64,000 bases of DNA from Trichocoleus desertorum NBK24 (GTDB lineage: Bacteria > Cyanobacteriota > Cyanobacteriia > FACHB-46). A model generated the notes under the pieces. It had not been told where the DNA came from. It did no database searches and saw only the letters and a program-made list of their open reading frames with translations. The translations under genes were made by a program, and so were the position numbers. The stretch is from positions 3,139,628-3,203,627 of the forward strand of contig NZ_CP116619.1 of NCBI RefSeq assembly GCF_030409055.1, given 5' to 3'. Below are positions 1 through 64,000 of the stretch, piece by piece (the first letter of the stretch is position 1; every line of letters begins with the position of its first letter).

Positions 1-363
1 TTGGGTGGGCTAATTATTCTACTTAGCATCATGACTTATGTAGGGGGCGGGTTTTGCCTTGGAACTCAGTTTGCCCGCCGGACAGAAGATGTAAATGCCT
101 TGGTGTCTGCCTTTGGGGTACCTCTCCTGATTCTGGGCGGTGCCTTTATCCCCATCAGCTTTTTCCCCCAAGTATTGCTAGATATCGCCCAATTTAATCC
201 GATTTACCACATGAATGAGGCGTTGTTTGGGGTGGCAGCGGATGGCAAAGGCTTAGAGGCGATCGCGCCTCACTTTCGCGTGCTGGTGATTTGTGCAGGA
301 GTTATGGTGGTGGCAGGATGGCTCTCCTACCAACGCATGTTGCAAATGGAAAGGAGACTCTAA
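1..363 (+). CDS. ABC-2 type transporter permease, C-terminal part (cut by window edge)
   Basis: This is the last 120 residues of a multispanning membrane protein. It has hydrophobic helices near residues 1-20, 35-60 and 92-110, and the family-like stretch SAFGVPLLILGGAFIPISFF. That pattern is typical of the C-terminal half of ABC-2 permeases of the DrrB/NodJ type. The 5' end lies outside the window, so the true start is unknown. The stop is TAA at 361-363. The ATPase that should power it starts 5 bases downstream in the same operon. Substrate cannot be told from sequence. The assignment rests on topology plus the neighbouring ATPase. Confidence 0.75.
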   Translation: MGGLIILLSIMTYVGGGFCLGTQFARRTEDVNALVSAFGVPLLILGGAFIPISFFPQVLLDIAQFNPIYHMNEALFGVAADGKGLEAIAPHFRVLVICAGVMVVAGWLSYQRMLQMERRL

Positions 364-368
364 CGTCA

Positions 369-1304
369 GTGTTGCAAATTGAAAACCTCGCCAAACAATA
401 CGGTCAGCGGCAGGTGCTACAAGACTTGAGTTTGCATATCCGCCCCGGAGAAATCTACGGCTTGCTTGGTCCTAACGGTGCTGGCAAGACCACAACGATC
501 AATATTCTTTGCAACTTGCTCCGAGCCGACAGCGGCACAATTCGCATTAGTGGTCAACTCGTTTCGGAAGCAACGAAGCCATTGCTTGGAGTGGCTCCCC
601 AGGAAAGTTTGCTGTACAAGAGCTTGACTTGTGAGGAAAATCTCAAGTTTTTTGCTCAGATTTATGGCTTGTCAGGCAAAATGCGATCGCAGCGAGTGCA
701 GCATTGTTTGGCCGCAGTAGGTCTGGCCGATCGCGCTAAAAGCCCTGCCGAAACCTTGAGCGGTGGGATGCAGCGGCGGTTGAGTATGGCGATCGCCTTA
801 GTTCATCAACCGAAATTAGTCGTACTGGACGAACCCACTACCGGATTGGATATTGAAGCCCGCTACGAAATTTGGGACTTGATTCGGCAGTTACAGGCGC
901 AAGGCATCACAGTACTACTGACCACGCATCTGCTAGATGAGGCGGAGCGGCTTTGTCAGCGCATCGGCATTCTGAAGCAAGGGCGCTTGTTGGCTGAAGG
1001 CAGCTTAAGCGAGCTAAGGCAATTGATTCCGGCGCAAGAAATTGTGTTGGTGCAAACGCCAGAAGAGGAATTGGCGATCGCACGAGCCGAACAACTCGGT
1101 TTTACTAAGCGTCGTTACGGCAGAGATCTTGCTTTCTGGTTGCCACAAGCTTTGGAACTGAAAGAAATTCTCGCCCACTTTGATGGCATTCCCCTCGACT
1201 CAATTGCCCGTCAGCCCGTGCGGTTAGAGCATATTTATGTGGAAGTGACGCAAAACCAAAAATTGCCTGAAGTGCCACAGCCAAATCTATTGATTCAAGC
1301 CTGA
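369..1304 (+). CDS. ABC transporter ATP-binding protein (export type)
   Basis: This ATPase subunit should drive export through the adjoining ABC-2 permease. Starting from GTG at 369 (311 aa) it shows Walker A GPNGAGKTTT near residue 35, the signature LSGGM near 130, and Walker B LVVLDEPTT with LTTHLLDEAE following. The extra C-terminal region of about 90 residues is usual for the DrrA/CcmA-like subfamily. The frame stays open upstream to 291, inside the permease gene, but AAGGAG at 351-356 sits 12 bases before GTG 369 and homology begins there (VLQIENLAKQYG). The two genes are spaced for translational coupling. Drug, lipid or polysaccharide export are all possible. Confidence 0.9.
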   Translation: MLQIENLAKQYGQRQVLQDLSLHIRPGEIYGLLGPNGAGKTTTINILCNLLRADSGTIRISGQLVSEATKPLLGVAPQESLLYKSLTCEENLKFFAQIYGLSGKMRSQRVQHCLAAVGLADRAKSPAETLSGGMQRRLSMAIALVHQPKLVVLDEPTTGLDIEARYEIWDLIRQLQAQGITVLLTTHLLDEAERLCQRIGILKQGRLLAEGSLSELRQLIPAQEIVLVQTPEEELAIARAEQLGFTKRRYGRDLAFWLPQALELKEILAHFDGIPLDSIARQPVRLEHIYVEVTQNQKLPEVPQPNLLIQA

Positions 1305-1529
1305 AAGGGGCAAGTTCTGCGATCGCGCTCAGTCGTAATAAGTTAAAAGTTGAGTGAACCAGCCTAGGAATTTCCGTTTAACCATTCACCTGACTGAAGA
1401 ACTAAGGTATGTAGAATTGAGGGGAGCTAAGCCAGTCCCCCATTTTAATTCCATACGTTTGAACTAATAGCTGCATCAGCTCAGTTCCAGACCCCTATCC
1501 TGTCAGACCTGTGGCCCAGAGCACGACTT

Positions 1530-3368
1530 ATGAACTCCGAGCTTGAACCTAAACCATCTCAGTTGGCAGCACAGCCTCCAACTTTACCGTCGATGGTAGT
1601 GAAGCAGGGATGGTTTAGAAGAATCAGCTGCCGTCTAAGCATTGGTCAGAAAATTAGCTATGGGTATGCGATCGCGTTGGGGGTGGCTGTAGTCGGCACA
1701 ACCGTAGGCTTTGTCATCGGCGATCGCTTCCATCATGCTGCTTTAGAACGCCACAATCGAGTCGAAGAAGAAGTTCGGTTGCTCCACCGCTTACAAGCCA
1801 GTATCCTCCAAGCTCGGACCCACCAACAACAATTTATTCCTTTAACAGAAGATTTGTCTTCATTGCGGGATGAATATGAGCACTTTTTGGTTCATGCCGA
1901 TGAAATCAATCGGCTCTGGGCTAGTGTAGAAACTCATGCTCAGCAGTTTGAATATCACGCTGATAACCACCAAGAAGGGATTCCCCAGCTATTAAAGACT
2001 TATTCCGGGGTGCCAGAGGCTTATTTTCAACGTGCCAATCAACTACTGGAACCTACAAATCAGGCCAATGTCTCACCAACACAGCTTCAAGCTTTACAGC
2101 AACAGCTTTTGAGCTTTACCAATAGTGCGATCGCCCTACAGTTTGATGGTATCTCCGACGATCTAGTTGACATCATCAACGTTTCTTACGAAGAAGCAAG
2201 TCAGGCGAAGGCGACTCTGATTGCCTGGGAAACCCTCCGCATTGAAATTATTGGTGTCAGTATTCTTCTATCCAGTTTGATTGGGGGGTTGTTGGCCTTC
2301 TATACCAGCCGTGCCATTACTAAACCTATTAAAGGGGTGACAGCGGTAGCACAGCGGACTGTTGAAACTTCTGACTTCGACCTTCAAGCGCCTGTCACCA
2401 CTGAAGATGAAATTGGCATTCTCGCTGCTTCCTTCAATCAGCTCACGCAAAAAGTGAAGATGCTGTTAGAAGAACAGCAGATAGCGGCCTTGCAACAGCA
2501 GCAGATGCAAGCAGCCCAACTGATTCAAAGTGAGAAAATGTCGAGTTTGGGCCGCATGGTGGCAGGAGTTGCCCACGAAATCAACAATCCAGTTAACTTT
2601 ATCTACGGCAACCTGGAGTACGCCAACACCTATGTCAATGATCTGTTGGCGCTGATCGACACCTATAGGCGTGAAGTACCGCAGCCGCCTCAAACTGTGC
2701 AAGCTCAAGCGGAGGAGATAGACTTAGAGTTTTTGCAAGAAGATCTGCCCAAGCTATTGCAATCAATGAAGATGGGGTCTGATCGGGTGCGGCAAATTGT
2801 CTTAAGCCTGAAAAACTTTTCTCGCTTAGATGAGGCCGAAGTGCATACGGTTGATTTACATGCTTGCCTCGACAGCACGCTGTTAATTCTGGGGAGCCGC
2901 ATCAAAAAAGGAATTACGGTCACACGCAATTACGGAACCGTACCGAACATTGAGGGTTACAGTGGTCTCCTCTACCAAGTCTTCATGAATCTGCTGAGTA
3001 ATGCGATCGATGCCTTAGAAGAGCAAACTGACGCAACCAGTCCCAAACAACTGATTATCAGCACCGAACAAACCGACTCTCATTCGGTCATCGTCCGCTT
3101 TCAAGATAATGGCCCTGGCATCAGCACTGAAACTCAGCACAAAATTTTTGAGGCGTTCTTTACCACCAAACCCCGTGGTGTCGGTACTGGACTAGGACTC
3201 TCGATCAGCCGCCAGATTGTAGAAGAAAAACATCACGGCCAGTTGGCTTGTCACTCAGAGATCGGGCAGGGAACCACCTTTGAAATTACACTGCCGATTA
3301 AGCTCAGCCATTTGGCATCTGCGACAACTGCAACTAGCGATCGCCCGCACCCAGCAGTCCTAACTTAA
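1530..3368 (+). CDS. Membrane sensor histidine kinase with HAMP domain
   Basis: A 612-residue orthodox sensor kinase. Membrane helices lie near residues 44-66 and 236-257 and bracket a mostly helical extracytoplasmic sensor of about 170 residues. A HAMP linker follows, then a dimerisation helix with the phospho-acceptor in AGVAHEINNPVNF (His349). The ATPase domain has an N box LLSNAIDALEE near 485, G1 DNGPGIS near 526 and G2 GTGLGLSI. The HEINNP version of the H box is common in cyanobacterial kinases. No response regulator is adjacent, so the partner is unknown. A 225-base gap separates it from the ABC operon, so it probably has its own promoter. Confidence 0.93.
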   Translation: MNSELEPKPSQLAAQPPTLPSMVVKQGWFRRISCRLSIGQKISYGYAIALGVAVVGTTVGFVIGDRFHHAALERHNRVEEEVRLLHRLQASILQARTHQQQFIPLTEDLSSLRDEYEHFLVHADEINRLWASVETHAQQFEYHADNHQEGIPQLLKTYSGVPEAYFQRANQLLEPTNQANVSPTQLQALQQQLLSFTNSAIALQFDGISDDLVDIINVSYEEASQAKATLIAWETLRIEIIGVSILLSSLIGGLLAFYTSRAITKPIKGVTAVAQRTVETSDFDLQAPVTTEDEIGILAASFNQLTQKVKMLLEEQQIAALQQQQMQAAQLIQSEKMSSLGRMVAGVAHEINNPVNFIYGNLEYANTYVNDLLALIDTYRREVPQPPQTVQAQAEEIDLEFLQEDLPKLLQSMKMGSDRVRQIVLSLKNFSRLDEAEVHTVDLHACLDSTLLILGSRIKKGITVTRNYGTVPNIEGYSGLLYQVFMNLLSNAIDALEEQTDATSPKQLIISTEQTDSHSVIVRFQDNGPGISTETQHKIFEAFFTTKPRGVGTGLGLSISRQIVEEKHHGQLACHSEIGQGTTFEITLPIKLSHLASATTATSDRPHPAVLT

Positions 3369-3463
3369 AACTTAAAATTAGCCTCTAGCGGCAAAAATCC
3401 AGGTAGTCTAAAACCTAACCCTAAAGCGATCGCCCCGCAGTTAAAAGAAATCGAGGTTCGGCC

Positions 3464-3952
3464 ATGCGAACATTTATCTCCAAGCCATTACCTACACAGC
3501 CGATTACATCAGAAACCTTTCAACCCTACGGCCAAGTGATTGCTGCCAGTGCCGATGGCAAGCTATTTGACTCGGAAGACGCTCAACTGGTGCTCGATCG
3601 CGGGATACCTCGCTTCTACATCATGCGGCTGCATAGTAAGGGCCGAAAGTTTCGCACAATCACTCGGCACGTGCAATGTACGCAATGCTTAGGTTCACTC
3701 GAAGGCAAGGAATGGTTGCTGGCTGTAGCGCCACCTTCACTCACGTCTCACCCTAACTTAGACCAACTTGCTGCCTTCCGAATTCCGGGCAACTGCTTTG
3801 TCAAGCTTCACCTGGGCACCTGGCACGCTGGCCCCTACTTCGACGCTGATTTTGTGGATTTCTACAACTTAGAACTCAGCGACACCAACCTTAACGACCA
3901 CGACACCTGTGATTTGCTGGAGGCTTACGGGGTTAAGTTTGCGATCGCCTAG
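3464..3952 (+). CDS. Ureidoglycolate lyase family protein
   Basis: A 162-residue cupin-fold protein that resembles ureidoglycolate lyase (AllA), which releases urea and glyoxylate from ureidoglycolate in purine/allantoin breakdown. Family features visible are the N-terminal SETFQPYGQVI stretch, the central FRTITRHVQCTQCLGSL, and LHLGTWHAGPYF, where the histidines usually sit. No other allantoin genes lie nearby, so the in vivo substrate is uncertain. Cyanobacteria often carry this gene alone. ATG 3464 is the only sensible start. Confidence 0.8.
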   Translation: MRTFISKPLPTQPITSETFQPYGQVIAASADGKLFDSEDAQLVLDRGIPRFYIMRLHSKGRKFRTITRHVQCTQCLGSLEGKEWLLAVAPPSLTSHPNLDQLAAFRIPGNCFVKLHLGTWHAGPYFDADFVDFYNLELSDTNLNDHDTCDLLEAYGVKFAIA

Positions 3953-3982
3953 CTACATCAGATTGCCATAATCCCAAAGCCT

Positions 3983-4540
3983 CTAACCTACATCTCTTAG
4001 TAAATAAAACGAATTATCGAGTTGGTAATCTTCGCGGTTGAGGGAGTAGTAAGCCACCTCAAGATTGTAAAAGTGGGCTTGTTTCTCGTACTTCAGCCCT
4101 GCTTTTTGCATCACTCGTTGCGAGGCGATGTTATGGGTGAGGGCGATCGCGACAATGCGTTGGAGTTGCAGCGTTTCAAAGCCGAACCGCACACTCGCTC
4201 TAGCAGCTTCGGTGGTGAATCCCTTATTCCAATATTCGGGGGCGATCGCGTAAGCCAACTCTACTTCGGACGTGTTTTGTAACCACTGCAAACCACAATG
4301 CCCAATCAGTTCCCCTTGCTGCTTTTCCACTAGCGCCCACAGCCCAAAGCCATGATATTGCCAGTGTTCTATAAAGTTGGTCAAAACAGCTTGGCCTCGT
4401 TCCCAAGTCAGGGGTTTCGCTGAGGGCAAGGTTTTCATTACGTAGGGGTTGGCCGTGATTTGCCGATGGTGAGCTTCCAAGTCAGCGATCGCGAGGAGTC
4501 GGAGATGCAACCGCTCCGTTTCAATTTCGTATCCCGTCAT
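3983..4540 (-). CDS. GNAT family N-acetyltransferase (RimJ/RimL-like)
   Basis: 185 residues with the GNAT fold. The N-terminal TERLHLRLLAIADLE is typical of RimJ/RimL-type acetyltransferases. The acetyl-CoA region follows as YAIAPEYWNKGFTTEAARASVRFGFE, with QRIVAIALTHNIASQRVMQKAGLKYE near the C-terminus. Substrate (ribosomal protein N-terminus or a small molecule) is not predictable. It is convergent with the upstream ureidoglycolate lyase-like gene, with 30 bases between the stops. Confidence 0.88.
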   Translation of the reverse strand: MTGYEIETERLHLRLLAIADLEAHHRQITANPYVMKTLPSAKPLTWERGQAVLTNFIEHWQYHGFGLWALVEKQQGELIGHCGLQWLQNTSEVELAYAIAPEYWNKGFTTEAARASVRFGFETLQLQRIVAIALTHNIASQRVMQKAGLKYEKQAHFYNLEVAYYSLNREDYQLDNSFYLLRDVG

Positions 4541-4648
4541 GACATGGCAGAACTTGCTGGAGTGTTGAAAAGGTAAAGCTTTGTTTCGGTATCCTACTAG
4601 GGAAGCGGGTTGATTTTCTTCGCTCGATGTCCCTTAACTCCTCATATC

Positions 4649-5335
4649 ATGTTGGCAGCAATTTTATTTGACTTGGATGGTACCCTCACCAACACCGATC
4701 CCATTCACTTCCGCGCTTGGCAAGAACATCTCAGCGAACACGGCCTAGAGATTGACGAGATATTTTACAAAACCCAGATTAGCGGCAAGACCAACCCAGT
4801 AATCATCGAAGAGATTCTGCCAAATTTGTCTGTGGAGGCAGGGCAACAATTGGCTGATGCCAAAGAAGCGCGGTTCCGAGAATTAGCCACGCAGGAAATT
4901 ACGGCTTTAGCGGGGCTGACTCAAATTCTAGATTGGGCACAGCAACAGCAATTACCCCTAGCAGTCGTGACGAATGCACCGCCCGAAAACGCCTACTTTA
5001 TGTTGGAAACGCTGAACTTAAACGCTCATTTCCAGACAGTAGTGATCTCGGATGAAATTGGCGTAGGAAAACCCGATCCTGCCCCTTACAACATTGCCTT
5101 AGAGCGACTGGGTGTAGCTCCTGAAGCCGCGATCGCCTTTGAAGATTCTCCCTCAGGGATTCGCTCTGCGGTTGCCGCCGGAATTCCCACCGTTGGCATT
5201 GCTTCTACTCACAATCCCCAAGTGCTTTACGATTTAGGCGCGATGCTAGTCATTCCCGATTTTACTGATGAACAGCTCTGGGCCTTGCTAAAATCTCCTG
5301 GAAAAGTAGATGAGCCAAAATTAGTCGTCAATTAG
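4649..5335 (+). CDS. HAD superfamily hydrolase (beta-phosphoglucomutase/phosphatase-like)
   Basis: A 228-residue HAD hydrolase of subfamily IA. Motif I is FDLDGTLTNTD at residues 6-16, giving the nucleophilic Asp. Motif II is VVTNAPPENA, and motif III/IV is GVGKPDPAPYN then FEDSPSGIRSAVAAG. The cap is helical. The frame is open from 4610, but ATG 4649 places motif I at the usual distance from the N-terminus. It probably acts on a small phosphorylated sugar or a 2-phosphoglycolate-like substrate; the sequence does not decide which. Confidence 0.9.
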   Translation: MLAAILFDLDGTLTNTDPIHFRAWQEHLSEHGLEIDEIFYKTQISGKTNPVIIEEILPNLSVEAGQQLADAKEARFRELATQEITALAGLTQILDWAQQQQLPLAVVTNAPPENAYFMLETLNLNAHFQTVVISDEIGVGKPDPAPYNIALERLGVAPEAAIAFEDSPSGIRSAVAAGIPTVGIASTHNPQVLYDLGAMLVIPDFTDEQLWALLKSPGKVDEPKLVVN

Positions 5336-5429
5336 CGATTCATTAATGGTTCATTAGCGATCGCTCGATTGAATCAACTCTCTGAATTAATGACTTCCTA
5401 CCTCACCTAAAACTACTATTTTTAAGCAC

Positions 5430-5462
5430 AAAAAAGCTGGAATTACACTTATAAATTCCAGC
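5430..5462 (-). terminator. Rho-independent terminator, minus strand
   Basis: A perfect 9-bp inverted repeat GCTGGAATT/AATTCCAGC (5436-5444 and 5454-5462) with a 9-base loop. On the minus strand a run of six T follows directly, from the A run at 5430-5435. It fits termination of the minus-strand gene at 5581-5955. Confidence 0.8.
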
Positions 5463-5580
5463 CTACAAATATTGGGTTTGGTTTAGTTATAGAGGATTAG
5501 CTTAGAGTTAGATAAGGGGTAAGTATAACCTTCTTAGAAAAAGAAGCTTTTTGCCTCGCTGGCACCAATTCAACAGACTT

Positions 5581-5955
5581 TTAGGATTGACCAGGCTGTC
5601 CTTTCTCGATCGCCTTTTCCATTAAATCGTGGCTATCGCCAGCATTCGCTGCGTCAGGGCGTAAATCTTGAGCCATTGCCCGGAAGTCACCGGGATCACC
5701 CGTGGGTTCAGCTTCAAATTTGGTTTCTGCTGCTGCATGAAGTTCATGTTCGGGTGCTGTGGCAGCAGATGCCGCTTCTGCGCCTTGGTTGGTGCGATCA
5801 ACATCGCTGACGCTATATTCTTTAGACGCTTCGTAGTCTGCATCTACATTTACTTTAGGAGCTTTTTGTTCACCACCAGAAATCTCTTCTGTCGCTTGCA
5901 TGGCATCAAAATTTTGACCTTCACCTGGGGTTAAATCGGTAGTTGCGTCAGCCAT
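5581..5955 (-). CDS. Small acidic, probably disordered protein
   Basis: 124 residues rich in Ala, Glu and Asp, with no hydrophobic core, no membrane segment and no recognisable domain. The composition suggests an intrinsically disordered soluble protein. It is divergent from the helical carotenoid protein gene at 6178 across a 222-base gap and has its own terminator at 5430-5462. That supports a real transcription unit. I do not recognise a family and cannot assign a function. Confidence 0.6.
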   Translation of the reverse strand: MADATTDLTPGEGQNFDAMQATEEISGGEQKAPKVNVDADYEASKEYSVSDVDRTNQGAEAASAATAPEHELHAAAETKFEAEPTGDPGDFRAMAQDLRPDAANAGDSHDLMEKAIEKGQPGQS

Positions 5956-6177
5956 ATTGAACTCCTAACTTTCGTTTTTTAACTTCATGCCCTGACTGTA
6001 ACAAAGCGGACTGTTCTTTCCTCAACCCCCCAGGATAGATTCTCAACCTCCCCCCGTAGAGAGATTCGGTGGGGTAAGTTAGTTTTCTCAAACTCCGCCT
6101 CCTGAGGGGCGATCCCACTTTCAAAATTGTGATAACTCTAACCTGGAGTAGCTTAATATTCTCTAGGAGAAAAGTTT

Positions 6178-6708
6178 ATGTCTTCTGATCATGAAAGCGG
6201 TAGATCCCAACTTCTAAATGAAGATACTAGAAAAGCAGTTGAAGCATTTGACAAGTTTGGAACGGATGAGAAATTAGCTTATTTCTACTACGTTTACGAG
6301 AAGATGGGTGACTCCATTACCCCTGCCGCTCCTGCTGCCACCGAGCCGAATTTAGCCCCTAAATTAATGGGCGACTTCTACGAATTATCGGATGATGAAC
6401 AACTGGCAATTATGCGCCAAATTGTGAATCGCGAAGATACAGAATACTCCCGTGCTTATGGCTCCTTAAAAGAAAACAATCAACTGATGGTTTGGTTCGC
6501 TTGGGCACAAGCAATGGGCGAGACAGTGGTTGATTTACCCGGAGATTACAACGCGACTGAGGGCATAAACAACCTACTTTCTCAAACCGAACACCTAGGT
6601 TTTGAGCATCAAATTTCTTTCTTCCGAGAAATTGCTGCCAACATGGGCTACAGTGACGTTCAACCTATCCCCACCCAAGCTGAAACAGGTAAAACTTCCA
6701 GTTTCTAA
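6178..6708 (+). CDS. Helical carotenoid protein (OCP N-terminal-domain homolog)
   Basis: A 176-residue all-helical protein that matches the N-terminal domain of the orange carotenoid protein and lacks the C-terminal NTF2-like domain. Comparable positions are LAYFYYVYEKMGDSITPAAP (OCP: LIWFAYLEMGKTITIAAP), then DDEQLAIMRQIVNREDT and YGSLKENNQLMVWFAWAQAMG, where OCP has its carotenoid-contacting aromatics. Family members bind a ketocarotenoid and act as singlet-oxygen quenchers; only some quench the phycobilisome. AGGAG just upstream of ATG 6178 supports the start. No stand-alone OCP C-terminal homolog is in the window. Confidence 0.88.
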   Translation: MSSDHESGRSQLLNEDTRKAVEAFDKFGTDEKLAYFYYVYEKMGDSITPAAPAATEPNLAPKLMGDFYELSDDEQLAIMRQIVNREDTEYSRAYGSLKENNQLMVWFAWAQAMGETVVDLPGDYNATEGINNLLSQTEHLGFEHQISFFREIAANMGYSDVQPIPTQAETGKTSSF

Positions 6709-6751
6709 TGTTTAGGAAGATTTAGAAATAACTTGTTTAAGTAGTTTAAGT

Positions 6752-6784
6752 AGAGACGTGCGATCGCCACGTCTCTATTATTTT
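6752..6784 (+). terminator. Terminator hairpin after the carotenoid protein gene
   Basis: A perfect 9-bp stem AGAGACGTG/CACGTCTCT (6752-6760 and 6768-6776) with a CGATCGC loop, followed by a T-rich tail ATTATTTTG. It lies 44 bases past the carotenoid protein stop and 20 bases before the end of the convergent ferredoxin gene. It could serve both strands, though the plus side has the better T tract. Confidence 0.7.
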
Positions 6785-6803
6785 GTCGCTAGAATTTTGG
6801 TTT

Positions 6804-7091
6804 TTAGGTAGTAGGGTGAAATTTGCGATAGAGCATCCCTTTAACAGGTTGTCCTTGTCGGAGGTGACGCTCAGCGATCGCTCCCACTTCCTCTGGGTGA
6901 ACTCGGCAATACCAAACTTCTTCTGGCAAGACGAGCAGCATCGGGCCGTTGCCACATTGTCCGAGACAACTACTAGCTTCAACTTGCACCTCAGTCACGG
7001 CTTGAGTTTGCAATGCAGCTAAAACTTTAGGAGCGCCCTGTCTCCGACAGCTTTTGTTTTGACAAACGAGCACACGCCTAGAAACTGACAA
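6804..7091 (-). CDS. Thioredoxin-like [2Fe-2S] ferredoxin
   Basis: 95 residues with the four-cysteine pattern of thioredoxin-like 2Fe-2S ferredoxins: C-x4-C near the N-terminus (VCQNKSC) and C-x3-C in SSCLGQCGNGPMLLVLPE. These proteins resemble the NuoE and hydrogenase-subunit folds and carry electrons; some cyanobacterial ones are annotated as (2Fe-2S) ferredoxin domain proteins with no known partner. The frame opens with TTG at 7091; GTG 7073 is an alternative that keeps both cysteine pairs. It converges on the carotenoid protein gene. Confidence 0.85.
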   Translation of the reverse strand: MSVSRRVLVCQNKSCRRQGAPKVLAALQTQAVTEVQVEASSCLGQCGNGPMLLVLPEEVWYCRVHPEEVGAIAERHLRQGQPVKGMLYRKFHPTT

Positions 7092-7194
7092 TCATCTACG
7101 CCCAAAACGGCTCTTCTATCCTAGACTCCTAGCCCCAAGATTAGCCCGCCTAAGCCTACTGCCCCAGTTAATTGCCTGATGCAAGCCACGTCGA

Positions 7195-7563
7195 TTAAAG
7201 GAGCTTGACCAAGCGGCTCAATCTTTCCGAATAGCTCTTCATCACCTCCAAAGCAAAAATAGGCGTTTCTTGAACCGCGAAGAGAAACCTTTTTTGATCT
7301 AGAAAGGCCAGTTCACACTCGGTTTCAGCTACAGCGGTATAGGTTCTGGTTTTGGCTCCGATCAATGCGCCTACACCAAAAACTTCGCCTCGCTCTAAGG
7401 TTTCTATCACTCGGTTATTGATGAGTAAGCCAACTGTCCCGGAAAGAATGCCGTACATGAGTTCGGCGGGTTGCCCGATTTCAAAAATTACTTGATCGGT
7501 TGAGAAGCGTTGAGGTTGTGGTTGCCTTTGAAAGATGCTGAGGGTTGCGACTGGATCTAGCAT
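7195..7563 (-). CDS. Cyclic nucleotide-binding domain protein
   Basis: 122 residues that form a single CRP/CAP-like beta-roll: DQVIFEIGQPAELMYGILSGTVGLLI, then TLERGEVFGVGALIGAKTRTYTAVAETECELAFLDQKRF. There is no DNA-binding helix-turn-helix and no kinase or channel attached. It may be a free-standing cNMP-binding or ligand-sensing module. The phosphate-binding cassette is degenerate, so ligand binding is not assured. Confidence 0.85.
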   Translation of the reverse strand: MLDPVATLSIFQRQPQPQRFSTDQVIFEIGQPAELMYGILSGTVGLLINNRVIETLERGEVFGVGALIGAKTRTYTAVAETECELAFLDQKRFLFAVQETPIFALEVMKSYSERLSRLVKLL

Positions 7564-7985
7564 GACTCGGTAGTTCCTATAGGGCAGAAATCGTGGCTAA
7601 AAAATTGCTTTTGAGGACTGGGTTTTAAAGACTAAGTTCAGCCAAGCAAGATGAAGCTGCAATAGACGCCAGAATTTTACTGCCTGGGCGCAGGTGAAGT
7701 GAGATTCTCAACAATATTTCCTGATTGACGGGCGATCGCGCCTTAGCCAAAAGGCATACACCAAACTCAGCAGTATTTCCCTGTAGTTCAATGGCGCTAA
7801 GGATTTGCAACAACCTTCAGTAAAGTTGAGCTGTAACGTGACACCTCTAAAGGTAGAGGAAGTACAACCTCAAGAGAGAGGAAGGATCAGCAGGGGTCAG
7901 GAAAAATAAAACAACATTGATTAATCAAATCCCTTAACAACTCTTGCCACAACTCTGATGGCGAAGCACATGGAGGTAATGGCTG
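7564..7985. other. 422-base gap without a convincing gene
   Basis: This stretch lies between the start of the cNMP-binding gene and the ParD-like gene. It holds one HIP1-like motif and a minus-strand open frame of 62 codons at 7625-7813 with no recognisable protein pattern, which I do not call. It should contain divergent promoters, but no clear boxes stand out. Confidence 0.5.
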
Positions 7986-8243
7986 ATGGCTACACTTAAC
8001 ATCTCACTTTCAGAATCAATTCGTCAATTTGTCCAAGAACAAGTGACTTTCGGGGGCTACAACACTAGTAGCGAGTACATTCAGCACTTGATCCAACAAG
8101 ATCAACAACGAGTGAACCAAAAACAATTGGAAACTCTGTTATCTGAAACTCTAGAGAGTGATGAACTCGCCTATATGACCGATGAATGGTGGCGAGAAAA
8201 GCGCACCCAAATTCTCCAAAAACTCCGCTTTGAAGAGGATTAG
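7986..8243 (+). CDS. ParD-like type II antitoxin, without a toxin partner
   Basis: 85 residues. The N-terminal half is a ribbon-helix-helix DNA-binding fold (MATLNISLSESIRQFVQEQV, then GGYNTSSEYIQHLIQQDQQR), which is the ParD signature. The C-terminal half is acidic and helical, as in antitoxins that wrap their toxin. A ParE/RelE toxin gene would normally follow at once. Here only 13 bases separate the stop from the 3' end of the opposing malic enzyme gene, so no toxin is present downstream, nor immediately upstream. It may be an orphan antitoxin or a repurposed regulator. Confidence 0.85.
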   Translation: MATLNISLSESIRQFVQEQVTFGGYNTSSEYIQHLIQQDQQRVNQKQLETLLSETLESDELAYMTDEWWREKRTQILQKLRFEED

Positions 8244-8256
8244 GCAAGCCTTAGCT

Positions 8257-9648
8257 CTAACTTTGAGCGACCCCATCTTGACGAGCGGCCCTTTGCACTG
8301 CTGCTGCGACTGCGGTGGCAACTCGTTCATCAAATACAGATGGAATAATATGTTCCCGGTCTAAGTCAGAGGGCTTGATCAGCGAGGCGATCGCGGCGGC
8401 GGCTTCGAGATACATACTGGTCGTCAAGGCAGCAGCGCGACAATCTAGCGCTCCTCGGAAAATGCCAGGAAATGCCAAAACATTATTGATTTGGTTGGGG
8501 TAGTCGCTCCGACCTGTCGCCATCACCGCTACATCATTAACCACTAATTCAGGTTGAATTTCTGGAATGGGATTTGCCATCGCAAACACAATCGGATCGA
8601 TCGCCATCGATCGCACCATTTCAGGCGTTAAAACTCCGGGAGCACTGACCCCTAAAAAGACATCTGCCCCGACTAAAGCATCGGCTAAGGTGCCGCTTTG
8701 AGCAATGGCAAATTCTAGTTTCTCTGCGGTTAAGTCGGTGCGATCGCGGCACAGGATACCTCTGGAGTCGCACATCTGGATGGTGGTGGCTCCTGCTTTC
8801 CCCAAGAGACGCGCGATCGCCACACCTGCTGCCCCCGCGCCGTTGATCACAATCCGTACCTGATCTAGAGGCTTGTGGACTAACTTCAGGGCATTGGTGA
8901 GGGCTGCCAAAGTCACAATGGCAGTGCCATGCTGATCGTCATGAAACACCGGAATATCCAGTTCGCGCCGCAGACGATCTTCAATTTCAAAGCAGCGTGG
9001 GGCAGAAATATCCTCTAAATTAATGCCGCCAAATACCGGGGCAATATTTTTTACGGTTTCGACGATCGCATCGGTATCTTGGGTCGCTAAGCAGATAGGG
9101 AAAGCGTCAATGCCAGCAAATTCCTTAAACAGCATCGCTTTGCCTTCCATCACAGGTAGGGCAGCAGCAGGGCCAAGATTTCCTAACCCTAAAACCGCAC
9201 TGCCATCCGTCACCACAGCAATCGTGTTTTGCTTGATGGTTAAGTTATAAGCTTGCTCAGGATCTTGGGCGATCGCATGACAAATCCGACCGACGCCGGG
9301 GGTATAGGCCATCGCTAAGTCTCCCTGGTTTTTGAGCGAAATTTTGCTCTCCACCCGGATTTTGCCGCCTCGATGCAGGTTGAAGGTGCGATCGTAAACG
9401 TTAACTACCTTGATCTCTGGCAAATCTTTAACCACTTGCACAATGGTTTCGGCATGTTCGGTGCTGGCTGCATCCACGCTAATATCGCGCACAGAAAATT
9501 GACGGGTTTGTTCAATCAAATCAATGTGACCCAAATTGCCACCCGCTAAGGCGATCGCCTGAGTGACACTGGCCAACATGCCAGCCCGATTAGGCAGTTG
9601 AAAACGAATCGTTAGACTAAAACTAGGATTGGGAGTTAAGTTCACCAT
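8257..9648 (-). CDS. NAD(P)-dependent malic enzyme with N-terminal ACT domain
   Basis: 463 residues. An ACT regulatory domain occupies about residues 8-85 (SLTIRFQLPNRAGMLASVTQ). The malic enzyme N-terminal domain follows, with AYTPGVGRICHAIA and VTDGSAVLGLGNLG. The C-terminal domain has metal- and nucleotide-binding stretches including FHDDQHGTAIVTLAAL and INGAGAAGVAIARLL. It decarboxylates malate to pyruvate, linking the TCA pool to pyruvate and NAD(P)H supply. The ACT domain suggests control by a small ligand. ATG 9648 is well placed. Confidence 0.93.
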   Translation of the reverse strand: MVNLTPNPSFSLTIRFQLPNRAGMLASVTQAIALAGGNLGHIDLIEQTRQFSVRDISVDAASTEHAETIVQVVKDLPEIKVVNVYDRTFNLHRGGKIRVESKISLKNQGDLAMAYTPGVGRICHAIAQDPEQAYNLTIKQNTIAVVTDGSAVLGLGNLGPAAALPVMEGKAMLFKEFAGIDAFPICLATQDTDAIVETVKNIAPVFGGINLEDISAPRCFEIEDRLRRELDIPVFHDDQHGTAIVTLAALTNALKLVHKPLDQVRIVINGAGAAGVAIARLLGKAGATTIQMCDSRGILCRDRTDLTAEKLEFAIAQSGTLADALVGADVFLGVSAPGVLTPEMVRSMAIDPIVFAMANPIPEIQPELVVNDVAVMATGRSDYPNQINNVLAFPGIFRGALDCRAAALTTSMYLEAAAAIASLIKPSDLDREHIIPSVFDERVATAVAAAVQRAARQDGVAQS

Positions 9649-9788
9649 GATGCTGTCGTTTCCTCTGCTAGCTCAAAAACGTAGTTAGATGGAGTAGGAG
9701 GGGCAAAATAGTTGTGGTTTGTCTCAGCTTAGAGAAATTCCAAACCCACAATTGTACCGAGTTGCACTGACAGGTCTGAATTGCAGCT

Positions 9789-10229
9789 ATGCCGAGCCTC
9801 TACACTGAAATCGAAATTGATGCCCCCAAACAGAAAGTGTGGCAAGCACTCGTGCAAAAAGAACAGTGGATGTACTGGAATACTTTTTTGTACGACTGTG
9901 ATGCGTCACGCCCCTTCAAGCAGGGTCAAGAAGTTTTACTTTCTCTACGACGGATTTCTGGTGAAGAAGAAACCGAATTTGAACCTTTAATCACTTTGAT
10001 GCAGCCAGAAGTTTGCTTAACCTGGTTCTCAGCGATCCCAGGTCTGCAAAACGAGCATGTGTTCGAACTTCAGGAAATTGATCAAGGTCGCACTAAGTAT
10101 ATTCATCGAGAAACCTTCGCAGGGTGGTTGGCTCGCATATTTTGGCCCTTTATTCGGGCTGACGAGCAGCAGGGCTTGAAGCGAATGGCCCGCGAGCTAA
10201 AACAATATGTGGAATACCAAGCACAATGA
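9789..10229 (+). CDS. SRPBCC family protein
   Basis: 146 residues with a START/Bet v1-like fold: YTEIEIDAPKQKVWQALVQKEQWMYWNTF is the usual opening strand and helices, and a C-terminal long helix (RADEQQGLKRMARELKQYVE) closes the cavity. Members bind hydrophobic ligands or act as cyclase-like enzymes; no ligand can be named. It is divergent from malic enzyme with a 140-base gap. Confidence 0.85.
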   Translation: MPSLYTEIEIDAPKQKVWQALVQKEQWMYWNTFLYDCDASRPFKQGQEVLLSLRRISGEEETEFEPLITLMQPEVCLTWFSAIPGLQNEHVFELQEIDQGRTKYIHRETFAGWLARIFWPFIRADEQQGLKRMARELKQYVEYQAQ

Positions 10230-10519
10230 GATGCTCTATTAAAATACTGTCAGAATCTAGCATCTGCTATCTCTAGGTGGGCATACTGAAGTCATAACAA
10301 ATAGATCACCAATATCAAACAGTCGCTAGAGAAGACTTTGACCTAGGCTTACCCATAAAGTTGGCTGGCTGGGGTAGAAAAGTCAATTCTTCCTGAACTC
10401 AGCTACGGCTGTTTTTCCCCGTTAAACATAGATTTATATTGTGATTTTAGTGAGCCTCCTTGATTTGTTCTGGCCTCTAAGCCAGCTATCCAGTTCCGAT
10501 TATCTGGTTCATCCCAACT

Positions 10520-13492
10520 ATGAACTCTAAAAACGGATGGGCTGTAAGGCGCTTCCGATGGTTACGATATGGCGTTGCCGTATTAGTGGTTGTCGCTGCA
10601 ACCGTAGTGCGATTACTACTCAATCCGCTCCTGGGTAATGCGTCACCGTTCTTGCCATTTATCTTAGCTGTACTATTCAGTGCCTGGTATGGTGGTCTGC
10701 GGCCCGGTTTACTATCGACTGGCTTGAGCGCCGGAATCATTCATCACTTCTGGCTAGACTCTAAGGATATAGAGGGACTGGAGCTGGGAAACCTCATTCT
10801 ATTAGCACTGTTTTTAACGGCTGGAATTGGCTTGAGTTGGGTCAATGAAGTGCTGCACCGATCGCGTAGACGCAGTGAAGAAAGTGTACGGGCTTTGCGC
10901 TCTAGCGAGGAGCAATATCGGCTTTTAGTGGATGGAGTCAAAGACTACGCCATTTATCTCTTAGATGCTCAAGGCTATGTGGTGACTTGGAATGGTGGAG
11001 CCGAGCGCATTCAGGGGTATCGAGCTGAGGAAATTCTTGGACAGGACTTCTCCCGGTTTTATCCGCCTGAAGATGTTGCCCGAGGCAAACCACAACGAGT
11101 TTTGGAAACCGCGATCGCCCAAGAACGCTTTGAGGAAGAAGGGTGGCAAGTCCGCAAAGATGGTTCGCAATTTTGGGCGCATGTTTTGATTACTTCTTTA
11201 TGGAATGAAGCTGGAAAACTGCGGGGCTTCTCGAAAATAGAACGCGATATCAGCGAAGCTAAGCGCCACGAAGCCGAGCGTCAACGAGCAGAATCGGCTC
11301 TACAGCAAAGTGAGGAGCAATTGCGTTTGGCCCTAGATGCGTCTCAAGCGGGCATTTGGGATTGGGATCTGCAAACTAGCGCTGTGACTTGGTCTAGCAA
11401 AACTGAGCAGTTACTAGGGGTAACCCCAGGCACCTTTGGCCAAAGCTACGAAGCGTTTCTAGAATTGGTGCATCCCGGCGATCGCGAACCACTTGCTAAG
11501 GCCATCAGCACAGCTTTGGAGATGAAACAAGATTATGCTCACGAGTTTCGGGTGATCTGGGCAGATGGCTCAATTCACTGGATTGCTGGAACAGGCAAGC
11601 CAGTCTTTGACGCTGAGGGCAAGGTCATTCGGATGCTGGGCACCAACATGGATGTGACTGAGCGGAAGCAGACCGAATTAGCCTTGCAGCAGCAGACAGA
11701 GCGCGAGCGCTTAATTGGGGCGATCGCTCAGCGCTTACGACAGTCCCTCAACCTCGAAGAGATCCTCAACACAGCGGTTGCTGAGGTGCGGCAGTTTTTG
11801 CAAAGCGATCGAGTGATCATCTATGAATTTCAAGCTGATTTGCGGGGAAAAGTTGTTGTAGAGTCGGTCTCCCCAGAGTGGGCTCCTCTCCAAGGCATGG
11901 TTATCCCCCCCTTGGAAGCACCCTTGATGCAGCTATACCGAGCAGGTCAAGTGTCCTCGCTGACAGATATTTATGCGGTTCCCCTAGAGCCTTTCTGCCT
12001 CAATTTGCTAGAGCAGTTTCAAATTCGAGCCGATTTAGTCATCCCAATTTTGCAAGGTGAGGATCTTTGGGGGTTATTGGTGGTTCACCATTGCGCTTCA
12101 CCCCATGAATGGCAATCTCTAGAAATTGATTTACTAAAACAGTTGGCGGCTCAGTTAGCGATCGCGATTCAGCAGTCGCAGCTATATCGACAGGTTCAGC
12201 AACTAAACTCCAATCTGGAACATCAAGTTCAAGAGCGGATGCAGCAGTTGCAGCAAGCTCTCAACTTTGAGGCAGTACTGAAACGAATTACTGATAAAGT
12301 CCGCGATAGCCTGGATGAAGCGCAGATTTTGCAAACGGCTGTCCAAGAACTGGCATTGGTTTTACAAGCAGATAGCTGTAACGCCGCTCTCTATGACCTA
12401 GAGCGAGAGACCGCAGATGTTTGTTATGAGTACACAACCTCAACCTTTGCCTTTCAAGGACGACGCTTGCGGTTAGAATCTTTCCCAGAAATTTATCAGC
12501 CTTTGTTACAAGGGAGATGTGTCCAATTCTGCTCGATGATGGCGTCTTCTCGGCAAGACCAGGCGGCAATGCTAGCTTGTCCGCTCTTAGACGATCAGGG
12601 AGTACTGGGCGATCTTTGGTTGCGGCATCGGCAAGAGTATATTTTTACCGAGCAAGAGATCCGCTTAGTGGAGCAGATTGCCAATCAGTGTGCGATCGCC
12701 ATTCGCCAAGCTCGACTGTTTCAAGCCGCTCAAGCTCAAGTCGAAGCTTTAGAGAGACTGAACCAACTCAAAGATGACTTCCTGAGTACCGTCTCTCACG
12801 AATTACGCACACCCGTTGCGAACATGAAGATGTCTATCCGCATGTTGGAGCTGGCGCTACATCAAGAAGTTCCAAGCAGTGACAAGCCCCAAAAGTCCGA
12901 GCGCTATCTGAAAATTTTGCAGGATGAATGTGAACGAGAAATTAGTTTAATCAACGACCTGCTAGACTTGCAACGCTTGGAAATTGGGGCGCAGTCTCTG
13001 ACCTTGAGCACGATCTATCTTGATTCCTGGGTGGCTCAACTGGTCAAGCCGTTTGAAGAGCGATCGCGAGCCAGACAGCAAGTTCTGCAAGTAGAGATAG
13101 AGCCAGAATTACCCCCTCTTATTTCTGACATGCTAGGTCTAGAACGGATTCTGGGCGAGCTATTGAATAATGCTTGCAAGTACACACCACCCGGCGATCG
13201 CATTTGTCTACAAGTCCAAGTCAGAGCCAAGCAAGTACAATTTCAAGTCATCAACACGGGAGCCGAGATTCCAGCCCACGAGCTGCCGCGTATTTTCGAC
13301 AAGTTCTATCGGGTTCCTAGCGCTGACCCCTGGAAGCAAGGTGGCACTGGCTTAGGCTTAGCATTGGTGCAGAAGTTGGCAAAGCATTTGCAAGGCAATC
13401 TCTATGTTGAGAGCGCTAACCGTCGCACTGTCTTTACCGTTGAGGTGCCCATAACCTTAGCAACTGAGCTAGCCGGAAAGAATTCTAATTGA
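10520..13492 (+). CDS. Multi-domain sensor histidine kinase (DUF4118-PAS-PAS-GAF-GAF-HisKA)
   Basis: 990 residues. The N-terminal 110 residues hold three to four membrane helices of DUF4118 (KdpD-like) type. PAS domains follow near 130-245 and 260-390, each with PAC-like ends (GFSKIERDISEAK, MLGTNMDVTERK). Two GAF domains lie near 405-560 and 590-730, separated by a short coiled coil. The dimerisation helix contains STVSHELRTPVANMK (His760). The ATPase domain has LLNNACKYTP near 880 and GGTGLGLALV. GAF1 contains FLQSDRVIIYEF but no clear bilin-attaching Cys, so a phytochrome role is not supported. No response regulator is adjacent. Its last 91 bases overlap the convergent gene at 13402. Confidence 0.93.
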   Translation: MNSKNGWAVRRFRWLRYGVAVLVVVAATVVRLLLNPLLGNASPFLPFILAVLFSAWYGGLRPGLLSTGLSAGIIHHFWLDSKDIEGLELGNLILLALFLTAGIGLSWVNEVLHRSRRRSEESVRALRSSEEQYRLLVDGVKDYAIYLLDAQGYVVTWNGGAERIQGYRAEEILGQDFSRFYPPEDVARGKPQRVLETAIAQERFEEEGWQVRKDGSQFWAHVLITSLWNEAGKLRGFSKIERDISEAKRHEAERQRAESALQQSEEQLRLALDASQAGIWDWDLQTSAVTWSSKTEQLLGVTPGTFGQSYEAFLELVHPGDREPLAKAISTALEMKQDYAHEFRVIWADGSIHWIAGTGKPVFDAEGKVIRMLGTNMDVTERKQTELALQQQTERERLIGAIAQRLRQSLNLEEILNTAVAEVRQFLQSDRVIIYEFQADLRGKVVVESVSPEWAPLQGMVIPPLEAPLMQLYRAGQVSSLTDIYAVPLEPFCLNLLEQFQIRADLVIPILQGEDLWGLLVVHHCASPHEWQSLEIDLLKQLAAQLAIAIQQSQLYRQVQQLNSNLEHQVQERMQQLQQALNFEAVLKRITDKVRDSLDEAQILQTAVQELALVLQADSCNAALYDLERETADVCYEYTTSTFAFQGRRLRLESFPEIYQPLLQGRCVQFCSMMASSRQDQAAMLACPLLDDQGVLGDLWLRHRQEYIFTEQEIRLVEQIANQCAIAIRQARLFQAAQAQVEALERLNQLKDDFLSTVSHELRTPVANMKMSIRMLELALHQEVPSSDKPQKSERYLKILQDECEREISLINDLLDLQRLEIGAQSLTLSTIYLDSWVAQLVKPFEERSRARQQVLQVEIEPELPPLISDMLGLERILGELLNNACKYTPPGDRICLQVQVRAKQVQFQVINTGAEIPAHELPRIFDKFYRVPSADPWKQGGTGLGLALVQKLAKHLQGNLYVESANRRTVFTVEVPITLATELAGKNSN

Positions 13493-14283
13493 TAACGATA
13501 GAGCGCGACTGGACGAGTGTTGCTTAAACCCCCCGCCTTAAAGTACTCCGGATCTTGGGGAGAAAGATAAACGGCTGTGATCTGGTCAGCTACGATCGCG
13601 GGGGAGTCAGCAGAGGTAGATCGTCGATAGGCAGTGGTAGTTTCGACTTGGTTGAAGTAAAGCTGCGGCGCACCCCGAAACTGCTGCTGAAACACCTCAG
13701 TCGTAATGAATTGATCTGGATCAGGCGTTTCTGTGGCTCGACCCGTCACCACAGACACTAACTGACGATCGCCTCGTAATAAAGTGATCTGGCGATTAGG
13801 AGAATTGGGGTCCATCTTGACTGCCAACACTACGCGATCGCCCAAATAAGCTTTGGCAATATTCAAGCCATTAAAGGCGCGATCGGCCACCACCTCACTA
13901 GAACTCCTAGATTGAGGCATGGGAATCAGAGAATTTGCTGACTTAGATAAGGCTGGCCCAAACTTCACCCGGAAGCCAATAGGCTGCTGCAAATACTGAC
14001 GGTTACTCTCAAAGCCAGGAGTCACAACTTCGGGAGCTAAAGGAGCCGCTAAATCCACTAAGGTGCTGGTGATATCCCAAGTCCCTGTCAACCAATCAGG
14101 ATAGACTAGATCTCCTTTAGCCGCTTGTACAGAAGGTTGGGCGTGCCACTGCGGAAAAGCGGCGATGCGATCGCTGAGTGGGCCTGCTTGGGCGATCGGT
14201 TGCCACAGCATGAGCAGGAGGCTGCAACAGAAACCCCACAGAAGGGCGCGATCGCAAAAACTCCTATTGTTCGTATTGCTCAT
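13402..14283 (-). CDS. Secreted or lumenal protein of DUF6816 type
   Basis: 293 residues from ATG 14283. A signal peptide is visible (ALLWGFCCSLLLMLWQP, cleavage near AQAGP). The mature part contains YPDWLTGTWDITSTLVD and several beta-rich segments, which I recall as the cyanobacterial/plastid DUF6816 family; function is unknown. The start overlaps the end of phoH by 20 bases, so the two are probably translationally coupled (TTG 14295 is an alternative start). Its 3' end overlaps the histidine kinase on the other strand by 91 bases. Confidence 0.75.
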   Translation of the reverse strand: MSNTNNRSFCDRALLWGFCCSLLLMLWQPIAQAGPLSDRIAAFPQWHAQPSVQAAKGDLVYPDWLTGTWDITSTLVDLAAPLAPEVVTPGFESNRQYLQQPIGFRVKFGPALSKSANSLIPMPQSRSSSEVVADRAFNGLNIAKAYLGDRVVLAVKMDPNSPNRQITLLRGDRQLVSVVTGRATETPDPDQFITTEVFQQQFRGAPQLYFNQVETTTAYRRSTSADSPAIVADQITAVYLSPQDPEYFKAGGLSNTRPVALYRYQLEFFPASSVAKVMGTSTVKTVRRLALST

Positions 14284-15217
14284 AGGCCGCAACAATCCGC
14301 TGAACTAGAGGGTGGCGCACCACATCCGCTTGAGAGAAGTGGCAGAAGGCAATTCCTTCCACATGTTGCAGGATTTTTTGGGCCACCGCTAAACCAGAAG
14401 TCTGCTGGGTGGGCAAGTCTGTCTGGGTTAGGTCGCCCGTCACTACCATGCGCGATTTAAACCCCAGACGAGTCAAAATCATTTTCATTTGAGCAGGTGT
14501 GGTGTTTTGGGCTTCATCCAGGATCACAAAGGCATTGCTCAAGGTGCGACCCCGCATATAGGCGATCGGGGCGACCTCAATCACTCCCCGCTCCATGAGA
14601 TTCGGAATTTTTTCCGGGTCAATGAACTCATACAAAGCATCGTAAAGTGGGCGCAAATAAGGGTTAACCTTCTGCTGCAAGTCTCCTGGCAAAAAGCCCA
14701 ACTTTTCACCCGCCTCTACCGCCGGACGAGTCAAAATCAAACGTTCGCACTGATTAGAAAGTAATGCTTGTACCGCTAACACCGCCGCTAAAAAGGTTTT
14801 ACCCGTTCCCGCTGGGCCAATACAGAAGGTGAGGTCGTGGGTGCGGACTGCCTGAATATACTGCCGCTGCCGAAATGTTTTAGCTCGAATGTCTTCCCCT
14901 CGACGAGTCCGGGCTAGAACGTCATGCCGCATCTCGTTGAACTCATCTTCGCGATGGGTGTCTAAGGCTTGGCGAGCAGTGAGAATATCGGCTCTAGAAA
15001 TAGCTTTACCTTTGCTCCAGAGGTCTTCTAGCGATCGCACCACCTGGCAACTCAGCTCCACTTGAGTGGCAGTTCCAGAAATCAACAACTCTTGGCCTCT
15101 TAGAACCAATGTCGCTCCGGTTTGTCGAGCCAAGGTTTTAAGATTTTCTTCCTGCAGGCCAGCCAGGGCGATCGCACTCTCAGCCGTGGGTAACTGAATG
15201 GATGCAGCCTCTACCAT
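14264..15217 (-). CDS. PhoH family ATPase
   Basis: 317 residues. The PhoH ATPase core has Walker A GPAGTGKTFLAAV and Walker B VILDEAQNTTPAQMK. An N-terminal KH-like region (LARQTGATLVLRGQELLISG) precedes it, as in other bacterial PhoH proteins. The family is tied to RNA metabolism, often next to ybeY, and the phosphate-starvation name is historical. Here it sits downstream of rpsP-khpA-rpsU on the same strand, in keeping with an RNA-related role. A terminator after rpsU (15362-15407) suggests that it has its own promoter. Confidence 0.92.
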   Translation of the reverse strand: MVEAASIQLPTAESAIALAGLQEENLKTLARQTGATLVLRGQELLISGTATQVELSCQVVRSLEDLWSKGKAISRADILTARQALDTHREDEFNEMRHDVLARTRRGEDIRAKTFRQRQYIQAVRTHDLTFCIGPAGTGKTFLAAVLAVQALLSNQCERLILTRPAVEAGEKLGFLPGDLQQKVNPYLRPLYDALYEFIDPEKIPNLMERGVIEVAPIAYMRGRTLSNAFVILDEAQNTTPAQMKMILTRLGFKSRMVVTGDLTQTDLPTQQTSGLAVAQKILQHVEGIAFCHFSQADVVRHPLVQRIVAAYEQYEQ

Positions 15218-15361
15218 GCGAATATCAGTGCTCCTAACAGAGGTTTCTTAACTAACTTTCTTAATCCTGAACTAACTTTTTTGATTTGCATCAAATCCAT
15301 TTAATCCATTTAATTGTTTTGTTAGGCGCATAAAGCGCTATGAAAAAAGCATTTTAGGATA

Positions 15362-15407
15362 ACAAAAAGACGCCTGAACCGAATCCAATCTTGGTTAACA
15401 GGCGTCT
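15362..15407 (-). terminator. Terminator downstream of rpsU
   Basis: On the minus strand, AGACGCCTG (15399-15407) pairs with CAGGCGTCT (15368-15376), with inner GTTAACC/GGTT pairing, and TTTTTGTT follows. This is a strong Rho-independent terminator 115 bases past the rpsU stop. Confidence 0.85.
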
Positions 15408-15498
15408 ACTCACTTCAATATTGTGCTACCCCAACAAATTACGTAGAAGCTATGTAAAAGCGTACATCTGCTATCTACATCAGGGTTTAAGTTATATT

Positions 15499-15528
15499 TC
15501 ATGCACTTAAGGGTCATGCACTTAAGGG
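15499..15528. repeat. Perfect 15-bp tandem duplication at the rpsU stop
   Basis: TCATGCACTTAAGGG occurs twice without a gap (15499-15513 and 15514-15528). The rpsU stop codon (TTA on plus, 15522-15524) lies in the second copy. It looks like a recent local duplication that left the protein end intact. Confidence 0.9.
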
Positions 15529-15695
15529 CGACGCTTACGAGAAGCTTCGGCCTTGTGCTTACGACGAAGACTTGGCTTCTCGTAGCGTTCGCGACGTTTA
15601 ACTTCGGATAAAATTCCTGCTTTCTGAATCTTCTTCTTGAAGCGTCTTAACGCTGATTCAATAGATTCATTCTCGCCTAGACGGACTTCTGCCAC
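15522..15695 (-). CDS. rpsU: 30S ribosomal protein S21
   Basis: 57 residues, GTG start at 15695. The protein begins [20 protein letters not shown] and ends with an arginine/lysine-rich tail ASRKRRP, as in cyanobacterial S21. A very strong Shine-Dalgarno, AAGGAGGTGA, lies 11 bases upstream, and an in-frame TGA just before it fixes the start. S21 binds the 30S platform and aids initiation. It is the third gene of the rpsP-khpA-rpsU run; the stop codon lies within the second copy of a 15-bp tandem repeat. Confidence 0.95.
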
Positions 15696-15801
15696 TTGCT
15701 GTGCTCACCTCCTTGCTGTGTACCTTAGAGTAGGGCTATGTTCTAAGAGCAGCCGCACTTTGCATAAAGCGGCAGCCTTGCCCATGTTCCTAATTTATAC
15801 T

Positions 15802-16212
15802 TTACTGGGTCCGGCGTTTAGGAGCAGCTTTGGGTGGTGTAGAACGAGGTGGTTGAGAGTTCGAACTAGACTCAGAGTCTGATTCTTCATTTCGACTACC
15901 AACCAAGTCACCCCCAAAAATGTCTAAGTAAATCGTTTGGCCAGAAGATTGAGCAGAAGCTTCTAAAACAGTTCGGATTGCTTGGATGTTGCGCCCACCG
16001 CGACCAAATACACGCCCTTTATCCGAGCTATCAAAAGCTAGCCGAATCCAAATTCTGGGTCGGCTAGGGGATATCTCACAATCTACTTTGAGGGATTCTG
16101 GTGACTCCAGAAAAGGTTGAACTAGAAAGCGCACCAACCCAGCATAGTTAGGGCTAGCAGAACGAGGCGGAGTTGAGTGACCCAACCCCTCTCGACCGGA
16201 TGCCTCAGGCAT
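15802..16212 (-). CDS. khpA: KH-domain RNA-binding protein KhpA
   Basis: 136 residues from ATG 16212. The single KH domain spans about residues 20-90, with the RNA-contacting [11 protein letters not shown] loop. A Ser/Pro-rich basic tail follows ([20 protein letters not shown]), longer than in Firmicute KhpA. The start overlaps the rpsP stop by 8 bases (ATGCCTGA), a classic coupling arrangement; ATG 16230 is an alternative. The rpsP-khpA pairing is conserved in many bacteria, and KhpA binds many RNAs with roles in translation and envelope control. Confidence 0.92.
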
Positions 16213-16453
16213 TGACCTGCTCGAAGACATTGGCTTTTCTCAGAATGCTGCGTACCGTTTCGGTAGGCTGGGCTCCTTCTTTGAGCCATTTGACGATCGC
16301 GTCAACTTCTAGACGTACTTCATCAGTTCTGGGATTATAGAAACCCAGTTCTTGCAGGGGACGGCCATCCCGGCGCGTGCTGCTGTTCATCGCTACAATC
16401 CGGTAGCTAACTTCACGCTTTTTGCCGTATCGCTTCAATCGCAGTTTGATCAT
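16205..16453 (-). CDS. rpsP: 30S ribosomal protein S16
   Basis: 82 residues with the full S16 pattern: [20 protein letters not shown], then [20 protein letters not shown]16 is an early assembly protein of the 30S body. It is the first gene of the minus-strand RNA/translation cluster, followed by khpA with an 8-base overlap. Confidence 0.97.
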
Positions 16454-16642
16454 GCTTGAAGGGTTTGCTCCTAGGGAATTACAAGTTTAAAGCTAATAGC
16501 TGTTGGCTTTGGGCGATCGGCTATCAGGCTTTACATTAATAGACACTACTGAATTGATCATCATACCATTCGCCTGGGTCTACCCGCTACTGCACTCAAG
16601 CAATGCGATCGCCCCAATATTCCTTCACTTAAAATACACTCT

Positions 16643-16677
16643 CATCTCCCTTTTCATCCCTCATCGTTCATCCTTCC
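16643..16677 (-). repeat. Short dispersed heptad-type repeat, copy 1
   Basis: On the minus strand, GGAAGGATGA and then GATGAGGGATGAAAAGGG recur nearly identically on the plus strand at 29815-29843. This is the heptamer-like GGGATGA repeat style common in cyanobacterial genomes. It covers the last six codons and stop of the ChaN gene. Confidence 0.7.
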
Positions 16678-17536
16678 AAAAATAATCCGCGATCGCCCGC
16701 CTTTCCCTTTTTGTGTCTTCTGGGTTCAGTAGGACTAAGCGTTGCACGAAGTTAGGGGTGTTTTTGAGGCGGCGGGCGACTCGACTAGGAATGCTGTCTC
16801 CGTAGATGATGTGGCCTTGTCCAGCGAGGACAACTATTTGGTGGTTGGGATAAGTGGTGGCAAATTGGGCGATGCGATCGGCCATCGTTTCGTCCCAGAG
16901 CACTTGGGCTTGAAAGAATTGCTCGAAGTTGTTGCTGGAGCTGTGGCCTTGGTGAATCTCTGTGTAAAATTTTTGGATGCGTTGGCGATAGGCTTTGTTA
17001 TCGGTGCGGATCTCTGAGGCGGGTGGAATAAATTGGCGATCGCTCGCAGTCAGACTCCCTAAACCTTGGCGAGCCACTTTGCGGGTAACTTCTGTAGGGG
17101 TGTTGAGGGCAATAACTGACAGACGGTTGGCTTTGGCAAAGCGCAAGATGGGGGCGTAGTATTCCCAGTCATAACCCCAGCGTTGATCGAATTGGCTTTG
17201 CTGCCGTAGTTCTGCTTCGGTGATTTTGCCTGCAAGATAGCGATCGAGGGCTGGTTGATAGGGTCGCTGAAACATTTCTAGCGCGATCGCCAGTTGGGGC
17301 TTTTTTTGGTGGAGCGCTTGAATAATGTTGAGTTGCGCTCGATGATCTGCTGGGCTATCGTGAGTTTCGCCTAGGTAAACCACATCGGCGGCGGCTAGCT
17401 GTCGGAGGACAGTTTGGGGGCTTAAGCGCTGCTGCTGAATCGGGCTAAAAACGGTTTGGGCCGAAGCAGGTGAGGCGAAACACAGAAAAATGCCGAGTGA
17501 CCAGGCCCAAAGTTTTGTTAGCTGACCTTTTCTCAT
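16661..17536 (-). CDS. ChaN family lipoprotein-like protein
   Basis: 291 residues from ATG 17536. A hydrophobic signal peptide covers residues 1-27 (LWAWSLGIFLCFASPASAQ); no lipobox Cys is seen, so it is likely secreted rather than lipidated. The ChaN domain shows VVYLGETHDSPADH, ALEMFQRPYQPALDRYL, LWDETMADRIAQF and VVLAGQGHIIYGDSIPSR. ChaN of Campylobacter binds heme and is iron regulated; whether this one does is inferred. The last few codons run into a short dispersed repeat at 16643-16677. Confidence 0.88.
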   Translation of the reverse strand: MRKGQLTKLWAWSLGIFLCFASPASAQTVFSPIQQQRLSPQTVLRQLAAADVVYLGETHDSPADHRAQLNIIQALHQKKPQLAIALEMFQRPYQPALDRYLAGKITEAELRQQSQFDQRWGYDWEYYAPILRFAKANRLSVIALNTPTEVTRKVARQGLGSLTASDRQFIPPASEIRTDNKAYRQRIQKFYTEIHQGHSSSNNFEQFFQAQVLWDETMADRIAQFATTYPNHQIVVLAGQGHIIYGDSIPSRVARRLKNTPNFVQRLVLLNPEDTKRERRAIADYFWKDER

Positions 17537-17696
17537 GCTTCCCAAGCCCTCTATCGCCGTACCAGACTTTTATTCACGATAACGAATAATGCCTAGGCAA
17601 AGGGCATGCTAGAGCATTTGCAGCAGATTCCAAGTGAGCCGCTGCATTGAGGTCGTCTCCGAATCAGCTAGAAATTTTGCGATTGAGCCAAACACT

Positions 17697-17876
17697 ATGC
17701 AGCGTTTTGAATACCTCACGGTTTATGTCAATGCGTCCGGGTCTTACCAGGCGGCTAATGGTAGCTGGAGAAACATAAAAGAATTAGGTGAGCAAGGCTG
17801 GGAGTTAGTTTCAGTGGTGAGTGATGCCGCTAAGGATATGGTTGCTTTCTTTAAGCGGCCTCAACAGCAAAGTTAG
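17697..17876 (+). CDS. Small DUF4177-like protein
   Basis: 59 residues from ATG 17697. The pattern MQRFEYLTVYVNASGSYQ, then LGEQGWELVSVVSDAA, then MVAFFKRP matches small DUF4177-type proteins of unknown function. A longer frame from 17634 adds 21 residues that lack family resemblance. It is a single gene divergent from ChaN. Confidence 0.75.
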   Translation: MQRFEYLTVYVNASGSYQAANGSWRNIKELGEQGWELVSVVSDAAKDMVAFFKRPQQQS

Positions 17877-17999
17877 TCAGTGGGAGGAGGTGGAGCGATC
17901 GCAACTTTCCTCTCTTCATTTTCACCAAAGTTGCTCAACTTTTTCCGGAGCTACCCACCCCTTCCTAGAAGAAAGGAATGGTAGATGCACCCTGAATTT

Positions 18000-18030
18000 A
18001 ATCCCTGGCCTTGCGCTGGGGATTTTTTTT
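18000..18030 (+). terminator. Terminator, plus strand
   Basis: AATCCC/GGGATT stem with a GC-rich loop (CTGGCCTTGCGCTGG region), followed by a run of eight T to position 18030. It is 124 bases past the DUF4177-like gene and touches the 3' end of the convergent fghA. Confidence 0.7.
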
Positions 18031-18877
18031 ATGCCCACAAAGCCTCGGCATGATGGCGAATGTGGTCTTCCATGAATGTGGCGATGAAGTAGTAGCTATG
18101 GTCGTATCCTGTCTGCATCCGTAAGGTGAGGGGTTGTCCCACTTGGGCACAGGCTTGCTCAAATAACTGTGGCTTCAGTTGATTGTCTAGGAAGTTATCG
18201 GCGGTGCCTTGGTCAATCAAAATCGGGCGCTGCCAATTCGCTGTAAGGACTAGTTCACTGGCATCATAAGCTCGCCAATCCTCCTGATTTGCACCCAAAT
18301 AATTACTAAAAGCTTTTTCTCCCCAAGGGCAACGCATCGGAGCCACAATCGGCGCAAAGGCAGAAACGGAACGGTAGCGATCGCGATTCCTCAACGCACA
18401 AACTAGTGCGCCATGTCCGCCCATTGAATGCCCGAAAATACCCTGGCGATCGGACTTCACCGGAAAGTGCTCGGCGATCAGCGCTGGCAGTTCTTCGGTG
18501 ATGTAGCTATACATGCGGTAGTGCTGGCTCCACGGCTCCTGGGTAGCATCTACATAAAACCCTGCTCCACTACCAAAATCCCAATCGTCGTCTTCACCAG
18601 GAATACCTGTGTTGCGGGGACTTGTATCCGGTGCCACGAGCATCACGCCATACTTCGCCGCAAACTGTTGTGCCCCTGCTTTAGTGATGAAGTTCTCTTC
18701 TGTGCAAGTTAGCCCAGAGAGGAAATACAACACAGGTACAGGTTCTGTTTGGGCTTGGGGCGGTTGATACACCGCGAATTTCATTTCACTATTGCAAGCG
18801 GAAGAAGGATGACTATAAAAGACAACAGTGCCATCAAAACAACGATATTGATTGATGAGTTTAGGAGATGCAGGCAT
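18029..18877 (-). CDS. fghA: S-formylglutathione hydrolase
   Basis: 282 residues of the esterase D family. The catalytic serine is in [26 protein letters not shown] and [17 protein letters not shown] (catalytic His) are diagnostic. It hydrolyses S-formylglutathione to formate and glutathione, the second step of formaldehyde detoxification. Its partner, frmA, lies upstream on the same strand at 19738-20847, but an unrelated AT-rich gene sits between them. Confidence 0.95.
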
Positions 18878-19044
18878 AGCATGAATAGGGGTTCACGGCA
18901 CTGGCATTCTAATATCAATCTGTCCTGGTAGCTACGGTTGAACTGTTGCACTATGCGGCAGCCAGGGAGCGATCGTATGGAACTCCTAAATTTAATTGAT
19001 GGCAAGCACAGATCTCAATTTAAGTAACTGTTTTATCAGTTGGC

Positions 19045-19611
19045 TTAGCTCAAAGAGAGTGAGCTTCTAAGCTGTGTTTTGTTATCAACTTTTACTTCAA
19101 AATTTGCTTCATCTTTCCATTCGACAGTAGTTCGATTTCTAATATCACAAATTTTTGAATTACTAAAAATACCTGGGTCAAGTTCAAAACTTCCTAGCCG
19201 TTTCTCGAAAATAAGTTTATTGAGATACACACTATGAATACAGGTGCCATTGCCAACTTCAAAGCTTCTGATTGTAATTGACTGTTGCTGCTTGGGGGAA
19301 AGATAGTTGCTGACAAAAGAAGTTTCTCCTGAGGGATAGAATATCAAATAACCCACTATAAAGAATGGTAATAGTGCTATAGCTGGAATTTGGAAACAAA
19401 CTAAAATGCCAGCTATTCTATCTGAATCAGCTTTCTTGCCCGACTTCAAAAATACGATAAAAGTATAGAGCAAGACTATGAATGTAAAAGTGCTTAAAAT
19501 TAATGCGACTTTGTCCTCAGTATATTCCCCACGTAGATTATCGATATAAAAGAAATTAGATATCCAAAAAGCTACATTTAATAAAAAAGATAAAATCAAC
19601 AGCTTGTACAT
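19045..19611 (-). CDS. Unknown membrane protein, AT-rich
   Basis: 188 residues. Three hydrophobic segments lie near residues 3-22, 36-56 and 67-92, followed by a C-terminal soluble domain of about 95 residues with four cysteines. No family is recognised. Its DNA is much richer in A/T than its neighbours and it has no HIP1 sites, which points to foreign origin. It interrupts the fghA-frmA pair on the same strand. The start ATG 19611 lacks an obvious ribosome binding site. Confidence 0.65.
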   Translation of the reverse strand: MYKLLILSFLLNVAFWISNFFYIDNLRGEYTEDKVALILSTFTFIVLLYTFIVFLKSGKKADSDRIAGILVCFQIPAIALLPFFIVGYLIFYPSGETSFVSNYLSPKQQQSITIRSFEVGNGTCIHSVYLNKLIFEKRLGSFELDPGIFSNSKICDIRNRTTVEWKDEANFEVKVDNKTQLRSSLSLS

Positions 19612-19737
19612 GATAGAAATGCTAAAAATAAGATTCTTAAGTTAATTCAAATCTATGAGCATAGAATTCTAAAAATCACTAAAATTCTTGCTCATAGATC
19701 TATATAATTTATCAGCAATAACCGCGATCGCCAATTA

Positions 19738-20907
<1,170 letters not shown>

Positions 20908-20944
20908 CTAGTGCAGTTTGCAGGAGTTTGAAGCGCTGTAATCC

Positions 20945-21310
20945 TTACGCCTCATAGACTGTTTCGTCTTCTTTGCGCCACGCAGGATCGACAACGCAGA
21001 TAAACACAAGCGGTTCGCTGCCAGTGTTGCGGATGAACTGCTTAGCGTTCGGGGGAATATAAACGGCATCTCCCGGTTCCACCATTTGGGTTTCGTCGCC
21101 AATGTGCATCTCACCTTGGCCGCTAAGCATGTAATAGACCTCAGAGGTGGTGAGAGAGTGAGGGGTAGAGGTTTCTCCAACTGGAACGATCGCGTGGGCG
21201 AGACTGTAGCGCAGATCTACTGCTTGCTTATCAGGATGGAGCAGTTCTCTCAGCAGGGTGCTGTCGCCTGCCACAAAGTCTTCACAGTCGTAGAGTTTTC
21301 GTACTAGCAT
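20945..21310 (-). CDS. Cupin domain protein
   Basis: 121 residues forming a single cupin barrel: SLAHAIVPVGETSTPHSLTTSEVYYMLSGQGEMHIG, then VEPGDAVYIPPNAKQFIRNTG. The usual H-x-H of motif 1 is reduced to one His and motif 2 lacks its His, so metal binding may be weak or absent. Substrate is unknown. It lies directly upstream of frmA on the same strand with a 97-base gap. Confidence 0.85.
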   Translation of the reverse strand: MLVRKLYDCEDFVAGDSTLLRELLHPDKQAVDLRYSLAHAIVPVGETSTPHSLTTSEVYYMLSGQGEMHIGDETQMVEPGDAVYIPPNAKQFIRNTGSEPLVFICVVDPAWRKEDETVYEA

Positions 21311-21363
21311 CCCTAATTCTCACGCGATCGCTGGCAACGATTGTAGAGTACTGGGGGAATAAG

Positions 21364-21687
21364 TTAGTACCGATGAGAAACCGGAAGGGGCTGAGAAGTC
21401 GGTTCGTAGTCACGGCAGTAGATCGCATCCTCAGAGAGAGCTGTGGCGGGATGCACAGTGCATTTGAGGTGATAATCCCCCGTGAAAAACTCACAGTTGG
21501 CACAAGGAATTTGATGCATCTTCTTGGCGCTAGTCACACTATCCCGTACCGCTGACCAAGTGCCCCAGCTAACTAAGATAATCAGACCCCAAGCTGTGAT
21601 AAAGCAGATGGGTACCAGAATCGGCTGAATCAGCTGAATCAGGAAATACAACAGTCGCAATACGCTAATCAGTAAGGTGTCAAACAT
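21364..21687 (-). CDS. Small membrane protein with C-terminal cysteine motif
   Basis: 107 residues from ATG 21687. A long hydrophobic N-terminal half forms one or two helices. A soluble tail follows with four spaced cysteines (PCANCEFFTGDYHLKC, HPATALSEDAIYCRDYEP), likely a small metal or Fe-S site. I recognise the look of a conserved cyanobacterial hypothetical but not a named family. It lies upstream of the cupin gene on the same strand. Confidence 0.65.
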   Translation of the reverse strand: MFDTLLISVLRLLYFLIQLIQPILVPICFITAWGLIILVSWGTWSAVRDSVTSAKKMHQIPCANCEFFTGDYHLKCTVHPATALSEDAIYCRDYEPTSQPLPVSHRY

Positions 21688-21890
21688 AAGAAGTACTGAT
21701 GCCATCAATTAGTTTTAATTACCAATCGATCGCGGAAAATACAAGTGGTTTGTAAAAGTTTTTGAGACATCTCCCCTTCTGGCCGTGTCGGTTAGTAGAG
21801 CTGTCCTAAGTCTCAACTTAGCAATCGCTAGACTAGAAATCCTGTGCCGTTGGACGCATCTGTTTTTATCTGGTCTTTACTTGGGGGTTT

Positions 21891-22844
21891 ATGCCACTGC
21901 ACCATAGTTCGGGGCGCTGGCGCTTAGGTTTAGCGTTGTCTCTGCTGACCGTATTGCTTTGGGGAGTCCTACCCGTCGCGCTGATGGTGACTTTGCAAAC
22001 ATTGGATGTTTACACCGTTACTTGGTTTCGGTTTCTGGTTTCCTTTGTTTTACTAGCTGTGTATTTAGGGGGGCGACAGCAGTTGCCCAAGTTAGAGAAG
22101 CTGCGATCGCCCGGATTGTGGAAATTGCTGGCGATCGCCACTGTGTTTCTGGCGATTAACTACTTACTGTTTCTGCAAGGACTGGCCCAAACTTCACCTG
22201 CTAACGCCCAAGTGTTGATTCAGTTGGCTCCCGTTTCGATGGGGTTAGGAGCTTTGTGGGTGTTTAAGGAGCGCTATACGTTGCGGCAATGGGCAGGTTT
22301 GGCGCTGCTCACGCTAGGATTTTCGCTGTTCTTCCATGAGCAACTGCGGGTATTAGTCACCAGTTCGGCTCAATATTTAGGTGGCAGTGGTTTGTTGGTG
22401 CTGGCTGCGATCGCTTGGGCGGTTTATGCCTTAGTCCAGAAGCAACTGCTACAAACTTTGCCTTCCGCCACGATTATGATGGCGATTTATGGTGGGGCGA
22501 CGCTTCTATTTACCCCAGTTGCGGCTCCCCAGACCCTATTGCAATTGGATACATTTCATTGGGTTGCCTTGCTTTTTTGCGCCTTTAATACTTTGATTGC
22601 TTATGGTGCCTTTGCCGAGGCGTTGGATCATTGGGAAGCCTCTAGAGTTAGTGCTGTGCTGGCGCTAACGCCCATTGTGACCATTGGCACCATGTTAGGA
22701 GTCGCTGTCTTTTGGCCTACCTTGATTGCCCCGGAGCAGCTCACTGTTTTAGGGATGGTAGGGGCGATTTTAGTGGTGTCAGGGTCTTTTGCGATCGCCT
22801 TAGGCCGACAACCCCAGACAGACCCATCCGCAGTAAAATCATAA
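21891..22844 (+). CDS. DMT superfamily (EamA) transporter
   Basis: 317 residues with about ten hydrophobic helices arranged as two EamA repeats (first near residues 12-145, second near 160-300). The FRFLVSFVLLAVYL and LAAIAWAVYALVQKQLL stretches are typical. Such proteins export metabolites or amino acids; substrate is unknown. A terminator follows at 22853-22880. Confidence 0.88.
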   Translation: MPLHHSSGRWRLGLALSLLTVLLWGVLPVALMVTLQTLDVYTVTWFRFLVSFVLLAVYLGGRQQLPKLEKLRSPGLWKLLAIATVFLAINYLLFLQGLAQTSPANAQVLIQLAPVSMGLGALWVFKERYTLRQWAGLALLTLGFSLFFHEQLRVLVTSSAQYLGGSGLLVLAAIAWAVYALVQKQLLQTLPSATIMMAIYGGATLLFTPVAAPQTLLQLDTFHWVALLFCAFNTLIAYGAFAEALDHWEASRVSAVLALTPIVTIGTMLGVAVFWPTLIAPEQLTVLGMVGAILVVSGSFAIALGRQPQTDPSAVKS

Positions 22845-22852
22845 AAAGATCT

Positions 22853-22880
22853 AAACTCCGCTCGGAAAACCGGAGTTTTA
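22853..22880 (+). terminator. Terminator after the EamA transporter
   Basis: Perfect stem AAACTCCG/CGGAGTTT (22853-22860 and 22871-22878) with a 10-base loop and TTTT at the 3' side. Confidence 0.8.
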
Positions 22881-22946
22881 TGTCATGATCACAGGTTAGA
22901 ATATTTGATTCTGACTCGCATACTTAGACCACAGGAAATCTCGGTT

Positions 22947-23582
22947 ATGGTTCTCCAACTTGGTGACGTAGTTCCCGACTTTACGCAGCAATCCAGCGAA
23001 GGCGAAATCAATTTTTACGACTGGGCTGGCGATAGCTGGGTTGTTCTCTTCTCTCACCCTGCTGACTACACGCCAGTTTGCACCACCGAACTCGGCGAAG
23101 TGTCTCGTCTCAAGCCCGAATTCGACAAGCGCAATGCTAAAGTGATCGCACTGAGCGTTGATGATGCAGAATCCCACAAAGGCTGGATTGGTGACATCAA
23201 CGAAATTCAGAACACCACGGTTAACTACCCAATCTTGGCTGACGACGACAAGAAGGTGTCGGATCTGTACGGCATGATCCACCCCAATGCCAATGCCAAG
23301 CTGACGGTTCGCACCGTATTTGTGATCGATCCTCAAAGAAAGCTGCGCCTGACGATCACCTATCCCCCCAGCACTGGCCGTAACTTCCAAGAAATTTTGC
23401 GAGTCATTGACTCTCTGCAACTGACCGATAACTACAGCGTTGCCACTCCTGTGAACTGGAAAGATGGCGATGATGTAGTCGTTGTACCTTCTATCCCCAC
23501 CGAAGAAGCCAAGCAGAAGTTTCCCAAAGGTGTCACCGAAATCAGACCTTATCTGCGGATGACCCCCCAACCCGACAAATAA
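22947..23582 (+). CDS. 1-Cys peroxiredoxin (Prx6 type)
   Basis: 211 residues from ATG 22947 (the frame is open from 22905). The peroxidatic Cys is in HPADYTPVCTTELGEVSRL; the Prx6-type C-terminal domain includes ITYPPSTGRNFQEILRVIDSLQL. It reduces hydrogen peroxide and alkyl hydroperoxides. Monocistronic: terminators lie on both sides (22853-22880 and 23612-23641). Confidence 0.95.
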   Translation: MVLQLGDVVPDFTQQSSEGEINFYDWAGDSWVVLFSHPADYTPVCTTELGEVSRLKPEFDKRNAKVIALSVDDAESHKGWIGDINEIQNTTVNYPILADDDKKVSDLYGMIHPNANAKLTVRTVFVIDPQRKLRLTITYPPSTGRNFQEILRVIDSLQLTDNYSVATPVNWKDGDDVVVVPSIPTEEAKQKFPKGVTEIRPYLRMTPQPDK

Positions 23583-23611
23583 GCGGCTTGCGGTTTAAAG
23601 AATAACTGTAG

Positions 23612-23641
23612 GGTGGGCAATGCCCACCTTATTTTGTTTTT
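23612..23641 (+). terminator. Terminator after the peroxiredoxin gene
   Basis: GGTGGGC/GCCCACC (23612-23618 and 23622-23628) with a 3-base loop, followed by TTATTTTGTTTTT. A strong Rho-independent terminator. Confidence 0.88.
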
Positions 23642-23652
23642 GCTCTATACCG

Positions 23653-24351
23653 TTACTCTAGGGTCTCTGGGTCGATGCCGAGCGATCGCAGTCTCTCCTG
23701 CAACTGCCGCACTTGCAATTCTGCTTGTTCTGCTCTTGCTTCGGCCTGTTGGCGTGCTTGTTGCTCGGCCTCGAGTGCTTGCCTCAACTCACCAGGAATT
23801 AACAACTTTTCTCCGGTGTCTTCTCGGTAGAAGGCAATCAGTTGATCTTCGACTTGCAGACGCAACTGTAGAGGCTCGCTGCGGCCATCTGTAATTGGCT
23901 CGTACTGCCCCCGTTGCAACCGAAACCCGCGTAACTGTTCCTCGATCCATTCACCTCTAGGGTCGAACAGCCAGTATTCTTGCACTTCTAGTTGTTCGTA
24001 AAGGGTTTTCTTGAAGCCTTGATCCTGTTCTTTGGTGCCTGGAGAGGTAACTTCAAAAATTACTGCTGGAACTTGGCCTTCCTCCCAAATCTTGTAGTTG
24101 TCTCTTCCTCCCGGAGCCACATCAAAAATCACCATGACATCCGGTGCAACTCGTAATTTCGGAAATCCTTGAGCGTAGTAGAGAAACTGATCGGCTAAAA
24201 CAGTGGCTTGTCGGCCCTCTAGATACTGCTTCAGAACTTCCAGTGTGACCAGAATGGCGTAAAGGTGAATGTAGGTTTCTGCCAAGGGTTCACCGTCAGA
24301 ACTAGGGTAGAAAACTTCAGTGAACTGAGTTGCAGGTAAAACAGTCGCCAT
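23653..24351 (-). CDS. Uma2 family endonuclease-fold protein
   Basis: 232 residues from ATG 24351. The Uma2 PD-(D/E)xK fold shows VAPDVMVIFDVAPGG and AVIFEVTSPGTKEQDQGFKK, with YWLFDPRGEWIEEQLRGFRL following. The last 50 residues form a Gln/Arg-rich coiled coil (EQQARQQAEARAEQAELQVR). These genes are abundant in cyanobacteria; despite the nuclease fold their role is unclear. A longer frame to 24381 is less likely. Confidence 0.9.
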   Translation of the reverse strand: MATVLPATQFTEVFYPSSDGEPLAETYIHLYAILVTLEVLKQYLEGRQATVLADQFLYYAQGFPKLRVAPDVMVIFDVAPGGRDNYKIWEEGQVPAVIFEVTSPGTKEQDQGFKKTLYEQLEVQEYWLFDPRGEWIEEQLRGFRLQRGQYEPITDGRSEPLQLRLQVEDQLIAFYREDTGEKLLIPGELRQALEAEQQARQQAEARAEQAELQVRQLQERLRSLGIDPETLE

Positions 24352-24506
24352 AGTGAGAAAGCGATCGCAGGGTGATTCCATCTTAATCGTTGGGGATTAG
24401 CTGGTTGAGAGTGGGTTGGAGATTAGGCGATCGCTTTTCAACAAACCATTCATCTGTAACTTCTATAGGTCAGAATTTTTAAAGGGAAGCAATAGGTAAA
24501 TTGAGC

Positions 24507-25496
24507 ATGGATATTAAAAATGGCTTTGTCGGCAGCGTCGGCAACACCCCCTTAATTCGGTTGCACAGTTTTAGCGAAGAAACGGGGTGCGAAATTTTAG
24601 GCAAGGCCGAGTTTCTCAATCCCGGTGGCTCTGTGAAAGATCGAGCCGCACTCTACATGATTGAAGATGCTGAAAAGAAAGGGTTGCTAAAGCCTGGTGG
24701 CACCGTGGTAGAAGGCACCGCAGGCAACACAGGTATTGGTTTGGCCCACATCTGCAACGCCAAGGGTTACAAATGCCTGATCATCATCCCCGACACTCAA
24801 TCTCAAGAAAAAATTGACACGCTACGAACCCTAGGTGCTGAAGTTCGTCCCGTTCCCGCAGTGCCCTACAAAGACCCCAACAATTACGTTAGGCTCTCTG
24901 GTCGTATCGCTGAAGAGATGGAGAATGCGATCTGGGCCAACCAGTTTGATAATTTAGCCAATAGGTTGGCTCATTACCACACGACTGGGCCAGAGATTTG
25001 GACGCAAACTGAGGGCAAAGTTGATGCCTGGATCACCTCCACAGGCACAGGTGGCACTTATGCGGGGGTAGGAATGTTTCTCAAAGAGAAGAACCCCAAC
25101 ATCAGAGTAGTATTGGCTGACCCGATGGGTAGCGGTCTCTATAGTTATGTGAAAACAGGCGAAATCAGTTCGGAAGGCAGTTCTATTACCGAAGGCATTG
25201 GCAACAGCCGTGTTACAGCCAATATGGAAGGTGCACCTGCCGATGATGCCATTCGCATCCACGACCAAGAATGTGTAGAAGTGGTGTATCGCCTGCTGCG
25301 AGAGGAAGGCTTATTTTTGGGCGGCTCCAGCGGCATTAACGTGGCTGCGGCAGTGGAACTTGCAAAGCAAATGGGGCCAGGACATACCATCGTGACCATT
25401 CTGTGCGACAGCGGCTCCCGGTATCAGTCTCGGTTGTTCAATCAACAATGGCTAGCTGAGAAAGGATTGCAGCCAGAAGCGATCGCCACTGTTTAA
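24507..25496 (+). CDS. cysK: Cysteine synthase A
   Basis: 329 residues from ATG 24507. The PLP lysine is in [14 protein letters not shown]; the substrate and phosphate loops are [12 protein letters not shown] and [23 protein letters not shown] follows. It joins O-acetylserine and sulfide to make cysteine. The [22 protein letters not shown] insertion fits the CysK-like group with slightly longer loops, so a cystathionine beta-synthase-like role is an outside alternative. Confidence 0.95.
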
Positions 25497-25635
25497 GCAT
25501 TATTTAAACTCCTGCCTTGAGTTGGGTAGGAGCAGGTTCTGACCCCCGACTGATTCAAGGGCCGAAGTCGCTTGCCACCATGAACATAAGCTGAGCCGCC
25601 TCACTTATTCTGCGGTTCGGGATAGGAGCATAAGC

Positions 25636-26115
25636 ATGATGATTCAATCCTGGATGGTCATTGGTGGCATTACTTTTCTCGTTGCTTTGGGTGCTGCTTG
25701 GATCAGACCCCGCGATACAAAATGGGCAGCAGAGTTACAGCGGCCACTGTGGTTATTTTTTGAGCCATTAATTCCGGTGATTTGGACAGTGGTTTTTAGC
25801 TGTGGCGCTGCTTCGGCCTATTTTGTCTGGGAGCACAGCCCTGGCAGCCTCCAGGCATGGCTCTTGATGGGACTATACCTGCTGCTGGAAGTGATTACGG
25901 TCGCTTACATTCCCCTCACCCTAAGACTGCGAAACATCAAAGTTGGGGTTGTGTTGGGTGGCGTTGGTGTGGTTCTAGGCGTTTTTCTCGCCAGCAGTAT
26001 TTGGCCGATCTCCAGTTGGGCAGTGCTGTTACTCTTGCCCTACCTGATTTGGAGTCCTATTGGTACCTACGCGACTTTAGAAATGATGCGGCTCAACCCT
26101 GAGGCAGCGCACTAA
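25636..26115 (+). CDS. TspO/MBR family protein, copy 1
   Basis: 159 residues with five hydrophobic helices and the tryptophan-rich TspO pattern (KWAAELQRPLWLFFEP, then IPVIWTVVFSCGAASAYFVWE). TspO proteins bind porphyrins or carotenoids and are linked to stress and tetrapyrrole control. The next gene (26243) is a clear paralog with the same length and ending (YLIWSPIGTYAT), so the pair arose by tandem duplication. The second ATG (25639) is an equally good start. Confidence 0.82.
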   Translation: MMIQSWMVIGGITFLVALGAAWIRPRDTKWAAELQRPLWLFFEPLIPVIWTVVFSCGAASAYFVWEHSPGSLQAWLLMGLYLLLEVITVAYIPLTLRLRNIKVGVVLGGVGVVLGVFLASSIWPISSWAVLLLLPYLIWSPIGTYATLEMMRLNPEAAH

Positions 26116-26242
26116 TCTTTCCGCTGGTCGATTCCAACGGATGCGATCGCCTGACACAATCGCTTCATATTCATCTTTGCTCAGAAACCCTCGGAACTAA
26201 TTTGGGCAAAGCGCAGCGTGTGGCCCAGAGGAAGCAAAAAGC

Positions 26243-26716
26243 ATGATCAAGTCTTGGATGGTGATTGCAGCCGTCACCTTTTTGGTGGCGATCGGCGGTA
26301 GCGTGATTCGACCCCGTGACGTGAAGTGGTTTCGGCGCTTACGTCGTCCAAGTTGGCTCACTTTTGAACCTGCCATTCCAGTGATTTGGGCGGTCGTGTT
26401 TGTCTGTGGCGCTTGGTCTGCCTACAACGTTTGGGAGCGAGACCCAGGTAGCTCAAAAACTTGGTGGCTCATGGGGTTCTATCTCCTGTTAGAAATTGTG
26501 ACGATTGTTTATCAACCCCTAACGCTGTGGCTGCGTAACCTCAGGATTGGCACCTATATTGGCGGTACCGGGGCAGTTTTAGGTTGGATTCTAGCAGCGG
26601 TGGTTGCGCCCGTCTCTGCTACGGCTGCGGCCCTGCTGATTCCTTATCTAATCTGGAGTCCAATTGGTACCTATGCCACCTGGGAGTTGGCGAAGCTGAA
26701 TCCAGAGTCTGCTTAG
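26243..26716 (+). CDS. TspO/MBR family protein, copy 2
   Basis: 157 residues with five membrane helices, colinear with copy 1: SWMVIAAVTFLVAIGGSVIRP, RRPSWLTFEPAIPVIWAVVF and YLIWSPIGTYATWE. Differences are spread across the whole length, so the duplication is not recent. The gap of 127 bases from copy 1 leaves room for its own promoter. Confidence 0.82.
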   Translation: MIKSWMVIAAVTFLVAIGGSVIRPRDVKWFRRLRRPSWLTFEPAIPVIWAVVFVCGAWSAYNVWERDPGSSKTWWLMGFYLLLEIVTIVYQPLTLWLRNLRIGTYIGGTGAVLGWILAAVVAPVSATAAALLIPYLIWSPIGTYATWELAKLNPESA

Positions 26717-26855
26717 GTTGACTGAGTTAGAAAACGGGGCATTGGCGGTCATTGCAGCGGCGCAAAATGTAGCGATCGCGACTTTTGTTCTAAGCTGGAT
26801 GAGATGAATTGGCTGGCAGACATCATCAGCCATCTCGGCTTACTAAGGAGAGACC

Positions 26856-27281
26856 ATGACTCGCGCCATAATGGAAACCGCCAAAGGCACCATCAACCTA
26901 GAGCTGTTTGAGCAGGATGCCCCTAACACGGTGAAAAATTTTGTAGACCTTGCCAATAAGGGGTTCTATGACGGTCTGACCTTCCACCGCGTGATTTCTG
27001 ACTTCATGATTCAGGGTGGCTGTCCTCAAGGCACAGGAACTGGAGGCCCAGGGTACAAGATTAAATGCGAAACGGCTGGCAACCCCAACAAGCACCAAGC
27101 AGGTAGCCTGTCGATGGCTCACGCAGGTAAAGATACAGGTGGTAGTCAATTCTTTATTTGTCACTCCCCTCAGCCTCACCTCGATGGCAAGCACACTGTG
27201 TTTGGCAAAACGGAAGATATGGAGGTCGTGAATGCGATTCGCAAAGACGATAAAATCTTGTCTGTCAGAATTGAGTCCTAG
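26856..27281 (+). CDS. Cyclophilin-type peptidyl-prolyl isomerase
   Basis: 141 residues with the compact bacterial cyclophilin pattern: [31 protein letters not shown], then [22 protein letters not shown]. No signal peptide, so it acts in the cytoplasm. AAGGAG lies upstream of ATG 26856. The glycosyltransferase gene begins 21 bases after its stop. Confidence 0.95.
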
Positions 27282-27302
27282 TTAGCTTCGTTCACCTCAC
27301 CG

Positions 27303-28499
27303 TTGCAGCATCTTCTCTTCATCACCGAGCGATTTCCACCAGATTTGGGGGGAGTCGCCACCAGTGCAGGTCGCATCACCGCCACACTCTGCCAATTGGG
27401 TGTGGATGTGGATGTCGTGACCTGGAGCCGCTATTTGCCGCCGGGAGAGGTGCTGCCACCGGAGGCGATCGCAACTAGCGCCGGGAAATTGTGCGTGCAT
27501 CGCATTGGTCTCTACCGCGCCTGGGATATGACGATGCCACACACCCTGAATGTGCTGGATTGGCTGCACCAAACTCATGCCTACGACGCGGTTTGGGGGC
27601 ATTATGTCTTTCCCTCTGGGTTTCTAGCAACTTGGTGGGCAGAAGGCCAGCAGCTACCAAGTGTAGTGAGTGCTAGAGGAAATGACATCGATCGCATCTT
27701 GTTTCCGCCCGGTGACTTTGCCCGCTTGCAATGGACTTTAGAGCGAGCCAGTTTAGTCACAGCCGTGAGCCAAGACTTAAGCCAAAAAATTCAGCGCTTG
27801 TGCAGACGAGACGACACACTATTACTGCCTAACGTTGTAGATACTCAACAATTCCGCCCCACAGGGTTGGATAAAGGACTGGACAAAGAGGCGATCGCTG
27901 CCCTTAAAGCCACTCTAGGCATCGCTCCAGAGGAAATCGTTTTAGGATTTTCCGGCGAACTGCGCGAGAAAAAAGGCCAGCAATTTCTCCTCGATGCCCT
28001 CACCACAGTCCGAACCCAACGCCCAACTTGCCTGCTGATTATTGGCGAAGTGCGACCGACCGAGCAAGCCGTGTTGCAAACCTACGCCATGCAGCACCCC
28101 GAAAACGCCCAACGGGTCATTGTGACAGGCCACTTACCCAGTCCAGAAGCCGTGGCGCAGCATTTGCAACTCTGCGACCTCTACTTGCAACCGTCCCTGT
28201 GGGAAGGCATGCCCAACGCTCTTTTAGAAGCAATGGCCTGTGAGCTGTGTTGTATTGCTAGTGATGCAGGCGGCAATGCCGAAGTCATCGAACACGGCAA
28301 AAATGGCTTTCTGCTGCCTCGGTTTCAGTTACATCAACTCGGCGCGATCGCCCTAGAACTCTTAGACCAAGAACCTACAGCCCGAAAAACCATCGGCCAA
28401 GCGGCCCGCGATCGCATCCTCTCTCACTACTCCTTAGCCCAAGAAAAAACTAAACTTCAAGCCATCTGCGATCGGTTACAGCAGTTTTTGCCCCCCTAG
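27303..28499 (+). CDS. GT4-type glycosyltransferase
   Basis: 398 residues, TTG start at 27303 (no ATG between the cyclophilin stop and the homologous region). The N-terminal donor/acceptor half has FPPDLGGVATSAGRI; the C-terminal GT-B half has FSGELREKKGQQFLLDAL and the EGMPNALLEAMACELCCIASDAGG nucleotide-sugar motif. It probably builds an exopolysaccharide or glycolipid. The last codons, the stop TAG and the bases past it lie in the palindromic repeat at 28491-28520, so the native C-terminus may have been replaced. It overlaps the convergent glycosyltransferase by 24 bases. Confidence 0.88.
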   Translation: MQHLLFITERFPPDLGGVATSAGRITATLCQLGVDVDVVTWSRYLPPGEVLPPEAIATSAGKLCVHRIGLYRAWDMTMPHTLNVLDWLHQTHAYDAVWGHYVFPSGFLATWWAEGQQLPSVVSARGNDIDRILFPPGDFARLQWTLERASLVTAVSQDLSQKIQRLCRRDDTLLLPNVVDTQQFRPTGLDKGLDKEAIAALKATLGIAPEEIVLGFSGELREKKGQQFLLDALTTVRTQRPTCLLIIGEVRPTEQAVLQTYAMQHPENAQRVIVTGHLPSPEAVAQHLQLCDLYLQPSLWEGMPNALLEAMACELCCIASDAGGNAEVIEHGKNGFLLPRFQLHQLGAIALELLDQEPTARKTIGQAARDRILSHYSLAQEKTKLQAICDRLQQFLPP

Positions 28500-29813
28500 C
28501 CCCCCAAATTTGGGGGGAACAAGTGTAATACCCATCTCTTCGTAGGCCGAAACCAAAGCCGTTCCTGCCTGCTGCCAAGCGTAGTGCGCTTCAATCCGTC
28601 GTCGAGCCGCGATCGCCAGACTCCCTCCCAGTTCTGTCTCCGTTCGTAACCTCAGCATCGCATCCTTCAACGCTTTGGCAGATCCGGGTGGCACCAACAG
28701 CAAATGCTCATCGTGAGTTCCTAACTCTCGCACCACAGGCAAATCACTCGCAATTACAGGCGTTCCAGAAGCCATCCCCTCCAACACCTTCAGTGGACAA
28801 CAGCCCTGCACCAAATTGCGATCATTCGCCGTCAAAGGAGCCGCGATCGCATCCGCTTGGTGCATCAGCGCCACCAATTCTGCTTGAGAAACAGGCGCGA
28901 TGATTTGCACGCGATCGGCCACCCCCAACTTCGCCGCCAACCTTTGCAGGGCGATCGCCTGATCCCCTCGTCCCTGCCCCACAATGGTTAGCCGACCGGG
29001 GAAATCTCGACAGTACAAAGCCAACGCTTCAATCGTCAAACCCACCCCCTGCCAAGCCGACAGCGTACCGAAGTAGAGCAAATGAAAGTGAGAGGATTGA
29101 GACATTAGCCCCCTAAATCCCCTTTTCTGGGATGCCCGATAGGGCTTTATGCTGGGGGACTTTGAGTCTAGTTCCCCCCAAATTTGGGGGGCTAGGGGGG
29201 CCTCTAAAGGTAAATTTGAGCCAGGGGCTTGATACCGAAAAATCTCTAAATCCACCCCATTCGGAATCACCCGAATTTTGCTGGCGGCCACCCCTCGACT
29301 CACCAAATAAGCTTGTGTCACCGCACTTGGCGTCACCACCAAATCCGCCGCATCCAAACAAACCTGCTCCTGTGCCACCAGCTTCTGCATCAACTCCGCA
29401 TCCTCAGCCACCGCCGGATAGCGATACTTCAGCTCAATTGATGGCAACCCATTCACCTCAAAAATCAAGCGATCGCACAACCGATCCTTGTTCTGCGCGA
29501 TCGGAAACCCCTCAAACGGCGATCGCACGTGTACCACTTCAAACCGCTGCCCTTGCCACCACTGCCCCAACCGCAGCCGAAAATCCAACACCCGCCGAAT
29601 CAAAGTATCCCCCACCGCAGGCAACGCCGATTGCCTCACCTGGGGCCACAACTCCCGCCCCGCCTCAGCCGCCAAAGTCGGAGCCACCGTCACCAACTCC
29701 ACCCCTCCAAAAGCCTCACCTAACGCCTGAGTAAAAGCCGCAATATGCACCGCCGCCCCCTTTGGTGCAGGCACCGTATCGAATGAAATGTAAGCAAGTT
29801 GCGATCGCAGCAT
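28476..29813 (-). CDS. GT4-type glycosyltransferase carrying an in-frame palindromic insert
   Basis: 445 residues. The N-terminal domain includes SFDTVPAPKGAAVHIAAFTQ and the C-terminal GT-B domain includes LLYFGTLSAWQGVGLTIEAL and CPLKVLEGMASGTPVIASD. Between the halves, about residues 205-236, a 94-bp palindromic element is translated (APLAPQIWGELDSKSPSIKP and onward). It keeps the frame and has no stop. It falls in the interdomain linker just after NGVDLEIF, a tolerant position. The extreme C-terminus (LVPPKFGGLGGQKLL) is also repeat derived. Function is probably sugar transfer in envelope polysaccharide synthesis; activity after insertion is unproven. Confidence 0.85.
   Translation of the reverse strand: MLRSQLAYISFDTVPAPKGAAVHIAAFTQALGEAFGGVELVTVAPTLAAEAGRELWPQVRQSALPAVGDTLIRRVLDFRLRLGQWWQGQRFEVVHVRSPFEGFPIAQNKDRLCDRLIFEVNGLPSIELKYRYPAVAEDAELMQKLVAQEQVCLDAADLVVTPSAVTQAYLVSRGVAASKIRVIPNGVDLEIFRYQAPGSNLPLEAPLAPQIWGELDSKSPSIKPYRASQKRGFRGLMSQSSHFHLLYFGTLSAWQGVGLTIEALALYCRDFPGRLTIVGQGRGDQAIALQRLAAKLGVADRVQIIAPVSQAELVALMHQADAIAAPLTANDRNLVQGCCPLKVLEGMASGTPVIASDLPVVRELGTHDEHLLLVPPGSAKALKDAMLRLRTETELGGSLAIAARRRIEAHYAWQQAGTALVSAYEEMGITLVPPKFGGLGGQKLL
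28491..28520. repeat. Palindromic repeat, partial copy shared by two gene ends
   Basis: Contains the 18-base perfect palindrome CCCCCCAAATTTGGGGGG (28500-28517), preceded by CCCCCCTAG. The whole 30 bases are identical, in inverted orientation, to the right part of the element at 29108-29201. It provides the last two codons and stop of the plus-strand glycosyltransferase and the C-terminal codons of the minus-strand one. It may also act as a bidirectional terminator hairpin. Confidence 0.9.
29108..29201. mobile_element. MITE-like palindromic element inserted in frame in a glycosyltransferase gene
   Basis: 94 bases bounded by GCCCCCTA on the left and TAGGGGGGC on the right (imperfect terminal inverted repeats), with CCCCCCAAATTTGGGGGG at 29174-29191 inside. 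Its CCCCCTAAATCCCC opening and CTAGGGGGG ending are the look of small non-autonomous repeats scattered in cyanobacterial genomes. Read on the minus strand it stays open in the host frame. No transposase is encoded. Confidence 0.8.
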
Positions 29814-29814
29814 A

Positions 29815-29843
29815 GGAAGGATGAGGGATGAGGGATGAAAAGG
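29815..29843 (+). repeat. Short dispersed heptad-type repeat, copy 2
   Basis: GGAAGGATGAGGGATGAGGG followed by ATGAAAAGGGG. It closely matches the minus strand at 16643-16677. It starts one base beyond the start codon of the minus-strand glycosyltransferase, so it occupies its 5' untranslated region. A longer purine-rich tract continues to about 29880. Confidence 0.7.
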
Positions 29844-29951
29844 GGAGAAGAGTTAGGAGGTGAGGAGAGAGGGGTGAGGAGCTACGAACCAATAGCCAAT
29901 CTTTAACACGACCAAAGACTCGAAACACTCCCACTCAGCTTCGTTTGGAGG

Positions 29952-30839
29952 CAGGGTGGTTTCATGTTAGCCAAGAAAAAACCTCATGGACTTGATTGGC
30001 GAGATCGCGTTGGCAATCAGGAACAGTCCGCATCCCTAAGCGACGAGCTAACGTGATGAGGAACGAATGAACGACAGCCCAACTAATCGGAGCCTGCCCT
30101 CCTCGTCGGGGTGGGTCATCTTCTTTGAAGGTGACATTTTTGACCCAATGCAGGCCATTCTCGATGTGCCAATGGCTGCGAATCCACTCTAGAAAGACGA
30201 CGGCTTCGTGCTGAGCATTGCTGAGGTAGAAGTGGTCTTCCTCAAACGCTTGGCCTGAGCGAGTGCCTCGACGATGAACCCACAGCAGTCGCGACAGACC
30301 TGCTTGAGCCCAACGCTTGGGGAGAAGACCCGAGAAGGGATAGACCCCAATGCTTCGCTGAGTCTGACGTCCATGCTGGGTTTCTTGCTGACTCGCTTGA
30401 GCCCAAGGAGCCTGTTGCTGCACAAGGCGTTGAGCCCGTTGGTAAAGCTGCTTTTGATTGGCTTTGAGGGCAATGACATAGGAGCAATGCCGGGACTCAA
30501 GCAGTTCTAAAGTGCCGACTTGCAGATGCAAAGCATCCAAGCTGAAGCCGAGAGGCAAGGATTGGGCCAGGGTGGGAGCTGCCGTGACACTTTGCACCAA
30601 GCGCTTCGCCACCGCAATTTCACTCTCCCTGCGGTTGAACATCAAGGCTAACTGCACCACCCCACTTCTTTGCCCATACACGGACACCAGGCAGGCAAAA
30701 TCCTGCGCTGACGTTTGTCCTCCGCTGGAGGTGCATTTGATACTCTTGCCATCAATTGCCAGTCCAACTCTGTCCACTCTGGAGCATGAGAGAGTGCCCA
30801 AACGTTAAAGGCATCGACCCATGCTTGGGCATCCACTCA
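29952..30839 (-). mobile_element. ISAs1-family insertion sequence remnant
   Basis: The 3' end of the element is marked by CAGGGTGGTTTCATG at 29952, which resembles ISAs1-type terminal repeats. The 5' end of the transposase and the other terminal repeat are missing; homology stops at about 30839, exactly where a GC-rich palindromic element begins. The element is therefore truncated and probably immobile. Confidence 0.75.
29962..30836 (-). pseudogene. ISAs1 family transposase, truncated and frameshifted
   Basis: The main frame (to 30801) encodes the DDE core: LAIDGKSIKCTSSGG (first Asp), FSLDALHLQ (second Asp) and HWHIENGLHWVKNVTFKEDD (Glu). The preceding family segment, DAQAWVDAFNVWALSHAPEW, is encoded in another frame between about 30836 and 30760, so a frameshift lies near 30755-30775. 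Upstream of that an in-frame TGA ends the similarity and roughly 80 N-terminal residues are missing. The gene is dead as it stands. Confidence 0.85.
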
Positions 30840-30941
30840 GCGGGGGTTTGGGGGCAAGCGCCCCCAAAGGCTCGGTTTTAGTCAATGTAACCGCCCTCAA
30901 CCAAAAACAACACCAGCGACGCCCCCAACCCCCTCCCCCGC
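30840..30941. repeat. GC-rich palindromic element next to the IS remnant
   Basis: About 102 bases. The left end is GCGGGGGTTTGGGGGC and the right end is GCCCCCAACCCCCTCCCCCG, which form imperfect inverted repeats. Inside the left end is a perfect hairpin TTTGGGGGC/GCCCCCAAA with an AAGC loop (30847-30868). There is no coding frame. It looks like a second, different non-autonomous repeat, placed between the IS remnant and the cobalamin riboswitch. Confidence 0.6.
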
Positions 30942-30954
30942 ATACAGCCCCAAG

Positions 30955-31106
30955 AACAGATGGGATAAGATAACGAAGCACACGTGAACAGTAGCCAGAT
31001 AGGGAAAATCCGGTGCGAGTCCGGTGCTGTGCCGCAGCTGTCAATGGAGCTGAAATTTCGGATTTGGTAGAGTATCAGCTCTCCTCAGCCAGAACGCCTA
31101 TCTGTT
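30955..31106 (+). promoter_or_regulatory. Cobalamin riboswitch upstream of the cbiX gene
   Basis: The conserved core is visible: AGGGAAAATCCGGTGCGAGT, then CCGGTGCTGTGCCGCAGCTG, and later CTCAGCCAGAACGCC, matching the B12 aptamer consensus (GGGAA, CCGGTGC repeat, AGCCAG-A-CGCC). A P1 stem closes it: AACAGAT (30955-30961) pairs with ATCTGTT (31100-31106). It lies 48 bases before the ATG of a cobalt chelatase. Binding of adenosylcobalamin should lower expression, probably by masking the ribosome site, as no T-rich terminator is seen. Confidence 0.85.
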
Positions 31107-31153
31107 ACCACTTCACTCAGTTCCTGCGTCGCACGGGAAAGAGGATTCAACTC

Positions 31154-32209
31154 ATGCTAAACACAAATTCAACCCTGTTGAATGCAATCGATGCTGCTGC
31201 GCCTACAGCACCATTACCCCCTCTGCCCATGCAGCGTCCCTTACTGTTAATTGGACATGGCAGTCGGGATGAAGATGGACGGCGGAGCTTCCTGGAATTT
31301 GCCGCAGCTTACCAAGCTCTAGATACCTCCCGCCCTGCTGTCCCTTGTTTCCTGGAACTCACTGCCCCCTCCATTCAAGAAGGCGTCGATCAGTGTGTCG
31401 AGCAAGGCTACACTGAATTTTCCGTCTTGCCCATTTTGCTCTTTGCCGCACGGCATAACAAATTTGATGTCACCAACGAACTCGATCGCGCCCGTCAGCG
31501 GCATCCCCAAGTCAAATTCCACTATGGTCGGCACTTTGGCATCACTCCTGGCATTCTAGACCTGTGGCGATCGCGCCTTGCCGAACTCGACCAACCCCAA
31601 TGGAACCCCCAAGGCATCGAGCGTAAAGATACCGTCCTGCTGTTCGTTGGTCGCGGAGCCAGCGATCCCGATGCCAACGGTGATGTGTACAAAATGGCTC
31701 GGATTCTCTGGGAAGGCAGCGGCTATAGCACCGTCGAAACTTGCTTTATTGGCATCACCCATCCCCGCCTAGAAGAAGGTTTCCGTCGCGCCCGCCTATA
31801 CGAACCCAAGCGCATCATTGTCCTGCCTTACTTCCTGTTTACCGGGTTGCTGATGAAGAAAATTTTCGACATCACCGCCCAGCAACAAGAGCAGTATCCC
31901 GGCATTTCTATGACCTGCCTGCCAGAAATGGGCTTGCATCCCCAACTCTTCTCGATTCTACGAGAACGGGAAATTGAAACTCAGCTCGGCCAAGTGCAGA
32001 TGAACTGCGAAATGTGTAAGTTTCGCTTAGCGGCTGTTGGCAATGGTGGCGGTCATGGTCATGATCACGGCCATAATCATGCTCAGGCTCATGGACATGA
32101 TCACGGTCACGGTCACGGTCACGGACATGATCACGGTCACGATCATCCTGCTGTTGACCCCTATGCTGAGCCTGCTCAATACCACGAGAGAATTTGGCAA
32201 GTTCCCTAA
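31154..32209 (+). CDS. cbiX: Sirohydrochlorin cobaltochelatase, long form with His-rich tail
   Basis: 351 residues from ATG 31154, with AGAGGA as ribosome site. Two CbiX repeats are visible: [19 protein letters not shown] with [14 protein letters not shown] (metal-binding His), and [20 protein letters not shown] with LPYFLFTG. It inserts Co2+ into sirohydrochlorin at the start of corrin synthesis. The C-terminus (about residues 298-333) is a dense His-Gly-Asp run ([20 protein letters not shown] and onward), probably for metal storage or delivery. The cobalamin riboswitch upstream supports the assignment. SirB-type iron chelation is a less likely alternative. Confidence 0.92.
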
Positions 32210-32270
32210 CGACCTAGAGCTGCTAGAGCGATCGCCAGCTAGACTCTAGAAAGTTGGTTAATGCAAGGGG

Positions 32271-33554
32271 ATGGACAAGAAGTTTCAGACTGGGCTGGTC
32301 TGCTTACTCTCTTTGATGTTGGTGGTTGTGCTTTTAGTCGTGCCAGCACGGCGACCCACGCCACCAGCGGCCCCAGCATTAACCGAGCTACGTGGAGTCT
32401 GGCTCACCAATGTCGCAAGTGCCGTTCTGTTTCGGCCTGGAGGAGTCCAGCAAGCATTCAAGCAGTTATCTCAGCTCCACTTCAATACGGTCTACCCCGT
32501 CGTCTGGAACCGGGGGCATACGCTCTATCCCAGCTTTGTGCTTAGGCGGAGCATTGGGCGATCGCAAGACCCCATGCTAACTAGTCTGCGTTTAGGCAAA
32601 GACCTTTTAGCAGAGATGGTTCAGCAGGGAAACCAGCAAGGTCTGAGAATAATTCCTTGGTTTGAATATGGCTTTATGGCTCCCGCTAGCTCGGCTCTGG
32701 TGCAGCAGCACCCTGATTGGCTCACCAACCGTCAAGATGGCACGACAGCCATTCGCTCAGATTGGGAGCAGTTGGCTTTACCCAATGCTACAAAGTCGCG
32801 ATCGCCATCTTGGCTAGACTTAGCTCAGCAGAAAATATGGCAGCAGTTTAGTATCCGTCGAGTCTGGCTAAACCCACTGCATCCAGAAGTGCAAGCACTC
32901 ATCCTCGATCTCATTGTAGAAGTGGCGACTCACTATGATGTTGCTGGCATCCAGCTCGATGATCACTTTGGGCTGCCAGTAGATTTTGGTTACGACGCTT
33001 TTACAGTCAAGCTTTACCAGCAAGAACATCGTGGCACACCACCTCCTAGTAACCCTTTAGATCCAGAATGGATGCGCTGGCGAGCAGATAAAATCACCGC
33101 TTTGATGGAGCGAATTTTTCGAGCGGTGAAGTTGGTGCGGCCCTACTGCTTGATCACCTTATCCCCTAACCCTCAAGGATTTTCCTACAAAACCTATCTG
33201 CAAGACTGGCAGACTTGGGTGAAACGGGGATGGATTGAAGAACTGGTTTTGCAAGTCTATCGCCAGAGCTTACCGACTTTTGTGGCGGAACTCAAGCAAC
33301 CCGCAGTACAGTTAGCGCGTCAACGGATTCCAGTAGCCGTGGGGATTTTGACAGGTTCCTGGGGACGACCTGTGAACATGCAGCAGATTCAAGAGCAAGT
33401 GCAAGCCACGCGCGATCAGGGGTTCGATGGCGTTTCCTTTTTTTACTGGGAAAGCTTGTGGAGCTACATTGCGCCAGAGTCGCCGCGAACCCGTAGACAG
33501 GGATTCAAAACCCTATTTGTTGCGCCTGCTCAACCGCCAAGGGTAACGAACTAG
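32271..33554 (+). CDS. GHL10/DUF187-type glycoside hydrolase
   Basis: 427 residues. An N-terminal membrane anchor or signal segment covers residues 8-26 (GLVCLLSLMLVVVLLVV). The TIM-barrel domain has ELRGVWLTNVASAVLF, FNTVYPVVWNRGHTLYPS, WFEYGFMAPASSALVQQHPDW and VAGIQLDDHFGLP, matching the glycoside-hydrolase-like family 10/DUF187 group. Expected to act outside the cytoplasm on cell-wall or exopolysaccharide glycans. The next gene's ATG follows its stop without a gap. Confidence 0.9.
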   Translation: MDKKFQTGLVCLLSLMLVVVLLVVPARRPTPPAAPALTELRGVWLTNVASAVLFRPGGVQQAFKQLSQLHFNTVYPVVWNRGHTLYPSFVLRRSIGRSQDPMLTSLRLGKDLLAEMVQQGNQQGLRIIPWFEYGFMAPASSALVQQHPDWLTNRQDGTTAIRSDWEQLALPNATKSRSPSWLDLAQQKIWQQFSIRRVWLNPLHPEVQALILDLIVEVATHYDVAGIQLDDHFGLPVDFGYDAFTVKLYQQEHRGTPPPSNPLDPEWMRWRADKITALMERIFRAVKLVRPYCLITLSPNPQGFSYKTYLQDWQTWVKRGWIEELVLQVYRQSLPTFVAELKQPAVQLARQRIPVAVGILTGSWGRPVNMQQIQEQVQATRDQGFDGVSFFYWESLWSYIAPESPRTRRQGFKTLFVAPAQPPRVTN

Positions 33555-34169
33555 ATGCCGCCCTCACCGCCTGCTATGTCGCTGACCCAGGCTTTGCGAA
33601 GCTTTTCCTATCGCTTTTGGCTGCAATGGATGGGGGGCAATGTCGTAGGATTTTTGCTCAGCCTTTACTGGATTGAAGTCGGTGAAAGAGCTGCCCTGGG
33701 AGGGTTGGAAGGGGCGATCGGAGGCACGGTGATGGGGTTGGTGCAGTGGTTGGTGCTGCGACGCTGGTGTTCCCAGGCAGGCTGGTGGATCTTAGCCAGT
33801 ACGCTCTGTTGGAGCATTTTAGGAGTTAGTCGTTTGGGGGCGTTGGGCTGGGTGGTGCCCCAAACCGACTCGGCGCTCCTGAGATTGTTCCACGGCCTGG
33901 TGGATGGCATGAAGATGGGGGTGTTGCTGGGAGCGGGGCAATGGCTGGTGTTGCGGCAATGCTTTGCGCCTGTCAGGACTTGGATCTTGGTCAGCATCTT
34001 AGCTTGGGCGATCGCGCTAGGCAGCGGCTGGGTGGTGGGAGGCTGGTTGCACGCTGCGACAGGTTTGTTTTTAGGCGAAGTAGTTGGGTTAGCCTTAGTG
34101 TGGCTACTGATGGCGCTGATGACTGGAGTGGGCTTGGCAAAGTTGCTTCAGGACGGGGCGATCGAGTAA
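33555..34169 (+). CDS. Unknown polytopic membrane protein
   Basis: 204 residues with about five to six hydrophobic segments and an internal repeat (GGTVMGLVQWLVLRRW near 55 and MGVLLGAGQWLVLRQCF near 120). No family is recognised by name, though such VQWLVLR repeats recur in cyanobacterial hypotheticals. The start codon abuts the stop of the glycoside hydrolase (TAGATG), so the two are co-transcribed and coupled. A second in-frame ATG lies 7 codons in. Confidence 0.75.
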   Translation: MPPSPPAMSLTQALRSFSYRFWLQWMGGNVVGFLLSLYWIEVGERAALGGLEGAIGGTVMGLVQWLVLRRWCSQAGWWILASTLCWSILGVSRLGALGWVVPQTDSALLRLFHGLVDGMKMGVLLGAGQWLVLRQCFAPVRTWILVSILAWAIALGSGWVVGGWLHAATGLFLGEVVGLALVWLLMALMTGVGLAKLLQDGAIE

Positions 34170-34204
34170 TCTAACCCATCGGAGAATCACCAGGACAAGA
34201 AGTT

Positions 34205-34507
34205 ATGTCTAAAGAATTTACCGTCGGCGATCGCGTTCGAGTGGTGTTGATGCCACCCTATGTCAAGACAGCCGATCCCATGCCGATGCTGCGCCCCCCT
34301 AGTGTGATTCAGTTGGGCGAAGAAGGAACTATCTTGGATCGCCGACCCGGAGGTTACTGGGGCATCCACTTTACAGGTGGTAATTTTCTGCTTGACAGTC
34401 AGTACATTGAGGCTGCTGATGCCGCAACGACTAGTGCTGAGGTGCTAGAAGCTGAAGTAATCCCTGAGCGATCGCCCGCAGAAACTCTACCTCCCACCGA
34501 AGAATAA
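34205..34507 (+). CDS. sipA: SipA-like regulatory protein
   Basis: 100 residues. The family hallmark FTVGDRVRVVLMPPYVKTAD and MPMLRPPSVIQLGEEGTILD is plain, followed by PGGYWGIHFTGGNFLLDSQY. SipA is a small SH3-like cyanobacterial protein that binds and stimulates the histidine kinase NblS (Hik33), which controls high-light and nutrient stress genes. The C-terminal 30 residues are acidic and variable. No kinase gene is adjacent. Confidence 0.88.
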   Translation: MSKEFTVGDRVRVVLMPPYVKTADPMPMLRPPSVIQLGEEGTILDRRPGGYWGIHFTGGNFLLDSQYIEAADAATTSAEVLEAEVIPERSPAETLPPTEE

Positions 34508-34512
34508 GGCCA

Positions 34513-34587
34513 ACCTCAACTCGTTCTCCCCTTCCCACCCCTCCCTGTGGGGAAGCAAGCTAGGCAGGGAAGAAGCTGAGGGTTAGG
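34513..34587. repeat. CCTAACCC-type cyanobacterial repeat, degenerate copy
   Basis: On the minus strand CCTAACCCTCAGCTTCTTCCCT (34566-34587; written here as a continuous family motif of 22 positions, key ends CCTAACCC and CTTCCCT) opens an imperfect inverted repeat that closes near 34513. It resembles the copy at 58191-58226. It lies between sipA and the convergent peptidase gene and may fold as a terminator. Confidence 0.55.
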
Positions 34588-34589
34588 CT

Positions 34590-35915
34590 TTAAAGCGGCA
34601 CCGGAACTGCGATCGCATTGACAGCGGCGGCTGGCCCCACTAAAGAGATATAAGGCTGGGCAAAGTGGCGACAAGCAGCTTGCTGCGCTAACTCTGGAGT
34701 CACAGCGGCGATCGCTTGTTGGAATTGGGCATCAAACTCAATGCCCAGTCCTAAGGTCTCATACCAACCTAGAACCTGAGCAATTTGCGAGTTGGTCTGC
34801 TTACCCAGCGCGTACTGACCCAACAATTTATTTTTAGCAGTCTGTAACTCTGGTTCGCTGAGGGGAGCGTCGCAAAGCCGCTGGACTTCGTACTGCAATC
34901 CTTCTAAAGCCGTAGCCGTATTGTCGGGAGCCGTTCCCATGTAAGTGACAAACTGCGATTGGCCTAAGCGAGTGGGGTAGAAGGCCGAAACTTCGTAAGC
35001 TAAGCCGCGCTTTTCTCGCAATTCCACAAACAGGCGGCTAGACAGGCCATTGCCTAAATAAGTGCTGAGCAGCTTTAAGGCAATATAATCCTGAGCGTCT
35101 TCCTCCGTGCTGGCTTGACTCTTAGCCGCAGGAGCCAGGTAGCCCAACATGATAATCGATTGCTGCGTTTCCTGGGCCGTGACGACCCGCTGCGGCTTCA
35201 CAGGTACTAGGGGTAAAGTGAGCGCAGGAATAGGCTCGGCTAGCGCTTGCCAATCTCCGAAAACTTTTTCGACACAAGCGATCGCAGCTTCTGGTGGAAT
35301 ACGTCCTACCAAGCTAATGACGATGTTGTCGGGGCGGAAGTGGGTTTGGTGATATTGCTGTAAGTCGCTGCGGTGGAGTTGCGAAACGCTAGCGGTTGTG
35401 CCGATCGCAGGCAAGGCGTAGGGGTGGTCTTGATACATCGCCTGCCGCAGTTGTTCCATCGCCACTGCAAAGGGCTGTTCTTGCTGAGAGCGAATACTTT
35501 GCAACGTCAGGCGACGCTCTAGCTCGACTTCAGGTTCGGGGAAGGTAGGCGATCGCAACAATTGCCCTGCCAACTCCAACATCTCCACGAAGTCGCTAGA
35601 GACTGTCTTCAAACTCATCAAGAAGTAGTCACTGGCAGCATCGGCGCTCAGGCCCGCACCGACCGATTCCACTCGCTCGGCAATTTCTAGGGAAGATAGT
35701 TGATCGGTGCCCTTGGTCAAGACCGAAGCGACTAGGTGAGATAGCCCCGCTTGCTCAGGACGCTCCCAAATACTTCCGGCTCGAATGAAGATCCGAGCGG
35801 CAATAATGTCGGCGGCGGGATTCTCTACGGCCAACACCACCATGCCGTTCTTTAGTACTGCCCGATGAACTTGGCGATTTTGGAGGAAGGGCGTCACACT
35901 TTGATCCACGGGCAA
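34590..35915 (-). CDS. M16 family peptidase-like subunit without HxxEH
   Basis: 441 residues, TTG start at 35915 behind AAGGA. Two M16 repeats are visible, but the zinc motif is absent: the expected HxxEH is replaced by SHLVASVLTKGT. The C-terminal half has ALEGLQYEVQRLCDAPLSE and RGLAYEVSAFYPTRLG, as in the non-catalytic partner of bacterial two-subunit M16 enzymes. The catalytic partner lies 52 bases upstream on the same strand. Together they likely form a heterodimeric peptidase for small peptides. Confidence 0.9.
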   Translation of the reverse strand: MPVDQSVTPFLQNRQVHRAVLKNGMVVLAVENPAADIIAARIFIRAGSIWERPEQAGLSHLVASVLTKGTDQLSSLEIAERVESVGAGLSADAASDYFLMSLKTVSSDFVEMLELAGQLLRSPTFPEPEVELERRLTLQSIRSQQEQPFAVAMEQLRQAMYQDHPYALPAIGTTASVSQLHRSDLQQYHQTHFRPDNIVISLVGRIPPEAAIACVEKVFGDWQALAEPIPALTLPLVPVKPQRVVTAQETQQSIIMLGYLAPAAKSQASTEEDAQDYIALKLLSTYLGNGLSSRLFVELREKRGLAYEVSAFYPTRLGQSQFVTYMGTAPDNTATALEGLQYEVQRLCDAPLSEPELQTAKNKLLGQYALGKQTNSQIAQVLGWYETLGLGIEFDAQFQQAIAAVTPELAQQAACRHFAQPYISLVGPAAAVNAIAVPVPL

Positions 35916-35967
35916 TAATTATCCTTCTGTGCTGATTTAACTGGGTTTGACTGGGTTTTAACTTCTG

Positions 35968-37236
35968 CTAGTCTAGCGGTCGCAAGATAGTGGCTGCATA
36001 GTGGTAAGGAGAGAGATATTGGCTGGCGAGATGTTGCAGTTCCTCCGGCTGGAAGGCTTGGATTCTTTCAGGGTACGTGACGGCAACCTGAGCTTGGGCG
36101 ATCGTGTTGTAGTAGCCGTAGAGTCCTGCTAACTGTCCTGGCGTTTCGGTGGAAAAGGCATAGTCGTTGCAGAGTAAACGCTTACAGCGAGACAGTTCTT
36201 GATCTCGAACTGGGGTGGTTAAAAGTTGGGAGAGGCGATCGCAAATAATCGCTTCTACTCGCTCTAAATTTTCTTCCTCTAACCAAACGTTAATCGTGAA
36301 TAAGCTAGACTCCCGTTGCAGCGAAAAACCACTTTGAATGGCTTGCACCAAATTGCGTTCCTCTCTTAACTCCCGCACCAAGCGCGAAGAACGACCATCC
36401 GCCAATAAAACCGACAGTAAATCCAGGCCATAGGCATGTTGCAGTTGGTCTACGCCGGGGCCAATCCAAGCCATCATCAGGCGGCTTTGCTCTAGGCGGG
36501 GTAAGCCTAATTCTTGGCGGCGAATCCCCACAATTGGCGGTTCTGCTTCAATTTCACCAATCGGGCATTCGGTGCGATCGCTAAATTTACCAAAGGCTTG
36601 ATTGACAAGTTCCTCAGCGGCGTTTGCGTCTATTCCTCCCACGATCGCCACAGTCATTTTTTCGGGTTGGTAGTGGTTGTGGTGAAAGCGACGCATCTCT
36701 TCCGGTGACTGTTGCAGCAGGTGTGCTTCAGTCCCCAAAACTGACCGACCGTAGGGGTGGCATTGATATACGCTTTCCATCAGTGCTTGGAAGCCAATCC
36801 AGTCGGGGTCGTCGTAGGCTTGGCGAATCTCTTCTAGCACCACATCGCGTTCACGAACAAACTCCTCATCGGGAATCGCGGCGTGCAGCACCAATTCTGC
36901 TAGGTGGGGCAGCGTATCGGGTAAATGTTCAGCAGCGGTGGTGATGAAGTAGTGAGCATAATCATGGCTTGTAGCGGCATTACTCACTCCGCCTCGACTT
37001 TCAATTGCATGGTCAAAGTGACCGGGGGCAAGGCGATCGGTGCCCTTAAAAATCATGTGCTCTAGAAAGTGCGCCATCCCAGACCAAGGTTCTGGCTCTG
37101 CGATCGCACCTGCTTGGACCCAGACATCTACGACGGCAACAGGCGTGGCAGCAATTTCTTGGTGAATTACCGTCAACCCATTGTCCAGCTGAAAAACATT
37201 GGCGGGAAAGTTTGAACCGACCAAAAGCTGTGACAA
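35968..37236 (-). CDS. M16 family zinc peptidase, catalytic subunit
   Basis: 422 residues, TTG start at 37236. The inverted zinc motif HFLEHMIFKGT is intact, and the third ligand Glu is in ERDVVLEEIRQAYDDPDW. The substrate-binding RY-like region appears as REERNLVQAIQSGF. It is the first gene of a two-gene operon with the HxxEH-less subunit. Probable targets are signal or transit peptides and other short peptides. Confidence 0.93.
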   Translation of the reverse strand: MSQLLVGSNFPANVFQLDNGLTVIHQEIAATPVAVVDVWVQAGAIAEPEPWSGMAHFLEHMIFKGTDRLAPGHFDHAIESRGGVSNAATSHDYAHYFITTAAEHLPDTLPHLAELVLHAAIPDEEFVRERDVVLEEIRQAYDDPDWIGFQALMESVYQCHPYGRSVLGTEAHLLQQSPEEMRRFHHNHYQPEKMTVAIVGGIDANAAEELVNQAFGKFSDRTECPIGEIEAEPPIVGIRRQELGLPRLEQSRLMMAWIGPGVDQLQHAYGLDLLSVLLADGRSSRLVRELREERNLVQAIQSGFSLQRESSLFTINVWLEEENLERVEAIICDRLSQLLTTPVRDQELSRCKRLLCNDYAFSTETPGQLAGLYGYYNTIAQAQVAVTYPERIQAFQPEELQHLASQYLSPYHYAATILRPLD

Positions 37237-37356
37237 CCTTGCTTACTTAAATCAAACTCGAAGTGAATTCGAATTAGACTATCGTAGCGCTTCATGCTCC
37301 CCAGTTTCGAAAAGCTTGATACAAATTTGATTTGCCCCTATGGCAGCGAGCGCAGC

Positions 37357-37402
37357 AAATAAAAATTCCCCGCCTATAGAGACAAGGGAATTTTTATTAA
37401 AT
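37357..37402 (-). terminator. Terminator downstream of the 6S RNA candidate
   Basis: On the minus strand AATAAAAATTCCC pairs with GGGGAATTTTTATT across a short loop. The stem is A/T-rich at the base, with T tracts on both strands. It ends the purK-6S region before the M16 operon. Confidence 0.7.
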
Positions 37403-37410
37403 ATTTAGTT

Positions 37411-37600
37411 GGGTTCCCCGCAACGCCGTCTTACCTCAGTTTTTGACCTGGAATAAATCCAGGTGGGTACCTTAGCTCTAGTTTTAAGTTTCCGAGTACG
37501 TGCCCGGTCTACTGCCACTAGACGCTTAAATCAGTTCCCGTATTAGCGAAGCATAGATCATAAAACATTATTGGCAGTCACCAACGCCGCAGTAGAACCT
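37411..37600 (-). ncRNA. ssaA: Probable 6S RNA
   Basis: A 190-base gene-free stretch directly downstream of purK, the known position of 6S RNA (ssaA) in several cyanobacteria. The transcript would begin AGGTTCTACTGCGGC and end with GCGGGGAACCC, so GGTTC and GAACC close a terminal stem. A -10-like TAAAAT lies at 37608-37613, seven bases before the proposed first base. Internal stems include CTACTGCC/GGCAGTAG-type pairings around a central unpaired region, as expected for a mimic of an open promoter. It would bind RNA polymerase holoenzyme and modulate growth-phase transcription. The call rests on position, size and stem ends, not on alignment. Confidence 0.6.
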
Positions 37601-37607
37601 GTCCCCT

Positions 37608-37613
37608 ATTTTA
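37608..37613 (-). promoter_or_regulatory. -10 box of the 6S RNA candidate
   Basis: TAAAAT on the minus strand, 7 bases before the proposed start at 37600. It lies about 70 bases inside the purK-to-6S spacer, so the RNA can be made independently of purK. Confidence 0.5.
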
Positions 37614-37679
37614 GCGGTCTTAGACCAGAACGACCAAGTTTTAAAGAAAATGGCTAGAAGCCACGAAATTCAAAGATAC

Positions 37680-38909
37680 CTAGAAGCTCTGACGGTTATA
37701 CCAAATGGATTCAACTTCTTGAGCGATCGCCAAAGCCTGCTCTCTGGGGGCGGTTTGGGCTGATAGCAAAACGGTGACATGACCTAATTTGCGACCCGGC
37801 CGAGACTCAGTTTTGCCATACCAATGCACGCGAGCTTGGGGAATTTTCTCGATTTGCTGACGTTTCTCTAAATAGTCACTGTGGGATTGCTCGTACCCCA
37901 ACAAATTCACCATCACCGCTCCATCACTACTTAAGCCAGGGTTGCCCAAGGCAAGGCCACAGACCGCTCGCAGGTGTTGCTCAAACTGGGAAGTGACGCA
38001 GGCATCCAGGCTGAAGTGACCAGAATTATGGGTGCGGGGGGCAATTTCATTCACCAGAATTCCGCCGTCAGCAGTGAGAAATAGCTCGATGCCAAAGACT
38101 CCGACCGCTTGCAAACTATTGAGCAGAGTACGGGCGATCGCTTCTGCCTCTGCTTGTACGCTCTCAGGAATATCAGCAGGAGCCAGGACACGCCGACAAA
38201 CTTGGCTTTCTTGCTGGGTTTCCACAATTGGATAAACCGCAACTTCCCCGCTGGTACTCCGGGCAGCAATCACCGCTAGTTCGCGCTCGAAGGGCACAAA
38301 AGCTTCTAGTAGGGCGGGAGAGTGGTCTAACTTTTGCCAAATCTCTTCTAGCTCTGCTTGGCTTTGAATAATAAATGTCCCTTGACCGTCGTACCCGTGG
38401 CGACGTGCCTTCAGAACTAGCGGAAACCCTAACTGTTCTAGATCGGTGGAGTTAAGTTGGTTTTCCAACGCCAGAAACTCAGGGGTTGGCAAGCCCAGAT
38501 CGCGCAGATAGGCTCGCTGATGATATTTGTCTAGCAGCGGCACTAAAGTCGTCAGCCGAGGCCGAAAGCGGGTGCCTTGAGCTTCCAATTGCGCCAATGC
38601 CTCTAAGTCAACAAATTCGTTCTCGAAGGTAATCACATCGCAACGAGCCGCTAACTCCTCGGTCGCTTTAGCGTCGGCCACCGCAGCCAGAATGGTATCA
38701 GCCGCGATCGCTACCGCAGGGTCAGTGGCATGGGGGGTTTGAATCACCAACTGCACTCCTAGTTTCTTGGAGGCTCCTGCCATCATCCAAGCGAGTTGGC
38801 CCCCGCCAATGACCCCGACTCGCTGCACTGGCTGAGCTCCTGACTGATCAGCAGACATTGTTTCTAAAACGTTGGAAGATAAAGATTCAGGGGCGGGCGG
38901 TGAAACCAT
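37680..38909 (-). CDS. purK: N5-carboxyaminoimidazole ribonucleotide synthase
   Basis: 409 residues. The ATP-grasp enzyme has the N-terminal VGVIGGGQLAWMM, the ATP-binding LKARRHGYDGQGTFII, and the active-site NEIAPRTHNSGHFSLDAC. It converts AIR, bicarbonate and ATP to N5-CAIR in purine synthesis. An N-terminal extension of about 28 residues precedes the core; a later ATG (MSADQSG) is an alternative start. The downstream spacer holds the probable 6S RNA. Confidence 0.96.
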   Translation of the reverse strand: MVSPPAPESLSSNVLETMSADQSGAQPVQRVGVIGGGQLAWMMAGASKKLGVQLVIQTPHATDPAVAIAADTILAAVADAKATEELAARCDVITFENEFVDLEALAQLEAQGTRFRPRLTTLVPLLDKYHQRAYLRDLGLPTPEFLALENQLNSTDLEQLGFPLVLKARRHGYDGQGTFIIQSQAELEEIWQKLDHSPALLEAFVPFERELAVIAARSTSGEVAVYPIVETQQESQVCRRVLAPADIPESVQAEAEAIARTLLNSLQAVGVFGIELFLTADGGILVNEIAPRTHNSGHFSLDACVTSQFEQHLRAVCGLALGNPGLSSDGAVMVNLLGYEQSHSDYLEKRQQIEKIPQARVHWYGKTESRPGRKLGHVTVLLSAQTAPREQALAIAQEVESIWYNRQSF

Positions 38910-39040
38910 GAGCGTGCCAAATTTTAAGGTAGCGATCCGCTATATTACGCCAAAAGCAGCCACTCTTAGAGTCTAACGACCGTCACTCAATTAAGGACGC
39001 TCAAACAGGCTTCCTCGGTTCTACAACGCCACGATTTCCA

Positions 39041-39901
39041 ATGCCACAAATTCTTATACTCCTCTATAGTCAATTACTCCAAATATTGGTTAAGTTGTTT
39101 GTCAGATTGACGGGTAGAGGTGGCGGAAAATTCGTGCGATTTTTACCAAAAGCCCAGCACCGTTTAGCCAAGAACTACGCTGGGAATTTTCAGTTGCAGG
39201 TAGACACGACTTATCCGATTGAGGCATCGGTTTGGTTGGCAGGAGTTTACGATCTCACCACTACTCGGTTCTTGCAACAGGTATTACGAGAAGATGATAT
39301 TTTTCTCGATATTGGTGCTAACTGTGGTGCGATTACATTAGTTGCTGCTAGCTGTATTGAAACAGGCAAGGTTTACGCTTTTGAACCAGGACCTACCATT
39401 CGATCGCGACTCCAAGCCAATCTAGATTTGAACCCCAGCCTCAAAGATATTGTGCAAGTTGTACCGTTGGGTTTGGGCCAACAGCGATGCCAACTTTCCT
39501 ATTTTGAAGATCAAGCCTATCGAGGCAATGGTGGGTTATGCGATAGCGACCAAGGAACAATCGTAGAAGTGTTGCCGCTTGATGAATGGATGAGCTTAGC
39601 GTCACTGACAAAAATAGATGTGATTAAGCTTGATGTTGAAGGGATGGAGTACGACGTACTTCTGGGCAGCAAAACGGTTTTGACGACTCACTACCCCACC
39701 ATTTATTTTGAAACTTTGCCCGGATTTTTTATCAATAAGCCCTACAGTATTCGTACAATTTATGAGTTTTTGACGAATCTAGGCTATGTCATTGTTGGCC
39801 CTAAAAAACCCTATGCTCCCATTCCCTTAGATGGGCCTTATCCTGCCAATTCAGTTGCCATCCATCCTACCCAAATGCACCGTCTAGGGCGATCGCATTA
39901 G
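39041..39901 (+). CDS. FkbM family methyltransferase
   Basis: 286 residues. The SAM-binding motif is DDIFLDIGANCGAITLVAASC, and the FkbM signature KIDVIKLDVEGMEYDVLLGS follows. The C-terminus has PTIYFETLPGFFIN. Members O-methylate sugars or other hydroxyls in polysaccharide and secondary metabolite pathways. The first 20 residues are hydrophobic. It is divergent from purK. Confidence 0.9.
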   Translation: MPQILILLYSQLLQILVKLFVRLTGRGGGKFVRFLPKAQHRLAKNYAGNFQLQVDTTYPIEASVWLAGVYDLTTTRFLQQVLREDDIFLDIGANCGAITLVAASCIETGKVYAFEPGPTIRSRLQANLDLNPSLKDIVQVVPLGLGQQRCQLSYFEDQAYRGNGGLCDSDQGTIVEVLPLDEWMSLASLTKIDVIKLDVEGMEYDVLLGSKTVLTTHYPTIYFETLPGFFINKPYSIRTIYEFLTNLGYVIVGPKKPYAPIPLDGPYPANSVAIHPTQMHRLGRSH

Positions 39902-40019
39902 GTCAATCACTCAATATTTGTAGGCTACCGTGAGCACTAGCCTCACGCACCGTCTTGATTAAAAAATTGTGTGCATTGAGGTATGTAAATTCATACGTTA
40001 TGGCTGCGCCTAACACATG

Positions 40020-40520
40020 CTACGGGCACCCCAATGAGTCGCGAGTAGCTGTGCCTGTGGTTGGGTTCACACCGCTAGCTTTTTCACACAATTTATTGAC
40101 TTGTGCCTTATCTAGCAGGGCATCACTAAAATCGGCTCCGGTAATATCAGTTTCCGCAAAGGTTGAGCGGAACAAAATTGCATCTGCTAAAACCGCGTCC
40201 TTGAGACTAGCCCGCTTGAAGGTGACTTGATCCATTATGGCGCTGCTCAAATTGGCGTTTTGCAAATTAGTTTCCGTCATCACCGAAGCGCTGAATACCG
40301 CACCCCGCAAGTTGGCATTAGCAAAGTTAGCAGTCGTGAGATTGGTATTGGAAAACTCAGCCACCTGCAAGTTCTGACCAGAAAAATCTCGTCCCCGTAA
40401 CTCTGCATTGCTGTAGGAAGGCGGTGGGGCATATTGGCTGCTGGCGATCGCGGGTGCGGGCAAATGCCAACTCCAAACTAGAAACGCCAATACAAATGCA
40501 GCGAGATACCGAAAGATCAT
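40020..40520 (-). CDS. Exported pentapeptide repeat protein
   Basis: 166 residues. A signal peptide is visible (FRYLAAFVLAFLVWSWHLPAPAIA). About twelve A(D/N)LxX-type repeats run from residue 40 to 140 (LRGRDFSGQNLQVAEFSNTN and similar), forming a right-handed quadrilateral helix. A Cys pair lies in the C-terminal tail (KLCEKASG and DSLGCP). Such lumenal or periplasmic pentapeptide proteins are common in cyanobacteria; function is unknown. Confidence 0.9.
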   Translation of the reverse strand: MIFRYLAAFVLAFLVWSWHLPAPAIASSQYAPPPSYSNAELRGRDFSGQNLQVAEFSNTNLTTANFANANLRGAVFSASVMTETNLQNANLSSAIMDQVTFKRASLKDAVLADAILFRSTFAETDITGADFSDALLDKAQVNKLCEKASGVNPTTGTATRDSLGCP

Positions 40521-40586
40521 AAAAATTTCGAGGTCACATCAATGTCAAACCTATAGTTAGTAGAGTAGTCGCATTCAGGCGAGTTT

Positions 40587-40934
40587 ATGCCCCAATTTCT
40601 CTTAACTTGGTTGGTGACAGCCTTAGCGCTGCTGGTCACGGCTTATTTTGTCCCCGGTTTTGTGCTGACAGGGTTTGTAGCAGCAGCGATCGCGGCAGTG
40701 GTTCTAGGCTTAGTCAATGCTGTGGTGCGACCGATTTTGCTGTTCTTCACCTTGCCGTTGACGATTTTGACGCTGGGGTTGTTTTTGTTTGTGGTCAACG
40801 CCCTTTCCATTTGGATTGTGGCCGCTCTCACTCCCGGTTTTGACATCACTGGCTTTATTCCGGCGCTGCTCGGTTCTGTTGTGCTGACGATCGCCACGAC
40901 CGTCTTAGGTTGGTTTGCTAGGGCGATCGATTAG
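40587..40934 (+). CDS. Phage holin family (4-TM) membrane protein
   Basis: 115 residues with four hydrophobic segments: LLTWLVTALALLVTAYFV, FVAAAIAAVVLGLVNAVV, LPLTILTLGLFLFVVNALSI and ALLGSVVLTIATTVLGWF. The VNAVVRPILLFFTLPLTILT stretch defines this family, which is chromosomal and not truly phage in most bacteria. The last 17 bases overlap the convergent cbiG-cobJ gene. Confidence 0.88.
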   Translation: MPQFLLTWLVTALALLVTAYFVPGFVLTGFVAAAIAAVVLGLVNAVVRPILLFFTLPLTILTLGLFLFVVNALSIWIVAALTPGFDITGFIPALLGSVVLTIATTVLGWFARAID

Positions 40935-42897
40935 GCTCTGGTTCGGGCGTAAACCCTAAGTAGCCACGTGGGGTAATCATCCAGTCGGCATAGGTGCGAG
41001 TGCTGGCATTGCCAATCAAAACTGTGGTCAGCATGTCAACTGGGGCTGCCAACAATTCGCCTAAAGTTGTGAGTGTGATTTGCTCATCTTGGCGGTAGGC
41101 CGATCGCACTAAAGCGACTGGAGTACTGGGTTCTCGGTGCTGCAAGAAAATTTGTTGGGCGATCGCAATCTGCTCAGTCCGGGTTTTAGAGCGCGGATTA
41201 TAGAGAGCGGTGACAAAATCCGCTTGAGCCGCAGCATTTAAGCGCTTTTCAATCACGGGCCAAGGCGTTAATAAATCGCTGAGGCTGATAGCGCAGAAAT
41301 CGTGCATCAAGGGAGTACCCACCCGCGAGGCAGCGGCTTGGAGGGCGGTAATTCCCGGAAAGACTCGCACTGCTGGCGTTTTGCCATCCCAATCTTGGGC
41401 GCGCAGTTCCTCTAGCACTAAACCTGCCATGCCATAAATGCCAGAATCCCCAGACGAAATCACGGCGACGGTTAAGCCCCAGTTCGCCAGTTCGATCGCC
41501 CGCTGTGCCCGTTGGCGTTCCTGGGTAATCGGTAAAGCTTCCACAATCTGTCCTGGACGTAGCAACGGCTTGACGAGATCCACATACAGCGAATAACCAA
41601 TGACCACATCTGCTTGAGCGATCGCGGTTTGGGCCGCAGGGGTAATTTGTTCTAGTTGTCCGGGTCCGGTGCCGACCAGCCACAACTTTCCGCTACGGCC
41701 TGTGTACTCTTGCTCAGCTTGAGCGATCGCGATCGTTACCGCTCCGGGTTGACCTGCTGAGCGAAGAATTTGTTTGTTTACTAGGAGGGGCATCTCTTGT
41801 AAGCGCCCAATTTCTTGCGTTGAGGCAGGCACAAGTCCTGCTCCTACCAATGCGGCAGCTTCGGCCACGCTGGGAGTCCCAACTTCGGCGGCAACTACTT
41901 CTGAGGGTGTCGGCACTGGCACTGATTTGAGTTGCTCGGCGGAAAAGCAACGCAGGGGCCAATGGCGATCGCGACATAGCTCGACCAAACCCACTTCATC
42001 GGCTTTCAGGTCTAGGGTTGCCACTCCAGCGATCGCGGCCTCTGCTAACTGATGCGCTTGGCAAACTTGTTGAATGGCGCTTTCAATCAGTTGGCGAGAG
42101 GTGCCTCGTTCACAGCCAATCCCAACCCATAAAACTTTGGGATGCCACTGAACTTCTGGAATGTCGGAGTTTGTAGGTAATTGTCGCTTTGATGAACTAA
42201 TCCAAACCCTAGCCTTAGGGGTGGTTGTCTGGATTGGAGCTGTAGCAGTCTCTTCCGACTCATGAAATTGAAATGAATGCTCCGAGGGTAGGTGCTGTTG
42301 CCAGAGCGTTGTTCCTGCTGCTTGAATCACTTCTACCGAGTTTTGGCGAGCGATCGCGGCACTCACCCCTGTCCAATCTCCGGTGCCTTTTTGCCAACCA
42401 AAAGGTACGCCCAAAACATCAATTCCAGGTAGTTGTAAACGGTTCGCAGCACCCATTAAGACTGGGGTGGCATTAAGTTGTAGAGCGATCGCTTGGGTGA
42501 GGCGATCGGCTCCTCCCTGATGCCCACTGCATAAACTGATGACGAATTGCCCCGCCTCATCTACTACTACCACGGCTGGATCAGTAGACTTGTGCTGCAA
42601 CAGAGGCGCAATTAAGCGCACGACTGCTCCGGTTGCTAGACAAAACACAAACCCTTGGTACTGCGACCACAACTGAGCAATTTGTTTTTTGAGCGAACCG
42701 GAATAAATTTGGAGACCGAGGTTTTGAGCTTGAGCGAGTTCAGCTAAAGAGTCTGGAATCCAAAGAGCGATGCTGTTGCTTTGGCACAGGGGCGCTAGTT
42801 TTTTGAGGCCAGCGGGAGTTGTGGCGATCGCCGCCAACGGTTGAAAGTCTTGAAACAGTGAAGAACTCAAAATGTTGTTAGTCGTAGTCAAAATCAA
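40918..42897 (-). CDS. cobJ: CbiG-CobJ fusion: cobalt-precorrin 5A hydrolase / precorrin-3B C17-methyltransferase
   Basis: 659 residues. Residues 1-220 are CbiG N-terminal and central domains (LCSGHQGGADRLTQAIALQL), about 245-360 the CbiG C-terminal domain (LWVGIGCERGTSRQLIESAI), and about 395-645 a CobJ/CbiH methyltransferase (KLWLVGTGPGQLEQITPAAQ, VISSGDSGIYGMAGLVLEEL, YNPRSKTRTEQIAIAQQIFL). The fusion couples ring contraction with the following hydrolysis in corrin synthesis. It is known in cyanobacteria. It complements the CbiX gene 9 kb away. Confidence 0.94.
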   Translation of the reverse strand: MILTTTNNILSSSLFQDFQPLAAIATTPAGLKKLAPLCQSNSIALWIPDSLAELAQAQNLGLQIYSGSLKKQIAQLWSQYQGFVFCLATGAVVRLIAPLLQHKSTDPAVVVVDEAGQFVISLCSGHQGGADRLTQAIALQLNATPVLMGAANRLQLPGIDVLGVPFGWQKGTGDWTGVSAAIARQNSVEVIQAAGTTLWQQHLPSEHSFQFHESEETATAPIQTTTPKARVWISSSKRQLPTNSDIPEVQWHPKVLWVGIGCERGTSRQLIESAIQQVCQAHQLAEAAIAGVATLDLKADEVGLVELCRDRHWPLRCFSAEQLKSVPVPTPSEVVAAEVGTPSVAEAAALVGAGLVPASTQEIGRLQEMPLLVNKQILRSAGQPGAVTIAIAQAEQEYTGRSGKLWLVGTGPGQLEQITPAAQTAIAQADVVIGYSLYVDLVKPLLRPGQIVEALPITQERQRAQRAIELANWGLTVAVISSGDSGIYGMAGLVLEELRAQDWDGKTPAVRVFPGITALQAAASRVGTPLMHDFCAISLSDLLTPWPVIEKRLNAAAQADFVTALYNPRSKTRTEQIAIAQQIFLQHREPSTPVALVRSAYRQDEQITLTTLGELLAAPVDMLTTVLIGNASTRTYADWMITPRGYLGFTPEPEPNRSP

Positions 42898-42921
42898 AGG
42901 AATGGCAAAAATTTAGGGGAA

Positions 42922-42952
42922 TAAAAACCGCCCAACAGCAAAGTCAGGCGGT
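42922..42952 (-). terminator. Terminator downstream of ndhB
   Basis: On the minus strand ACCGCC/GGCGGT (42947-42952 and 42927-42932) with a 14-base loop and TTTTTATT following. It separates ndhB from cbiG-cobJ. Confidence 0.82.
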
Positions 42953-43007
42953 GAGTGAAACAAACCAAAGCGCTGTCTAACGCCAAGTTTGCAAGATTCC
43001 AGTCAGG

Positions 43008-44612
43008 TTAAAGACCAGGGTTAGTTTTGGCAACGGGCACCTGACTTGACAAGACAGGTTTGATGTAGCCAGTCACACCTTGGGTGCTGCCAGGAGTATT
43101 AGTAATGGCCGATTGCAAAATTTGAGAATGGGTGACTGAATCATTTGCCAGGGTGAACAGGGGATTGGATAAAATCCCAGCGAGAGAAGTCGCAACCAGA
43201 GACAACACCAAACCTACTTGCAAAGGCCGCATTCCAGGCAAGTTCCAGGTGATAGCGGGGTAGTTCTTGACCACATCCGACATTTCCTGAGGCTCTTTCA
43301 CCACCATCATCCGCACCACGCGAATGTAGTAGTAAATCGAGATCACGGTCGTCACTAAGCCCACCAGGACTAAGCCATAAGCTCCAGAACGCCAACCCGC
43401 CCAGAACAGGTAGAGCTTACCAAAGAAGCCAGCCAGCGGTGGAATGCCGCCTAGGGACAGCAAACAAATGCTCAAGCCTAAGGTGAGTAGCGGATCTTTC
43501 TGGTACAAACCGGAGTATTCGCTGATCTGATCGGTTCCGGTGCGCAGGGAGAACAGAATCACGCAGGTGAAGGCTCCCAAGTTCATAAACAGGTAAACCA
43601 GTAGGTAGAACACCATGCTGGCGTAGCCCGCCTCAGTCCCGGAAACCAAGCCGATCATCACGAAGCCTGCTTGCCCAATTGAGGAGTAGGCGAGCATCCG
43701 TTTCATGCTGGTTTGCGCCAACGCCACAACGTTACCCAAGACCATACTCAGGATGGCGAGGGCAGTGAAGACGAACCTCCACTCGTGGGTCAGCATTGGG
43801 AAAGCCGTCACTAAGAGCCGAATCGCTAGGGCAAAGCCAGCCGCCTTAGAACCGACTGATAAAAAGGCCACCACTGGGGTTGGCGAACCTTCGTAAACGT
43901 CGGGAGTCCACTGGTGGAAGGGCACAGCAGCAATTTTGAAGGCGATCCCCGCGATCGCAAACACTAGAGCAATCACCAAACCAATGGATTGTCCGCTAGC
44001 ATCGGTAACAATGTTGGCGGCGATCGCGCTCAGGCGAGTTTGACCCCCCGATAGCCCATAGAGCAACGACACCCCGTAGAGAAAAATTGCCGAGCTAGAA
44101 GCCCCAATCAGTAGATATTTTAGGGCCGCCTCATTGGAGCGGGGATCGCGCTTCATGTATCCGGTGAGCAGATAAGAAGCGATACTCAGCGTTTCCAAAG
44201 AGACAAAGACCATTACCAGCTCATCTGCGCCGGAGAGGAACATGCCTCCTACCGTCGCGGTGAGCAGAATGGTCATAAATTCTGCTAGCGAGGTGCCAGA
44301 TTGCTCGACGTAGCGGATCGACATCAGGATGGTCACGGCTGCGGACAGCGCAATGATGCCCCGGAAGACTACGCTCAGAGCATCACCATTGAAACCACCC
44401 AGAAAAGAAATTGGATTGGTGATTTCCCATTGAAAATAGAGAGCAACTGTAGCACCGAGCAGCCCCGCGATCGCTAAATAAGGAGTCCAACGGGAAGCAG
44501 CACGTCCGGCAATCAAGTCGCTGATCAGCACCAAGAGTAGCGTCACAATGACGATACTTTCCGGTACGATCGTCCCCGCATTAAGCTGGGCTGCAAGAGT
44601 AGCAAAATCCAT
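43008..44612 (-). CDS. ndhB: NAD(P)H-quinone oxidoreductase subunit 2
   Basis: 534 residues with about fourteen membrane helices, typical of the antiporter-like subunit NdhB of thylakoid NDH-1. Recognisable segments are [40 protein letters not shown] and [20 protein letters not shown], with the conserved Glu and Lys residues of the proton path. It takes part in cyclic electron flow, respiration and CO2 uptake. Single gene with a terminator behind it. Confidence 0.97.
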
Positions 44613-45417
44613 AGGGGTTCGACAGACTAAACAGCAGTGACAGATCCCAGTCTATATCCAACCCATTGCGGCTCCATGAGCAGGCGTGAGCTTCTGGATA
44701 CTTTCTGGGCTTCTCGCTTCCCAGTCCCGCGATTGCGTCGGACTCCACGAGCGTTGTTTTACTTCCCCGTGCTGCCCCACCGGAGAAGATGCAATTTTTT
44801 ATCCCTTTGTGCCCTGCAAGGCCGCAACAATTAGGACCTTCAACCAGAATCTTATCGCGCTATCCTGACGCTTACTCTTATTTTGGATCAGTATTTATTC
44901 CTAGAGCAACCCATATCAGCATCGATATCAGCTTAGAGCGATCGCAACCAAATTGTTAATATTTGTTCACAATTCACGCAAAGGTTGAAGTTTTTGCCCT
45001 CGGTCTCACTCCTGGACAAAGGGCAAATCTAGGGCTAGCTTAGCTTTCTAGCTGATCTGCATCCTGGCTCAGCTAACTTCCCCACTCCACTGCAACGGTT
45101 CGCGGTTCAGAGAGATGAACACAAAAATTTTTGTCAAAACTGAGGATTCCACCCATATTGGTTATAAGTAGAGATCAAGGCATGTTGAATGTCACCTCCA
45201 CTTACAGCCCTCTTGAAGTCCTCTGTTAGAGAGTCTTTTTTCAGGGAGTCCTCTTTTAGGATGAAGCGATCGCGATGCAGTTACGTTAATTTGTCTAGCT
45301 AGTCTTCCAGTTTTTGCCACCCGTTTTTTGCTACCTAGTCCTAGCATCCTAGTCAAAACCTTTCATGTCTAAGACTATTTAGCTTCGCTACCACTTTGCC
45401 TGAAGTTAAACGATCCC
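44613..45417. other. 805-base intergenic region between divergent ndhB and topA
   Basis: Both neighbours read outward, so promoters for ndhB and topA should lie here. The open frames inside are short and have no protein-like pattern. A loose direct repeat AGTCCTCT(G)TTAG occurs at about 45217-45260. I see no tRNA or riboswitch consensus. The size suggests a long 5' untranslated region or an unrecognised small RNA. Confidence 0.5.
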
Positions 45418-48156
45418 ATGTCAACCCTGGTCATTGTCGAATCTCCTACCAAAGCACGCACCATTCGCAACTACTTGCCCGCAGGCTACCGAGTGGAGGC
45501 GTCAATGGGACACGTGCGCGATCTGCCGCAATCGGCGAGCGAAATCCCCGCTAACGTCAAGGAAGAAAAATGGGCAAAGCTGGGAGTGAATATCGAATCG
45601 GAATTCGAGCCGCTCTATGTGGTGCCCAAAGACAAGAAGAAAATAGTCAAGGCTCTCAAAGACGCGCTCAAAGAAGTTGATGAGCTGATACTGGCAACAG
45701 ACGAAGACCGCGAGGGGGAAAGCATTAGCTGGCATTTACTTCAGCTTTTGCAGCCCAAGGTACCCATCAAGCGCATGGTGTTCCATGAGATCACCCAAGA
45801 AGCGATCAAAGAAGCGCTGAAAAATTGCCGCACTGTAGACGAGAAGCTAGTTCGAGCGCAGGAAACGCGGCGGATCTTAGATCGGTTGGTGGGCTATACC
45901 CTCTCGCCGTTGCTGTGGAAAAAAATTGCTTGGGGTTTGTCGGCTGGACGGGTGCAATCTGTCGCAGTGCGACTTCTGGTGAGACGGGAGCGGCAGCGTC
46001 GGGCCTTCCGTCAAGGAACTTACTGGGATCTCAAAGCCAGCTTAGAAAAAGATAAAAGTGCATTTGAAGCCCGCCTGGTAACGCTGCGGGGTCAGCGCTT
46101 AGCCACAGGTAGCGACTTTGACGAAGCGACAGGGCAAATTGCTGCGGGTCGCAACGTCCTCTTGCTGAATGAAGCTGAAGCCAGAGCCCTGCAAGAGCAA
46201 ATCACTAACAAGCCTTGGACCGTTTCTAATATCGAAGAACGGCCTGTTACTCGCAAGCCTGCACCCCCCTTTACCACTTCTACTCTGCAACAAGAGTCGA
46301 ACCGCAAACTACGTCTCTCCGCTAGAGATACCATGCGGGTGGCTCAAAGCCTTTACGAGCAGGGCTTTATCACCTACATGCGGACAGACTCGGTAAACCT
46401 GTCGCAGCAGGCGATCGAAGCAGCTCGCTCTTGCGTGGAAACCATGTACGGTGCGGCCTACCTCAGCCCCGAACCCCGAAAGTACTCCACCAAAAGCAAA
46501 GGGGCGCAAGAAGCCCACGAAGCCATTCGCCCAGCCGGAAGCAGCTTCCGCACTCCCCAAGAAACCGGACTGAAAGGGGCAGAATTTCAACTGTATGACT
46601 TGATTTGGAAGCGCACCGTCGCCACCCAAATGGCAGAAGCGCGGCAAACCCACATCACCGTGCAAATCCAAGTAGAAGAAGCGGGGTTCCGAGCTAGTGG
46701 TAAGCGGATTGACTTCCCCGGTTTCTTCCGAGCCTATGTGGAAGGCTCCGATGATCCCGACGCGGCGATCGAGGATCGCGAAGTAATTCTTCCGGTGCTT
46801 AAGGTGGGTGACAAGCCAGCTTGCAAAGCTTTAGAGGCGATCGGTCACGAAACCCAACCTCCTGCTCGCTATACCGAAGCTTCTTTGGTGAAAACCTTAG
46901 AAAGCGAAGGCATCGGTCGGCCTAGTACCTACGCCAGCATTATCGGTACCATCATTGACCGGGGCTATGCCCAGATGGTCAGCAATGCCCTAGTGCCCAC
47001 GTTTACTGCCTTTGCCGTCACCACGTTATTAGAAAAGCACTTCCCTGATCTGGTTGATACCAGCTTCACCGCTCGGATGGAGCAAACCCTGGATGAAATT
47101 TCTACGGGTGAGGTAAAGTGGTTGCCTTACCTCAAGGAGTTCTATCTCGGAAAAGCGGGTTTAGAAACGCAAGTCAAGGAACGAGAAAGTCAGATTGATC
47201 CCACAGAAGCCCGCACGATTGAGCTAGAAGATCTGGCAGCTAAAATCCGCATTGGTCGTTACGGCGCTTACCTAGAAACAGAGAAAGACGATGCGATTGT
47301 TAAAGCCACCATTCCTCAAGACTTAACGCCTGCTGACCTAGACCCTGCTCAAGTTGAGGTGTTGCTGCGCCAAAAAACGGAAGGCCCTGATAAGTTGGGA
47401 CTCCAACCAGACACCGGAGAGCCGATTTATCTGCGGATTGGGCCTTTTGGTCCCTATGTCCAATTGGGAGATTTGGGGGAAACCAATGCCGAGCCGAAGC
47501 GGGCTTCGCTACCTAAAGGGGTGGGCATGGAGGATGTCACCCTGGAGATGGCCGTAGGACTGCTGTCTCTTCCCCGGACATTGGGCACGCACCCAGAGAC
47601 AAACGGCAGAATTCAAGCTGGGCTGGGACGATTTGGCCCTTATGTAGTGCATGACCAAGGGAAGGAAGGCAAAGAGTATCGCTCCTTGAAAGCGGAAGAT
47701 GATGTATTGACGATTCCTCTAGACCGTGCTTTGGAATTGCTGGCTGAGCCAAAAGCAGGTCGCCGAGGCGCTCGTAGCAAATCGAAAGAACCGCTGCGAT
47801 CGCTTGGTGCCCATCCTGCCGATGAGGAGCCGATCAACATTTACGACGGTCCCTATGGCCCTTACATCAAGCATGGCAAAACCAATGTCTCGGTTCCTGA
47901 AGACCAAGCGGTGGAGTCGGTGACGTTAGAGGCAGCTCTGGAGCTATTAGGCACTAAGGAGTCAACTAGCAAATCGGGGCGCAAGTCCACCAAAGCTGGG
48001 AGCGGCACGAAAAAGTCAGCTAGCAAGTCGGCAGCGGCTAAGAGTGAGACATCAAAGAGCGAGACAGCTACCAGCAAAACTAAAACCCGCAAAACCACCA
48101 CGAAAAAATCAGGCACCAGTAGCTCTAAAAAGAAAACTTCAACCTTGGAAAGTTAG
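45418..48156 (+). CDS. topA: DNA topoisomerase I
   Basis: 912 residues. The TOPRIM domain opens [20 protein letters not shown] and contains [10 protein letters not shown]; the active-site Tyr is in [15 protein letters not shown]. In place of the C-terminal zinc ribbons of E. coli it has repeated basic domains with [20 protein letters not shown] and [11 protein letters not shown] motifs, usual in cyanobacteria and actinobacteria. A Lys/Ser/Thr-rich tail follows (about 60 residues). It relaxes negative supercoils. Confidence 0.97.
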
Positions 48157-48166
48157 AGCTTCCAAA

Positions 48167-48202
48167 CGATAGGAGGGGAGTAAAGCGATCGCCCTCCTAT
48201 CG
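48167..48202. terminator. Hairpin between convergent topA and ald
   Basis: Perfect 11-bp stem CGATAGGAGGG/CCCTCCTATCG with a 14-base loop that includes a GCGATCG motif. No T tract follows on either strand, so it is a stable hairpin rather than a standard terminator. Confidence 0.5.
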
Positions 48203-48229
48203 CTCAATGCCCTGTAACTCAATCCCCTT

Positions 48230-49318
48230 TCAATGGGCCAAATCAGGAAACACTTCCTGCACGGCGGGATGAACTAAACGCTGGTTTTGCACGTTAAGAC
48301 CCCTAGCTACAACTGGGTCTGAGTCCAGTGCATCTAAGCCATAATTAGCCAACTTCAGTACATAGGGTAGGGTGCTGTTATTGAGGGCTTGGGTAGCGGT
48401 CCAGGGCACAGCTCCAGGCATATTCGGTACGCCATAATGCACCACTCCTGCCTCGATGTAGGTGGGATGGCTATGGGAAGTTGGCCGCATAGTTTCGATA
48501 CAACCCCCTTGATCTACTGCCACATCTACGATCACTGAACCAGGCCGCATTTTGGTCACCAGAGACTGAGACACGAGAATGGGCGCACGCCGACCGGGAA
48601 CCAACACGGCCCCAACCAACAAATCGGCTTCGGGAATTACTGTCTCAATTTGTAAGGAGTTGCTATAGAGCAGTTCCACACGGGAGCCAAATAAGGTTTC
48701 TAAATAAGCTAAACGGTCTACACTCACATCTAAGATTTGTACCTGAGCACCCAACCCTATGGCAATGCGGGCAGCTTCTGTACCCACCACCCCACCGCCA
48801 AGAATCACCACTTGCCCTGGACGCACCCCTGGGACTCCGCCTAGCAAAACGCCACGGCCTCCTTGTTGTCGCTCTAAAAATCGAGCGCCAAACTGTACAG
48901 ATAGCCGCCCAGCAATAATGCTCATGGGGGTTAGCAAAGGCAATTTTCGATCTGGGGTCTCTACCGTTTCATAGGCGATCGCTGTTACCCCAGAGTCAAT
49001 TAAATGCTTGGTCAGTTCGCGATCGGCTGCTAAATGCAGATAGGTAAACAGGAGTTGACCTTTTTGTAAAAACTGATATTCCGGCGATAACGGTTCTTTG
49101 ACCTTAATCACCAACTCCCGATTCCAAGCTGCCTCTGCATTGGGAACAATTTTCGCTCCCACTTGGACATAGTCAGCATCGCTAAAGCCTGCTCCAATCC
49201 CTGCCTGGGTCTCGACAAAAACGGTATGCCCGTTGTCTACTAGGACGCGAACACTACTCGGACTCAACCCCACCCGGAACTCTTGGTCTTTTGTTTCCTT
49301 GGGAACGCCGATTTCCAT
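48230..49318 (-). CDS. ald: Alanine dehydrogenase
   Basis: 362 residues from ATG 49318. It begins MEIGVPKETKDQEFRVGLSP. The NAD-binding motif is VVILGGGVVGTEAARIAIGL, and catalytic residues lie in KVKEPLSPEY and DVAVDQGGCIET. It interconverts alanine and pyruvate with NAD and ammonia. It converges on topA. Confidence 0.95.
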   Translation of the reverse strand: MEIGVPKETKDQEFRVGLSPSSVRVLVDNGHTVFVETQAGIGAGFSDADYVQVGAKIVPNAEAAWNRELVIKVKEPLSPEYQFLQKGQLLFTYLHLAADRELTKHLIDSGVTAIAYETVETPDRKLPLLTPMSIIAGRLSVQFGARFLERQQGGRGVLLGGVPGVRPGQVVILGGGVVGTEAARIAIGLGAQVQILDVSVDRLAYLETLFGSRVELLYSNSLQIETVIPEADLLVGAVLVPGRRAPILVSQSLVTKMRPGSVIVDVAVDQGGCIETMRPTSHSHPTYIEAGVVHYGVPNMPGAVPWTATQALNNSTLPYVLKLANYGLDALDSDPVVARGLNVQNQRLVHPAVQEVFPDLAH

Positions 49319-49605
49319 CTGCAACCTCTGAATGCCCTATGCTTCTAGCTTAAGCTGGTCACAAAAGTAGCCGAGAATCAAAGTAGAGCCTGAGCTTGAG
49401 CGATCGCCACTCGGTCGTGATTCAAAAGGATGAGTTGACGCCAAGACCGCCCTCCTTAAAATAGATAAAAGCGGTAAAGAATTGTAAATAGCGTTAAAAG
49501 CAGCCAGAATTTCTAACTTAAGGCTTACCTCTTTAGTAAGATTTCTCAATCGCTGCTTTACACTTGGACTGAATTAGCGGAACTGTCGTCAATTTTTTTG
49601 AAGCA

Positions 49606-49776
49606 ATGACTCAACTACAACCCACTACAACTCCCAAATTGGCTGAACCGAAAGTCGGCTTTACGGAATATGCAGAACGCTTAAATGGTCGAGCCGCTAT
49701 GCTTGGTTTTGCGATCGCCGTTGCCATCGAATATGTGACTGGACAAGGCGTTTTGACTTGGCTAGGACTGCGCTAA
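49606..49776 (+). CDS. High-light-inducible protein (Hlip/Scp)
   Basis: 56 residues with a single chlorophyll-binding-type helix: GFTEYAERLNGRAAMLGFAI, the signature ExxNGRxAMxGF of the CAB/ELIP/HLIP family, where Glu and Asn bind chlorophyll. Hlips join photosystem II assembly complexes and dissipate energy under high light. It is missed by longer ORF cut-offs. It is divergent from ald. Its upstream region is AT-rich, but I could not confirm an HLR1 box. Confidence 0.95.
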   Translation: MTQLQPTTTPKLAEPKVGFTEYAERLNGRAAMLGFAIAVAIEYVTGQGVLTWLGLR

Positions 49777-50104
49777 TCCTTCGGCTTTGCCAGTTCTTCC
49801 TCTAACCTTGCTCCTGGCTGATGCTGGTGACGCTGACTGAATTGGCAAAGCAGCAATCAAAAGAGGCTAGCTTCAATGAGGAAGGGCTGGGGAAGGCTGG
49901 AGAGGGCTAAGGTAAAGAGATGATGAACGGTAGAATAAATACTTATCGCCCTAGACAGTCTTTTCTATAATTCTGCATAAGTTGGGGGATGCGTTTAAAT
50001 TAGAAATAAGAACTCCTACTAAACTGAATCCCGTAACTTTCCAACTGTTTTGCTTCATTTAAAGCTCTAAACTTCTTGATACGTTGAGCCAGAGAAATAC
50101 TGTG
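49777..50104. other. 328-base gap after the Hlip gene
   Basis: No protein-like frame and no clear hairpin with a T tract. A purine-rich GGAAGGGCTGGGGAAGG stretch lies near 49878. Probably the Hlip 3' untranslated region and the promoter of the next gene. Confidence 0.45.
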
Positions 50105-50398
50105 ATGAATGCTGTATGGCCTCGGTTTCTGAGAGCGGCTTATCGTAAGGAGCCCATCTCAAGTTTTATTATTACGGTTGGTGCTGTAGATGCTGCGATC
50201 GGTGGGCTTGATAGTCGCTGGTCTCTGTTTAGTTTTGGTCTAGGAACTGTGGGACTCGCGATCGCCCTGCGTTGGTGGTTGATGCACCGCCAAGAGGAAG
50301 AACAACCCGCTCAGGTGCCCCAATATTACTTGCCATCCCGCTCCTCCCGACCGCAGCTCCCCATGCTATCGGTTTCCAAGAAAAACCCACCTCACTAA
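50105..50398 (+). CDS. Small membrane protein of unknown function
   Basis: 97 residues from ATG 50105 (TTG 50084 gives seven more). Two hydrophobic segments appear, SFIITVGAVDAAIGGLD and FSFGLGTVGLAIALRWWLM, followed by a hydrophilic Pro/Ser tail. No family is recognised. It lies 58 bases upstream of the MerR regulator on the same strand. Confidence 0.65.
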   Translation: MNAVWPRFLRAAYRKEPISSFIITVGAVDAAIGGLDSRWSLFSFGLGTVGLAIALRWWLMHRQEEEQPAQVPQYYLPSRSSRPQLPMLSVSKKNPPH

Positions 50399-50456
50399 AT
50401 TTGTTTCTTATTTTTCTTAAGATCGGCCTCCGCTAGGGCTGAAGCTCTGTACCGTC

Positions 50457-50927
50457 ATGGCTCCAACTATAAAGCAACTCCTTAAGATCGGTGAGGTTGC
50501 CACTCAGAGTGGGCTACCTGTCAAAACGATTCGTTACTACGAAGAAATTGGCTTATTGACGCCAACTGTGGAACGTTCTGAGGCAGGATATCGTCTGTTT
50601 GACCGTTCAGTGCTAAATCGCTTGGCTTTTATTAAGCGGGCTCAAGCTTTAGGGTTGAGCTTAAGTGAAATCCACGAGGTTTTGGGTGTGCACGACCAGG
50701 GCCAACTGCCTTGTGGTGAAGTCAAGCAACGCTTGCAGACTAAATTGGCTGCGATCGCTCAGCAGATCGAAGCGCTCAAAACTCTAGAAGATGAACTACA
50801 AGGAATTCTTTCAGGTTGGGAAGAACAGCCTCCAGTTCATCGGATTCATCAAACAATCTGCCCCAATATTCAATCGAACTATGAAACACCCGTCTCCCAG
50901 CTTTCCTCTGCGTGTATTTCTTCATAA
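50457..50927 (+). CDS. MerR family transcriptional regulator
   Basis: 156 residues. The winged helix spans residues 9-78: LKIGEVATQSGLPVKTIRYYEEIGLLTP, then GYRLFDRSVLNRLAFIKRAQ. A dimerisation helix follows. Cysteines in QLPCGEVKQRL and TICPNIQ match the two-position pattern of metal-sensing MerR proteins (ZntR/CueR-like), so metal or redox sensing is possible. Its final 47 bases overlap the start of the WD40 gene. Confidence 0.92.
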   Translation: MAPTIKQLLKIGEVATQSGLPVKTIRYYEEIGLLTPTVERSEAGYRLFDRSVLNRLAFIKRAQALGLSLSEIHEVLGVHDQGQLPCGEVKQRLQTKLAAIAQQIEALKTLEDELQGILSGWEEQPPVHRIHQTICPNIQSNYETPVSQLSSACISS

Positions 50928-51978
50928 GCGGTTGGCATTTTGGGGAGCAGTTTGCATCGGCGTAGTCTGCCCTATCCAAGTCGTTAGCGTCAGCCAAGCT
51001 CTACCCGCACCTCCTGTAGCGAGTGAGGTCGCCGCTACCACCGTCACGAATACCCCCACTAGTGGCGATTGGAGGCAACCCCAGCTAGTTCAGACCCTTG
51101 AAGGGCATAAAGGAGCAGTCGATGTGCTCTTATTTAGTCAAGATGGTCAGACGCTATTTAGTGGCGGCAGCTATAACGACGCCAGAATCAAGGTTTGGAA
51201 TCTCCAGCGCGGCAGAGAGGCGATGACGTTGCGAGTCCATCAGACAATGGTGGCATCGCTAGCCCTGAGTCCAGATGGTCAAACCTTAGCTAGCGGTGGT
51301 ACCGACTATATTTTGAACCTTTGGAACCTAAAAACAAACAAATCGACTCGCATTTTTTTAGACCACTCCAGCCACATTTTGGCACTCGCTATTAGTCCTG
51401 ACGGTCAAACCTTAGTCAGCGGGGGTTTAGACGGAATTAAACTCTGGGATTTACAAAGACAACGCCCTTTGTACACCCTTGAGGATGAGCGCCATGAAGT
51501 CTATTCCCTAGCTATTAGTCCTTCTGGGCAATACCTAGCAAGCGGAGAAGACAATGGGGTGGTGAAGCTGTGGGATTTGGCGAGTGGGCAGCTGCTACAA
51601 ACCCTTCCAGGTCACACAGGGGTGGTTAACTCTCTAGCCTTTACACCCGACAGTTCCTCCTTAATCAGCGCTAGTCGAGATACAACCATTAAAGTTTGGA
51701 ATCCAGAAACAGGTGAATTGCGGCAAACTCTAGCAGGGCACAACAATTGGGTAACTGATGTTGAGGTGAATCCTAACGGCAGAATCTTAGCCAGTGCGGG
51801 TCGAGACGCGGTTAGACTGTGGAACCTGGAGACAGGAGAAATGATTACTACCCTGACTGAGCATACAGATTGGGTACAGTCGGTTGCCTTTAGCCCTGAC
51901 GGCCAAACTCTGGCTAGCGGTGGTTCTGATCGGTTGATTCGAGTGTGGCGAGATGGAGTCTTAACTCCCACTAAGTAA
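50881..51978 (+). CDS. Exported WD40 repeat protein (seven blades)
   Basis: 365 residues from ATG 50881, which places a signal peptide at the N-terminus (RLAFWGAVCIGVVCPIQVVS). Seven WD40 repeats follow from about residue 68 to the end, each with a VxSLAxSPDGQxLASGGxD-xxIxxWN pattern, enough for one complete beta-propeller. It probably acts as a periplasmic or lumenal scaffold. The start lies 47 bases inside the MerR gene in another frame, so translation may be coupled. Confidence 0.9.
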   Translation: MKHPSPSFPLRVFLHKRLAFWGAVCIGVVCPIQVVSVSQALPAPPVASEVAATTVTNTPTSGDWRQPQLVQTLEGHKGAVDVLLFSQDGQTLFSGGSYNDARIKVWNLQRGREAMTLRVHQTMVASLALSPDGQTLASGGTDYILNLWNLKTNKSTRIFLDHSSHILALAISPDGQTLVSGGLDGIKLWDLQRQRPLYTLEDERHEVYSLAISPSGQYLASGEDNGVVKLWDLASGQLLQTLPGHTGVVNSLAFTPDSSSLISASRDTTIKVWNPETGELRQTLAGHNNWVTDVEVNPNGRILASAGRDAVRLWNLETGEMITTLTEHTDWVQSVAFSPDGQTLASGGSDRLIRVWRDGVLTPTK

Positions 51979-52003
51979 ATGAGCTAAGTGATTACAGCAG
52001 CTA

Positions 52004-52216
52004 TTAAGCACATAAAAAAATCGAGGAAGAGAGTTTCATGTCTCCTCCTCGATTTTTTTGATTGTTTTGGTCTTTGGGATCGCTTTGCTCTTTGAGCTTT
52101 TGCTTCAGAACTTGCATTTGCTTTTTGCGTTGTCTCTGGCGGGCCGAACCACCTTTACCCTTGGAGTTCCGACCCTCACAGCGCGGCGACTCCCATCGTT
52201 TCAGACGTTGAGCCAT
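52004..52216 (-). CDS. Small basic protein of unknown function (doubtful end)
   Basis: 70 residues, very rich in Lys, Arg and Gln (GKGGSARQRQRKKQMQVLKQ), likely nucleic-acid binding if real. It begins 24 bases after the 3' end of tRNA-Leu(CAA) on the same strand. The stop codon at 52004 lies beyond the T tract of the terminator at 52014-52059, so the transcript would end before the stop. The true frame or end is therefore uncertain. Confidence 0.4.
   Translation of the reverse strand: MAQRLKRWESPRCEGRNSKGKGGSARQRQRKKQMQVLKQKLKEQSDPKDQNNQKNRGGDMKLSSSIFLCA
52014..52059. terminator. Bidirectional terminator
   Basis: AAAAAAATCGAGGA pairs with TCCTCGATTTTTTT (52014-52027 and 52046-52059), 14 bp counting the A/T base. 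Seven T follow the stem on either strand. It ends the WD40 transcript on plus and falls inside the last codons of the small minus-strand ORF. Confidence 0.9.
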
Positions 52217-52239
52217 ATTGGGTACTTAGTTAAATAATA

Positions 52240-52321
52240 TGGGCGGGGAGAGACTCGAACTCTCACGGCCGAAGCCGCCACATTTTGAGTGTGGTGCGTC
52301 TACCAATTCCGCCATCCGCCC
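52240..52321 (-). tRNA. tRNA-Leu (anticodon CAA)
   Basis: 82 bases. Acceptor GGGCGGA at the 5' end pairs with CCCGCCC apart from one A-C mismatch. The D-arm has GGCGGAATTGGTAGACGC, the anticodon loop is CTCAAAA (anticodon CAA), a class II variable arm is present, and the T loop is GTTCGAGTC. CCA is not encoded. Its first 22 bases overlap the 3' end of the M48 protease gene. Confidence 0.93.
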
Positions 52322-53175
52322 TTGGATGCAGTTTCACTATTATACTCATTTTTTCCGTTTTGCAACAGGGTTTGGTAAGTTTTACTTCCAGCCCAGCGAT
52401 CGATCTCTCGCGCTCGAATCACAGGAACCGGATGAGTCAGAGGGGCAACTTGAGCCTGCTTTAGCAACTCACCCAGATCGCTGTTGCTGACGTCATCGTA
52501 AGAACGTGCCTGAGCCAGAAAAGCGTCTAGGTTCAACTTAGATGCCAAGGTTGGCGATCCTCCAGTCAGCTTCATCAGCAAGGAAGCCACCACCTTCGGG
52601 TCTTGCGTGACCAAGAGGGCAGCGCGATCGCAAGTAAATTCAGCACAGCGAACCCATTCCAAGATCTGGGACTGCAAGGTTTGGGCAATCATTCCCCCTA
52701 ATGTCGGCAGTTGTCCTGCTGCCAGCACCATGATGTTGGCTAGGGTTAAGTAAACCCCGTGGTCACATTTCAAGTGCCCTAACTCGTGAGCAATCACCGC
52801 TTGAATTTCTTCGGGATTCAGTAGTTCTAGCAAAGAGGTATGAACGACGATGAAGGGCTGTCTCCCCCGAATCGCAAACGTGTAAGCATTGGGGACAGGA
52901 TGTTGCCGAATATAGAGCTGAGGCAATTCCAGATCAAGAATTTTGCAAGCTTCGATCAGCAGTTGGTGCAGGTGCGGCAGTTGTTGATCGCTGACCAAAA
53001 TGCTGGAGGCAATATTGTCGAGGTAAAAAACTTGTTCGGCTAGCGGCCCTAGCAAACTCCGAATCATCAAATCCAGCCCAGGCAACTGCTTGAGGGCTTG
53101 GGTTGCTTCTAAATCGAGTGGATGACGAAATTGATCCGCCTTCAAGCCAATTAAAGGAGTCTTTGCAGGAGACAT
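52300..53175 (-). CDS. M48 family metalloprotease overlapping a tRNA
   Basis: 291 residues from ATG 53175. The zinc motif is in AVIAHELGHLKCDHGVYLTL, with the third ligand in CAEFTCDRAALLVT. One or two hydrophobic stretches follow the zinc motif (LANIMVLAAGQL). It belongs to the HtpX/Oma1-like group of membrane-associated proteases. The last seven codons (KGGWRNW) and the stop TAG are formed by the 5' part of tRNA-Leu(CAA). The frame continues upstream to 53346 with a Cys-rich segment that lacks family resemblance. Confidence 0.9.
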   Translation of the reverse strand: MSPAKTPLIGLKADQFRHPLDLEATQALKQLPGLDLMIRSLLGPLAEQVFYLDNIASSILVSDQQLPHLHQLLIEACKILDLELPQLYIRQHPVPNAYTFAIRGRQPFIVVHTSLLELLNPEEIQAVIAHELGHLKCDHGVYLTLANIMVLAAGQLPTLGGMIAQTLQSQILEWVRCAEFTCDRAALLVTQDPKVVASLLMKLTGGSPTLASKLNLDAFLAQARSYDDVSNSDLGELLKQAQVAPLTHPVPVIRAREIDRWAGSKTYQTLLQNGKNEYNSETASKGGWRNW

Positions 53176-53386
53176 GCTGGGGCAGCCACAAAAAGTGAGG
53201 TTAAGACAAGCTTCTGAGCAAGCCGCACAGCAAATACGAGTTGCATGGCGATCGCTTACCACCGATGCTTCACACCGATACATAGCTAGTATAACGAGAT
53301 TGCTCCTAGCCTGCGGAAGCCAAGAGCAATCAAGATCCAGCCTCACTCAGCGCAAACGTGGCTAGGAATGTAACTGTGGCTAGGGG

Positions 53387-54757
53387 TTAATTAGGCGCGA
53401 TCGGGGTTAGTGGAGCTACCTCAACCTCAGTAGTCGAGTCTCCTTGAAGACGCTGCAACTTCACCCCCAGTTTTTGGAGCTTCGTGTCGAGGTTTTCATA
53501 GCCCCGATCCAAATGGTGTAATCCTTGAATCGTGGTTTTACCCTCTGCGGCCAAAGCAGCCACCACCAAAGCAGCCGATGCTCTTAAATCGGTTGCGACT
53601 ACAGGAGCCCCAGAGAGCGTCGGGACTCCCCGAATCACGGCGTGATTGCCCTTCACCCGAATATCAGCTCCCATGCGATTCAGCTCAGCCACATGGCGCA
53701 GGCGGTTTTCAAACACCGTTTCTGTAACGATGCTATCGCCCTCACTGACGGTCAGCAAAGCCATAAACTGAGCTTGCATATCCGTAGGAAAACCTGGATA
53801 GGGTAGGGTCTCAATATCAGTGGCGGTCAGGCCATGCCCCGGACTGATCCGCAAACAGTTAGGTGAGTCTGGGGTGATCAAAGCACCGATCGCCCGCAAC
53901 TTAGCAATGGCAGCCGTCAAATGGTCAGGAATAACCGGAGAGAGGCTAATTTCAGATTGTGTGATAGCTCCTGCTACTAGAAAAGTAGCTGCTTCAACGC
54001 GATCTGGAATAATGGCGTAGTCAGCTGAGTGCAAACTTGGCACCCCTGAGATCACAATGGTTTTCGTACCTGCGCCTTGGATCTTGGCTCCCATGGCTCG
54101 GCAGAAGTTGGCCAAGTCGATCACTTCAGGCTCTTGAGCAGCATTCTCCAGAATGGTTTCGCCATCCGCTAGGGTAGCAGCCATCATCAGCGTTTCGGTT
54201 GCGCCAACGCTGGGATAATCTAAATAGATTTTGGCTCCCTTGAGGCGGCGGCTAGGGCCTTTGACGTAGGCATTGACTGTGCCATGCTCGATGTGGACAT
54301 CAGCTCCCATCGCTTGCAGACCGCGGACATGGAGGTCTACTGGACGGGCACCGATCGCGCAGCCACCGGGTAACGGAACGCGGGCCACGCCTAAGCGAGC
54401 TAGAACGGGGCCAATGACAAAGAAGCTAGCTCTTAGTTGGCTAACCAGCTCGTAAGGAGCGGTTGATTGGCCAATGTAGCTCGCATTGATATTGAGAACA
54501 TCGCCCTGTCGCGTCAGTTTGACACCCAAGGATGCCAAAATCTCCCCCATCCGAGAGACATCTGCCAGAGAGGGAACGTTACGAAGACGGCAGTCTTGAG
54601 GACAGAGCAGGGCACCCGCCATCACAACGAGGGCGGAGTTTTTGGCACCGCTAATAGTGACATGTCCTTTGAGCGAAGATTTACCCCAAATCTGAAGTAC
54701 TGACTTATCTTCTTCAGGTGAAGAATGGGTATCTGGCAGGCCGTAAGAGGGAGTTAT
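53387..54757 (-). CDS. murA: UDP-N-acetylglucosamine 1-carboxyvinyltransferase, probable AUA start
   Basis: 456 residues if translation starts at ATA 54757. The core [20 protein letters not shown] holds the essential Lys-Asn pair, and [16 protein letters not shown] carries the catalytic Cys. It makes the first committed precursor of peptidoglycan. The first GTG/ATG (54625/54622) lies after the Lys-Asn pair and would give a dead enzyme. Upstream, the frame is open to a TAA but has no ATG, GTG or TTG. ATA 54755-54757 lies 8 bases after GGAGG (54766-54770), and the segment that follows looks like the normal N-terminus. CTG 54739 is an alternative. Confidence 0.85.
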
Positions 54758-54971
54758 GGGCTTATCCTCCGAGTCATTTATGCTTTTTAGAACTTACAAA
54801 TTTGGTTTTGATTCTACCGGAAAGATTTCAGATGTCCAGAACTCTGCTCTCAAGCACTAAATATAGTGAACTCAAACAAAGGCTATAGGCTATGAATTTT
54901 CAACCGTAAGAGTTGACAAACCTTCCGGATTTTACTACATTGATAAATCGCAGTTCAAAACTGCACAACAA

Positions 54972-55055
54972 GCGGAACTGGCGGAATTGGTAGACGCGCT
55001 AGATTCAGGTTCTAGTGTCTGCAAAGACTTCCGGGTTCAAGTCCCGGGTTCCGCA
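54972..55055 (+). tRNA. tRNA-Leu (anticodon CAG)
   Basis: 84 bases. Acceptor GCGGAAC pairs with GTTCCGC-type bases at the 3' end (GGGTTCCGCA). The D-arm is GGCGGAATTGGTAGACGC, the anticodon stem CTAGA/TCTAG encloses TTCAGGT (anticodon CAG), a long variable arm follows, and the T loop is GTTCAAGTC. It is the second leucine tRNA in the window. Confidence 0.95.
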
Positions 55056-55112
55056 TCTAAAGCCAGTTGAGTCAAGCCCTGAAGGGCTCCCTCAGTCTAC
55101 ATGATGTTTAAG

Positions 55113-55152
55113 AGCAAACCGTATGAGAAATTCAGCGGTTTGCTTTTTTATT
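55113..55152 (+). terminator. Terminator after tRNA-Leu(CAG)
   Basis: AGCAAACCG/CGGTTTGCT (55113-55121 and 55136-55144), 14-base loop, followed by TTTTTTATTTTT. Strong Rho-independent terminator 58 bases past the tRNA. Confidence 0.9.
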
Positions 55153-55284
55153 TTTCCCTAAAAGTTCTTCAGGTAACTGGAGCTTTGGTCAGATCTACTT
55201 ATGAATTCTTAGCCAATTGTAAGAATATTTAAATATTTGGCTCGATGTTATCGATATTCAGAACCCAGATTCTACCCTGTGGCT

Positions 55285-56088
55285 ATGTTGACCAGTCTGC
55301 AAAATTCTCTCGTTAAACAAATTCGTAAGTTACACCGAGCTAGAGAGCGCCGGGAGCAGCAATTATTTTTGCTGGAAGGCACTCACTTGCTAGAAGAAGC
55401 TTGTGCCGTAAATTATCCGTTGGCAACCCTCTGTTGTACTCCAGAGTGGCAAGCCAATCATGAGCAGTTATGGCAGCAAGTGAGTCAAACCGCCCAACGC
55501 TTAGAACTGGTGAGTCCTGAGGTATTGAAGGCGATCGCGACGACTGTAGAACCTGACGGCGTAATTGCGACAGCCCAGCGTCAGCCAGAGCAGACTCAAC
55601 TAAGCGAAATTACTAGCCTGGGTTTGGTGCTAGAAACCATTCAAGATCCAGGAAATTTGGGCACCATGATTCGGGCTGCCGCTGCCGCAGGGGCAGAAGG
55701 GTTGTGGCTCAGCGCTGACAGCGTGGATCTCGACCATCCCAAGGTGTTGCGGGCCTCTGCGGGGCAATGGTTTCGGCTGCCAATGGCTGTCAGTGCAGAT
55801 TTGAAAACGGTCATTGCTGACTACCAAGCCCAAGGCATGCAAGTGGTAGCCACCTTACCAGATGCCCCATTAACCTACTGGGAAGCCGACTTGCGACAAC
55901 CCACATTAATTTTGCTTGGTAATGAAGGCGCAGGACTTTCTGAGGAAGTGGCTGCTTTAGCTGATCAACAAGTCAAGATTCCCCTGAGTTCCGGTGTTGA
56001 ATCATTAAATGTGGCGATCGCTGCTGCCTTAATACTGTACGAATCCCAGCGACAGCGAGGGTTTAATCCTGAAGTACCTTCCCGTTAA
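55285..56088 (+). CDS. TrmH/SpoU family RNA 2'-O-methyltransferase
   Basis: 267 residues from ATG 55285. The N-terminal substrate-binding domain has FLLEGTHLLEEA. The SPOUT domain has the three motifs LVLETIQDPGNLGTMIRAA, ILLGNEGAGLS and IPLSSGVESLNVAIAAALIL, giving the knotted SAM site. Target is rRNA or tRNA 2'-hydroxyl; the exact site is unknown. The frame is open from 55237, but homology starts at 55285. Confidence 0.93.
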   Translation: MLTSLQNSLVKQIRKLHRARERREQQLFLLEGTHLLEEACAVNYPLATLCCTPEWQANHEQLWQQVSQTAQRLELVSPEVLKAIATTVEPDGVIATAQRQPEQTQLSEITSLGLVLETIQDPGNLGTMIRAAAAAGAEGLWLSADSVDLDHPKVLRASAGQWFRLPMAVSADLKTVIADYQAQGMQVVATLPDAPLTYWEADLRQPTLILLGNEGAGLSEEVAALADQQVKIPLSSGVESLNVAIAAALILYESQRQRGFNPEVPSR

Positions 56089-56118
56089 GCAGATTAGAAT
56101 CAACCTCAGTGAGTAGCC

Positions 56119-56364
56119 TCAGTCCGAGCGTCGAGCTTCGATAAATTGTTCGATGTCAGCGACTGCGGCTTCCCAATCAGCCAGAGCGGGTCGAATGGGT
56201 GTCGAGTTAGGATTGCTATTAGGGACAGGAGCCGCCTTTTGTGTTTGAGGCTGAGCAGTTGTGGGTGGTCTGCCATCGACTTGCAAGGTTTTTTGCAACT
56301 GATCAAGTGATTCAGCAAAGGCTTGGGCGGCGGCGCGACGAAGATCGTTCTGATGCTGCTCCAT
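56119..56364 (-). CDS. Small cyanobacterial hypothetical protein
   Basis: 81 residues. The N-terminus is a charged helix (DLRRAAAQAFAESLDQLQKT), a Pro/Thr/Gln-rich linker follows, and a C-terminal helix WEAAVADIEQFIEARR closes it. The composition and layout resemble conserved short cyanobacterial proteins of unknown function. Convergent with the methyltransferase gene. Confidence 0.6.
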   Translation of the reverse strand: MEQHQNDLRRAAAQAFAESLDQLQKTLQVDGRPPTTAQPQTQKAAPVPNSNPNSTPIRPALADWEAAVADIEQFIEARRSD

Positions 56365-56750
56365 TAGCTGGACTCCAAAATTTAGAATCTAGGACTCAGA
56401 CTGCTTGCCATCCTGGCTTTTAAAGCGGCATGGGTCAAGCGTTGAAAGACGTAGAAAAGACATCAATATGGCTGATCTAGCGTCCCATTTGTAGTCTGAT
56501 GGAGGTCAATTGACCGAGACTCCTAGAGGTTGACTGCTTATCAGGGTGCCCAATTTTGTTGCAATCGCAGCATTCTTATCTTTATGGCTGAGGCTGCTGT
56601 CCTCCTAAGACTTGGGTGTTGTCTAATCAGCCAAATCTAGTTGAAAATTGAATTAAGGATTACAGACAAAACGCTAAAACCAAGCGTGCAACTTATGGGG
56701 CTTTAGGCAGTGCGGTATGGTAGAAAGGTTTGCCTTTCCAGGAGAGCAAA
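56365..56750. other. 386-base gap upstream of lpdA
   Basis: No protein-like frame. AGGAG at 56740-56744 sets the lpdA GTG start at 56751. A promoter for lpdA and one for the divergent small gene should lie here; no box is clear enough to call. Confidence 0.5.
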
Positions 56751-58184
56751 GTGAGTCAGGGATTTGATTACGATTTAGTTATTCTCGGCGCAGGAGTTGG
56801 GGGACATGGAGCGGCACTGCATGCAGTGAGCTGTGGTTTGAAAACTGCCATCGTCGAAGCGGCTGATATGGGCGGTACCTGTGTCAATCGTGGTTGTATC
56901 CCCTCCAAAGCTCTTCTGGCAGCTTCGGGGCGGGTACGGGAACTGCGAAATGCTCATCACTTAAAGGCGATGGGGATTCAAGTCGGCGAGGTTGAGTTTG
57001 ACCGCCAAGCGATCGCCGACCACGCTAACAATTTGGTTGGCAAGATTCGGGGCGACCTCACCAACAGCCTGAAGCGCTTGGGGGTGGATGTGATTCAAGG
57101 CTGGGGTAAAGTTGCGGGTTCCCAGAAAGTCTCGATTGAAACTCCTACGGGTGAAAGAGTGGTCACCGCTCAAGACGTAATGTTGGCTCCTGGTTCGGTG
57201 CCTTGGGTGCCGCCTGGAGTAGAAGTAGACGGCAAGACCGTGTTTACCAGCGATGATGCGGTCAGACTCGAATCTTTGCCACCTTGGGTTGCCATTATTG
57301 GCAGCGGCTACATTGGCTTAGAGTTTTCTGACGTTTACTCAGCTCTAGGCGCAGAAATTACTCTAATTGAGGCGTTGGATCAACTGATGCCTGGGTTTGA
57401 TCCAGATATCGCCAAGTTAGCGCAACGGGTGCTGATTGCTCCCCGCGACATTGAAACCAAAGTGGGCATGCTGGCCAAACGAGTCATTCCTGGTTCGCCA
57501 GTGGTGATTGAGCTGGCCGATGCCAAAACCAAAGAAGTGGTAGAAGTGCTGGAAGTAGATGCCTGTCTGGTGGCGACTGGGCGCATCCCAGCAACGCAGA
57601 ATTTAGGTCTGGAGGCAGTTGGCGTAGAAATCGATCGCCGGGGCTTTATTCCAGTTGATGATCGGATGGCAGTGTTAGTGGATGGTCAACCTGTGGCTCA
57701 CTTGTGGGCGATCGGAGATGCTACCGGAAAGATGCAACTCGCTCATGCTGCCTCTGCTCAGGGAGTTGTGGCTGTTGAGAATATTTGTGGTCGCGATCGC
57801 CAAGTAGACTACCACAGTATTCCTGCGGCTGCCTTTACCCATCCCGAAATCAGTTTTGTCGGCATGACTGAACCTGCAGCGAAAGCCTTGGGAGAAGCAG
57901 AAGGATTTAAAGTGGCGACTTCTAAGACCTACTTTAAAGGCAACTCGAAAGCCCTGGCAGAAGGTGAAACAGAAGGTGTCGCTAAAGTGATTTATCGCGA
58001 GGACACAGGCGAAGTCTTGGGCGTGCATATCTTTGGTCTGCATGCGTCTGACCTCATCCAAGAAGCAGCCAACGCGATCGCTCAGCGTCATTCTGTGAAG
58101 GATCTCGCTTACATGGTGCATACTCATCCCACCCTTTCCGAAGTGTTGGATGAAGCCTTCAAGCGAGCGGTAGCGGCTCACTAA
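56751..58184 (+). CDS. lpdA: Dihydrolipoyl dehydrogenase
   Basis: 477 residues, GTG start with AGGAG 7 bases ahead. The FAD motif is [20 protein letters not shown], the redox disulfide is [15 protein letters not shown], the NAD motif is [18 protein letters not shown], and the active-site His is in [16 protein letters not shown]. It is the E3 component of pyruvate dehydrogenase and of the glycine cleavage system. It matches the cyanobacterial/plastid type. Confidence 0.95.
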
Positions 58185-58190
58185 ACGGTG

Positions 58191-58226
58191 ACCTAACCCC
58201 CAGCCCCTTCCCTAGCAGGGAAGGGG
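58191..58226. repeat. CCTAACCC-type cyanobacterial repeat with perfect hairpin
   Basis: CCTAACCCCCAG leads into CCCCTTCCCT/AGGGAAGGGG (58204-58213 and 58217-58226), a perfect 10-bp stem with a 3-base AGC loop. It resembles the copy at 34513-34587. It sits between lpdA and trpC and may stabilise or end the lpdA transcript. Confidence 0.7.
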
Positions 58227-58280
58227 AGCTAGATTCAAAGCTGTATTTTTCGTATTTGGTTGTTCTTAAATTAATTTCTT

Positions 58281-59198
58281 ATGCAAATTCGTCGTCGTTC
58301 ACCGAATCCTGCAATTGCTGTCCAAGAATTGCGCTATCAGGTTATTTTGCCAGACGCTGCGCCCCGCCACATTTTGGAAGAAATTGTTTGGCATAAAGAA
58401 GTTGAAGTAGATCAAATGCGGGAGAAGCAGCCTTTACTAGAGCTGCAAAAGCAGGTTCGGACGGTCGCACCTCCTCGCAACTTTGTGGAAGCCCTACGGC
58501 AAAGCCAAACCCAACCAGCTGTCATTGCGGAGGTCAAAAAAGCGTCTCCCAGTAAGGGGGTGTTGCGAGAAGATTTCGATCCAGTGGCGATCGCCCAAGC
58601 CTACAAAGAGGGTGGAGCAACCTGCGTCTCAGTTTTAACGGATCAAAAGTTTTTCCAAGGCGGTTTTGCCAATCTTTCCAAGATCCGGGCGGCAATTGAC
58701 CTGCCTCTACTCTGCAAAGACTTTATTATTTATCCGTACCAAATCTACTTGGCTCGGTGTCATGGTGCAGATGCAGTGCTACTCATTGCCTCGATTCTTT
58801 CGGACAAAGACTTACAGTACTTTGTCAAAATTACGAATGCCTTGAACATGACCGCTTTAATTGAGGTACATACCTTAGAAGAGCTGGATCGAGTTCTGGC
58901 GTTAATAGGTGTCACCCTAGTTGGCATTAACAACCGCAACTTAGAAAACTTCTCCGTAGACTTGCAAACCACCTGTCAACTCCTCGCAGCTCGCAACCAG
59001 CAACTTCAAGAGCGAGGTATTCTAGTGGTGAGTGAGTCAGGACTGCATCAGCCTGCTGATTTAAACTTGGTTGCTGAAGCGGGGGCAAACGCAGTTCTGA
59101 TTGGCGAATCTTTAGTCAAGCAAAGCGATCCAGCGCAGGCTTTGCGACAGATATTAGCGACCTCTGCAACGGCAGCAACTCCAAAGGCAGCTTTATAA
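58281..59198 (+). CDS. trpC: Indole-3-glycerol phosphate synthase
   Basis: 305 residues. The TIM barrel begins with an N-terminal extension usual in cyanobacteria. Catalytic segments are [61 protein letters not shown] and [13 protein letters not shown]. It closes the indole ring in tryptophan synthesis. No other trp genes are adjacent, as is usual for the scattered trp genes of cyanobacteria. Confidence 0.96.
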
Positions 59199-59362
59199 AC
59201 CATCAGCTAACTCAGGAGTAATTGTTTCGGTCTGGAATCGATGACAAAAGCTTCTGATTTAGGGGCTGAATCTAAGAAGAGTGTGCTCACAGTATTCTCC
59301 AGCCCTACTTGCCTTATCCGGTTGGTAGGGTAAACCCATTACTTTAAGGTAGATCAGCCTAA

Positions 59363-59614
59363 ATGGAGCCGATTCCTCTTCCCTCTCACGTTCACTATGA
59401 GTTGCTACTACAACTGCTAGAACGGCAGACAATGTTTGCTGTCAAGCAAAGGTCACTTCAAAGTGAACAAGTACACGAACTCATCAGCACCCTGCGTAAA
59501 GCACTGTCTCAACAAAAGCGATTGGAAGAAAACTGTCAACGTGCTAACCAGCCGATTGAATACCGTTGGTCTCTCAACAACTTGGAAGCAGAAAAAACGG
59601 CTCCATCTGAATAG
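59363..59614 (+). CDS. Small conserved protein, possibly DUF5340
   Basis: 83 residues. The pattern MEPIPLPSHVHYELLLQLLE, then RQTMFAVKQRSLQSEQVHEL, then ISTLRKALSQQKRLEENC is helical and soluble. I associate it with the cyanobacterial DUF5340 family, but from memory only. Function is unknown. Confidence 0.65.
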   Translation: MEPIPLPSHVHYELLLQLLERQTMFAVKQRSLQSEQVHELISTLRKALSQQKRLEENCQRANQPIEYRWSLNNLEAEKTAPSE

Positions 59615-59817
59615 CCTTCCTAAAAAGCCTTCAGCGATCGCAACGGGAATATAATCTATTACTGACGTGACACTGCTGACGTGAAACGGTGTTTCTCAAA
59701 ACAGCTCCTGCTTTGTTTCTAGAGAACTATGGTGCCTTGCTGCTGTAAAGGTTATTCTATTGGCTAGTTTGTCTTGCTGAGTCTGTGAGTCAGTTATTAA
59801 CGCTGGGGAGGTCCTGA

Positions 59818-61053
59818 GTGTCGGAACCGGACTTAGCCACTGGTCATGAGTCAACTGCTGAAGAACTTCAACCCCAGTGGGAGCAAGAGCGCCAAACCCT
59901 ACTGGCTGAGCTGGGGCAACTGCGATCGCTGGAGCACAACCGCTTAGAGCGAATCTCGCTGCTAGAGCAAGCGCTCGACCAAGCGCTAACGTCTTTGAAC
60001 GACCTCAAGTTGCAACTGAGGGATCAACAAGTCTTAGAGGACCAGTTAGCGACTACAGAAGATTTTTCTCACGTACAGCAGCAGGCAATTACCAAGCTGA
60101 AGCTACAGTTGACGCAGCAAGAGCAAATCTTGGAAACCCGGATTGCTGAGGCTCAGGAGCAGAACCAAAGCTTTCAGGAACTCTTATCGGCTACTGAGGC
60201 GATCGCCGAAACTCAGCAAGCAGAACTAGAGCGGTTGCGAACCCAAATCGTGAAAGATCGTTCTGAGGTGCAGATTCAGCAAAAACGGTTAGAGAAGCAG
60301 CTCGGTGATTTGCAAGAGACCTTGGCAGGCCAACAACAGCATGTTTTAGAGACGGAAACTCAGGCTCTAGCAGCCCGCACTTTGGCAGCGAGTCTAGAGA
60401 TAAAACTAGCTGAAGCGCAACAACAAATTGAAAGCCTATATGCCAACTTAAGTCAACGTCAGACCGCTTTTTCCCAATTGGAGACGCAGTTAGAGCAAGC
60501 GTATTTGGCTTTGGAAGAGCATCAAATATTAATGCACCAGATGGAGCAGGCTCAAGCCCTCTTGACCGAGCAGCACACAACCATTGCTACATTGCAGCAA
60601 GATTTAGTCACCGCTCACGGCAAAATCGAAGAACTAGAAACTCAGGTCGCTAAACAAGTCATGCTGCAAGCTAAACTGCAACAAGCGGGTCAAGAGCTAG
60701 AAACAGAGCGCGATCGCTACCAAACTCGTGTTTTTGAACTAGAGCAGCAAGCCGCCGAAATGCAAGAACAAATTCTTAAGCAGGCTCGGCAGGCCAATGA
60801 ATATGAGACTGCGGTACAGCACTGGAAAGATCGGTGTTCCGAGAGCCAACGTCAGGTGCTACACCTAAAAGAACGACTAGAACAGCTCTCAGCAGATCCT
60901 GCGGAAGATTTATCAGAGTTGATTGGGGCAGCACAAGAGCCAGAACTCGCTGAAACGTCAGAGCCTAGGATTTCGCAGCCCACAACTTCATCTCAATTTG
61001 GCCGCAGTTTGAAAGTAGACTTGCCTGCTTTCTTGGCTCGACGGCAGAGCTGA
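59818..61053 (+). CDS. Long coiled-coil protein
   Basis: 411 residues, GTG start behind GGGGAGG. Nearly the whole length from residue 10 to 355 is heptad-rich coiled coil, high in Glu, Gln and Leu, without a membrane segment. The C-terminus (QFGRSLKVDLPAFLARRQ) is a short conserved-looking tail that may dock to a partner. A structural or scaffolding role is likely; no family name is certain. Confidence 0.8.
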   Translation: MSEPDLATGHESTAEELQPQWEQERQTLLAELGQLRSLEHNRLERISLLEQALDQALTSLNDLKLQLRDQQVLEDQLATTEDFSHVQQQAITKLKLQLTQQEQILETRIAEAQEQNQSFQELLSATEAIAETQQAELERLRTQIVKDRSEVQIQQKRLEKQLGDLQETLAGQQQHVLETETQALAARTLAASLEIKLAEAQQQIESLYANLSQRQTAFSQLETQLEQAYLALEEHQILMHQMEQAQALLTEQHTTIATLQQDLVTAHGKIEELETQVAKQVMLQAKLQQAGQELETERDRYQTRVFELEQQAAEMQEQILKQARQANEYETAVQHWKDRCSESQRQVLHLKERLEQLSADPAEDLSELIGAAQEPELAETSEPRISQPTTSSQFGRSLKVDLPAFLARRQS

Positions 61054-61068
61054 AAAGTTTTTTGACTC

Positions 61069-61085
61069 ACCCGTTTTTTACGGGT
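61069..61085. terminator. Short hairpin between convergent genes
   Basis: ACCCGT/ACGGGT stem with a TTTTT loop, lying between the coiled-coil gene and the DUF2949 gene. No T tail follows. Weak terminator candidate. Confidence 0.35.
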
Positions 61086-61112
61086 AATAGTGCTAGTTCC
61101 TCATGCCAATGG

Positions 61113-61304
61113 CTAAGCGGTTTCTAACCAATCGAAAATGCAATTAAGCTGCTCTAGGGTAACTAAGCCATATTGCCAGAGGATCATAGGCAACGGCCCT
61201 GGGTCTTGCTCCCGATGGCGCAGAGCGATCGCGATAGAAGCAGCGGAAATGGATAAATCCTCTTGTAAAAACCGAATAAATCGAGAATAAGTTGCGGGTG
61301 CCAT
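61113..61304 (-). CDS. DUF2949 family protein
   Basis: 63 residues. The sequence RFIRFLQEDLSISAASIAIA, then LRHREQDPGPLPMILWQYGL, then VTLEQLNCIFDWLE matches the DUF2949 pattern found in cyanobacteria. Function is unknown. It reads as a small helical soluble protein and converges on the coiled-coil gene. Confidence 0.85.
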   Translation of the reverse strand: MAPATYSRFIRFLQEDLSISAASIAIALRHREQDPGPLPMILWQYGLVTLEQLNCIFDWLETA

Positions 61305-62022
61305 ACTAACTAACCTGATGAATTAAATCTGATTTTGTATTGTCAGAAACAAGTTTTTTGAAAATGGGTAGCCACTCTTTGATCTGTCCATCATCTATCT
61401 GTCACGTTAAATGTGAGGCCAGACCTACTTTCATGAACGTCATGAATAATGAACAAATTAGCTTCAAGCAATTGCTTACTCGAAACCAAGTTCAGTGGGA
61501 AAGGCTGATTTAACAATCCCCATTTGTGATGAATAGCTAACTAAGCTGATCAACAGCTTGATGAAATCAGATTACTGAAATCCCAAGTAATCTTGATTCA
61601 TGGAAGTTACCTTTGCTTCTAAGCGCGTCAGTGAATGCTATCGGCCCTTAGCAGCTCTTACTTGCTTCTCTCACACCTAAACCCTATAGCCTGAAGCTTA
61701 GGAACTCCTCTATCTCGGTTGCTTAACCTTCAGCAACAATGCTGAGCGCTAAAAACGAGATTGAAGCTAGGGTACAGACCTGAGGAAAAAGTAGCTTCTA
61801 TCCTCTAGGAGAGTACCTAAAAAATACTTGATTGGGGTTCAGTAAAGAGTAAAGAACTCGTATAGAACCGATAAATTTTGAAACAAGTATTTTTCTTCCT
61901 TAAGTAGGCTAGGAAAGACAAAATAACAAATTTTTCAAGGCTTGTATACCGTGTTTCTCTCTACTTAATGAAAGTTAAGGGCAGGTTGAGCGGAACAAGC
62001 TTTTGTAACAACGGCAACCTAA
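61305..62022. other. 718-base gene-free region left of the IS5-type element
   Basis: No protein-like frame. It is A/T rich with no HIP1 sites, unlike the flanking backbone. It includes a long-range inverted repeat, AAAAATACTTG/CAAGTATTTTT (61820-61830 and 61884-61894), with nested GGTTC/GAACC. It could hold a small structured RNA or decayed foreign DNA. Confidence 0.45.
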
Positions 62023-62110
62023 GAGGGTGTTTGAAAAGTCGGGTAAACAGTAGAAAAGCTCACTCAGTGTAAGCTGCGAATACGAAAGAACACAGCACCG
62101 AGTGAGCTAG

Positions 62111-62162
62111 ATGGGTAAATCCTATCCCAGTAATCTGACCCGTGCCGAATACGAATTTCTCA
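62111..62162 (+). pseudogene. IS5-family transposase, 5' fragment
   Basis: Codes for MGKSYPSNLTRAEYEFL and the first base of the next codon, then is broken by the IS630-type insertion. Joining base 62162 to 63313 restores the frame (FLISDLIPEAKPGGRPRS). Confidence 0.85.
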
Positions 62163-62169
62163 TACCAAT

Positions 62170-62754
62170 TTAAACAGCGTTCAAGGCAGATAGAGCCTCC
62201 AAGATAAAGGGATAACCTGTGATGGAAGCAATCACTTCAGGCCTTAACTCAGCCAAGAGTTGATCGACTTTGGTTTGGAGTTGAGCCAACGTCTTGAACG
62301 AGGCCCATTTGAGATCTGCCTTGAGATGTTCCCACAATCGCTCCACCGGATTTAGCTCTGGACAGTAAGGCGGTTGAAACAACAGAATGATGTTCTCTGG
62401 CACCACTAGACCCTGGCCCTTGTGGAACCGTCCGTTATCGACTTGAACAATATTGAGGCTATCGGGATAAGCCTGAGAAAACTCATCCAAGAAGCGCTGA
62501 TAGCACTCGGTATCGACATGGGAAAATTGCAGAAAAAAGGATTCTCCGGTTGCAGGTTCGACCGCTCCATAGAGCCAGAAGGCTTTGAACAACCACTGCC
62601 ACTGTCCAATCGGCTTGACTCCACAAGCTGTAATCAAGCGTCCAATGAGCGTGTGCAGTCCAAAGCGGCTCTCATCTTGAGCAAAGTAGCGAATCGGGCG
62701 CTTGCCCTCCTGCCCTGGGTCAGCGTACTGACTCAGCAGGCTGAGGTCGTCTGC
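62170..62754 (-). CDS. IS630 transposase, catalytic part (second frame)
   Basis: About 194 residues of the DDE domain, without its own start codon near 62754. The catalytic triad is visible: RYFAQDESRFGLHT (Asp), NIVQVDNGRFHKG (Asp) and PELNPVERLWEHLK (Glu). It follows the first frame by a -1 shift near 62754, in TTGCAGACG. Either a programmed -1 shift or a disabling mutation separates them. Confidence 0.85.
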   Translation of the reverse strand, partial: ADDLSLLSQYADPGQEGKRPIRYFAQDESRFGLHTLIGRLITACGVKPIGQWQWLFKAFWLYGAVEPATGESFFLQFSHVDTECYQRFLDEFSQAYPDSLNIVQVDNGRFHKGQGLVVPENIILLFQPPYCPELNPVERLWEHLKADLKWASFKTLAQLQTKVDQLLAELRPEVIASITGYPFILEALSALNAV

Positions 62755-63245
62755 AAGGTTTGCTTAAACGCCTCTCGCTGCTGAGGGTCTTGCCGACAAT
62801 TTTGAGGACGGGCCACTTTCAGTTTGGCTTGAAGTCGATAGCGAGTCATTTGATAGACCGCGTGATACTGCGCCTCTATCCCCAGCGTCTGAGCCAACCA
62901 CTGCTGCACTGCTCCGTAACTTTGAAATCCATGATTAGGTTCTTGTAGGCGTTTGGCTAGGGCCGCTTCCGCCCATTGCGGAATCACCCGCGCCCTTCCA
63001 GATGATTTCTTCACGTCCAGCATCGCTGCGAGTCCCCCTTCTCGGTACATCGATAACCAGGTTTGTACCGTATTTCGATGCTTTCCCACCGCTTGAGCGA
63101 TCGTGCTGATACTCGGTGCCTGCTCTTGTTTGAGCCAGTAGAGCACTTGCAAGCGTTCTTTGGCAGTTGGCGTCGCCGCTTGGCGCAACTGTTCTACGAG
63201 CTCATCCAAACTTTCCTTCACGTCGATTGAGGTGACACCAGCCAT
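62733..63245 (-). CDS. IS630 transposase, DNA-binding part (first frame)
   Basis: 170 residues with the helix-turn-helix pair used to bind the IS ends: APSISTIAQAVGKHRNTVQT and GLAAMLDVKKSSGRARVIP. It ends at TGA 62733, and the catalytic half continues in the -1 frame. Start ATG 63245. Confidence 0.85.
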   Translation of the reverse strand: MAGVTSIDVKESLDELVEQLRQAATPTAKERLQVLYWLKQEQAPSISTIAQAVGKHRNTVQTWLSMYREGGLAAMLDVKKSSGRARVIPQWAEAALAKRLQEPNHGFQSYGAVQQWLAQTLGIEAQYHAVYQMTRYRLQAKLKVARPQNCRQDPQQREAFKQTLQTTSAC

Positions 63246-63312
63246 CAGCAGAGCAGACGAAACAACTCCTCTCAGCCTAGCTTATCTCCCCTCTGCCTAA
63301 TTTAAATTGGTA

Positions 63313-64000
63313 TCAGTGACCTGATTCCAGAAGCAAAACCCGGTGGTCGCCCACGCAGCATCGAGATGTGGGCAGTTCTCAATGCCATCTTCTACGTCCT
63401 AGTCGAGGGGTGTCGTTGGCGAGCGTTGCCGGGAGACTTTCCGGCATGGCAGACGGTGTATACCTATTTTCGCAACTGGCGCAAGGACGGCACTTGGATT
63501 GTGATTCATGACCGCTTACGTGAGTGGACGCGCATCGAAGTGGATCGCCAGCCCAGTCCCTCTGAAGCGATCCTCGACTCGCAAAGTGTCAAAACGGCGG
63601 CAGGGGTGAGCGAACAGGTGGGATTTGACAGTGGCAAAGTGATCAAGGGGCGCAAGCGGTTTATCAGTGTCGATACCTTGGGACTGGTGCTGCGTGTGTT
63701 CGTGACTGCTGCCAGTGTGGGAGAACGAGCAGGGGGCAAACGGGTACTCAAGCGGGTCAAACGGATGGACAAAGCTGTGTTTCGTCTAACCACCATTTGG
63801 GTCGATGGTGGCTTTGATGGCGCACCGTTCCTAATGTGGGTGATGGACGTTTGCCGTTGGATTATCCAAGTGGTGCTGCGACCTGAACAAACCAAGGGGT
63901 TCGTGCTGCTCAAAAAGCGATGGGTGGTGGAGCGGACATTCGGTTGGTTGATGCACTGTCGTCGTCTAGTGCGTGACTATGAGTTATTGCCAGAGACCTC
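63313..64000 (+). pseudogene. IS5-family transposase, 3' fragment (runs off window)
   Basis: About 229 codons, open to the window edge. It carries the DDE residues: SEAILDSQSVKTAAG (Asp), LTTIWVDGGFDGAP (Asp) and KRWVVERTFGWLMHCRRL (Glu). N-terminal helices include GGRPRSIEMWAVLNAIFYVL and GCRWRALPGDFPAWQTVYTY. Separated from its start by the IS630-type insertion, so it is inactive unless the insert leaves. Confidence 0.88.

Follow-up and report, generated by a model that had tools for sequence, protein, structure and literature searches.

How can a protein gene take up a palindromic repeat and still be read from end to end? The question is raised by a glycosyltransferase (GT) gene of the cyanobacterium Trichocoleus desertorum NBK24, located in the 64,000-nucleotide stretch of DNA analysed here (the window), which contains a 94-bp palindrome that starts GCCCCCCTAGCCCCCCAAATTTGGGGGG and ends GGGGATTTAGGGGGC. 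A sequence-only reading of this locus had proposed that the element stays open on the coding strand of the GT, that its frame avoids the TAG codons present in other frames, and that it adds about 32 residues between the two domains of the enzyme. All three proposals agree with the open reading frame (ORF), a six-frame check and the domain limits. Stop codons occur in five of the six frames of the repeat, and the sixth, stop-free frame is the one used by the GT. The 94 bp encode the peptide APLAPQIWGELDSKSPSIKPYRASQKRGFRG at GT residues 205-235, with the last base falling in codon 236. Because the N-terminal GT4 domain recognized by Pfam (residues 19-190) ends at residue 190 and the C-terminal glycosyltransferase group 1 domain (244-404) begins only at residue 244, residues 205-236 lie in the inter-domain linker, a placement that follows from the Pfam limits; the PDB relatives cover the C-terminal domain, and an AlphaFold model of the GT based on a two-row alignment has a pLDDT of 34, too low for the model to be of use. 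As RNA, the 94-bp stretch folds at -49.8 kcal/mol, which is stable yet unexceptional for its composition (z -1.15). The window contains two occurrences of the 18-bp hairpin core CCCCCCAAATTTGGGGGG, against a chance expectation of 0.00, and 100 shuffles never produced it. The features of the locus are collected in Table 1.

Table 1. The palindromic repeat, its host gene and neighbouring features, with coordinates in the window.
Feature	Coordinates	Strand	Basis
Convergent GT4-type glycosyltransferase gene, stop codon inside half-repeat	27303..28499	plus	ORF, Pfam
Host gene: GT-B family glycosyltransferase, 445 aa	28476..29813	minus	ORF, Pfam, PDB relatives, omega
Single-hairpin copy of the repeat (half-copy), at the 3' ends of the two convergent GT genes	28490..28519	plus	Sequence, ORFs, hairpin pattern, orthologs
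94-bp palindromic repeat: two-hairpin core plus extra inner GCCCTATCGGGC palindrome	29108..29201	minus	Sequence, six-frame check, genome copies, orthologs with and without insert
ISAs1-family transposase gene remnant, 5' part missing, with GCAGGGTGGTTTCAT end	29951..30801	minus	NCBIfam, end motif, MITE ends

The half-copy is read from both sides. The plus-strand GT gene takes its stop codon from it (TAG, 28497-28499), and the minus-strand GT obtains LVPPKFGGLGG from it close to the C-terminus, a tail that is missing in the sister species. Elsewhere in the window, a match to the AdoCbl-II type cobalamin riboswitch (30986-31107; 37.4 bits against a gathering threshold of 36.5) lies over the start of ORF 31013-32209 and just upstream of it; the product of this ORF resembles a CbiX-type chelatase with a His-rich tail. 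Rfam also matches the nitrogen stress-induced RNA NsiR1 at 17979-18030 (54.7 bits) and 6S RNA at 37411-37598.

The palindrome belongs to a dispersed family. Searched with the GT stretch, the genome yielded more than 20 further partial copies, and a hairpin pattern matched 30 times in this genome, 43 times in the sister species (G002) and 5 times in a third species (G001), all of them congeneric; the reversed pattern, used as a control, gave 0 matches. These copy counts derive from pattern searches and inspected loci. The element does recur in this genome, in many copies, but the whole 94-bp form matched no second copy here, and exact 94-bp copies are found in the sister genome, at three loci. 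In aligned copies, the common form is a discrete core of 69-72 bp with sharp ends (roughly GCCCCCCTAR-CCCCCC-N6-GGGGGG-AAC...-TCCCCC-N5-GGGGGA-TTTA-GGGGGC), whose flanks are unrelated except in larger MITE copies. Further forms comprise single-hairpin copies and a subfamily of 94-96 bp that encloses a GCCCTANCGGGC-like palindrome. Within the class, 90 of 388 genomes, representing 56 of 160 genera, have related hairpins. Among 72,556 plasmids, 18 records match the 70-bp core, all cyanobacterial; four exact matches to the repeat were obtained in viral contigs and none in phage records, and Rfam contains no family for the element.

How the repeat spreads is suggested by its larger copies. Many intergenic copies, as well as a copy in a CobN gene, form the middle of an element of 164-190 bp (218 bp in one instance), with ends like GCAGGG(C/T)(G/T)GTTTCATAC and with duplications of 9-10 bp at the borders in 8 of 13 cases, for instance TATTAGAGG, GCCAACCGG and CTAAAGATG. 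On the strength of its ISAs1-type ends and these duplications, the larger element is therefore a MITE with ISAs1-type ends. Four of the larger elements sit in sequence resembling the hairpin apex of other copies, with duplications CCAATACTGG, CAGAATTGG and CCAGAATTGG at such apex-like sites, which may reflect a target preference. The transposase remnant of Table 1 lies about 0.75 kb from the GT insert and scores 142.9 bits with NCBIfam (cut-off 70), and its GCAGGGTGGTTTCAT end matches the ends of larger MITEs elsewhere in the genome. It was rejected as a complete insertion sequence, since it starts at profile position 77 and shows a single terminal repeat. A MITE-type end also borders an ISAs1 remnant in the sister species; such ends were not found beside the fuller ISAs1 copies, and no intact mobilising copy with these ends was found. 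A link to RAYT (Y1) transposases was likewise rejected, as none of 20 Y1_Tnp loci in the three genomes has the repeat in the flanks inspected. The GT copy itself has neither MITE arms nor a visible target duplication, so that its own route may have been either through a MITE that has since eroded or through a separate mobility of the core.

The GT is one of many host genes. Counting a copy as inside an ORF when it lies at least 25 codons from either ORF end, 10 of the 29 copy loci of this genome fall within long ORFs. By Pfam, the hosts are the GT, an Orn/Lys/Arg decarboxylase, a nickel insertion protein (LarC), an RNA pseudouridine synthase, an AMP-binding ligase (which we take to be MenE-like), a type III pantothenate kinase (CoaX), a hydantoinase/oxoprolinase, an Eco57I-type methylase, a TPR protein and one further protein that Pfam leaves unassigned. 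The sister species likewise has 10 in-frame intragenic loci, among them one in an epimerase-like gene and one in a CobN/Mg-chelatase, and 7 insert sites are common to both genomes. At 5 of these shared sites the third species has insert-like residues, which are clear in MenE and the methylase (these two copies being among its 5 pattern matches) and degenerate in the pseudouridine synthase, CoaX and the oxoprolinase. Insert lengths at the shared sites vary among the species, yet all ORFs remain open. Of the six frames of the 30-bp hairpin, the four without stops all occur within genes, and the two that bear TAG never do. The share of copies inside genes is lower elsewhere, with 5 of 31 in genome G117 (two of them in one large protein) and 1 of 50 in genome G132, where the pattern matches 116 times. 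In-frame, stop-free copies are also found in annotated genes: a nonribosomal peptide synthetase (NRPS) of Gloeocapsa sp. PCC 7428, a helicase of Pseudanabaena sp. ABRG5-3 and a DUF1156 protein on plasmid pAQ6 of Picosynechococcus sp. PCC 7002. The latter protein carries a further in-frame Pro/Gly insert, LPPNPQSGGSMPPDPQSGGIGSG, which is missing in its PCC 7003 relative.

Comparison with orthologs bears on the age of these insertions. The GT of the sister species (88% identity) has an insert at the same junction, in the 70-bp form and in frame, reading EAPLAPQIWGEIDSKSPKFGGFRG. The residues are not a general property of the enzyme: four distant orthologs, from genomes G017, G086 and G012 and from Vasconcelosia minhoensis, lack the insert. 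The two outcomes named as counter-evidence by the sequence-only reading, the same residues in all distant orthologs and a lack of further genomic copies, are both contradicted by the data. On the simplest reading of these alignments, the GT insertion would predate the split of the two species, and its inner part would later have changed by 24 bp with the frame kept. In the GT of genome G008, from another family, the same linker is expanded by an unrelated 15-bp minisatellite, an SQIHD tandem repeat. At the other shared host sites, outgroups are either empty or carry other palindrome-like inserts; for instance, the pseudouridine synthase of G012 carries ALTPNPSPKAGRG..., the TPR protein of the third species carries SPLAPLLQERGAAGGVRS, and in three species the LarC linker is occupied by three different inserts. 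Inserts of this kind in relatives, with SPLTLLPRERGAAGGERSG, SPAGEGLGERS and ALTPNPSPKAGRG, lie in the same linkers at L163 and L172 (LarC), L287 (pseudouridine synthase) and L302 (TPR). The linkers therefore seem to accept several repeat families. For the L109 gene, the epimerase and CobN, the copies are lineage-specific and the sites are empty in relatives.

Taken together, these observations favour a reading to which we assign a probability of about 0.88: the 94 bp in the GT represent a cyanobacterial palindromic repeat, dispersed and non-autonomous, of which one copy was inserted in frame here before the species split and has been tolerated as a flexible spacer. The repeat would have entered the inter-domain linker by transposition, probably within a 164-190-bp MITE with ISAs1-type ends or as a derivative of one, as is seen for many copies although not for the GT copy. 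It would be translated in the cell as a proline/glycine-rich spacer of about 32 residues, the peptide itself being presumably close to neutral. The GT would have stayed functional because the linker tolerates a change of length and because the frame in which the repeat is read has no stop codon.

Rates of substitution between this species and its sister (omega, Nei-Gojobori) bear directly on this reading and on its rivals. In the GT, omega is 0.081 and 0.085 in the two flanks and 1.28 in the insert stretch, the latter measured over 46 codons of which part are flank. In the other six shared genes, flank omega ranges from 0.05 to 0.19, apart from one stretch of 31 codons at 0.43, and the insert stretches range from 0.14 (oxoprolinase, with much flank included) to 1.62 (methylase). 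Judged by these ratios, the protein sequence around the GT insert is under purifying selection and the insert is not, the insert peptide is not conserved as such, and the host proteins look functional.

The strongest rival holds that the repeat is kept in genes for a function, either because its structure as DNA or mRNA, a hairpin or a G*G:C intrastrand triplex, slows the polymerase or ribosome between domains, or because the spacer aids folding or regulation. Retention of seven sites in two species and five in three would fit this proposal, as would the position of several known inserts between domains and the association of triplex motifs of such layout with altered genome stability in E. 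coli, reported in Holder 2015 (PMC4666352). However, a function for the peptide sits poorly with the high omega and variable length of the GT insert, outgroup enzymes work without an insert or with unrelated palindromes, and an insert that does no harm and is difficult to excise exactly would persist just as well. Functional retention is accordingly considered unlikely. A gene in decay, in which the repeat disrupts the GT and the open frame is luck, is far less credible still. Insertions usually disrupt genes, and the repeat is indeed depleted inside the genes of other genomes such as G132, but the low omega on both sides of the insert since the species split, the preservation of the frame in both species despite the 24-bp difference in insert length, and the recurrence of the same pattern in six other genes all speak against it. 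Finally, the idea that a normal low-complexity linker has come to look like the repeat through chance or convergence, conceivable in that linkers are often Pro/Gly-rich and variable and that this one is expanded differently in G008, is refuted by the near-exact match in DNA to dispersed copies, whose ends are sharp, and by the empty control.

Palindromes that code for protein have been described mainly in Rickettsia and Wolbachia; elsewhere there are scattered cases among REPs. In cyanobacteria, the small dispersed repeats (SDR) of Elhai's 2008 work are reportedly small mobile repeats. The Rickettsia palindromic elements (RPE; Ogata 2000, 2002) are dispersed palindromes of about 100 bp that lie in frame in many unrelated protein genes and for which orthologs without insert exist (PMC10969869). 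The cyanobacterial repeat behaves in the same way, as the sequence-only reading had suggested, being in frame in many unrelated genes (10 loci here and 10 in the sister) and absent from GT orthologs as well as from those of several further host proteins. In contrast to the RPE, it is cyanobacterial with a GC-rich two-hairpin core, the likeness described here being one of behaviour; it uses four reading frames and both orientations; and many of its copies reside inside a MITE with ISAs1-type ends. The best reading is one of selfish palindromes tolerated as spacers, RPE-like in behaviour and forming a separate family.

Other known repeats share single traits with this family. The GTAG/CGTC-tagged REPs (Di Nocera 2013) are short palindromes, often in inverted doublets, some of which lie in ORFs and some of which give TAG stops (PMC3733652), as the half-copy does for the plus-strand GT. 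The hairpins of the present repeat are instead flanked by CTAG/CTAA and GGGGGGAA, with no GTAG/CGTC tag in aligned copies, and membership of that group was rejected by both the tag and the RAYT tests. REPINs (Bertels and Rainey 2011) also consist of two inverted hairpin units, which move as one doublet tied to RAYT transposases (PMC3116915), whereas the only signs of mobility here are the ISAs1-type ends and 9-10-bp duplications of the larger form. GC-rich intrastrand triplex motifs are a class reported to be very frequent in cyanobacteria (PMC4666352), and each half of the repeat has their succession of C-tract, G-tract and G-tract: aligned copies have a pyrimidine-purine-purine layout, TCCCCC-N5-GGGGGA-TTTA-GGGGGC, with its mirror on the other strand, a layout read from the sequence alone. 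The accessible portion of PMC4666352 describes neither this sequence nor translated copies. The earlier statement that no equivalent is known needs qualification. A literature search by repeat sequence returned nothing relevant, and no earlier report of this sequence or its in-frame use was found in a comparison that leaves out Elhai 2008 and the supplement of PMC3733652, but in-frame REPs are known from several bacteria and REP families from cyanobacteria (PMC3733652).

A more ambitious possibility, considered unlikely, is that the family is not merely tolerated but is a recurrent source of inter-domain spacers, kept since its DNA or mRNA structure, or the spacer itself, tunes the expression or folding of housekeeping enzymes. 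If this were true, one mobile repeat family would diversify protein linkers across the phylum. For annotators and structure modellers, the motifs PPxPPxLGG or APLAPQxWGE in cyanobacterial proteins signal a repeat-derived segment, and the annotated case in PCC 7002 would permit direct tests. With ten in-frame sites in one cyanobacterial genome, several of them traced through three species with empty outgroups, the system lets one measure how, how often and at what cost mobile DNA lengthens proteins, and it bears on whether linkers are the sole surviving landing places.
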